Source: Fibrobacter succinogenes
Lineage (GTDB): Bacteria > Fibrobacterota > Fibrobacteria > Fibrobacterales > Fibrobacteraceae
Direction of reading: 5' to 3'
DNA: 35,584 nt
Assembly (NCBI GenBank): GCA_902762795.1
Contig: CACWPM010000029.1
Location: forward strand, 1 to 35,584
Below, in pieces: positions 1 to 35,584 of this stretch. The first letter of the stretch is position 1, and every line of letters begins with the position of its first letter. The notes under the pieces are model-generated. The model ran no database searches. It had not been told where the DNA came from and was given only the letters and a program-made list of their open reading frames with translations. The position numbers and the translations under genes are program-made.

Positions 1-30
1 CAAGCCAAGCAGATAAAGGCTTGCGGACGA

Positions 31-94
31 TTTCAGGTACCCAAATGTCATATAATCAAAAAGTACCTGTTTTCAGGTACCTTTTTGTCATATA
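31..94. repeat. Two copies of a 24-bp direct repeat, 40 bp apart
   Basis: The unit starts TTTCAGGTACC and ends TGTCATATA. Copies lie at 31-54 and 71-94 and agree at 20 of 24 positions, differing only in the four bases in the middle. The second copy contains the right arm of the hairpin at 57-86. Function unknown. Confidence 0.6.
57..86. terminator. Hairpin with flanking A and T runs, terminator-like
   Basis: The arms CAAAAAGTACCTG and CAGGTACCTTTTTG pair around a TTTT loop with one bulged base, so the hairpin has an A run on one side and a T run on the other. This fits an intrinsic terminator usable from either strand. It lies about 340 bp beyond the stop of the leftmost FISUMP gene, so it may serve a gene outside the window. 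Confidence 0.5.
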
Positions 95-200
95 GACCTA
101 AAAAACACAAGAAAACAAAAGCAGAGATGAATTTATGCATAAATACGCCGTTCGTTTATGAAGGTAATATACAAAACAAGAAGTGGCTAAGAAATAATGG

Positions 201-249
201 TTAGTGGTCAGTAGGCAATAGGAAGTGGTTAGTAAACAATGATTGGTCA
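201..249. repeat. Degenerate heptad tandem repeat
   Basis: Seven consecutive 7-mers can be read: TTAGTGG, TCAGTAG, GCAATAG, GAAGTGG, TTAGTAA, ACAATGA, TTGGTCA. They share a 7-bp phase but not an exact sequence. Related runs occur at 24821-24848 and, inverted, at 25181-25215. No gene is supported in 1-421. Confidence 0.55.
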
Positions 250-285
250 TTCTCCGAAGGAGACTCCTTTCAAGGCGAGCGTTTC

Positions 286-303
286 GCCCATACATGTATG
301 GGC
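286..303. repeat. 18-bp perfect palindrome
   Basis: GCCCATACATGTATGGGC is its own reverse complement. It lies in the spacer downstream of the leftmost FISUMP gene. It could be a protein-binding site or part of a dispersed intergenic repeat. Confidence 0.6.
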
Positions 304-372
304 ATAACCGAGGCAAACAGGAGGGATTCAAGCCTATCCATACATCTTGTAATCGCTTTTAGAACAGTATGG

Positions 373-392
373 ATCCTCGCTTACGCGAGGAT
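373..392 (-). repeat. GNRA-loop hairpin downstream of FISUMP gene
   Basis: ATCCTCGC and GCGAGGAT form a perfect 8-bp stem. On the minus strand the loop reads GTAA, a GNRA tetraloop. It sits 30 bp after the stop codon of the minus-strand gene ending at 422. It has no T run, so it is more likely a 3' end stabiliser or an extragenic repeat than a classical terminator. Confidence 0.5.
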
Positions 393-421
393 GACGTAGC
401 AGTAACACAAGCCCATGCCCC

Positions 422-3160
422 CTAATCTTTCACACAGCGGACTGGCATGGCATAATTTTTATCTCGTTGTTTCAAACGTGCTCGAAGAACATTTTTAAAT
501 AGAATAAAACTTCCTTCTGCATAACTATCAGCATCACAATTAAAATCCATAAAATATGCGGAATCGCGACTTTCACTTTCTGTAGAACTCCAAAAATGGG
601 CATTACCAGAACAAGTATTATTTCCTACAAAAATCCCATCATTAGACCTACTTCCGAGAGGAAGGACAGAGAACCCATAATCATCTCTACCATCAACAAT
701 TCTTCCACACAAAAAAGAATTGTCTTCAAACGTTCTATTTCTAGATTTAAGCAATGTATAAGCGTACTTTTCTCCGCCAGCAGATTTAATCAACGTTTCC
801 CATTCCGCTTTTGACGGCAAATGAAAACCGGCAGGGCAAACATCTTTAGCAATAGCCCATGGATAAAAGCGACCGTATTTAGAACAATAATCAACGCTAT
901 CGAGATAACAAAAACTCCCCTGCACATCGTAATTCAAATTTCCCGCCATCCAAGTTTGCAAACCGATGGTGACCGTTCTATAAGTTTGTCCGTCACGAGA
1001 ATCTATGACGCTATTCTTCACGACACTCGAAGGGTGAACAAAACCCGGCTTTGATTTTTCATCTTTGACGCAACGTACAGAATACCGGTTACGAGCATCA
1101 TCTCTATTGATATGAGCATCCTCATCGTTATCCAAACTCACAGAATTCGTACCACCATGGTCATCAACACTCCAAAAAATTGCAACAGAATCCTCGAAAT
1201 AAAATCCGCTTTCAAAAGACGAACGCCCCACAGGGATAGCAGAAAATCCATAATCATCTGAACCATTCTTTTCCCAACCCATCGTTGATTTGAGCATTTT
1301 TCCGGCAGATATTTTTCCACCCACCGCAGAAAATAAGACTTTCCATTCATATGTTGTTGGCAAGTGAAAACCTGCAGGGCAAACTCCTCGCACAGGGTAA
1401 ACCCCAAGCGGTTTGCAAGTTGATTTATAACCGCACCCCTCGCCATTCACGCCAAAAACGCCAGCACTATCCATCGCCGCAGCCCAAGTATAAAATCGAC
1501 CGTATTCAGCACACTTATCAGGATCATTGTTGAAACAGTAGCTATTGGCCGTTCCGTAATTCAAATTCTCGGCCATCCAAGTTTGCGAGCCGATTGTTAC
1601 TGTATTGTATTTGCGTCCATCACGAGAATCAACAAGCGTACCCTTGATAACATCTGAAGACGGAACAACTTTTGCAACCTGCCTTTCGTCAAGAACGCAA
1701 CGGACAGATAATCCCATATCCTTTGATTCTTTATACAAATTCACCTTATTATGGTAGTAACTCAAATTCACTGCATACGCATCTTTTTTATTTTTAAAAA
1801 GGGTATCGCTCCAAAAAATTGAATAAATTCCCTCAGCACTATAAACCCCATTATTACCATATCTAAAGCCAGCAGGGCGAATGGAAAATCCATAATCGTC
1901 CGTTCCATTGCCACCACCATACCATCCCGATCTTGATTTTAAAACCTTACCCACCAAGGACGAATCATTCACTCCATAAACAATCTCCGTACCACTAGGA
2001 GTAAGCACAATTTCATCATCTGGCCAACCCACATCATTAAACAAACTCCTCCATTCACCTATTCTCGGCAAATGTGACCCCGCAGGGCACGCATTCATCG
2101 CAGCCTCCCATGTATAAAGGCGACCGTACTTTTCACATTTATTAGAATCATCTCCATAGCAATAGCTCCTCAAAGTATCATAATTCAGATTTTCGGCCAT
2201 CCAAGTATTCCAAGAAAAAGTCACTGTTTTGTATTTTCGGCCATCGCGTTTATCCGTAAGTATTCCTTCAAGGACATTCGAAGGAGGATAATTCACAGAC
2301 GGGGACGAAGTTGCAGAAGAAGAGGATCCTTCATTTTTCATCGACGTTTTCAAATTTGACGAAGAATTTTGCTGTTCGAAAGATGGTTCATTTTTTACAC
2401 AGCGAACCGAAAAACCACTCCCTTTATAATCACCCTCTAACCCCACATCATCTCTGTAATACGACAAAGTAACACTATAGGCATTATCTTTGTTTTTTTC
2501 TATAGAACTCCAAAAAGCGGCATATTCATTCTTTGCGAAAAAGTCATAAGGAATATTCCTATCAGTCCTATATTTATCATAATTAACGATAGGCACTCCA
2601 TAAAGATATTCATCAAGGCGAATCGCTCCAGAGGGTAAAACCGAAAATCCATACTTATCTGTTCCTTGGCCGCCATAGTTCCAATCGAAAGTAGATTTTA
2701 GGACATTGCCTGCTACAGACATTCCGCCAACAGTTGCAAACAAAGTTTTCCATTCGGTAGTATCGGGCAAGTGCCAGCCCTCAGGGCATGCATCCTTTGC
2801 AGCGTTCCACATGTAAAGACGGCCATTTTTAGCACAGTTACTGACGTGGTCATCATAGCAGAAACTCGTACCCATCATAATAACAAAATCACAATCGTCA
2901 CCACAATATTCATAGCCTTTTCTAATTTTTGCAGTTTCGTAATTTAGATTTTCCGCCATCCAAATTTGATGGCCTATTTTCACGGTCTTGTAAATTTGTC
3001 CGTCGCGAGGATCGACAAGCATTTCCGTAGACTCAGCTAGACACAGTCCGTCGCCAGCGGCACAGCTATCAGCTTTGACTTCATTACGAGAAGCACCACA
3101 CGCAGCGAGAGTCACAAGCACGACGGCATAAAGAATAAGCATTATAATTCGTCTAGCCAT
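422..3160 (-). CDS. Lipoprotein with four FISUMP domains
   Basis: This 912-residue protein starts with a basic N-terminus, a hydrophobic stretch and a lipobox ending LAAC with the acylated cysteine at 21, so it should be membrane-anchored. Four repeats follow at about 47-257, 299-492, 507-701 and 717-912. Each begins with a D-x-RDG-x-x-Y motif, then TWMAENLNY, a CPAGxHLPxxxEW block, LKSxxGW, a DDYGFS block, FWS and a closing SVRCVKD. These are the signatures of the FISUMP (Fib_succ_major) family, whose role is unknown. A serine-rich linker (about 262-290) separates domains 1 and 2. Domain 3 carries an insertion near 565-592. The start overlaps the upstream FISUMP gene by 19 bp, so the two are probably co-transcribed. 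An internal ATG at 3142 forms a TAATG overlap with that gene's stop but would shorten the signal peptide and remove its arginines. Confidence 0.9.
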   Translation of the reverse strand: MARRIIMLILYAVVLVTLAACGASRNEVKADSCAAGDGLCLAESTEMLVDPRDGQIYKTVKIGHQIWMAENLNYETAKIRKGYEYCGDDCDFVIMMGTSFCYDDHVSNCAKNGRLYMWNAAKDACPEGWHLPDTTEWKTLFATVGGMSVAGNVLKSTFDWNYGGQGTDKYGFSVLPSGAIRLDEYLYGVPIVNYDKYRTDRNIPYDFFAKNEYAAFWSSIEKNKDNAYSVTLSYYRDDVGLEGDYKGSGFSVRCVKNEPSFEQQNSSSNLKTSMKNEGSSSSATSSPSVNYPPSNVLEGILTDKRDGRKYKTVTFSWNTWMAENLNYDTLRSYCYGDDSNKCEKYGRLYTWEAAMNACPAGSHLPRIGEWRSLFNDVGWPDDEIVLTPSGTEIVYGVNDSSLVGKVLKSRSGWYGGGNGTDDYGFSIRPAGFRYGNNGVYSAEGIYSIFWSDTLFKNKKDAYAVNLSYYHNKVNLYKESKDMGLSVRCVLDERQVAKVVPSSDVIKGTLVDSRDGRKYNTVTIGSQTWMAENLNYGTANSYCFNNDPDKCAEYGRFYTWAAAMDSAGVFGVNGEGCGYKSTCKPLGVYPVRGVCPAGFHLPTTYEWKVLFSAVGGKISAGKMLKSTMGWEKNGSDDYGFSAIPVGRSSFESGFYFEDSVAIFWSVDDHGGTNSVSLDNDEDAHINRDDARNRYSVRCVKDEKSKPGFVHPSSVVKNSVIDSRDGQTYRTVTIGLQTWMAGNLNYDVQGSFCYLDSVDYCSKYGRFYPWAIAKDVCPAGFHLPSKAEWETLIKSAGGEKYAYTLLKSRNRTFEDNSFLCGRIVDGRDDYGFSVLPLGSRSNDGIFVGNNTCSGNAHFWSSTESESRDSAYFMDFNCDADSYAEGSFILFKNVLRARLKQRDKNYAMPVRCVKD

Positions 3161-3981
3161 ATTTTCATTTCTTCGTCATTCAATGTAGGAGTATTCGCCG
3201 TCAAAGGGAGGTCGTAAAATTTAATTCCCGGTCGATCCAAGTCATTCATTTTTAAGGGACCCTCAGATTTTGAAGGAGTTCCCTTAACACAACGAACGGA
3301 AAAACCTTTATTTTTATTCCCCAAAAACAGCATCGCGACACTAGAAATATTCGCAAAACCCATGTATGGAATTTGGTTAGACTCGGTTTCTGTAGCACTC
3401 CATAAAAAAACATATTCAAATATTTTGTCGAAAGAACCGTCTTCGTTCATGACACCGGTGGGAAGTGCAGAAAAACCGTACATATCATCCGCAATATCGC
3501 ACTGACGGCATTTTTTCCAGCCACCCTTAGACTTGAGCACTCCTCCCGCCAAAAATTGTCCACTTGCATTTTCTATCAACGAGACCAATTCATCATACGT
3601 CGGCAAATGCCAACCATCGGGGCACGTGTTCATCGCCGCATTCCAAGTATAAAGGCGGCCATATCTCATGCAATTGCTCGCGTTATTGTTATAGCAATAG
3701 CTACCGGCCATTTCGTAGTTCAAGTTTTTCGCCATCCAGACTTGATCGCCTATAGTCACTATCTTGTAAACTTGACCATCGCGGATGTCGCGGAAATATT
3801 CAATTTCATTATCAAGCGCCGCATACTGTTTAGGGACCGTTTCTACGAATTCTGCGGAATCCGCAACAATTTGAGCAGGTTTGCTAGATGTTTTGTACGA
3901 TACATTTTTAGAAGTTCCACACGAAACTAGCGACGCCAGCACAAAAAGCCACAAGAAAACAAAACGACTATTCATAAGCAT
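3142..3981 (-). CDS. Lipoprotein with a single FISUMP domain
   Basis: This 279-residue protein has a signal peptide with a lipobox ending LVSC at cysteine 21, then one FISUMP domain at about 63-234. The domain shows RDIRDGQVYK, VWMAKNLNY, CPDGWHLP, a MYGFSALP block and GFSVRCVKG. A 45-residue tail follows, ending in an acidic segment unlike the other family members here. Two in-frame ATGs lie close together (3981 and 3975), and the sequence does not decide between them. The 3' end overlaps the following four-domain gene by 19 bp. The gene probably begins a two-gene unit, because a terminator hairpin for the upstream gene pair lies at 4041-4074. Function unknown. Confidence 0.88.
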   Translation of the reverse strand: MLMNSRFVFLWLFVLASLVSCGTSKNVSYKTSSKPAQIVADSAEFVETVPKQYAALDNEIEYFRDIRDGQVYKIVTIGDQVWMAKNLNYEMAGSYCYNNNASNCMRYGRLYTWNAAMNTCPDGWHLPTYDELVSLIENASGQFLAGGVLKSKGGWKKCRQCDIADDMYGFSALPTGVMNEDGSFDKIFEYVFLWSATETESNQIPYMGFANISSVAMLFLGNKNKGFSVRCVKGTPSKSEGPLKMNDLDRPGIKFYDLPLTANTPTLNDEEMKIWLDEL

Positions 3982-4040
3982 CTTCTTTGTATATGAAACT
4001 CAAAATACGTTTCTTGGAACACAAACACATCTATTTTTTC

Positions 4041-4074
4041 AAAAAAAAATCCACGAATGATTTACACCGTGGAT
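4041..4074 (-). terminator. Intrinsic terminator after small lipoprotein gene pair
   Basis: On the minus strand ATCCACG and CGTGGAT form a 7-bp stem followed directly by a run of T. It lies 33 bp beyond the stop of the gene ending at 4107. It separates the 5365-4107 pair from the FISUMP pair that follows. Confidence 0.8.
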
Positions 4075-4106
4075 ATACGTATTTTTAAACATCTCTAAAA
4101 ACTACC

Positions 4107-4682
4107 TTAATTAGAAGATTTCGAACTTCTACTAAGTTCTATGCCGTTCTTGCTCACCACCTTGATCAGGCCATAATTTGCAGCATAATAGAACCTCGCC
4201 ATATCACATTTATTCGGGTCTGCACGCGTTCCATCGAATACTAAAACATCACGATAAAGAACACCAGCAACCTTAAAGGAATCCACCAAATCAAGCATAT
4301 ACCCTTTTTCCTTTATCGGAAATTCCGGATGATCGAAAGATATAGAAAAGTCCTTGCGAGATCCACACTGTAAAAGGAAGCCTCCCCCATCACTATTAGG
4401 ACTTATTTCAAGCATCACGTGAATAGCCAAGGCTCTCGCATCGGCATGATAAATCAAAGTCCAGTTTGAATCGTCTTCAACCTTATTTTTATAAAGAGCA
4501 TAATGATCGATAGGTTCCACGATATCAACAGAATCGTTTTTTAAGTAAATAACAGAATCTCCCACCGAAATATCATCGGCAAAGACAAAAGTTTTTATGT
4601 TGTCTGCGTAATAGGGAGCATTTTCAGAATCAGAGCACGCCACCAAAAGGAGGAGCACGAACAAACAAATTACTTTATTCAT
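4107..4682 (-). CDS. Small lipoprotein of unknown function, paralogue of its neighbour
   Basis: This 191-residue protein has a short signal peptide with a lipobox ending LVAC at cysteine 16. I do not recognise a family. The C-terminal third contains a VDSFKVAGVLYRDVLVFDG block and then FYYAANYGLIKVV. The upstream neighbour (4679-5365) has VDSVEVNGHVYRNVAVVEG and MYYLEKKGIIKIE in the same order, so the two look like a diverged tandem duplication. The start codon overlaps the neighbour's stop as ATGA, which suggests translational coupling. The pair lies between FISUMP lipoprotein genes and ends at the terminator at 4041-4074. Confidence 0.82.
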   Translation of the reverse strand: MNKVICLFVLLLLVACSDSENAPYYADNIKTFVFADDISVGDSVIYLKNDSVDIVEPIDHYALYKNKVEDDSNWTLIYHADARALAIHVMLEISPNSDGGGFLLQCGSRKDFSISFDHPEFPIKEKGYMLDLVDSFKVAGVLYRDVLVFDGTRADPNKCDMARFYYAANYGLIKVVSKNGIELSRSSKSSN

Positions 4683-5365
4683 TTTAAATTTTCCTTAAGC
4701 GCAATAAAACTTCCATCTTCAAGCTCTATTTTTATTATACCCTTTTTTTCGAGATAATACATTTTAGCAGATGACGGGGCATCATTTTTCTTGACCCCTT
4801 GAACTCCATCGTAGGCATATTGTTTTTCTGTATGCCGAACGCCTTCAACCACAGCCACATTACGATACACATGCCCATTAACTTCTACAGAATCAACCAG
4901 TCGCGATTTTTCAGAAGATTTTTCTTCGAAATCCGACCGATTAAGAGAAAATCGATATTGTCCCATATAAACTTCAATACTCTGCGACCATCTATTATCC
5001 CCGTCCATTTCCAGATCAATGGACAGCATCGGGAATACAGCTTCTAGTCGGACACTACGCAAGCGGACTGCTGTAGTGGGCCCATTTTCGTTGCACGGAA
5101 TATCCTTTTCCCTATTATAAAGTCCGCCGTCATCTGTACGATACGAAACATCGTCTTTAACAACAGCCAAATCAAAAGTATAGCCGTTAGAATGCGAAAA
5201 GTGCAGAGTGTCACCGTAATCGTATCCACCAAATTTTTTCTGGAAATCACAGAGAGGATCGATATCAGGAATGCATAAATCGCTAAAGACATCACCGCAC
5301 CCGACAAAAGCGCCCACAAATAGCCCACACGCTATTAAATTGTTTTTTACAAGAGTACGAATCAT
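4679..5365 (-). CDS. Lipoprotein of unknown function, paralogue of its neighbour
   Basis: I place the start at the ATG at 5365, which has AAGG six bases upstream. An in-frame TTG lies two codons earlier but is less likely. The 228-residue product has a signal peptide with a lipobox-like VGC near residue 23. No known domain is recognised. The C-terminal half has the same ordered motifs as the downstream gene (VDSxxVxGxxYRxVxVxxG, then an aromatic stretch and GxIKxxxxxG). The stop overlaps the next start by four bases (ATGA). The AT-rich upstream region (about 5370-5440) probably holds the promoter: a TTGCAA and a TATAAA-like element are visible, but the spacing is not ideal. Confidence 0.8.
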   Translation of the reverse strand: MIRTLVKNNLIACGLFVGAFVGCGDVFSDLCIPDIDPLCDFQKKFGGYDYGDTLHFSHSNGYTFDLAVVKDDVSYRTDDGGLYNREKDIPCNENGPTTAVRLRSVRLEAVFPMLSIDLEMDGDNRWSQSIEVYMGQYRFSLNRSDFEEKSSEKSRLVDSVEVNGHVYRNVAVVEGVRHTEKQYAYDGVQGVKKNDAPSSAKMYYLEKKGIIKIELEDGSFIALKENLK

Positions 5366-5474
5366 ATCCAACCTTAATACAAGTTTTTTTTAATATACAA
5401 TTTTATACAACACGAGGAAACTTTTTTTTGCAAAAGAATCAATTTGACAAAACAATCATAATGCAAAAACAACC

Positions 5475-8183
5475 TTATTTAAACCAATGGATAAATTTTG
5501 CCAAACCGCTATACAAGAAGAATTCATCCTTCACACAGCGCACTGAATAGCGGCTGCTTTTATGTTCATCGTGCACGGAAAGATAATGTAAAGTACACTC
5601 ATTTCCCGATGTGCAAATATCGCCACCGTGGCAATCTAGAGGAAAAAAGCAAGCCAATCCAAAGTTATACGATCTAGCACTATCTTTTTCCGAAGCACTC
5701 CAAAATTCTGCATCAAGTCCCAAAAAAGTAGCACTAGCAGGAACAGCCGAAAATCCAAATTTATCCGTACCGTTTCCGTGACCACTCCAACCTTTCGTAG
5801 ATTTGAGAGCCTTGCTCGCAGAATCCTTCCCTCCGGCCGTATGAATCAACATGCTCCATTCAACCGAATCCGGCAAATGCCAGCCCGCCGGGCAAGCCGC
5901 AATAGCAGCATCCCATTTGTAAAACCGACCGAACTCAGTACAGTTGCTATCGGCATTCTGATAACAAGAACTACTATCCATTTTAAACTTCAAATTCTCG
6001 GCCATCCAAGTCTGCCATCCGATTTTCACAGTTTTGTAAGTTTCGCCATCACGAGAATCTGTAAATTCGCCTTTTGCAATAGAATATGACTTTTTTGCAT
6101 TTTGTTCATTCAATTGTGTCAAAATGAGTTCGCGAGTTTTTCCAAAGTAACCAAATTTTCCCACTATTTTTTTATCATTATAATTTTGCATAAATGAATA
6201 AAAATTAGAACGAGACGAGTTTATCCTTTTACGAGCTTTACCTTTGACACAACGTACAGACAACTCCTCTTTTTTACCATTATCGTAATATGGGTCAGCA
6301 TCGTCGTGGTCATAGAATAAACGCGTGGAATAAGCTTCATTTTCATTAGTCTCTGTAGAACTCCAAAAAGCAGACACTTTTAAATAAGGTTTATCCTTAT
6401 AGGCGAACAAATACTCCTTTCGCAAGGCTGTTGGATATGCAGAAAAGCCATATTTATCAGAACCATCGCCAGCAGAGAAACAGTGATTATCGCGCATACG
6501 AGATCCATCTTTACACATCCATCCACTTTTCGATTTAAGCATCTTCCCCGCTATACCTTCCCCCACTGTTGATATCAAGGTATTCCAATCACTAGTATCA
6601 GGCAAATGCCAACCTGCAGGGCAAGCATTCTTTGCCAAATTCCAATTGTAGAGGCGACCATATTTACCGATACTATCGCGTCGATTATAGTACTGACGAC
6701 TCCCCTTTATCTTGTATCTCAAATTTTCGGCCATCCAAGTCTGTTCGCCAATTTTTACAGTCTTGTACGTTTGTCCGTCACGAGAATCCCTAAAATTTCC
6801 TTTAGCGTTATAAACTTCAACATCCTTGAGACAACGAACAGAAGCACCTGTGATTGTGCCACTGTAAAAATCTACTTTATTGTTATTATAAGTTAAATAA
6901 ATCATATCCTTTTCAAAAGTATCTGCATTCATAAAAAATAATGCATAACGATTTTTACCAACAAATCTCACTTTACTAGAGTCAATTTTTAATTTTCCTT
7001 TTGGGGTTCTACGATGCAGTTCAATTTTCCTTTTTGCTTTTTGGTGCCTAAGATACGATTCACCATCTATTTCCCTCAACAAATAACCGAGCCCCGCAGG
7101 AAGCACCGAAAATCCAAATTCATCTGTACCGTTTCCATCATCAAACCAACCCTCTGTAGATTTTATTTTTTTACCCACCGTAGAAGAATCATTCAAAACA
7201 CTAAACAACTTTACCCATTCCCATTTAGCAGGCAAATGCCAACCAACAGGACACACTCCTTCCGAATTCACATACAAACGTCCATATTTCGTACAGTTGC
7301 TATCCACATTATCATAGCAAAAGCTATTTTCTGTTTTGTAATTCAGATTTTCAGCCATCCATGTCTGCGGACCTATTTTCACAGTCTTGTAAATTTGTCC
7401 GTCACGAGGGTCCGTCATAATTTCCTTCGTTATGGAATCCGTATTACGAGAATCATTTAAATTTGTTTTGACATCAATAGAATCTCCATCCTTCTTTATT
7501 TCCATATTTTTATCGTTTGCGACTTGACTTCCATCTATTTTTTCATCCTTAACACAACGAACCGAAAGTAAATCAAACAGAAGCCGCTTATGCCTTTTTC
7601 TTTCATATCTACGCAACATCCTATTTTCGCGTTCCTCCTGATCTATCACAGTAACAGGAAATAAACCGGCGGTATCGGTAAAATTCGATAAATTCATACT
7701 ATACACGCTGGATTCAGAATACACCGTAGAACTCCAAAAAATACAAGCACCAACGTAATCTTTGCAATCCATATAATTACCCAAACCGTTCCAGCCGTCT
7801 GAAGATTTGAGAACTTGATCCACCCTTTTTTCTCCGCCGATTGAAGAAATCAAAGTTTTCCATTCAACCGAATCCGGTAAATGCCAACCCACAGGGCAAG
7901 CATTCATTGCAGCATGCCATTTATAAAGCCGGCTCGATATAAAGCAATCGTGATCTCCAGGACCAAAACAATAACTGTCGTCTGCACTGTAATTCAGATT
8001 TTCAGCCATCCAAGTCTGTTCGCCTATTTTCACAGTCTTGTAAATTTGGCCATCGCGAGGGTCTTTCATAAAACTTTTTTCCATCACGATATTTTCTCTT
8101 AATGTTCCGCCATCATCACATGCGACAAGAGATGCAAGCACAAGTAGGCAAACACAAGATAAAAGAGCAAAACGGTAGTTCAT
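5475..8183 (-). CDS. Lipoprotein with four FISUMP domains
   Basis: This 902-residue protein has a signal peptide with a lipobox ending LVAC at cysteine 22. FISUMP domains lie at about 38-213, 255-454, 463-647 and 704-886. All open with an RDGxxYKTVKIG motif and close with SVRC or SVRCVK. The copies are uneven. Domain 1 lacks the usual YGFS-LP block (residues 134-148 run straight into IFWSS). Domain 2 is shortened before CPVGWHLP and carries a basic insertion at about 377-405. A 60-residue linker separates domains 3 and 4. After the last domain there is a hydrophobic and aromatic tail (residues 887-902). The likely role is as an envelope or surface lipoprotein, with unknown ligand. It appears to be its own transcription unit, with about 100 bp to the next gene downstream. 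Confidence 0.9.
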   Translation of the reverse strand: MNYRFALLSCVCLLVLASLVACDDGGTLRENIVMEKSFMKDPRDGQIYKTVKIGEQTWMAENLNYSADDSYCFGPGDHDCFISSRLYKWHAAMNACPVGWHLPDSVEWKTLISSIGGEKRVDQVLKSSDGWNGLGNYMDCKDYVGACIFWSSTVYSESSVYSMNLSNFTDTAGLFPVTVIDQEERENRMLRRYERKRHKRLLFDLLSVRCVKDEKIDGSQVANDKNMEIKKDGDSIDVKTNLNDSRNTDSITKEIMTDPRDGQIYKTVKIGPQTWMAENLNYKTENSFCYDNVDSNCTKYGRLYVNSEGVCPVGWHLPAKWEWVKLFSVLNDSSTVGKKIKSTEGWFDDGNGTDEFGFSVLPAGLGYLLREIDGESYLRHQKAKRKIELHRRTPKGKLKIDSSKVRFVGKNRYALFFMNADTFEKDMIYLTYNNNKVDFYSGTITGASVRCLKDVEVYNAKGNFRDSRDGQTYKTVKIGEQTWMAENLRYKIKGSRQYYNRRDSIGKYGRLYNWNLAKNACPAGWHLPDTSDWNTLISTVGEGIAGKMLKSKSGWMCKDGSRMRDNHCFSAGDGSDKYGFSAYPTALRKEYLFAYKDKPYLKVSAFWSSTETNENEAYSTRLFYDHDDADPYYDNGKKEELSVRCVKGKARKRINSSRSNFYSFMQNYNDKKIVGKFGYFGKTRELILTQLNEQNAKKSYSIAKGEFTDSRDGETYKTVKIGWQTWMAENLKFKMDSSSCYQNADSNCTEFGRFYKWDAAIAACPAGWHLPDSVEWSMLIHTAGGKDSASKALKSTKGWSGHGNGTDKFGFSAVPASATFLGLDAEFWSASEKDSARSYNFGLACFFPLDCHGGDICTSGNECTLHYLSVHDEHKSSRYSVRCVKDEFFLYSGLAKFIHWFK

Positions 8184-8269
8184 ATAATTAGTTGAATGTG
8201 GCTAATAGCTGGAGAATTCTAAAAACCAAATTACAATTTCTTTGGCTTGCACACACGGCTTCTAAGTAA

Positions 8270-8303
8270 AAAAATAAAGCGTAAGCAATTCTTTGCAAAC
8301 GCT
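8270..8303 (-). terminator. Intrinsic terminator for the beta-barrel gene
   Basis: AGCGT and ACGCT (8278-8282 and 8299-8303) enclose a second stem, GCAA with TTGC, separated by symmetrical AA internal loops. On the minus strand the hairpin is followed by an A/T-rich run with seven T, about 70 bp beyond the stop at 8374. On the plus strand it is also followed by a T run, so it may work in both directions. Confidence 0.7.
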
Positions 8304-8373
8304 ATAATCATTTTTTTTGCAACTACACTAAATCGGCATCACGAGATTCTGAACCGGAAAGTGTTACATTCAT

Positions 8374-9936
8374 CTAGAATTTCGTATCCACCGGATTGAA
8401 GTTGAATTTCACGCCCGAGCGGATCCAGGCATCGGAGCCATCTTCTTTTTTGTCATGAGCGAGATTACGATAAAGGCGAAAACCACCGCCCACGTAGAAC
8501 TTGAACCAGTCCGTTACATCCCTTTGATAAAGGACATCAACGAGGAACTGTTTTTCAACGGTACCAGACAAAGTATTTTCCGATGCCAGAGCGACATTAT
8601 AGTCCGTATAAAGTTCCTTATCGCCTTGACGGAGCCAAGCTAGCGTAAGCGATGTAGAATGGACATTCCATTTCCAGTTGAAGTCAAACCACAAGTCAAG
8701 TGCGTCACCGCCCCTGCGGTAACCGATGGGATAATCGACAAAGTAAGCATCCGCATAATCGCTGTCACCCTGTTCGCGATAATTACTGCGATAGTTGCGA
8801 CGTCCCGTATATTTGAGGAGCGGAAGCCGGCTATTGTTTGCAGCTGGATCCGTTTTTACCACATCCAGGCGCCAAGAGAACGTGCCATACTTACGCGTTT
8901 CCAGTTCATGGTAGTAGCCCACCATATAGTTGATGATAGATCGATTCGTTCCCATTTTTTTGTCTTCGCCGACCGGACTTGCAATATCTTCCATATTAAT
9001 TTGACTATAAAACTTTGCGCCGTTCGAAGTCTTGTAGCCGAATTCTACAGATGTCGCAGCAGAAGTGTACCCAGTCGCATAGTTATCATGCCAATACATA
9101 AACGGATTGAACGAACGAAATTCAAGAGACTTGCCGCCAATAACACTTTGTTCTACAGCATAAATCCAAAACTTTTTCGTTTCGATACCAAATCTATGGA
9201 ACACTAAATTTTTCACGTTCTCTCTATAAACGCGATTGCGTTGGTTGCTCACCTGATTCCCGCGATCCGTACACTTTTGGGCGTAAGCTTCGGTCCCTTT
9301 TTCAGGGCAAACGGCGCCATGTTCATAATCAATCACATCGCCCATAAGCCATGCATTCAAGGAACTCAGCAAAAAATCATAGCGGAAAATTCCAATATTC
9401 AATTTCCAATGAATTCCATCGTGATAAGGTATGCCACCAAGGAAAATATCGTTCTTGGAAATTTTCAAACCTTCAGGGTCAAAACGGCCAAACTGCACAA
9501 AGCCCACGGAATTATCCCATTTGGCATAAGCGTTTATAGGCACGTTGATATCGAGTTCGCTCGGCTTGTAAGTAAAATTCGTCTTGAGTTCGCTATTGTA
9601 CCAAGCTTCCAAATCCTTGCGCAATGGCAAATCCATCAAGAAATGGAAATTCTTGTAACCCGCACGGAAAGAAAGCGTAAAGAAAGGTTCAATGCGCTCT
9701 TCGTAATTGCGGGCAGTTTCAAGCGGAATTCGAAGCCCCCGCCAGTTGCTACCGTAATTTTCAGCAGTATCTACGGCAAACAACGGATCAGTCGGACCTC
9801 CATTAAACCCGATATTAAAGTCCGTTCCGATCTGGAAATAGCCCACTTGTTTCGCAGACGTTTCTGACGGATTTTCAACGGATGCAAAAACCGCAGCCGC
9901 TCCCAGGCATGCAAAAAACAAAATACGAGATATCAT
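8374..9936 (-). CDS. Predicted outer-membrane beta-barrel protein, function unknown
   Basis: This 520-residue protein has a signal peptide (hydrophobic stretch to about residue 18, likely cleavage after VFA). The rest has alternating aromatic and polar segments typical of transmembrane beta-strands and ends in phenylalanine, as many outer-membrane barrels do. I see no enzyme motif. The size and the internal region around FNPFMYWHDN loosely recall Wzi-type or porin-like barrels, but this is only a guess. The gene follows ftsZ on the same strand, separated by about 800 bp of repeats, so it is probably transcribed independently. No clear Shine-Dalgarno sequence precedes the ATG. A terminator lies at 8270-8303. 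Confidence 0.75.
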   Translation of the reverse strand: MISRILFFACLGAAAVFASVENPSETSAKQVGYFQIGTDFNIGFNGGPTDPLFAVDTAENYGSNWRGLRIPLETARNYEERIEPFFTLSFRAGYKNFHFLMDLPLRKDLEAWYNSELKTNFTYKPSELDINVPINAYAKWDNSVGFVQFGRFDPEGLKISKNDIFLGGIPYHDGIHWKLNIGIFRYDFLLSSLNAWLMGDVIDYEHGAVCPEKGTEAYAQKCTDRGNQVSNQRNRVYRENVKNLVFHRFGIETKKFWIYAVEQSVIGGKSLEFRSFNPFMYWHDNYATGYTSAATSVEFGYKTSNGAKFYSQINMEDIASPVGEDKKMGTNRSIINYMVGYYHELETRKYGTFSWRLDVVKTDPAANNSRLPLLKYTGRRNYRSNYREQGDSDYADAYFVDYPIGYRRGGDALDLWFDFNWKWNVHSTSLTLAWLRQGDKELYTDYNVALASENTLSGTVEKQFLVDVLYQRDVTDWFKFYVGGGFRLYRNLAHDKKEDGSDAWIRSGVKFNFNPVDTKF

Positions 9937-10137
9937 AAGATAAATGTATTAAAAAGGCGATCCCGGCAACCCGGAAATTGTCCCAGGCAGGCTCTATAAG
10001 GCATGAGAAACAAGACAAAGAAACATCCGCTCAAGTCGGGCATGACAACTACAATGAGTCGAGCGGAACAAAGCACTCTTGTATTGCGCGCGAAAAACGA
10101 GAGCAGAGCGGTATCAACAGAGCCACGGTGCACATCC
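9937..10137. other. Gene-free spacer flanking the hairpin array
   Basis: No protein-coding feature is supported here. The segment holds GC-rich fragments (GATCCCGGCAACCCGG near 9960) that resemble pieces at the opposite end of the block (ACCCAGGCAGGG near 10580). These may be remnants of the same repeat family. Confidence 0.4.
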
Positions 10138-10225
10138 GTGAGCCATAAGCGGCACGGCGTAAGCGTGCCGTGTTGGCGAGAGCGGAGCGCCGACGGAGTT
10201 TTTCTATTAAATCAAAGCGAAGCGG
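10138..10225. repeat. 88-bp direct repeat, copy 1
   Basis: This begins GTGAGCCATAAGCGG, contains a hairpin at 10150-10170, then GGCGAGAGCGGAGCGCCG, and ends with an AT-rich TCTATTAAATCAAAGCG part. It matches 10476-10563 at 86 of 88 positions. Confidence 0.85.
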
Positions 10226-10508
10226 GTACTCTCTGTGAGCCGGAATGACCAAGCGCAAGCTGGTCATGAAGGCGAGAGCGGAGCGCCGACGGAGCTTTTC
10301 TATTAAATCAAAGCGAAGCGGGTACTCTGTGAGCCGGAATGACCAAGCGCAAGCTGGTCATGAAGGCGACCTTTGACCACTTAGTGCTTTAGCACTTATG
10401 TGGGCATGGCCACCTTTAGGTGGTAGCGAGGCGATGACGGAGTCTCGTTTTGCACAAGAGCCGAACGGACATGCCGTGAGCCATAAGCGGCACGGCGTAA
10501 GCGTGCCG
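10150..10508. repeat. Array of six short hairpins
   Basis: Hairpins lie at 10150-10170, 10246-10266, 10340-10360, 10377-10403, 10410-10423 and 10488-10508. Four have a GNRA tetraloop (GTAA or GCAA) with one bulged purine on the 5' side of the stem. The other two have a TTTA loop. Five of the six (all except 10377-10403) are followed within a few bases by GGCGA. The stems differ in sequence while the geometry is kept, which suggests selection for structure. Confidence 0.65.
10175..10369. repeat. 96-bp tandem repeat, two copies
   Basis: The unit starts GGCGAGAGCGGAGCG and ends with a hairpin of TGACCA and TGGTCA plus GAAGGCGA. Copy one starts at 10175 and copy two at 10271. Copy two has a 2-bp deletion in CTCT and one substitution. 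The 5' part of the unit is also part of the 88-bp repeat, so the region is a mosaic of modules. Confidence 0.85.
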
Positions 10509-10563
10509 TGTTGGCGAGAGCGGAGCGCCGACGGAGCTTTTCTATTAAATCAAAGCGGAGCGG
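10476..10563. repeat. 88-bp direct repeat, copy 2
   Basis: Second copy of the unit at 10138-10225, with two substitutions. It sits about 170 bp beyond the stop codon of ftsZ, on the 3' side of that gene. Confidence 0.85.
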
Positions 10564-10733
10564 ACACGATAAGGACCACCCAGGCAGGGAGACCCGGGTG
10601 ATCCCTTGTGTTGTGGTAGGTGCGCACTCACGCACCCGTGTGTGTGTGTTCTTTCTCGAAGGCGCACTCGAAAACATTCGAACGCACCAGGTCGAATTTT
10701 TGCATTGGAATGTACGCTAATCGTTATTCACGA
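10564..10733. other. Spacer between ftsZ stop and repeat array
   Basis: No gene is supported. It contains a run of alternating GTGTGTGTGT next to CACGCACCC (10630-10650) and a GC-rich ACCCAGGCAGGGAGACCCGG segment. I could not find a convincing intrinsic terminator for ftsZ here. Confidence 0.4.
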
Positions 10734-12398
10734 TTAGAACAAGTCAGAATTCATGCGCATGAAGGCCGGCAAGTCATAATCGACGTTGCTTTCCTTGAGA
10801 GCATCTTCAGGAGCCTTCTGGTTACGCATAAAGGCAGGCGTGCCATAATCAACGGCGCTCACCTGTTCGGTAGCCGAACGAGATTCCTGCTTACCGAAAG
10901 AGCTTGCATAGTTACCGCTAGAAAGAGGATCCGCTTCTGCAACACCCGGCATTTCTTCAGTTTCACGAAGAGTTGCCGTCGCAACAGCTTCTTCGGCATA
11001 ACCAGTCTTGGCATCAAAATTCGGAGAGGCAAAAGAAGATGCCGGAGCGAACATGGCGGCAGCTGCATTCACCGGAGCAGCCGGGCGGGCTGCACTGGCA
11101 TAAGAACTCTGCGGAACAGATGCGTAAGACGGAGCTGCAGAGACAACGCGCTGTGTAACAGCCGGAGCCATAACAGTCGGAGCGGCAGTCATAGCGGCGG
11201 TCGGCATTGCTGCCGTTGGCATAGCTGCCGTGGCACGACCTGCGAGAGCAACGAAGTTCGTCGTCGGACGCGGCGTTGCCGCCTGAACCGGAGCAGCTGC
11301 GGGTTGATAAGCCGGGGCCTGGAAACCTTGTGCCTGCTGGTATGCAGCGGTACCAACGCCAGCGTAATTCACGGCAGCAGCATTGTTCGTGCCACCGCAA
11401 CCCGTTGCGATAATGGTGATGCAAACCTTGTCACCAAGTTCCGGAAGAGTGATATCACCAACGATGATGTTCGGGTTGCCATCTTCGCCCACAGCGTCGT
11501 AAATATGTTCCATTGCTTCGTTATGTTCGAGCAAGGAGTAGTTTTCACCGTGAGAAACGTTGATGAGCACACCAGAAGCACCCTGGATATCGATATCTTC
11601 GAGGAGCGGAGAAGAAAGCGCTGCATCGGCAGCGGCAACACCGCGACCTTCGCCTTCAGCCGTACCCGTACCCATGAGAGCAGAACCACCCTTGAGCATG
11701 ACCTTGCGGATATCGGCAAAGTCAACATGCACAAGACCATGACGGAACATGATGCTGCAAATGCTCTGCACCGCATTGCCGAGAATTTCGTCAGCCATTT
11801 TGAAGGCTTCGTCAACAGTAGCACTCTTGTTCGTGTTCTGGATGAGGTTCAAGAGCTTCTTGTTTTCGATGACGATAATCGTATCGGCAGCTTCGCGAAG
11901 AGCGCGGACACCGCTCTGGGCCAAGGAATTACGGACATTACCTTCGAAACGGAACGGCTTTGTCACGACAGCAACCGTAAGGATTCCAAGTTCACGAGCA
12001 ACAGTAGCGACAATCGGAGCAGCACCCGTTCCGGTACCACCGCCCATGCCCGCCGTCACAAACACGAGATCGGCGCCCACCATGGCTCTCTTCAGATCAT
12101 CGATATTTTCTTCGACAGCCTTGCGACCCATTTCCGGATCCATGCCTGCACCGAGATTTCTCGTGCTCTTTTCGCCGATGAGAATCTTGTGGTCAGCGAG
12201 GCTTTGGTCGAGCGCCATGGAATCGGTATTGATAGCGTAGTATTCTACACCTTCAATATTCATCTGTTTCATGCGGTTCACTGTGTTGCCGCCGGCACCG
12301 CCGACACCGAACACCTTCACCTTAGCGTTTCTGGATGGGGATTCATCTCCTGTAATGCGAGATGTCGCCTCGAAGTTGATATTTGCAAAGTCACTCAT
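10734..12398 (-). CDS. ftsZ: Cell division protein FtsZ
   Basis: This tubulin-like GTPase polymerises into the division ring. The 554-residue protein has the nucleotide-binding GVGGAGGNTVNRM at about 31-43 and the tubulin signature GGGTGTG at 119-125. The conserved core ends near residue 345. The linker that follows is long (about 165 residues) and rich in Ala, Pro and Thr, with an AAMPT repeat. The tail holds two versions of the C-terminal peptide that normally binds FtsA and other partners: VDYGTPAFMRNQ at 516-527 and VDYDLPAFMRMN at 539-550. Most FtsZ proteins have only one. The start ATG follows AGGGAG with good spacing. The gene is last in the dcw cluster, 33 bp after ftsA. Confidence 0.97.
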   Translation of the reverse strand: MSDFANINFEATSRITGDESPSRNAKVKVFGVGGAGGNTVNRMKQMNIEGVEYYAINTDSMALDQSLADHKILIGEKSTRNLGAGMDPEMGRKAVEENIDDLKRAMVGADLVFVTAGMGGGTGTGAAPIVATVARELGILTVAVVTKPFRFEGNVRNSLAQSGVRALREAADTIIVIENKKLLNLIQNTNKSATVDEAFKMADEILGNAVQSICSIMFRHGLVHVDFADIRKVMLKGGSALMGTGTAEGEGRGVAAADAALSSPLLEDIDIQGASGVLINVSHGENYSLLEHNEAMEHIYDAVGEDGNPNIIVGDITLPELGDKVCITIIATGCGGTNNAAAVNYAGVGTAAYQQAQGFQAPAYQPAAAPVQAATPRPTTNFVALAGRATAAMPTAAMPTAAMTAAPTVMAPAVTQRVVSAAPSYASVPQSSYASAARPAAPVNAAAAMFAPASSFASPNFDAKTGYAEEAVATATLRETEEMPGVAEADPLSSGNYASSFGKQESRSATEQVSAVDYGTPAFMRNQKAPEDALKESNVDYDLPAFMRMNSDLF

Positions 12399-12431
12399 AG
12401 TTTATCTCCCTGATTTGAGTGGTTTATGTTG

Positions 12432-13673
12432 TTAAAAATAAGTCTTAAAGATGTCGCGAATGCGCTGCATACCCTTCTTCACGGTAACGAGCAACTGGGT
12501 ATCCGTGTCACGCTGTTTTCTTTCGCGATGTTTCTTGTTTGCGTAATACAAGAGGCCAATGCCCGTAGCATAAGACGGATTCTGGAACGCTTCCTGAATA
12601 CCGCTCATGCCTCTCGGCTTACCGATATGGACTGGCTTCTTAAATACTTTAGCAGCAATTTCTTCAATGCCGGTAAGGTTGCAGCAACCACCCGTAAGCA
12701 CAATACCGCCATCAATAACGGTATCCAAGTGGTGCTTTTCCAAGTCCTTGGCCAACAGCTTGAAAATTTCAGCTACACGCGCAGTAATAATTTGTGCCAA
12801 AAGTTTACGCGAACAAAGAACCTCTCCGCGGTCGCCCACACCTGGGACCGGGAAAGTTTCATCTTCAATCAAATTGTTGAGCGAGCAGGTGCCGTACTTT
12901 TTCTTGAGTTCTTCGGCCTTTGTAAGCGAGACCGGAACTTTAAGGCACTTGCTAATGTCACTTGTAATAATGTTTCCCGCCATGTCAAGAGAGGCCGTGT
13001 AACGCACGGAATCCTTCACGAAAACGGCCACATCGGCAGATCCTGCACCAATGTCAATGAGCGCGACACCTAGTTCTCGTTCATCATTCGAGAGCACGGC
13101 TGATGCAGCGGCGAGCGGTTCAAGTACAAAACCCGCAACGTTGAGACCCGCTCGGTTCACGCATTTCGCAATGTCTTGGAGAGCATTCGGACGGGAAGTC
13201 ACCACCTGAACTTCAACTCCCAAACGGCGTCCTGAATAACCTTTAGGATTGCGAATACCCGTTCTATCGTCCAGCGTATATTCACCCGGAAAGATGTGGA
13301 TAATTTCTCCAGCCTTGTCCGGAAGCGTACTTGCAAGTCTTTGGACATTGACGATATCCTCGTCTCGCACTTCATTGGTCGGAAGTGAAACAAGACCCTT
13401 GTAGCTGTAAGACGATACATGCTTACCAGCAATGCCAACATAGACATCGCGCACATCAACGCCAGCCGATGATTCAAGCATGTGGACGGCCTTCTGCAAC
13501 GTTTCGACGACAGTATCATATTCATCGGACGATTCCAGTGGAAAGTCACCACATTCCACGACTCGGACGGATTCACCTTCCGAGATGCCGACAAACAAAT
13601 TCACTTTCGAAGCGCCAATATCGAGCCCGAAAATGTAGTCTTCTTTTTTGACCATTTGTTTATTGTCATCCAT
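12432..13673 (-). CDS. ftsA: Cell division protein FtsA
   Basis: This actin-like ATPase tethers FtsZ to the membrane. The 413-residue protein has the phosphate-1 loop FGLDIGASKVNLFVG near residues 14-28, a phosphate-2 motif LIDIGAGSADVAVFV in the middle and the adenosine motif GGIVLTGGCCNLTG. The C-terminus ends in a basic amphipathic segment (KKGMQRIRDIFKTYF), which fits the membrane-targeting helix of the family. An AGAGGTG sequence precedes the ATG. The start overlaps ftsQ by 8 bp. FtsZ, its partner, follows directly. Confidence 0.96.
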   Translation of the reverse strand: MDDNKQMVKKEDYIFGLDIGASKVNLFVGISEGESVRVVECGDFPLESSDEYDTVVETLQKAVHMLESSAGVDVRDVYVGIAGKHVSSYSYKGLVSLPTNEVRDEDIVNVQRLASTLPDKAGEIIHIFPGEYTLDDRTGIRNPKGYSGRRLGVEVQVVTSRPNALQDIAKCVNRAGLNVAGFVLEPLAAASAVLSNDERELGVALIDIGAGSADVAVFVKDSVRYTASLDMAGNIITSDISKCLKVPVSLTKAEELKKKYGTCSLNNLIEDETFPVPGVGDRGEVLCSRKLLAQIITARVAEIFKLLAKDLEKHHLDTVIDGGIVLTGGCCNLTGIEEIAAKVFKKPVHIGKPRGMSGIQEAFQNPSYATGIGLLYYANKKHRERKQRDTDTQLLVTVKKGMQRIRDIFKTYF

Positions 13674-14508
13674 TGATACACCTCTTATCGATGTTTTTTA
13701 TATACGCAAATCCATGAAATCTCATATCTACCTCGCTAGCACAAAGGAGGTCTCTTCTAAAGCCCTTTCCGATAGCCTCGTACAAAGTAAATAATTCCTT
13801 ATTCCAATTTACTTCTGGAAACATCACTCTAAATCCAGCATCCTTGAAGAACACTTCAAAAGCCTTATCCTGTTCGGACCATCCCACTTGCGACACACGG
13901 TCGTAAAGAGGCTTGTCTTCTTTGCGCATGGCAAACAAGAACTGAGCGACCTGCTTTACTTTACCTATAGATTCTTTATCGAGTATTGGCAGGTGGAGCG
14001 CCGTCATCATCGACATCGGGAGCGAAAGTCCTCTTTCGGAATAAACCGTTCCCTTGCCATCTTCAAGTACAGACAAAATCGGGGACGCTTCTTGAAGTTT
14101 GATGTAAAGCGAAGAAGGGAACTTGCTTTCCACTTCGGCGGAATGGATAAGCGGAATCTGCAAAAGAGATTTCTTGACAGAATCGGCATCCAGTTCCGAC
14201 ATAAGCATTCCCGTTTCCACTTGGGCGCTCTGCACCACATCTTCCCACGAAAGCATACGGTTACCTTCGATTTCAATATACTGCAAATGCCTAAGTTCAA
14301 GCGGATTGATCTGGTGTAAATAGAAACGACTCTGCCACAAGGCGACGGTAGCCACAACAATGAGCAGTGTTAAAATCCAGCCCTTGCGCTTGTACCAACG
14401 AACAGCCGTACCGACGCGCATCCGTCTCTTACGGGCACGCTTACGTCTACGCTTGCGTTCATTGTATCCGATCCGTCGACCGAACATGTTCGTTTCATCT
14501 AATCTCAA
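13666..14508 (-). CDS. ftsQ: Cell division protein FtsQ
   Basis: This bitopic membrane protein belongs to the divisome and links the early ring proteins to FtsL and the septal synthases. The 280-residue protein has a very basic cytoplasmic N-terminus (residues 11-38), a membrane segment at about 43-64 and a POTRA-like region starting near LQYIEIEGNRMLSWEDV. The proposed start is a TTG overlapping the murC stop as TTGA, preceded by GGAGAAGAG at good spacing. An ATG seven codons further in (14487) lacks such a site. The 3' end overlaps ftsA by 8 bp. Confidence 0.9.
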   Translation of the reverse strand: MRLDETNMFGRRIGYNERKRRRKRARKRRMRVGTAVRWYKRKGWILTLLIVVATVALWQSRFYLHQINPLELRHLQYIEIEGNRMLSWEDVVQSAQVETGMLMSELDADSVKKSLLQIPLIHSAEVESKFPSSLYIKLQEASPILSVLEDGKGTVYSERGLSLPMSMMTALHLPILDKESIGKVKQVAQFLFAMRKEDKPLYDRVSQVGWSEQDKAFEVFFKDAGFRVMFPEVNWNKELFTLYEAIGKGFRRDLLCASEVDMRFHGFAYIKNIDKRCING

Positions 14509-15887
14509 AGACTCTTCTCCAAAATCGTTTGACCAAGCTTCCAGATATTACCGGCTCCCATCAAGACAATCACGTCATTCGGCTTGAGCAAATCCTTGCA
14601 TACTGGAATCAAGTTGTTCACGTCACCGATAAAACGAGCATCGCGGTGTCCACGGTCGGCAGCGCTGTTCGATACCATCGCACCCGTGACGCCTTCAATC
14701 GGCTTCTCGCGGGACGGATAGATATCGGTCACCAAAAGCACATCGCAGTTCGAGAACGCACTGCCAAAAGCTTCGTGCTGGTCACGAGTGCGAGTAAACA
14801 AGTGCGGTTGGAAAGCGACAATAATACGCTTGTCCGGGAACGCTTCGCGGAAACCGAGAAGTGTTGCAGTCGCTTCGGTCGGATGGTGCGCATAGTCGTC
14901 GAAGACCATGACGCCATTCTTTTCACCGATAAACTCAAAACGACGTTTCACGCCTTCGAAAGCAGCCACGGCCTTGCGGGCAACTTCAATCGAAATTCCT
15001 TCTTCGACAGCGAGCGCTACAGCAGCAGTCGCGTTCAACACATTGTGACGGCCAGGAATCTGGAGTTTGAATTCGCCAAGACTCTTGCCATCGCAAAGAA
15101 TTTCGAATTTCGGGTATCCCTTCACAAACGCAAGATTTTCAATGCGGTACTTCGCCTGGCGCGTAAAGCCATATGTAATCACGGGTTTCTTCAAATGAGA
15201 CAAGATCTGCTGCACGTTCGGATCGTCAAGGCAGACAATCACCTGGCCGTAGAACGGAATCTTGTTTGCAAACTGCGTGAACGCATCCTTGATGGCATCG
15301 ATATTTTCGTAAGTATCGAGGTGGTCGGCATCGATGTTCGTGATGATTGCCGAAGACGGCATCATCGAAAGGAAACTGCGGTCAAATTCGTCACTTTCGG
15401 CAATGAGGTAATCGCCATGTCCCACCTTGGCGCCACTGCACTTGCCCTTCACAATACCGCCCACGATAATCGTCGGATCAAGGCCAGCTTCTTCCCAGAT
15501 GGCGCCAACGATAGATGTCGTCGTGGTCTTTCCGTGCGTACCGGCAATGGAGAGCGTGTACTTGAGACGCATCAATTCACCAAGCATTTCGGCACGGCGA
15601 ATCACCGGAATACGGCGGTTGCGAGCCTCGACAAGTTCCGGATTGTCATACGGAATAGCAGAAGAATAAACGACCAGGTCGGCATCGATAACATTCTTCG
15701 CTTCGTGCTTCGGGTCAATGCGAATTCCGAGGCCTTTCAAGTAATCGATGACAGCGCCCTCGCCCATATCGGACCCCGTCACCACAAAGCCGTTCTCGTG
15801 AAGCACTTCGGCAATACCGGACATACCGGCGCCACCGATACCCACAAAATGCAGGCGACGAACACGTTTACAATCATTAATCTGCAT
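14505..15887 (-). CDS. murC: UDP-N-acetylmuramate--L-alanine ligase
   Basis: This enzyme adds L-alanine to UDP-MurNAc using ATP, the first amino-acid step of the peptidoglycan stem. The 460-residue protein has the N-terminal UDP-binding motif FVGIGGAGMSGIAEVL, the ATP loop GTHGKTTTTSIVGAI and the DDYAHHPTE motif typical of MurC. Length is normal. The start overlaps the murG stop by one base (TAATG). Confidence 0.97.
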   Translation of the reverse strand: MQINDCKRVRRLHFVGIGGAGMSGIAEVLHENGFVVTGSDMGEGAVIDYLKGLGIRIDPKHEAKNVIDADLVVYSSAIPYDNPELVEARNRRIPVIRRAEMLGELMRLKYTLSIAGTHGKTTTTSIVGAIWEEAGLDPTIIVGGIVKGKCSGAKVGHGDYLIAESDEFDRSFLSMMPSSAIITNIDADHLDTYENIDAIKDAFTQFANKIPFYGQVIVCLDDPNVQQILSHLKKPVITYGFTRQAKYRIENLAFVKGYPKFEILCDGKSLGEFKLQIPGRHNVLNATAAVALAVEEGISIEVARKAVAAFEGVKRRFEFIGEKNGVMVFDDYAHHPTEATATLLGFREAFPDKRIIVAFQPHLFTRTRDQHEAFGSAFSNCDVLLVTDIYPSREKPIEGVTGAMVSNSAADRGHRDARFIGDVNNLIPVCKDLLKPNDVIVLMGAGNIWKLGQTILEKSL

Positions 15888-16957
15888 TACGATCTCTCCA
15901 TATCCAGAATTATTTTCGCAATCTGGTCTGCGGCATCGGGCATACCAAGCGTTGCAGCGGCTTCGCCCATCTGCTTCAAGCGCTCCGAATCATAAAGGAG
16001 TGCTTCAACTTTATTCCAAAGATCATTCGGTTCATCATCCAGTTCCACGAGCGCAGCGCCTGCTTTTTCTACAACACGTGCATTATGTTCCTGATGGTTT
16101 GCAGTCGCATGCGGGTACGGGAGCAAAATGGACGGCTTGCCAAAGGCAAGGATTTCTGCAAGTCCCGATGCTCCGGCACGGCTAATAATCAAGTCGGCAT
16201 GTTTCATGTACGCATAGATGTTGTCCAAGAAGCCACGGACGGCGACATTCGGCAAAATACCAAGTCGTTCATTGATACTGTCGACATTCTTTGCACCCAC
16301 CTGCCACACAACGCTAATATCTTCATGAGCGGCAATGCGATCAATGCTTTCTTCAATTTTATTGTTAATACCGGTAGCACCTTGGGAACCACCGACAATG
16401 AAAACAGCCTTGCGACCTTCACGGAACTCAATCGGGCGTTCCAGAGAATCCGCTGCAGGCAAGTCACGAATTGGGTTACCAAGAATACGAGTCTTTTCAA
16501 TCGGAAAACCCTTCATCGCTTCTTCGGAAGTGACAAAAACCGTCTTTGCATAACGGGCGCCAACCTTATTCGCAACACCCGCGACAGCATTCTGTTCCTG
16601 CAAATATACCGGAATACCCATAGAGCCCGCGGCAAGCACGATCGGGAGCGAGACATAGCCGCCCGTCGCAATTACCACATCCGGAGCAACTTTCTTCACA
16701 ACGCTCTTCGCACGAACATAGGCCTTGGTCAAATTGAAAGGCAAGGCTAAATTTTTTAGAAATGGGCCACGGTGCAGAGGAACCGCAGAAATATATTCAT
16801 ACGGCCAGTTCTTTGCCACAAGGCGTTCTTCCATAGAATCCTTACGGCCCGCAAACGTAATCTGAGTGACACCCATTTTCTTTAAGCTCTCGGCAATAGC
16901 CACTGCCGGGAAAATATGACCTCCAGTGCCACCACAAACAAAGAGGAACTTTTTCAT
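15887..16957 (-). CDS. murG: UDP-GlcNAc:undecaprenyl-PP-MurNAc-pentapeptide transferase MurG
   Basis: This membrane-associated GT28 glycosyltransferase converts lipid I to lipid II. The 356-residue protein has the signature GGTGGHIFPAVAIAESL close to the N-terminus and the C-terminal donor-site motif SRAGASGLAEILAFGKPSIL, followed by PYPHATANHQ. The ATG follows AAGGAG and overlaps the ftsW stop as ATGA. Confidence 0.97.
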   Translation of the reverse strand: MKKFLFVCGGTGGHIFPAVAIAESLKKMGVTQITFAGRKDSMEERLVAKNWPYEYISAVPLHRGPFLKNLALPFNLTKAYVRAKSVVKKVAPDVVIATGGYVSLPIVLAAGSMGIPVYLQEQNAVAGVANKVGARYAKTVFVTSEEAMKGFPIEKTRILGNPIRDLPAADSLERPIEFREGRKAVFIVGGSQGATGINNKIEESIDRIAAHEDISVVWQVGAKNVDSINERLGILPNVAVRGFLDNIYAYMKHADLIISRAGASGLAEILAFGKPSILLPYPHATANHQEHNARVVEKAGAALVELDDEPNDLWNKVEALLYDSERLKQMGEAAATLGMPDAADQIAKIILDMERS

Positions 16958-18129
16958 ATAGAACTCCTTCTTGTCCTAAAATTCATAAACGAGCTAGCAT
17001 CGAACGAAACCGTATTGGTTATATAAGGTTCACGAATACTCTTTCCACTCGTCGGTCGAGAAATATTCAACAAAATCCCAATAAACGCCGCCGTACACAT
17101 CAAATTCGTTCCACCATAGCTAATGAATGGAAGCGGCTGTCCCGTTGCCGGAATAAGCCTGACGCAAACACAAACATGAATGACGAAATTCATGAAAATC
17201 GAAGTCGTAAGAGCCACAGCCAAATACCTGCCAAAACGAGTCGTCGAAGACCTTGCGATATTATACCCCTGCGAGAATAAAATCGCAAAAGCAAGCAAGA
17301 CCAAGAACGTACCTACAAATCCAAATTCTTCACCGATCACCGCGTACACAACATCCTTATGAGCTTCGGGCAAGTAACCGAGTTTTTGCTCGCCCATTCC
17401 AATTCCCGTTCCAAAAAAGCCACCATTTCCAAGAGCTTCAAGAGCATGGTCCACCTGATATTGCGAATTTTTCATCGTTCCGTCGTCAGAGAAAAACGCA
17501 AGGATTCGCTTACGGGTATGCGTTTTGCAAAGCATCGCGATGATTCCCATAGGAACGCTTATAAGAACGCCCAATCCCACATACTTATAGTTCGCACCGG
17601 CAATCATGAGCAGTACAAGCAACAACGTGCAAAACATGATAAGCATCGAGTAGTTCGGCTGGCTCAAGAGTAGAATCGCTGAAATTCCAAGAGGAACCGC
17701 CGGCTGGATAATCGTACACTTGAGCGACTTGATTTCATCACCCGCATCCGAAAGCTTCGAGCAAATCCAAATGATAAAGGCAAACTTCAAAATTTCAGAC
17801 GGCTGGATACCGAAAATCCAACGGGACGCGCCCTTTGTCGCAACACCCGAAATCGTCGCCGCCAACGTCAAAACAGCACCAAAGCCAAAGATGTAGCGCG
17901 CCAGAACTTTCCACAGCGCATAGTCAATTTTGCAGAACACGCCCAAAATAACCACCGAAGCCAAAACCTTTGATAGATGCGCCATAAGGTAATGTTCCGG
18001 GGACAAGTTTTTCGAAAGAGCCTGGGGTACAGACGCAGAATAGATAATAGCTACGCCAAAGCACATTAATATTAATGTGACAAATAGCAAAAGCCTATTC
18101 ATTCCTTGTGTCTGAGACGCTGACGACAT
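16954..18129 (-). CDS. ftsW: Septal peptidoglycan polymerase FtsW (SEDS family)
   Basis: This multi-pass membrane protein of the SEDS family is a glycosyltransferase that works with FtsI at the septum. The 391 residues contain about nine or ten hydrophobic segments. Family motifs include GEEFGFVGTF and the C-terminal PATGQPLPFISYGG. It directly follows murF with a 22-bp gap. In many bacteria murD, and often mraY, would lie here. An 18-bp perfect palindrome lies inside the 5' part of the gene at 18062-18079. Confidence 0.95.
   Translation of the reverse strand: MSSASQTQGMNRLLLFVTLILMCFGVAIIYSASVPQALSKNLSPEHYLMAHLSKVLASVVILGVFCKIDYALWKVLARYIFGFGAVLTLAATISGVATKGASRWIFGIQPSEILKFAFIIWICSKLSDAGDEIKSLKCTIIQPAVPLGISAILLLSQPNYSMLIMFCTLLLVLLMIAGANYKYVGLGVLISVPMGIIAMLCKTHTRKRILAFFSDDGTMKNSQYQVDHALEALGNGGFFGTGIGMGEQKLGYLPEAHKDVVYAVIGEEFGFVGTFLVLLAFAILFSQGYNIARSSTTRFGRYLAVALTTSIFMNFVIHVCVCVRLIPATGQPLPFISYGGTNLMCTAAFIGILLNISRPTSGKSIREPYITNTVSFDASSFMNFRTRRSSI
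18062..18079. repeat. 18-bp perfect palindrome inside ftsW
   Basis: CACATTAATATTAATGTG is fully self-complementary. It lies about 50 bp into ftsW and is AT-rich. It could be a binding site or simply a result of the Leu-Ile-Leu-Met codons there. Confidence 0.35.
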
Positions 18130-18151
18130 CTTGATTTTCTAGAACCTCACC

Positions 18152-19537
18152 TTAAATTTTGAACACCGGAACCATGTGGAGGAGGGCCTCGACCACCTGT
18201 TCCATGTGCATACCGCGACTGCCCTTCACCAAGAGGATATCCCCTTCAGAAACGGAATCGCTTAAAAAGTGGACGACATCCGGAACCGTATCGAAGTGGA
18301 ATACGTTCTTCATGCCTCGGGACTTTGCGCCTTCCACGTACTTCTTTGCATCCTTGCCTACAGCGAGAAGCATGTCAAAATTCATTTCGGGAACCATAGC
18401 ACCGATTTGCTTGTGCAAATTGCCACTTTCCTTGCCAAGTTCTAGCATATCGCCAAGAACAGCAATGCGCTTGCCTTCGACACGCATGTTACCAATCGTC
18501 TGGAGCGCCATCTTTGTCGATGACGGGTTTGCGTTGTAACAGTCCGAAATAACCTTAAAGCCATTCGCCATCTTGATTTCCATGCGCATGCTCGTCGAAG
18601 TGAAGCTTGCCAGAGCTTTTGCAATGTCGGCCTTCGGAATGCGGAGCGTTTCCCCCACGGCAATCGCAGCGAGAGCATCGTAAAGATTATGGTCTCCAGG
18701 GACATTCAAAACAAAGTGTGTGCGACCGACATAGAAATCCGCACAGAGATTTTCAGTCCACTTGAGTTTTTCAGGCTTCACGACACCGCGACGCACACCG
18801 AAAGTCACGACCTTGTAATTCCTGGTAGCCTTCACCTTGCAGAGGCGTTCATCATCGGCGTTCACAATCAGCGTGCCTCCTTTCTTGAGGCCTGCGACAA
18901 TGTTTATTTTTTCATTGAAAACGCCGTCGAGATCGCCGAGACGTTCGAGATGGCTTGCTCCAATGTTCGTAATCACGGCGATATCAGGTTCCGTCGCTAA
19001 AGAAAGCGGGCGTATTTCGTCCGGACCGCTCGTACCCATTTCGACAACAGCGGCTTCGTGGCTGTGCTTCAGCTGGAACAATGTCATCGGGACACCGATA
19101 TGGTTGTTGAAGTTTCCCTGCGTGGCATGGGTATTGTACTTCATCGAAAGCACAGCCTTCGTCATTTCCTTCGTAGTCGTCTTGCCGTTACTACCAGTAA
19201 TAGCGACCTTCTTCAACTTGAAAAGTTTTTGATAGCCCTTGGCAAGCTTCAAGAGAGCCTTAGTCGTATCGTCGACCGGAGCGTACATCTTGAAATTCGG
19301 ATCGATAGCAGTTTGGTTTACAACGCTCATCAGAGCTCCATCCTTTTCCATTTGAGATACAAACTGGTGGGCGTCAAAACGGGCACCCTTAATCGGCCAA
19401 AAGACAACGCCCTTGGCACTTTCACGAGAATCCATGCAGAGATTCACCTTGCGCTTCAAGGTGCGGGCAGGAACGCCGACAGCCTCGGTTTCCAGAATCT
19501 CGAGCATTTCTCCAATTGTCAAATCAAGCTTCAGCAT
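18152..19537 (-). CDS. murF: UDP-MurNAc-tripeptide--D-alanyl-D-alanine ligase
   Basis: This enzyme adds the D-Ala-D-Ala dipeptide to complete the UDP-MurNAc-pentapeptide. The 461-residue protein has the ATP-binding loop ITGSNGKTTTKEM and a NADDERLCK segment. The substrate region DCYNANPSSTKMAL is typical of MurF rather than MurE or MurC. It overlaps murE by 14 bp. Its product is the substrate of MraY, which is not encoded in this cluster. Confidence 0.96.
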   Translation of the reverse strand: MLKLDLTIGEMLEILETEAVGVPARTLKRKVNLCMDSRESAKGVVFWPIKGARFDAHQFVSQMEKDGALMSVVNQTAIDPNFKMYAPVDDTTKALLKLAKGYQKLFKLKKVAITGSNGKTTTKEMTKAVLSMKYNTHATQGNFNNHIGVPMTLFQLKHSHEAAVVEMGTSGPDEIRPLSLATEPDIAVITNIGASHLERLGDLDGVFNEKINIVAGLKKGGTLIVNADDERLCKVKATRNYKVVTFGVRRGVVKPEKLKWTENLCADFYVGRTHFVLNVPGDHNLYDALAAIAVGETLRIPKADIAKALASFTSTSMRMEIKMANGFKVISDCYNANPSSTKMALQTIGNMRVEGKRIAVLGDMLELGKESGNLHKQIGAMVPEMNFDMLLAVGKDAKKYVEGAKSRGMKNVFHFDTVPDVVHFLSDSVSEGDILLVKGSRGMHMEQVVEALLHMVPVFKI

Positions 19538-20945
19538 CAGTCATTGCCTTCACCGCAATTTCGCGATCGTCAAAATGATGTTTGGTCTTACCAATGATCT
19601 GGTAATCCTCATGGCCCTTGCCCGCAATCACAAGCCAGTCGCCGCTTTTAAGTTCTGCACAGGCGCGATTGATAGCTTCTTCGCGATTTTCAACCACTTC
19701 AAACTTGTCCGTTGTCATTCCTGCACGGACATCGTTAATGATGTCAGCAGGTTTTTCGGTACGCGGATTGTCCGACGTGAGCCAGGCCTTGTCAGCAATG
19801 CGTTCGGCAATGCCTCCCATGATCGGTCGTTTCGTCTTGTCGCGGTCGCCACCGCAGCCGAACACGGTCGAAAGCTTGCCGCGGCAAAGGCTACGAGCCA
19901 CATTCAACACACGTTCAAGAGCATCCGGTGTGTGGGCATAATCCACAATCACATGCTTGCCATCCTTGCTCCAGACCTTCTCAAAACGGCCCGGGACTCG
20001 AACAGTCGCAATCGCCTTGCGCATTGCCTCTTCAGGCACACAGAGTGCGTGAGCCCAAGCAAGCACCAAAAGCAAATTGTCCACGTTAAAATCACCGCAA
20101 AGCGGAGTTTCAAACTGCTCCGTCGCAATCATCGGGAGCGTAAATACAAGGCCGTCTTCCGTGCTCTTGATTTCGCCAAACGGCTTCACGTCCGCCTTCG
20201 CCTTTCCGAGTCTCGAAACAGCCACTTTGCGGCAATCGAGAGAATTAAAGAGTTTTTCACCGTGAGCGTCATCGACATTGATGACAGCAACTCCATTATC
20301 AGCGAGATACTTCGTAAAGAGCAGCTTTTTCGCTTCAAAGTAAGCATCCATCGTCTTGTGGTAATCGAGATGGTCCTGCGTCAAATTGCTAAAAAGAGCA
20401 CTCCTGAAATGAATACCTGCAACACGGCCCTGGTGAAGCGAATGCGAAGACGCTTCCATCACGAGATCCGTACAGCCAGCATCAACAGCGCGGGAAGCAA
20501 AATCATAGAGGTCCAAAAGTCCCGGAGTCGTAAGCGAAGCCGGTACGGACTTGTCACCAATTTTATTCTTGATGGTGCCGAGAAGCGCCGTCTTTCGACC
20601 TTCCGCTTCCAGCATCGCATTCATAAGAAAAGCACTTGTCGTCTTGCCGTTCGTACCCGTAATGGCATGGCAAATAAGCTTACTGAACGGATCCTTGAAA
20701 AAAATCTTGGCCGCTTCGAGACGTGCCGCCTTGACATCCGGCACCTGAATCCATTTGGCAGTGAGTCCTTCAGGAGCCATCGTCTCGCCCACCACCGCAA
20801 CGGCACCTGCCGCAATCGCACTACGTGCAAAAGCTTCGTACCCTTCCGTTGGAACGGAGAAGAACAAATTCCCCGATTTCACACGGCGGGAATCATCACA
20901 AAGCCCCGTCACGGATAACTTTTCCATAAGTCCTTCCGAAATCAT
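19524..20945 (-). CDS. murE: UDP-MurNAc-L-Ala-D-Glu--diaminopimelate ligase
   Basis: I place the start at the ATG at 20945. It has AAAGGAG eight bases upstream and overlaps the ftsI stop as TGATG. The in-frame TTG at 20975 is less likely. The 473-residue protein has the ATP loop TGTNGKTTSAFLM and the DNPRTE motif. In MurE enzymes the DNPR motif marks use of meso-diaminopimelate rather than lysine, so this organism should have diaminopimelate-type peptidoglycan. Confidence 0.96.
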   Translation of the reverse strand: MISEGLMEKLSVTGLCDDSRRVKSGNLFFSVPTEGYEAFARSAIAAGAVAVVGETMAPEGLTAKWIQVPDVKAARLEAAKIFFKDPFSKLICHAITGTNGKTTSAFLMNAMLEAEGRKTALLGTIKNKIGDKSVPASLTTPGLLDLYDFASRAVDAGCTDLVMEASSHSLHQGRVAGIHFRSALFSNLTQDHLDYHKTMDAYFEAKKLLFTKYLADNGVAVINVDDAHGEKLFNSLDCRKVAVSRLGKAKADVKPFGEIKSTEDGLVFTLPMIATEQFETPLCGDFNVDNLLLVLAWAHALCVPEEAMRKAIATVRVPGRFEKVWSKDGKHVIVDYAHTPDALERVLNVARSLCRGKLSTVFGCGGDRDKTKRPIMGGIAERIADKAWLTSDNPRTEKPADIINDVRAGMTTDKFEVVENREEAINRACAELKSGDWLVIAGKGHEDYQIIGKTKHHFDDREIAVKAMTDAEA

Positions 20946-22831
20946 CAGCTTTTCTCCTTTAAGGTCAACTTGCAAACAGCGCCCTTCTGCAAAGTTTCAT
21001 CGGCCTTGGGTTCTTGGGCAACAACGCGGCCCTTTCCTGTATATTCAACATTCATGCGAATATTTCCCATCACTTCAAGAGCATCCTTCAAAGAAAGCCC
21101 CTGCAAGTTGGGCATCCGGCTTGCCACGGCATCACCGAGCAAAAGCGTTTTTCCATTAACGAGGCCTGCATCGAGCCGTTCTGAAATCACGCGACGTCCC
21201 TTGCCTTCAAAGCGGACTGGACAATGATTTTTCTTCGCATAATCCTTCGCCGATGACAACGTCATCCCGGCAAAATCCTTGTCGCACGGAGAACCGAGTT
21301 GCACTTGCTTTAAGTTATGCGCAATCGGGGAAAGGGCGGGATGGTAATAAATTCCTTCCATGATACGACGGAAGATCGGTCCTGCGGTAAGACCACCGAC
21401 ATGCTTTCCTTGCGGATCATCCACAAGCACCAAGCACACGTAGCGCGTATCTTCAGCCGGAGCAAGGCCGATAAACGAAGCCACCTGCGAATTGCGGTCA
21501 TAGGAACGCGTCACATGATTGTACTTTTCTGCCGTACCCGTCTTACCGCCAAACAAGACATCGTTAAGTTTTTGCGAGGCTACACGCTTTGCCGTACCGC
21601 TATTCACCACGCGATTGAGCATCTTGCGAATTGTCGCCGCCGTCTTTTCAGAAACAACCCTACGGAGTTCCTTCGGTTCAATCTTTTCGACGACTTCGCC
21701 GTTGGAGTTGCGCCATTCCTTCACAATCTGCGGACGCATAAGCCTTCCGCCGTTTGCTATTGCCGCATACGCCATCACCATCTGGATGGGAGTTGTAGAA
21801 ACAGCATGTCCAAAGCCCATCGTCTTTAATGTTCTATCGTCGCGAGTAAGTTCCGTCGGTGTCAAAAGTTTTCCGTTTTCTTCGCCAACATAATTGTCAA
21901 ACGCCCTCTCGCCAATGCCAAAGGCGCGAGCCATTTTGTGCATACGGACCGCACCTACCTCAGAAGCAATCTTTGCAAACACGATATTCGAAGACTGCAC
22001 CATCGCTTCGCTCATGTCCATATCGCCATAAACGTGGGTATCGCAAATCTTTTCAATTTTCGGATTCCATTGCCAGCAGCGGCCTTCGTTCGCATAAACT
22101 TTATACGGACTGACAGCATTGCTTTCAAGAGCCGCCGCAGCCGTAATGACCTTGAACGTTGAACCCGGTTCGTACGACATCGAAATGATTTCATTCTTCG
22201 ACATGCGACCGACACCCTGATTTTTAGAGTTCGGGTCGAACGTCGGGTAGCTAGCCATCGCAAGAATTTCTCCCGTGTACGGGTCCACGACAACAGCACT
22301 TGCACTTGTCGCCATGAATTCGGCTACGCCATCTTTCAGAGCCTTCTCAACTATTTCCTGCATGTTGCGGTCAATCGTCAACACCAGATTCAATCCGGAC
22401 TTGGCTTCAACTACATTCTTCGAGCGATAATAAACTTCACGTTGTTTTGCATCTTGGATACTTACGCGAATACCCTCGTCGCCACGAAGGTTCTCATCGT
22501 AAATCTTTTCCATGCCCATGTTGCCGCTACCGTTATAGCCCACCTTGCCCACAATTTGGGAAGCAAGCGATCCCTGCAAGAAAAGGCGGCTATAGCCCAA
22601 ATTGTCGCTCGTGTCACGCATACTTTCGGCAAACACGATACCATTGCGGTCCATAATGGAGCCACGTTCTGCATACAAGTTTTTTGTATGCGTCACCATA
22701 GACTTTGTATTTACCTGATAGACACTGCGGTTTAAAACCTGAATGTCAAAAGTCTGGAAAACGAGCACACCAATCGTGCAAAGCACAAGGCTCTTCAATA
22801 TGAACAGGGGATCTGCACCGTACTTATTCAC
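20945..22831 (-). CDS. ftsI: Septal transpeptidase FtsI (PBP3-type) with C-terminal PASTA region
   Basis: This class B penicillin-binding protein cross-links septal peptidoglycan together with FtsW. The 628-residue protein has a membrane anchor at about 11-29. It carries the three active-site motifs STFK (224-227), SSN (280-282) and KTGT (430-433). The last 120 residues go beyond the transpeptidase domain, and the final 65 or so look like a PASTA domain (MPNLQGLSLKDAL...VVAQEPKADE). The start is GTG, overlapping the ftsL stop by 8 bp, with a GGGGG sequence upstream. Confidence 0.95.
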   Translation of the reverse strand: MNKYGADPLFILKSLVLCTIGVLVFQTFDIQVLNRSVYQVNTKSMVTHTKNLYAERGSIMDRNGIVFAESMRDTSDNLGYSRLFLQGSLASQIVGKVGYNGSGNMGMEKIYDENLRGDEGIRVSIQDAKQREVYYRSKNVVEAKSGLNLVLTIDRNMQEIVEKALKDGVAEFMATSASAVVVDPYTGEILAMASYPTFDPNSKNQGVGRMSKNEIISMSYEPGSTFKVITAAAALESNAVSPYKVYANEGRCWQWNPKIEKICDTHVYGDMDMSEAMVQSSNIVFAKIASEVGAVRMHKMARAFGIGERAFDNYVGEENGKLLTPTELTRDDRTLKTMGFGHAVSTTPIQMVMAYAAIANGGRLMRPQIVKEWRNSNGEVVEKIEPKELRRVVSEKTAATIRKMLNRVVNSGTAKRVASQKLNDVLFGGKTGTAEKYNHVTRSYDRNSQVASFIGLAPAEDTRYVCLVLVDDPQGKHVGGLTAGPIFRRIMEGIYYHPALSPIAHNLKQVQLGSPCDKDFAGMTLSSAKDYAKKNHCPVRFEGKGRRVISERLDAGLVNGKTLLLGDAVASRMPNLQGLSLKDALEVMGNIRMNVEYTGKGRVVAQEPKADETLQKGAVCKLTLKEKS

Positions 22832-23141
22832 TTGTAACCCCCGTCACCATGACTTTTATCGGAACTTCATTCAAACCAAGACCAGCGCGTTCCGCAAACT
22901 TTGCAAGATGGTCCATGGACGTGAGTTTGTTGATTTCGTAATCCTTCAAGAGGATTTCACGATTGAGCAAACTTGCCTTTTCCCTTAATCCATAGAACGT
23001 CCCATACAAACGATTGATGCGGTTCTGCATGTATACAGGAACCATGCAGACCATCGAGCCAACAAGAACAAACAGAAGCACAACACCCATGACACCATGC
23101 TTCCCGGACTTTACGGTTTCATTCTGCACATTATCGATCAT
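22824..23141 (-). CDS. ftsL: Cell division protein FtsL-like
   Basis: This 105-residue bitopic protein has a short cytoplasmic part, a membrane segment at about 17-38 (MGVVLLFVLVGSMVCMVPV) and a likely helical periplasmic part. It is assigned mainly by size, topology and position between rsmH and ftsI. FtsL sequences are poorly conserved. The ATG overlaps the rsmH stop as ATGA. Confidence 0.82.
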   Translation of the reverse strand: MIDNVQNETVKSGKHGVMGVVLLFVLVGSMVCMVPVYMQNRINRLYGTFYGLREKASLLNREILLKDYEINKLTSMDHLAKFAERAGLGLNEVPIKVMVTGVTSE

Positions 23142-24151
23142 ACTCTTTCATAGATCCTTAATTTTGCAGAACGCGCCCGACTGTTCCTGTTGATTTCTTC
23201 AGCCGAGGGCAAAATCGGCTTACGATTCACTTTCTTTAAACGTTGGTGGTTGCCACCGCACATGCAAACCGGCAAGTTTTCCGGGCAAACGCATGCTTTT
23301 TCAAATTCTATAGCCGTTTCCTTGACACAGCGATCTTCGACAGAGTGATAGCTCATTACGACCAAACGACCGCCCACCTTGAGGCAGTCTACCGCAGCGC
23401 GGAGACTTTCTTCAATCTGCTTGAGTTCGCCATTCACTTCCATACGGATAGCCTGGAACACGCGAGCAAGAAGGCTATTTGCATCACGGCGCTTATCCGG
23501 GAAAACAGCTTCGACTACAATCTTGATATCGCTCGGCAGCACATCACGGCCTTCGGCAGAAATTTCGGCAACCTTTTCTTTAATGCGAGAAGCAAGCTTG
23601 AACGCACGATCCATATCGGCATTTTTACGGAGTGCAGCAGCAAAATCATCTTCACTAACAGTGCGGAGCCATTCCTGCGCAGAGACGCTTTCACGGCGGT
23701 CCATGCGGAGATCGAGCGGATTGTCGCCCACAAACGTAAAACCACGGCCAGAGTCATCCACCTGATGGCTGCTGATGCCGAGATCGTAAAGGACGCCATC
23801 GAGTGTATTCGGCGCAATTTCATTTCCAAGTTCGCTAAACGGAACCGGATGGACAATAAACTTGGGCGCGACACCCTGGAGGCGCTTCGTCGCAAACTGG
23901 ACCGCTTCATCATCACGGTCGAACGCATGTAAAATTCCGTCAGAATTCAGCTTCTGGGCAATAGCGTAAGAATGACCGCCACCGCCAAGCGTGCAGTCCG
24001 CATACACTCCGTCCGCCTTGATGTTCAGACCGTCAAGGCATTCCTTAAGCATCACCGGATCGTGATAGAATTCTCTCCCTTGAACTCCAGCAACCGCGGC
24101 TTCGGAAATTTCGTTTACATGTAATGACTTTCGGAGTTTCTTATCGGACAT
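23138..24151 (-). CDS. rsmH: 16S rRNA (cytosine-1402-N4)-methyltransferase RsmH
   Basis: This S-adenosylmethionine-dependent enzyme methylates N4 of C1402 in 16S rRNA. The 337-residue protein has YHDPVMLKECLDGL, the SAM-binding DCTLGGGGHS motif, a GVLYDLGISSHQ block, LDLRMDRR and YHSVEDRCVK, all typical of RsmH (MraW). It follows mraZ with an 11-bp overlap and has GGAGGGGG just before the ATG. Confidence 0.97.
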   Translation of the reverse strand: MSDKKLRKSLHVNEISEAAVAGVQGREFYHDPVMLKECLDGLNIKADGVYADCTLGGGGHSYAIAQKLNSDGILHAFDRDDEAVQFATKRLQGVAPKFIVHPVPFSELGNEIAPNTLDGVLYDLGISSHQVDDSGRGFTFVGDNPLDLRMDRRESVSAQEWLRTVSEDDFAAALRKNADMDRAFKLASRIKEKVAEISAEGRDVLPSDIKIVVEAVFPDKRRDANSLLARVFQAIRMEVNGELKQIEESLRAAVDCLKVGGRLVVMSYHSVEDRCVKETAIEFEKACVCPENLPVCMCGGNHQRLKKVNRKPILPSAEEINRNSRARSAKLRIYERV

Positions 24152-24614
24152 TATCCCCCTCCGTCAAGCCTTCACCATAGAACGCGGCATCGAAAGCGTC
24201 GATAGCTTCATTTGTCAGTAAGCCATACTTTTCGTTGTAACGTTCAGGATTCCATAATTCGAGAGTTTTACCGCTGGCCTGGACATAAAGCACTTCGTCT
24301 TTAAGGCCGGCATACTCCAGCAAAATCTTGGGGAGTAAAATGCGATTTTGGCCGTCCATCTCCACAACCGTGGGGCAGAGGCCTCTCCGAACTAAATCGG
24401 CTTGACGGCGGTCAGACCGGCTGTCCAAGTCCGCCATGAATTTCTCAAACTCGGATAGGACGAACAACCGGAGGGTGCGGTCCGGGCCACGGGTGACCAC
24501 GAACTCATTCCCTTCGGACGCCGAAAGCTGACGACGGAATTCCCTAGGGAAGGAAGTCCTTCCCTTTCCATCGATCGCCGTTTGGGCTTGTCCTATGAAA
24601 GAAGTGAAATTCAT
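24141..24614 (-). CDS. mraZ: Transcriptional regulator MraZ
   Basis: MraZ is a ring-forming AbrB-type DNA-binding protein that regulates the dcw cluster in other bacteria. Two AbrB-like half-repeats are visible: AIDGKGRTSFPREFR near the start, and MDGQNRILLPKILLEYAGL in the second half. I use the ATG at 24614 (157 residues). A GTG three codons upstream (24623) is equally in frame, and neither has a good Shine-Dalgarno sequence. It is the first gene of the cluster, preceded by the inverted repeat at 24626-24655. Confidence 0.93.
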   Translation of the reverse strand: MNFTSFIGQAQTAIDGKGRTSFPREFRRQLSASEGNEFVVTRGPDRTLRLFVLSEFEKFMADLDSRSDRRQADLVRRGLCPTVVEMDGQNRILLPKILLEYAGLKDEVLYVQASGKTLELWNPERYNEKYGLLTNEAIDAFDAAFYGEGLTEGDNVR

Positions 24615-24625
24615 ATTTGACACAT

Positions 24626-24683
24626 TTTACCACAACACTTATCACACGTGGTAAATATACCCACTTTCAACCACCATGGCAAT
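24626..24683 (-). promoter_or_regulatory. Inverted repeat and TGG-type repeats upstream of mraZ
   Basis: TTTACCAC (24626-24633) and GTGGTAAA (24648-24655) form a perfect 8-bp inverted repeat with a 14-bp spacer directly before mraZ. Further upstream, on the minus strand, TGGTT and TGGGT lie 10 bp apart. Repeated TGGG boxes at 10-bp spacing are the known MraZ operator in other bacteria, but only one clear TGGG is present here. Autoregulation is an inference. Confidence 0.4.
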
Positions 24684-24820
24684 AGAAAACAGGTTCAGAA
24701 CTTAAAAAAAGCATACTTTAGCCCTATGTTACTGAAATTTTTACACAAAAATTTACTCATTTGAGCAGCGTGTAAACAAAAAGAAGATAATATTTAAGTA
24801 AGTTTTTTATTAGAATATGG

Positions 24821-24848
24821 TTATTAGCTATTAGTCAACAGTCATTAG
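24821..24848. repeat. Degenerate heptad tandem repeat
   Basis: Four consecutive 7-mers (TTATTAG, CTATTAG, TCAACAG, TCATTAG) follow the pattern TNANNAG. It is the same style as the repeat at 201-249. It lies in the 608-bp spacer between mraZ and the FliB-like gene. Confidence 0.55.
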
Positions 24849-25180
24849 AACATCGTCTAAACAGACCCTCGTCACCCCGGCTTAATTATCCACGAACGGT
24901 CATCTTCAACCTTGTCATCCACAAAGCCGTCCCTCTCGAACCTGTCATCCTCGAAGCAAAGCGTAGGGAAACCATTATTTCTCGGACGAGGGGTCAGTCA
25001 AGTCCTGCAATAACAACACAAGAGATTACGGTTTTCCGCCCTAATCCGATTCCACGGTTCGAAGGCCGGGGCTAAAGGCATGAATGGCTCCACCGAAATT
25101 CAAAGAGTTCAAGACGCTACGCACTCCAGAGGGGCGAAAATGACAAAACACTATTTTCTAAATTTCCTTCAAACTCCCTG
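24849..25180. other. Gene-free spacer with CGTCATCC-like fragments
   Basis: No gene is supported. The segment contains several short pieces of the GTCATCC or GTCACCCC type (near 24870, 24902, 24917 and 24947) and a CGAAGCAAAGCGTAGGGAAAC stretch. These resemble degraded copies of a dispersed extragenic repeat, like the one near 373-395. Confidence 0.35.
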
Positions 25181-25215
25181 CAACCAATTAATAACCAATA
25201 GCTATTGATCCATAA
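25181..25215. repeat. Degenerate heptad tandem repeat, inverted orientation
   Basis: Read on the minus strand, the 7-mers TTAGTTA, TGGATCA, ATAGCTA, TTGGTTA and TTAATTG follow each other. It ends just before the start codon at 25223, so it may overlap that gene's promoter. Confidence 0.45.
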
Positions 25216-25222
25216 CTAAAAA

Positions 25223-26326
25223 ATGCTTCTTCGTGTTCCTGATTTTTATGATTCGTTCCGTTGCATTGCAGGCAAATGCACCGACACCTGTTGCGTTGGC
25301 TGGGAAATTGACATCGACGACACAAGCGCCAAGCGCTACGCCAAGCTAGAAGGCGAATACGGAGAGATTCTCCGCAAAAACATCGAAGACAAACATTTCA
25401 AGCTGCTTCCCGGTGACCGCTGCCCGTTTTTAAGGCGCGATGGACTCTGCGACATGATTTGTCATCTTGACGAATCTAGCTTGTGCGACATTTGCCGCGA
25501 GCACCCGAGATTTGTCGAAGTCTACGGCGACATCATGGAAAAGGGGCTCGGACTCTGTTGCGAAGAAGCGGTGCGATTGCTGCTCGAAGCCGAAGGAACC
25601 GAAACCTCGCCCATTGCTTTTGTCGAGCGTAACACAGACGAAAAACCGGATGAAATTCCCGATGAGGCAATCGAAGCCCGTGAGGCAATTTTCGAAGAAA
25701 GAGAACATTTATTTGCAATTTTGGCAGACCAAAGCCGCCCCCTCAACGAACGACTCGTTGAAATGCTAGACTTCGCCCAAGAAACAAGCGGTTCTGATTT
25801 TACAGAATCCAATTTCACTCAACCTGAAAATACCGTCTGTTCTAAAAAAAATTACGTCAGCAAAACCGGCAATACATATAAAAAAATTTTGAACAACATC
25901 CACCGGTCGTGGTTCGATATCCTCGGCAAGGGAGAAAGTTTTGGACCGGCCTGGGATGTAGCGTACAAGTATCTCACACAATGCAGCTGGGACCGCCCCC
26001 CACAAACAAGTTTATATTCAGAAAAAGATGGTGAAAAAATCATCGCCTACCAGTTATTCCGCTACTACGTCAAAAGTCTTTTCGACGGAAACAACCTCAC
26101 CAAAGTCCAGTTTGCAATTTTCTTCTGGGTAATACTCCAAAAATTCGGGGATATCCTCGCAAGTTCCACCGACAACGCCCCCAATGCTCAAATAGCCGCA
26201 ATCAAATTGCTCAGCAAACAAACCGAATATTCCGAAGAAATCATGGGCATTTTAGAAGAAGAATTCATGGAAAATCCGCTATTTTCGCCCGAAAATTTCA
26301 AGAGAATCCTGACGGAACAGTGTTAG
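25223..26326 (+). CDS. FliB-like cysteine-rich protein (flagellin lysine-N-methylase family)
   Basis: This 367-residue protein has an N-terminal cysteine-rich region: C-x4-C-x3-CC (CIAGKCTDTCC, residues 14-24), then CPFL, DGLCDMICHL, SLCDICREHPRF and a later CC. This arrangement is typical of the FliB family, some of whose members methylate flagellin lysines. The cysteines probably bind a metal or cluster. Fibrobacter is regarded as non-flagellated and no flagellar gene is in this window, so the substrate here is probably something else. The C-terminal two thirds are less conserved. No neighbour suggests a partner. It starts at an ATG without an obvious Shine-Dalgarno sequence. Confidence 0.75.
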   Translation: MLLRVPDFYDSFRCIAGKCTDTCCVGWEIDIDDTSAKRYAKLEGEYGEILRKNIEDKHFKLLPGDRCPFLRRDGLCDMICHLDESSLCDICREHPRFVEVYGDIMEKGLGLCCEEAVRLLLEAEGTETSPIAFVERNTDEKPDEIPDEAIEAREAIFEEREHLFAILADQSRPLNERLVEMLDFAQETSGSDFTESNFTQPENTVCSKKNYVSKTGNTYKKILNNIHRSWFDILGKGESFGPAWDVAYKYLTQCSWDRPPQTSLYSEKDGEKIIAYQLFRYYVKSLFDGNNLTKVQFAIFFWVILQKFGDILASSTDNAPNAQIAAIKLLSKQTEYSEEIMGILEEEFMENPLFSPENFKRILTEQC

Positions 26327-26465
26327 CGAATAGGAAATACATTTTTTTACATTTTTTTTCTCATTTTTTGAAAAATATCACAATTCAACCCTATAATTTT
26401 TGGTATTTTACAACTGTTTAAAAAGGAATCCCAAGGATTAGCACAAAGCCTTTAGGAGTATGTGT

Positions 26466-27008
26466 ATGTTTAGACTTTTTTTCAGTTTGGTAATCTTAGC
26501 CGCAACAATGTGTTTTGCGCAATTCGCACCAGAACCGCAAGTTGCCGATATCAAGTTGATGATGGATTCCAAGACCGAACAGCCCATGAAAATGGACTTT
26601 TCCAAACACCTTTCGGGAATCAGTGATCCGGGAATCATGTTCAGTCAATTCAGCAATCGTCCATTGCTCATTTACTATTTCAGCCCCAAGTGCCCGCATT
26701 GCCAAAAGCATTTCCCCGAAATTCAAAACCTCATCAGGGAATATGAATCCAAAGGGCTCACGGGGATTGCCATCGGCTTGAACGGCGGCATCAAGAAAAA
26801 CGACATCCGTCTCTTCATCGACCAGTACCACGCAGTCATTCCGGTATTCCAGGACACCGATAGCGAATTCGGTCCTGTTTATGGAACTGGTTATATTCCT
26901 GTCGTTTACCTCGTCCAGAAGGACGGGACATTCTATCGCTACGAAACGCTCAACGAAGCGAACATGAATCACTTGCGATCCACGCTGAACAAGATTTTGA
27001 AGAAGTAG
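26466..27008 (+). CDS. Secreted thioredoxin-fold protein (TlpA/AhpC-like)
   Basis: I place the start at the second ATG (26466), which has AGGAG seven bases upstream. The first ATG (26460) would be only one base from it. The 180-residue product has a signal peptide with likely cleavage after CFA. The thioredoxin fold follows, with the redox motif CPHC in FSPKCPHCQKHFPEI and a cis-proline region GTGYIPVVYLV. This fits a periplasmic thiol-disulfide protein of the TlpA or ResA type, perhaps a reductant or oxidant of envelope proteins. Its partner is not visible. It is monocistronic, with a terminator at 27065-27098. Confidence 0.82.
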   Translation: MFRLFFSLVILAATMCFAQFAPEPQVADIKLMMDSKTEQPMKMDFSKHLSGISDPGIMFSQFSNRPLLIYYFSPKCPHCQKHFPEIQNLIREYESKGLTGIAIGLNGGIKKNDIRLFIDQYHAVIPVFQDTDSEFGPVYGTGYIPVVYLVQKDGTFYRYETLNEANMNHLRSTLNKILKK

Positions 27009-27064
27009 CATATCATAGGTTCATTTGTCATTCCCGCCTCCGAGCGGGAATCCCCCTTTTTTAG

Positions 27065-27098
27065 AAAGCCCCGGCCCTTTAGCTGGGGCTTTTGTTTT
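27065..27098 (+). terminator. Intrinsic terminator after thioredoxin-fold gene
   Basis: AAAGCCCC and GGGGCTTT form the stem, with a 12-base loop that can pair further, followed by TTGTTTT. It lies 57 bp after the stop codon at 27008. Confidence 0.85.
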
Positions 27099-27169
27099 GT
27101 CGGCGGGAGTCGAACCCACGACCCGTTGCTTAGAAGGCAACTGCTCTATCCAACTGAGCTACTCGAACA
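27099..27169 (-). pseudogene. tRNA-Arg(TCT)-like remnant
   Basis: The 64 bp at 27099-27162 are identical to 27586-27649 within the intact tRNA-Arg gene. They include the D arm, the anticodon arm with TCT, and the T arm. Both strands of the acceptor stem diverge from the intact gene (5' GTTCGAG, 3' CGACAAA) and do not pair properly. It should not give a functional tRNA. Confidence 0.7.
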
Positions 27170-27251
27170 ATTGTGAATTGTTCCAGCTATTGGGCAGAAT
27201 TTGCCGTTTTTCGTTCAAAATCGCCAAATTTCAGCCCAAAGCGCCAACCTC

Positions 27252-27285
27252 TCTGCGGAGTTATCTGTGGAGTCCTCTGTGGAGT
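27252..27285. repeat. Three 10-bp direct repeats at 12-bp period
   Basis: TCTGCGGAGT, TCTGTGGAGT and TCTGTGGAGT start at 27252, 27264 and 27276. The even period is about one helical turn, as expected for cooperative protein binding. The related TCTGTGGAG also occurs near 34019, at the right end of the island. Confidence 0.65.
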
Positions 27286-27286
27286 T

Positions 27287-27521
27287 CGCGTGCTGTTTTT
27301 TCCGACCATCATCGTGAGTTTTTCCAGTGTTTATGCGGTCTCCCGTCATTTTTGCACCACCAAAACAGCACGCGAAGGCTCAATTTTATAGCACGAATAT
27401 AGCACGCGTGCTGGTTTCTGTCAAGCACGTTTTTGGAATTCACGAAACCAACCAACCCCACAAAACACAAGGGATTGAAAGCAACACACCAGCACGGGTG
27501 GTCAGCACGCGAACAGCACGC
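27287..27521. repeat. Cluster of AGCACG / AGCACGCG sites
   Basis: Sites lie at 27287-27294 (inverted), 27367-27374, 27390-27395, 27401-27412 (the 12-bp palindrome AGCACGCGTGCT), 27424-27429, 27491-27496, 27504-27511 and 27515-27520. Eight sites in 235 bp, several with the CG extension, is far more than expected by chance. Confidence 0.7.
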
Positions 27522-27542
27522 TTTAAATTTGCCTTTAAATAC

Positions 27543-27570
27543 AAAAAAGCCGCCTGTCATCTTGACAGGC
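27543..27570 (-). terminator. Terminator downstream of tRNA-Arg
   Basis: On the minus strand GCCTGTCA and TGACAGGC form a perfect 8-bp stem with loop AGA, followed by GGCTTTTTT. It lies 12 bp after the tRNA 3' end. Confidence 0.88.
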
Positions 27571-27581
27571 GACCCATTTTC

Positions 27582-27655
27582 TACCGTCGGCGGGAGTCGA
27601 ACCCACGACCCGTTGCTTAGAAGGCAACTGCTCTATCCAACTGAGCTACGACGGC
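27582..27655 (-). tRNA. tRNA-Arg (anticodon TCT)
   Basis: A complete cloverleaf is visible on the minus strand: acceptor 5' strand GCCGTCG pairing with CGACGGT (one G-T pair at the end), D stem GCTC/GAGC, anticodon stem GTTGC/GCAAC with loop CTTCTAA, and T arm GTGGGTTCGACTCCCGC. The CCA end is not encoded. It would read AGA codons. A terminator follows at 27543-27570. Confidence 0.92.
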
Positions 27656-27748
27656 CCGGCTCTCTTTGAGAGTGTAGCCAATAATAGAAAAATTTTGTGA
27701 GACACAACAGCTTCATTTCGTAATTTTACGAAAAAAAAGCTCATTTTT

Positions 27749-28501
27749 CTACATTCTTATACGAGGAACATTAAGCCTTTTTTCCATCATGGATATGTAA
27801 TCATCATTCATATCACACAATACACATTTTCTCTTTTGTTTCTGACATACAGCACCCGTGGTCCCTGATCCTGCCATAACATCAACGACAAGATCATTTT
27901 CAGATGTCGCCATTAAAACAATTCTTTGATAAACAGCTTCTGGTTTTTGAGAAGGGTGCCCAGTACGTTCCTTTTTTCCGACGAATCCAACAATCAAAGG
28001 TTCTTCAATAACAGTCGAAGGTCCCGGAATAAACCTCATTTTACCTGTTTCTAGCTTCTCTTTTTGTAAATCATTCAGAAAATTTTCAGGATGCAAAGAC
28101 ACACCCTTTTTCACAAACTGAATACATGCATTTTGACTTGACCGCCATCCTCTAATTACAGAAGGACAATTTTTATAATACCATGTTAACCACGCGGACA
28201 TTTTAAAATCCGCAGGAGCATATCTTACATAAGGACCTATAATTTCAGGAAATCCCCATAAATAAATCAAATCAGACAAGCTTCCCGCACTTTCCAATAA
28301 ATTCTTTATGAACAAATCATATTCAGAATTGGGCAAAACTCCTCCAACGCCCTTATTATACCATGGATCTAAAACAGAGCACGAAAAATGAAATTTATTT
28401 TCCTGCAAAACTTGCATAGATGCAAAAGCATCCATTGGAGGTAGAATTGCAATTCCATACTTTTGCAGAGATTCATCGATTCGTTTTTTTATAGTCGTCA
28501 T
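27749..28501 (-). CDS. Beta-class DNA methyltransferase (N4-cytosine/N6-adenine)
   Basis: This 250-residue protein has the amino-methyltransferase motifs in the permuted beta order. Motif IV comes first (DPWY, residues 45-48, a variant of DPPY), then HPSQKP (182-187), then the SAM-binding motif I DVMAGSGTTG (207-216) with an acidic residue after the next strand (D230). It should methylate an exocyclic amino group in DNA. It follows the 512-residue gene with a one-base TAATG overlap, which suggests a paired restriction-modification system. The target sequence cannot be read from the protein. The gene is AT-rich compared with the core genes. Confidence 0.87.
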   Translation of the reverse strand: MTTIKKRIDESLQKYGIAILPPMDAFASMQVLQENKFHFSCSVLDPWYNKGVGGVLPNSEYDLFIKNLLESAGSLSDLIYLWGFPEIIGPYVRYAPADFKMSAWLTWYYKNCPSVIRGWRSSQNACIQFVKKGVSLHPENFLNDLQKEKLETGKMRFIPGPSTVIEEPLIVGFVGKKERTGHPSQKPEAVYQRIVLMATSENDLVVDVMAGSGTTGAVCQKQKRKCVLCDMNDDYISMMEKRLNVPRIRM

Positions 28502-30039
28502 TAAACAAATCCTTTAAGCAAACAAATATACCCTTTTTTAAGGAGCCATTCAATATCTTGAAACGGTTGTGCAAGATCAGTCCATAGCTTATTTAAACTA
28601 GGAATTTCAGCCAATGCTATTTTTATCAATTCAGCTTGAGGCAACCCCCAATTAGAAGCGTAACCAGGTACAGCCAAACAAAGTTTTTCGCGCTCTATTG
28701 TTTGCGACTGCCCAAAATTAGCAATTACATCAATCAACAAATAACGTCGAACAACATCAAATCTAATTGGATTAATTGACATTATCCCATCTGACATAAG
28801 AATTGAATCCTGTCGAATAGACAAATCAACAGCCCTTTCAACCTCTTCCTTTTTATATCCATCCTGAATTAATTGGTTCTTGACATTGTCAATGCAACCA
28901 TCAGTTATCAATACAGCATGCTCAATTTCAAGCAACGTCAAAAAACCGATGGTTTGAATTTCTCTTCTTAATTTTACAGGAGCTGTTTTTATTTGAAAGA
29001 AATCCTTAGTCGTTTCATTACTAAGCATCTTTTTCAAATCGCCATTCAATGATGCATAATAACCAGCACCATCTAAGTATTCCATAAAAATTGGATTTGC
29101 GTATATTTTTTGAACATGCTCTCTTGAGCTTTTCGTTTGGTCGACAACTTTATGAGAAACACTCCCTGAGTCCCCCGCGTAAAATTGACTTTGAATAAGA
29201 ATTCTGTTTGAAGCAAAAGACTCAGTCTTGAACGGAATTATAAAATCAAATTTCCTTTTCTTCTGCTCATTTTTCTTTTTCTGTTTTTTTCCCGTTGATC
29301 CATTAATAAGAGCTTCAAAATCAACATCATCAGAATTATAATCTAAATCGGCTTTCATTCCCCAATCAACGAAACATTCACGAAGGATCCTTTCTGGAAG
29401 ATGGCCCTGCGTTGCCGTAATCGACCCTCTACATTGAAAGGTCGTTAACACACTCAAAAAAGAATCTTCTAAGTTCTTTTCCTTTTGATGGATGTAGGCA
29501 CAACCTATAGAAAAGACTTGTTCTTCGAAAGTAGAAGTACTCAAAATAACTTTAAAATAACTATTTAAAATAGCCTTCTTAAATTCAATCTTTTCCAATT
29601 TATTAAAAAGCGCTGCAACATCTTTAAATTGATACACCCGATTTAGCTTTATCTTCAAAGCAAGTGTACTAGGATCTTTGAAAATATAAAAGAGATTTTC
29701 TTTCAAGTAAATCGGATACTGACACTTTATATTATTGTCCGTTTTACCAGTACACATAAAAAGGACATTTACAACACTTTCTATTATTAACTGCCTTTGT
29801 GGTTTATCTTTGTCTTTAAGATAATTAAACAACCTTTCCGCGATATTTTGAGCCCCACAAGATTCAACCGACTCAAAACCATTTGTTAAATCCGATAAAT
29901 ATCCAAAACCTTCTTTAATTTTTTCACAAGACAATTTAAACGACTCCGCATCGGAGATTTCCCCCAAAGAAGGAGTCACCCAAGCGTCAAATTCACCCAT
30001 TTTCTCTTGTAAACTTAATTTATAATCTTTGAGTTTCAT
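28501..30039 (-). CDS. Putative restriction endonuclease partner of the methyltransferase
   Basis: I do not recognise the 512-residue protein as a named family. Its position suggests a restriction enzyme, since it overlaps a DNA methyltransferase start by one base. A possible nuclease core lies at 264-302, where KFDFIIPF is followed by ILIQSQFYAGDSGSVSHK. This resembles a PD-(D/E)XK fold in which Q-x-Q replaces the usual E-x-K; an E-x-Q variant is known in BglII-type enzymes. A lysine-rich segment (251-263) precedes it. The codon use is AT-rich, as in the methyltransferase. The alternative is a non-nuclease defence or regulatory partner. Confidence 0.55.
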   Translation of the reverse strand: MKLKDYKLSLQEKMGEFDAWVTPSLGEISDAESFKLSCEKIKEGFGYLSDLTNGFESVESCGAQNIAERLFNYLKDKDKPQRQLIIESVVNVLFMCTGKTDNNIKCQYPIYLKENLFYIFKDPSTLALKIKLNRVYQFKDVAALFNKLEKIEFKKAILNSYFKVILSTSTFEEQVFSIGCAYIHQKEKNLEDSFLSVLTTFQCRGSITATQGHLPERILRECFVDWGMKADLDYNSDDVDFEALINGSTGKKQKKKNEQKKRKFDFIIPFKTESFASNRILIQSQFYAGDSGSVSHKVVDQTKSSREHVQKIYANPIFMEYLDGAGYYASLNGDLKKMLSNETTKDFFQIKTAPVKLRREIQTIGFLTLLEIEHAVLITDGCIDNVKNQLIQDGYKKEEVERAVDLSIRQDSILMSDGIMSINPIRFDVVRRYLLIDVIANFGQSQTIEREKLCLAVPGYASNWGLPQAELIKIALAEIPSLNKLWTDLAQPFQDIEWLLKKGYICLLKGFV

Positions 30040-30114
30040 AATAACAAAAATAACTAATATCTATCAATAAAAAATTTCCAAGTCTTATGTTTTGCGTTTC
30101 AGACGCCTAAAGAC

Positions 30115-30720
30115 CTATGCAGCCTCCTTGACTAAGCGATAGAAGGTGCTGTTTTTTAAGCCCAGCATTTGCTGAGCGGCCCGCGCCGTTATATTACCAA
30201 TCAGCCATTCAGCATAAACGGAGTCCCAGTTATCCGGTTTTTGGACGGTGGGGCGCCCAAACTTCACGCCACGGGCATGAGCGCTCTTGATACCCTCCGC
30301 CTGGCGGCTTTTAATAGACTGGCGTTCCTTAGCGGCAGAGAAAGCCAAAACCTCCAAGACAAGAGAAGCTAGGAACCGCTTTTCGAGGCCCTGTTCCTTG
30401 CCGCTATTAAGAATAGGCATATCAAGCACAACAATATCGACACCTAGGGTTTGGGTTATATAAGCATATTGCTCACGAATCGACTCATAGTCGCGTCCAA
30501 GCCTATCTAGGGAAGTAATGACCAGCGTGTCCCCGGCATGGAGTAGGGGCATTGTTTCAGCGGTGCCCACCAAAGTGCGATAGCCGGGCCTATTAAAGTC
30601 TTTGCCGGAGGCCTTATCCGTAATCAGGCACCTCTGATCGGAAATATAGGATTTCAGGGCGTCAATCTGTCGATCAAGGTTTTGATCTTGTGAACTCACT
30701 CGGGCGTAGGCATAAATCAT
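30115..30720 (-). CDS. Serine recombinase, resolvase/invertase family
   Basis: I place the start at the ATG at 30720, preceded by AAGGAG at six bases. A TTG 57 bp further upstream is unlikely. The 201-residue protein has the N-terminal catalytic motif YARVSSQDQN with nucleophile serine 9, the LDRLGRDYESI region, and FLASLVLEVLAFSAAKERQSI leading into the long helix. A Hin-type C-terminal helix-turn-helix (ITARAAQQMLGLKNSTFYRLV) follows. It may be an island resolvase or a DNA invertase. The upstream DNA carries TGACA and TGTCA as an inverted pair (about 30761-30775), a possible binding site. Confidence 0.92.
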   Translation of the reverse strand: MIYAYARVSSQDQNLDRQIDALKSYISDQRCLITDKASGKDFNRPGYRTLVGTAETMPLLHAGDTLVITSLDRLGRDYESIREQYAYITQTLGVDIVVLDMPILNSGKEQGLEKRFLASLVLEVLAFSAAKERQSIKSRQAEGIKSAHARGVKFGRPTVQKPDNWDSVYAEWLIGNITARAAQQMLGLKNSTFYRLVKEAA

Positions 30721-31453
30721 AGTCATCTCCTTTTCTACCTTCAAATATAGAATCGTATCTATGACATTTTGTGTCAAAATGTGGTCTTATTTTTGGGACA
30801 TCTGAAAAGTCCAACAACTACTTTTTCAGAGACAACTTTGAATGCTTTTCGGGCCCTTTGGGCGCCTCCGTAAAAGCACACTTTTTGGCATACCCTGGAC
30901 GCCCCCCTAGGAGTTTTCGTTACTTGTCGCCCTCGATTTTAAAAAACAAAAATCCTAAGGGTGACCCCCCGAAAAAAATTTTAAAAATTCGGGGGGGGGC
31001 TAATATTAACGAGGGTAAAATAGAACCAGTAGCTCAATCGCCGACAAGCCCAGTCTTTACACAAACCGCTTAGCCAAGCCTCATTGGCCAGGATTCGCAC
31101 TCCACAGAACGACGCCACGATAAACACAGCAACGCCCAAACATTAAGACAAAGGCGCCCGCCCTGTTCCGAAGAACGCCCTGGGGGATAGGCGCCACTTA
31201 TACAAGTTCCCCAAACAGCAAATCCGACATTCCATAGTAAAGGTGGATTTGATAAGAGTCCCGAGCCAATGTTCGAACTAGGCGCCCCAAATGATGTATT
31301 CGTAAATAGCCCCGGGCCATTGAGAGCTGGAAAAACGGATTGTGGGACAATGTGACAGGCCAAAAGCGGTTTTTGCTATATTTTATGCAAGCCCGGATTT
31401 GAAAAGCGTAATCCTGAGGATTGATTTAGTTCAAATAAGGCCGGGCGCCGCCA
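30721..31453. other. Gene-free island segment between recombinases
   Basis: No gene is well supported here. Visible features are a TGACA/TGTCA inverted pair next to the resolvase, a GC-rich hairpin at 30965-30999 and five GGCGCC palindromes within the broader region to 31449. Confidence 0.4.
30965..30999. repeat. Strong hairpin with C6/G9 arms
   Basis: CCCCCCGAA and TTCGGGGGG form a 9-bp stem around an A/T-only loop, and the G run continues to nine. It is unusual in sequence and lies between the resolvase and the first tyrosine recombinase. Such a structure could stall polymerases or form a cruciform. Confidence 0.6.
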
Positions 31454-31572
31454 TGAAGGCTGTAGTCAAACTTACCGATTACCGTTTGGAGCATGGTATT
31501 CGCTCGGCAGTAGATAGTTTTCACTCCCTAGTTTCCAAAGGCGAAGAAAAAATAGGGCCATTCCAGTCCTAG
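31454..31572 (+). CDS. Possible 39-residue protein upstream of integrase
   Basis: A short ORF starts MKAVVKLTDYRLEHGIRS and ends 40 bp before the integrase start. It could be a small integrase-linked protein or leader. There is no recognised family and only a weak AAGG upstream. Confidence 0.25.
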
Positions 31573-31612
31573 TTTTTGGTCTATCCTATATAGGCCAGGG
31601 AGTAAACATCCT

Positions 31613-32860
31613 ATGAAAGGGAACTATTACGGAAATTTAACCACAGAAAGCCTCAATGAATGGTGGGAGCTTATGAAATCGAAAGGAGCCGAATTTCCCA
31701 GCATAGCTAAAGAGGATGGAATATATAAACTTCACGCCCGAAAGCATGGGGCCAAGCAGCGTCTAGGGCAAAAAAGCCTGGGCACAACTGACAAAAGGAT
31801 TGCCCTCCATGTTATTGAAACACTACTAATAGATACTTCAAACACCTCGCCTGCAGCCGTTGTCAAGCAGTATCACGAACACAAACTCCGAATGGTTGAC
31901 GCTTGCCGCGACAAGGAGCGTCATCTTCGCTTTGTTCTGCCACGCATAAAGACCGCGAATACAAACTGTTCTCGGCTAAAATGTCACCTACTACCATTTT
32001 GCAACAAATACCACATTAACGATGTAAAAGAACTGTATCTACGCGAAAATGTCGGTAAATTCCTAAATTACCTTGACGATACTGTTCCCGAATCAGCTAC
32101 CTGTGCAAGTATCGTCAAGACAACAAAGGCGTTCCTCCATTGGTACGACCGCACAAGCAAAATCCCCCTGGCAACGCGTGAATTTGAGGATTCCATCCAA
32201 GGATATAGTAGGATATTCGCACACAAGATCCGTAAAGTAAAAACATTCCTTAGTGACGATGGTGTTCGTAAACTACTAACAAGCAAAAGCGAAATTCCCG
32301 AGCTAAAGGCTCGTATCCTAGCACATCTTGTTGGAGGACTTCGAAACAATGAAATCGGAGGCCTCCGGTGGCAAGATCTTAATAAAAAAGAGGGCCACCT
32401 TATAGTTACAAATGCAAAGGGTGGAATCGCTCGATATGCGCAATATCCCAAATACCTTCAGGAGGCGTTTGAAGAAATTCGTCGAACTCGCACAAAAAAC
32501 ATCATGCCAGGAGACTTTGTTTTTACATACCACTCCTACGGTCAAATAAATGACATCATTCAACAACACATCCGAGAAGTTTGCGGAGTAAGCGGAAAGG
32601 ACCTTGGCGGCAATTGCCTTCGCCGTTCGGGATGTCATAGCATAAATATGGCATGTCCCGGACTTGGAGACAAACAACTAGGCCACGCTAACACCTCCCG
32701 AATAACCGACACCTATTATTGCGACAGGACCGATTTTAAAGATGTGAACGGTTACTGGGATGAGGTGTACGACGAATTAACAAACGGCAAAGGCGCCATC
32801 ATGGGGCAAGAGGATCCTGCAATATACGCCGGGAAAATAATCACCCTTACAGCGTCCTAA
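31613..32860 (+). CDS. Tyrosine recombinase (integrase) with atypical box II
   Basis: This 415-residue protein has an N-terminal SLGTTDKRIA arm-binding-like part, a core-binding region and the C-terminal catalytic domain. Arg I is in GGLRNNEIGGLRW (R244), the beta-hairpin lysine is probably K269, and box II reads NCLRRSG, with asparagine 334 where most family members have histidine, followed by R337. LGH (H358) and a tyrosine at 368 or 369 complete the site. It is convergent with the second tyrosine recombinase, with 11 bp between the stop codons. The odd box II may reduce or alter activity. Confidence 0.85.
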   Translation: MKGNYYGNLTTESLNEWWELMKSKGAEFPSIAKEDGIYKLHARKHGAKQRLGQKSLGTTDKRIALHVIETLLIDTSNTSPAAVVKQYHEHKLRMVDACRDKERHLRFVLPRIKTANTNCSRLKCHLLPFCNKYHINDVKELYLRENVGKFLNYLDDTVPESATCASIVKTTKAFLHWYDRTSKIPLATREFEDSIQGYSRIFAHKIRKVKTFLSDDGVRKLLTSKSEIPELKARILAHLVGGLRNNEIGGLRWQDLNKKEGHLIVTNAKGGIARYAQYPKYLQEAFEEIRRTRTKNIMPGDFVFTYHSYGQINDIIQQHIREVCGVSGKDLGGNCLRRSGCHSINMACPGLGDKQLGHANTSRITDTYYCDRTDFKDVNGYWDEVYDELTNGKGAIMGQEDPAIYAGKIITLTAS

Positions 32861-32871
32861 AAGCCCCAAAG

Positions 32872-33927
32872 TCACAGCTTTTCAAGCGCATCTTTAACAG
32901 AGTCATCTACTGTGTGAACATAGATGTCTAGCGTTGTACTCACCTTTGCGTGTCGGAGCGCCGTCGACACGGTTTTTATATCAACCTGGGATCTTAAAAG
33001 GTTCGTCGCAAAGGAGTGGCGGAGCTTGTGATGTCCAATGCGTCCCGGGGCATTTAAGCCCGCCGACATAACCACGGTTTTTAATAAGGGCATTAGCTCC
33101 CAAGACTTTTGCGGAAACTTACCTTCAGCAAACAGGCGCCCCTCAAGGTTCTTTGGCCGGACTTTCTCGATCAGGCACCTGAGTTTATCGCTAATGGGCA
33201 TTTTGGCAAATTTGTCCATTTTACCAACCAGGGCAAACTCACTAAGATCGGGCGCAAAGTCCTCCCAGCGCATATATAGAGCTTCAGACATCCTCAGGCC
33301 AGCATAGGCCATAAGCCCAAGAAAGAGCCTATATAGATCCGTTGGGCAAGCATTCAAAATAGCCTCAATCTGAGGCATGGTCCAAAATTCCTTTTCGGGC
33401 TCAGGCGGGAGTTGTTTTAGTTTCACATTATGCCAGGGTTCAAAGTCTGCTAGTTCATAGTTGTCGCGGCACCAAACGAGCCACATTTTCAGTCCTTTAA
33501 ATCGCTCCCTGAGGGTCTTTCTCCGATCCTCGCTAAAACTGTTTATCAGCTTCAAAAGTACGGGTTGAGTAATTTGGCGTAATGTGGTAAGTCCCTCGCT
33601 CTCCAAGTAACGCCAACATGGGCGTAAACGGCTAAGATAAGTGTATCCAGTTATCTTTTTTACCGACACATCAAGGCACGCAAAAAACTCATCCTCCGCC
33701 TGTTTTAGCGGAATATCCCGCAAGGCTTTCCTGTACAATGGGGGTAAAAGCTCCTCCGCTTGCATCCGAACAAGCCATTCTTTGGCCGCTTTAGCGTTCG
33801 TTGTGCCAAGCGATATATTCTGAGGCGCCCGGCCCTCAGTATGAACAACCCCATACCAAATTTTATTCCCCCTGGAAAGGTTTATCTGCCTAATGGAATA
33901 GGTCTTTTTCAGTGTATTTTCTGCCAT
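32872..33927 (-). CDS. Tyrosine recombinase (integrase)
   Basis: This 351-residue protein has the complete catalytic set: R212 in AGLRMSEAL, a lysine around 239-242, HKLRHSFA (H300 and R303), RHAKVS (H326) and the nucleophile Y336 in LDIYVH. The N-terminus has ISLGTTNAKAAKEWL, as in the neighbouring integrase, so the two share domain layout although the sequences differ. AAAGGATG precedes the ATG. The gene lies near the right edge of the island, 165 bp from a 10-bp copy of the tRNA-Arg 5' end. Confidence 0.92.
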   Translation of the reverse strand: MAENTLKKTYSIRQINLSRGNKIWYGVVHTEGRAPQNISLGTTNAKAAKEWLVRMQAEELLPPLYRKALRDIPLKQAEDEFFACLDVSVKKITGYTYLSRLRPCWRYLESEGLTTLRQITQPVLLKLINSFSEDRRKTLRERFKGLKMWLVWCRDNYELADFEPWHNVKLKQLPPEPEKEFWTMPQIEAILNACPTDLYRLFLGLMAYAGLRMSEALYMRWEDFAPDLSEFALVGKMDKFAKMPISDKLRCLIEKVRPKNLEGRLFAEGKFPQKSWELMPLLKTVVMSAGLNAPGRIGHHKLRHSFATNLLRSQVDIKTVSTALRHAKVSTTLDIYVHTVDDSVKDALEKL

Positions 33928-34290
33928 TGATCATCCTTTGGCGCCATTTTAGGCGCCTTGACGATGGCCGAAAAAGGGTGGTGCATACTACACCCGCTGA
34001 GGAGTAAACCAAGATTTTCTGTGGAGAGGGATCGGCGCCGGAACCGCTTTGTTACTGGGTTCTTCGGCTCAGGTAGGCACATAAAAAAGTCCTACGACGG
34101 CACATCCTTTTTATAAAGGTGGGTCAAATATAACAAATAATTTGAAATTTCGTCAAATTTAGCACAAGCCTCGCCAAATTTTACAGCATAAAATCTCTTC
34201 TCTCCAAAAAATTACGTTTCCCCCATTGCCATTATCATGAATTTTATCTACATTTATGCATGAATTTAAATATTTGCATAAACATAAAGC
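33928..34290. other. Right island boundary region
   Basis: No gene is supported. The segment holds three GGCGCC palindromes (33940, 33952, 34034), a TCTGTGGAG near 34019, and the att-like decamer at 34092-34101. From about 34110 the DNA becomes AT-rich and presumably holds the metF promoter. Confidence 0.45.
34092..34101. other. Possible attachment site: 10-bp copy of tRNA-Arg 5' end
   Basis: CTACGACGGC here equals 27646-27655, exactly nucleotides 1-10 of the tRNA-Arg gene, in the same orientation. Just outside it, on the minus strand, TTTATAAAAAGG resembles a -10 element. This would fit an island that inserted at the tRNA 5' end and left the original promoter behind. Confidence 0.4.
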
Positions 34291-34363
34291 GCGACACCGG
34301 CATTCCACGGTAGCACATGAAAACTCATGGAAGCAAGCAGTGGCAGACTCCGCACCTTGTCGC
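34291..34363 (+). promoter_or_regulatory. Nested hairpin leader of metF, candidate cis-regulatory RNA
   Basis: Complementary segments nest around one axis: GCGACA/TGTCGC (34291-34296 with 34358-34363), CGG/CCG, CCAC/GTGG (34305-34308 with 34340-34343) and CATG/CATG (34316-34319 with 34326-34329). The outer stem ends two bases before GGAGA of the metF ribosome-binding site. The arrangement suits a riboswitch or a translational control element. I could not match it to a known SAM, SAH, cobalamin or THF class. Confidence 0.4.
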
Positions 34364-34375
34364 ACGGAGATTTTT

Positions 34376-35266
34376 ATGAAGATTATCGACATCCTGAAGC
34401 AAGACAAGATGAGCCTCTCCTTCGAGGTGTTCCCGCCCAAAAAAGAAACGAGTTTTGAAAACGTCAAAGCCGCAACCGAAGCAATAGCCACCCTCAAGCC
34501 GGCATTCATGAGCGTCACTTACGGTGCAGGTGGCGGAGTAAGCCAATACACGCTCGAAATTGCGAAGAACCTCAAATACAATTTTGGCATTCCGATGCTT
34601 GCGCACCTGACTTGCATTTCAAGTAACAAGGAAACAATCCACCAGCGCATCGAAGACATGAAGACTGCGGGCATCAAAAATGTGATGGCGCTCCGTGGCG
34701 ACCTCACGCCCGAACTCATCGCAAACGGTCGCGGCAACTGCGACTACCATCATGCAGTTGAACTTATCCGTGAACTCAAGGCTAGCGATTCCGACTTTTG
34801 CATTGGCGCCGCCTGCTACCCCGAAAAGCACCCGGAAAGCGCAAACCAGGCAGATGACATCAAGCACCTCAAAGAAAAGGTCGAAGCAGGCGCAGACTTC
34901 CTCACGACGCAAATGGTCTTCGACAACAACCTTTTCTTCAGCTTTTTGTACAAGCTCCGCGACGCAGGCGTGAACTGCCCGGTACTTCCCGGCATCATGC
35001 CCATCACGAACGCGAACCAAGTCGAGCGCGCCATCAAACTTTCGGGCTCGTTCATGCCGCAGCGTTTCAAGTCGCTCGTCGACAAATTCGGTAGCGATCC
35101 GGACGCCATGAAACAGGCAGGCATCATCTACGCCACCGACCAGATTATCGACCTTTACGCAAACGGTATCACGAACGTCCACGTTTATTCCATGAACAAG
35201 CCGGACGTCGCCGAAGGCATCCTCAAGAACGTTTCTGCAATTCTCGGCAAGAACTTCGCGGGGTAA
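34376..35266 (+). CDS. metF: Methylenetetrahydrofolate reductase
   Basis: This flavoenzyme reduces 5,10-methylene-THF to 5-methyl-THF for methionine synthesis. The ATG at 34376 has GGAGA five bases upstream. A longer frame from 34256 would run through the structured leader and is unlikely. The 296-residue protein has SLSFEVFPPKKE at the N-terminus, FMSVTYGAGG, AHLTCI, NVMALRGD and FLTTQMVFDN, all typical of MetF. Length is normal. It is a single gene followed by a terminator at 35310-35340. Confidence 0.95.
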   Translation: MKIIDILKQDKMSLSFEVFPPKKETSFENVKAATEAIATLKPAFMSVTYGAGGGVSQYTLEIAKNLKYNFGIPMLAHLTCISSNKETIHQRIEDMKTAGIKNVMALRGDLTPELIANGRGNCDYHHAVELIRELKASDSDFCIGAACYPEKHPESANQADDIKHLKEKVEAGADFLTTQMVFDNNLFFSFLYKLRDAGVNCPVLPGIMPITNANQVERAIKLSGSFMPQRFKSLVDKFGSDPDAMKQAGIIYATDQIIDLYANGITNVHVYSMNKPDVAEGILKNVSAILGKNFAG

Positions 35267-35309
35267 AAAACGAGAAAAGACCGCTTCCGCGGACTCGACA
35301 AAATTAACG

Positions 35310-35340
35310 AAAAAGACCTAGCTCGCGGCTAGGTCTTTTT
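35310..35340. terminator. Bidirectional terminator between metF and the convergent gene
   Basis: AAAAAGACCTAGC and GCTAGGTCTTTTT form a perfect stem with loop TCGCG. It has A and T runs on both sides. It lies 43 bp after metF and 7 bp after the stop of the minus-strand gene. Confidence 0.93.
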
Positions 35341-35346
35341 CGAACT

Positions 35347-35584
35347 TTATCCATGAGACTGTCTGCTTTGACGAAGTGCCTCTAATTTGGCATGTATTTC
35401 AGCAATTTTCTCATCGGACATTCCCATTTCACGTAGAACAGCTTCTGTGTCATCCCGACTCTGCGCCAATTCTGCTCTGGCGTTTTCAGCTTTTTGGCGC
35501 TCTGCTTCAGCCTTGGCTTGAGCATCGGCAATTCTCTGGCGGTAAACATCGCCTGCACTGACGAATCCGTACTTTTGTCCAATA
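35347..35584 (-). CDS. C-terminal part of a coiled-coil protein, runs off the window
   Basis: An open frame without a start enters from the right edge and ends with TAA at 35347-35349. The 79 visible residues begin IGQKYGFVSAGDVYRQRI, continue with an Ala/Glu/Lys-rich helix (about 20-45) and end MSDEKIAEIHAKLEAL plus a short polar tail. Such tails occur in Rpn or PD-(D/E)XK family putative transposases and related nucleases, but the catalytic part is outside the window, so this is only a suggestion. The frame lies convergent to metF and shares its terminator. Confidence 0.65.
   Translation of the reverse strand, partial: IGQKYGFVSAGDVYRQRIADAQAKAEAERQKAENARAELAQSRDDTEAVLREMGMSDEKIAEIHAKLEALRQSRQSHG

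Follow-up and report, generated by a model that had tools for sequence, protein, structure and literature searches.

An array of two-hairpin units behind ftsZ

The window analyzed here, a stretch of 35,584 nucleotides from Fibrobacter succinogenes, carries at 10134-10566 an array of four two-hairpin units of ~93 bp and one unrelated 55-bp module, module C, located 3' of ftsZ and of the ftsZ-DE RNA (Table 1). On the minus strand the order is ftsZ, ftsZ-DE, a gap of 2 nt, units 1, 2 (with module C), 3 and 4, and then an open reading frame of 520 aa. Three models were used for the matches, R1 for the hairpin HP1, R2 for module C and R3 for the whole unit; unit 2, which is interrupted, gave no reported match to either R1 or R3. 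Folding of 10130-10640, a stretch that includes ftsZ-DE, yielded z = -4.25 and -4.32 on the two strands, placing the hairpins of the array beyond chance. The ftsZ-DE RNA was matched in 77 of 80 genomes of the genus (72 above the cut-off), at a single place per genome in 76 of the 77, and it is the only Rfam match within 9937-10733, even at E<=5. A GT-rich run (GTGTGTGT, plus strand) separates ftsZ-DE from ftsZ here and in most of the loci read. Elsewhere, the window encodes a Fib_succ_major protein (Pfam) and contains, at 27102-27162 on the minus strand, a partial tRNA match (Rfam, 47.3 bits) where ARAGORN reports none.

Table 1. Coordinates of the features at the ftsZ locus.
Feature	Coordinates	Strand	Evidence
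ftsZ, gene upstream of the array	10734..12398	-	Pfam Tubulin 5.9e-47, FtsZ_C 1.2e-23
ftsZ-DE RNA (RF02985), between ftsZ and the array	10569..10637	-	Rfam 93.7 bits, gathering 72.2
Unit 1 (ftsZ sense: HP2, then HP1)	10472..10566; HP1 10473-10523	-	R3 76.8 bits; R1 46.2 bits
Unit 2, linker split by module C	10325..10471; HP2 ~10428-10471, HP1 ~10325-10368	-	Direct reading; 10325-10369 is an exact copy of 10231-10275
Module C, 55-bp double TTTA hairpin nested in unit 2	10369..10423	+	R2 87 bits; seed row, match by construction
Unit 3	10231..10324; HP1 10232-10281	-	R3 53.7 bits (seed row of R3); R1 25.8 bits
Unit 4	10134..10228; HP1 10135-10185	-	R3 74.3 bits; R1 48.2 bits
520-aa ORF, downstream neighbor, same direction as ftsZ	8374..9936	-	ORF list; without Pfam match

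A preliminary description of this array had counted six hairpins, four with a bulged purine and a GNRA loop and two with a TTTA loop, and direct reading recovers all six. The GNRA hairpins have a GTAA loop at 10150-10170 and 10488-10508 and a GCAA loop at 10246-10266 and 10340-10360, while both TTTA hairpins lie within 10369-10423. The GNRA stems do vary, as had been stated, but these four hairpins represent two stems only, each present twice. The long repeat was recovered by a repeat search (10136-10225 against 10474-10563, 98% over 90 nt), which also detected an exact 45-bp repeat with a spacing of 94 bp. As for the reported 96-bp tandem repeat, a copy does lie at a 96-bp spacing from the first (73% over 90 nt, with a near-identical second half), but Tandem Repeats Finder reports no array here. 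The word GGCGA, seen by eye a few bases after five of the six hairpins as described, is mostly the 3' side of the HP1 outer stem (GCC/GGC) and is variable elsewhere in the aligned copies.

Two elements of the early picture have to be abandoned. The bulge and GNRA loop do not define the geometry: 14 of 24 aligned copies are bulge-free by eye, with loops such as ATTA, ATCA and CTTA. Nor do the six hairpins form one family, as they split into HP1 of the unit (four copies) and module C (two hairpins). The neighboring ftsZ-DE RNA and the second, covarying hairpin of each unit had both been missed. The defining features of the unit are its pair of covarying hairpins and the linkers CCG, CTCTC and CTCAC that enclose them, and the bulged GNRA hairpin is one variant.

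Copies and range of the two families

Read in the sense of the gene, family 1 has the form GA-CCG-HP2-CTCTCG-HP1-CTCAC, often with a stop codon just ahead, and mostly measures 87-88 nt from CCG to CTCAC, the whole unit being ~93 bp. A blastn search of the array against its own genome returned 35 places at E<=10 and 20 at E<1e-5, the array itself counted; some of these relatives match the TTTA hairpins only, others the unit only. In the same genome, the whole-unit model finds 39 places (E<=0.01) and the HP1 model 43 (E<=0.1). The exact word GGCGAGAGCGGAGCGCC, put forward earlier as a search string, occurs three times in the genome, all within the array, but relatives of the array lie at the many other places found by blastn. 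Among 25 pattern-picked units of this genome, the closest resemblance to a unit of another locus is 73-86%, and there is thus no sign of a recent burst.

Both families extend across the genus. With up to 75 (HP1) and 71 (module C) candidates scored per genome, each model matches at least 78 of 80 Fibrobacter genomes as a lower bound, module C including G060, where the HP1 model gives no match. The HP1 model matches 6 of 87 other genomes of the phylum and 3 of 40 genera; the matches outside the genus are in five genomes of g6, a sister genus, and one of g11 (G139, G140, G142-G144, G151). An exact pattern for the commonest HP1 retrieved 58 stretches from the named collection, all 58 titled Fibrobacter or Fibrobacterales. 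Carriage by phages, plasmids or viruses was considered and dropped, the collections of such sequences that were searched containing no match to the units. An Rfam scan of 12 loci returned ftsZ-DE and one tRNA only, so the repeats fall in no known Rfam family.

Module C either stands alone or interrupts a unit, between HP1 and HP2. In G012, G052 and G060, ten or more copies in each genome have the same score, and 20 copies from G012 and G060 (L240-L259) share an identical 55-bp core with varying flanks. At these 20 loci, module C forms part of a longer, composite repeat, which also contains additional inverted repeats (AATCACGCACTTCGTGCG...) and in which the module is flanked by, for example, GAGACTAGAGAATA.

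Arrays of units are mostly head-to-tail, with exceptions in L099, L101 and L105, where inverted HP1 pairs lie ~120 bp apart. A further palindromic repeat of ~70-130 bp is inserted inside HP1 hairpins in L186, L188 and L006, and thus at least three small repeat families nest in one another. A second dispersed palindrome, TGTCATTCCCGC...GCGGGAATCTCC or variants of it, follows mdh or units in many species (e.g., L168, L170, L175-L177, L183, L185).

Covariation of the stems

In 11 seed copies of HP1, double-sided changes are found in 10 of 13 pairs, as opposed to 4.8 after shuffling; these pair statistics lean towards structure, since the seed (A2, 11 rows) was taken from ungapped, bulge-free copies. 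Whole units were compared in an alignment (A4) of 73 of 75 non-redundant units of 84-90 nt, chosen by their linkers and not by pairing, so that linker conservation in A4 is partly by construction. Over 17 pairs, 96.7% of the cells in these 73 units are paired, compared with 73.0% when shuffled and 25.7-44.6% when slid. Double-changed cells number 274 against 84.0, and double-sided changes affect 14 of the 17 pairs against 11.1 in shuffled alignments, a pair count that leans towards structure because RNAalifold predicted the structure on the same alignment. Shuffle tests of this kind overstate significance where, as here, the sequences are related and thus not independent.

The outer stem of HP2, which covaries across ~30 nt, was scored in 114 units whose start was chosen by length alone (the shortest match from CCG mis-registers units with an inner CCG, e.g., L027). 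Positions 1, 4, 5 and 6 form Watson-Crick pairs in 102-107 of the 114 units, whereas re-dealt partners give means of 48-66. Positions 2-3 oppose TC to TC in 87 units; of the other 27, 11 are Watson-Crick at both positions, 8 at one and 8 at neither. The linkers GTGAG and GAGAG are present in 91 and 85 of 99 HP1 matches, respectively, the model having been trained on them. For module C, 12 copies, with three rows out of register, show 95.5% pairing versus 88.6% shuffled and 16 double-changed cells versus 5.1. A three-way junction closed by CCG/CGG was also considered and is unsupported: the CCG side of this closing stem is fixed by the search pattern, and the right side varies, with pairing in 76/114 and 87/114 at the two outer positions.

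The stems covary beyond both shuffled and slid controls, as in a covarying structured element. The proposal of a structured extragenic element family with a kept shape and variable stems is thus borne out by copies that are genus-wide and compensated; a lack of other copies and uncompensated stems, either of which had been named as evidence against it, were looked for and neither was the case. Overall, the first interpretation is partly supported.

The indications as to which strand folds diverge. Tandem G.A, GNRA loops and closing C.A pairs favor the strand opposite the gene. Wobbles inside the stems lean to the gene-sense strand, with 20 G-U versus 11 A-C in the 73-unit alignment and 7 versus 5 in HP1. 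Folding energies of the two strands differ no more than in shuffled sequence.

Placement at gene ends

Among 51 distinct sites, which include the same gene from several species, a gene stop lies within 25 nt of the CCG end in 23 and within 5 nt in 21, as opposed to 3 of 51 at the CTCAC end; open frames of at least 100 codons were considered, the CTCAC end was scored on the other strand, and the loci had been fetched by model or by blastn. A cruder rule for the unit start gives 23/50 versus 3/50. When frame and gene are ignored, 66 of 114 units have a stop word whose end is no more than 4 nt from CCG, compared with a mean of 35.8 in shuffled flanks. At ftsZ, HP1 matches occur in 35 of 70 loci examined, drawn from the 77 genomes with ftsZ-DE, and 61 of 61 matches are on the strand opposite ftsZ-DE, which means that all units at this site have the ftsZ sense. 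Our data show placement next to stop codons, with the units oriented like the upstream gene.

A Pfam scan of 20 unit-adjacent genes gave matches for 18, many of them to housekeeping families: lactate/malate dehydrogenase, phosphotransacetylase, an alanyl-type tRNA synthetase fragment, class I W/Y tRNA synthetase, EF-G, EF-P, SHMT and SAICAR synthetase. The gene names mdh, pta and alaS are assigned from these matches. The pta loci (L197-L226, the best 30 matches among 76 genomes) illustrate how a unit meets a coding sequence. Eight of the 30 genes abut a unit, one of which is a remnant, and all eight have Asn as their last residue and the stop at the junction. In the remaining 22 genes no unit abuts, though three have one a few nt beyond, and the protein ends in Gly or, once, in Val. 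The unit junction therefore rewrites the end of phosphotransacetylase. Three other loci, L030, L112 and L119, end alike with the stop inside the unit; L112, the sole one scanned, encodes an alanyl-type tRNA synthetase.

Occupied and empty sites at mdh

Of the mdh loci, the best 30 matches among 67 genomes, 19 are occupied and 11 empty, in different species; G079, scored as empty, keeps a remnant. On the mdh tree, occupancy changes at least 9 times, 4 of them forced by starred branches, and with a shuffled mean of 9.2 there is no clustering. Precise empty and occupied counterparts are L191 versus L178/L179 and L181 versus L193, closely similar in the sequence around the site and with ACGTAA flanking it. 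The mdh units adjoin a copy of the unit's own terminal GCTCAC, and the mdh end, GCTCACACGTAA, mimics the unit end; a loss through recombination between short direct repeats is therefore no less possible than a gain. What these comparisons do show is that related species repeatedly gained or lost units at a single site.

The mdh loci suggested a target-site duplication; as a general rule it was dropped after 102 flank pairs, of which 12 share at least 6 nt versus 3.8 when re-paired, three being the ACGTAA mdh loci and the other nine junctions with a further unit. A terminator-like hairpin follows the mdh stop in 11/11 empty loci and lies beyond the last unit in 15/19 occupied ones. As to the remaining occupied loci, none was found in L171 and L172, and L188 and L193, for which the scan had placed the unit end wrongly, were set aside, a hairpin being readable beyond the unit in L193.

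Discussion

Fibrobacter is a plant-fiber degrader of the rumen, according to the available part of PMC6851124. No description of these repeats was found in the open PubMed Central literature, including PMC2864571, a library that leaves most subscription journals outside, and the accessible text of the REP papers PMC3733652 and PMC12306157 does not name the genus.

REPs and BIMEs are the closest parallel. In the accessible sections of PMC3733652, they are short, extragenic, multi-copy hairpins that form arrays near ORF 3' ends, and GTAG REPs often supply the stop codon of flanking ORFs, lying <20 bp from the ORF 3' ends. Our units are likewise extragenic, sit at ORF 3' ends and may supply the stop codon. 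The stop-proximal REPs of E. coli share with the units a hairpin within 15 nt of the stop, and for REPs <16 nt from the stop, the portion of PMC12306157 at hand reports lowered translation and slowed termination. The Fibrobacter unit differs, however, in being ~93 bp long with two hairpins, and the REP tags are infrequent in it (GTAG 5/114, CGTC 5/114, GGAG 17/114). BIMEs alternate in orientation, as far as the consulted part of PMC2817692 goes, unlike the mostly head-to-tail arrays of Fibrobacter. The RAYT signature was also not found: Y1_Tnp is present in 27 of 80 genomes, its rank correlation with unit number is 0.03 (p = 0.80), 42 of the 80 genomes have at least 10 HP1 matches yet no Y1_Tnp, and an HP1 match occurs in 1 of 10 Y1_Tnp loci (L067). 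A Y1_Tnp/RAYT mobilizer was rejected on this lack of correlation.

Like MITEs and small mobile repeats such as enterobacterial RU elements, to the extent that the available accounts describe these, the units are non-coding and non-autonomous, and their sites are occupied or empty between relatives. Terminal inverted repeats of the MITE kind are nevertheless absent beyond CCG/CGG, for which 83 of 162 flank-distinct units have GG as the two partner bases, and a target-site duplication does not appear to be general among the units. Integron attC sites are recognized by shape, have variable stems, form arrays and carry the boxes RYYYAAC ... GTTRRRY. The units share the shape with variable stems and the arrays; both boxes together occur in 0/114 units, and no cassette genes were seen in the arrays read. 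The ftsZ-DE RNA (RF02985) is also structured, 3' of ftsZ and found in the same genus, but it belongs to another family and occupies one place per genome, as described above.

A host-beneficial 3'-UTR RNA is one alternative, in which selection on the preceding genes maintains the folded unit, for instance through a protein whose binding stabilizes or times the mRNA, copying being secondary. The covarying stems, the many housekeeping genes that the units follow and the uniform sense at ftsZ are all consistent with such a role. A gene-specific regulator should nevertheless be conserved for each gene, and the scattered presence per site (mdh 19/30, with its nine changes against 9.2 shuffled; ftsZ 35/70; pta 11/30) counts against this explanation, which we regard as unlikely.

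Alternatively, the units could be recombination elements recognized by shape as single-stranded DNA, in the manner of IS200/REP hairpins or attC: a recombinase would bind the folded strand, circles would insert beside units, and arrays would grow. Sequence-free stems with a conserved shape, the arrays and the mdh units beside a copy of the terminal GCTCAC fit this proposal. On the complementary strand, the TC against TC of HP2 becomes tandem G.A, the loops are GNRA, and the C.A closing pairs (25/114 and 18/114) would be G.T. Against it stand the missing attC R-boxes, the strand folding energies, the wobbles, which do not favor the complementary strand (5 versus 7 in HP1, and the gene-sense excess in the 73 units), and the failure of Y1_Tnp to track copy number. 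This alternative is doubtful. A bolder version would have a genus-specific mobile family read by shape, with a folded two-hairpin single strand inserted in gene sense at gene ends and beside units by a recombinase other than RAYT or a standard integron integrase, rewriting last codons and stops and building species-varying arrays. We consider it improbable; if true, it would join attC and REP/IS200 as another kind of DNA mobility that reads structure.

The units might also be inert debris, that is, old palindromes whose arms stay matched because template switching during replication corrects them, with neither selection nor a function involved. Copies have diverged, and wobbles in HP1 are few (12 versus 531 Watson-Crick when pairs with Watson-Crick neighbors are counted), the pattern expected from arm-to-arm copying. 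The covariation of the HP2 outer stem across ~30 nt, linkers that look constant (with a model trained on them) and the polar placement at stop codons argue against debris and make it very unlikely. Intrinsic termination of the upstream genes would account for stable hairpins after stop codons and for the 16/114 units with at least 4 T in the last 18 nt right after the HP1 stem in gene sense (10 with five), which could terminate weakly, but it is hardly tenable for the family, as 98/114 units have no internal T run, a T run follows within 12 nt of the unit in 2/114, and the terminator-like hairpins at mdh are present in all empty loci and beyond the units in most occupied ones.

We propose that, in this array, two families of small, non-coding Fibrobacter repeats, dispersed and REP-like, have probably piled up locally, and family 1 is best read as a REP-like small mobile repeat without RAYT. 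The units would spread as non-autonomous elements mobilized in trans, a putative or lost enzyme recognizing the folded strand and moving them, and they may persist because the gene end is a harmless landing place. Placed between stop codon and terminator, the units would join the 3' end of the mRNA. A hairpin near the terminating ribosome may then slow termination and shield the 3' end, as published for stop-proximal REPs; that the units act in this way is a tentative prediction drawn from the analogy.

The repeats of family 1 constitute a real, genus-wide and structurally constrained family with REP-like habits, for which the REP machinery was not found, and REP-like behavior that does not track a REP transposase bears on how REP-like repeats spread. 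Lastly, close relatives in which a given gene either has or lacks a structured repeat at its stop codon provide a natural experiment, in which effects on translation termination and on mRNA ends are directly testable.
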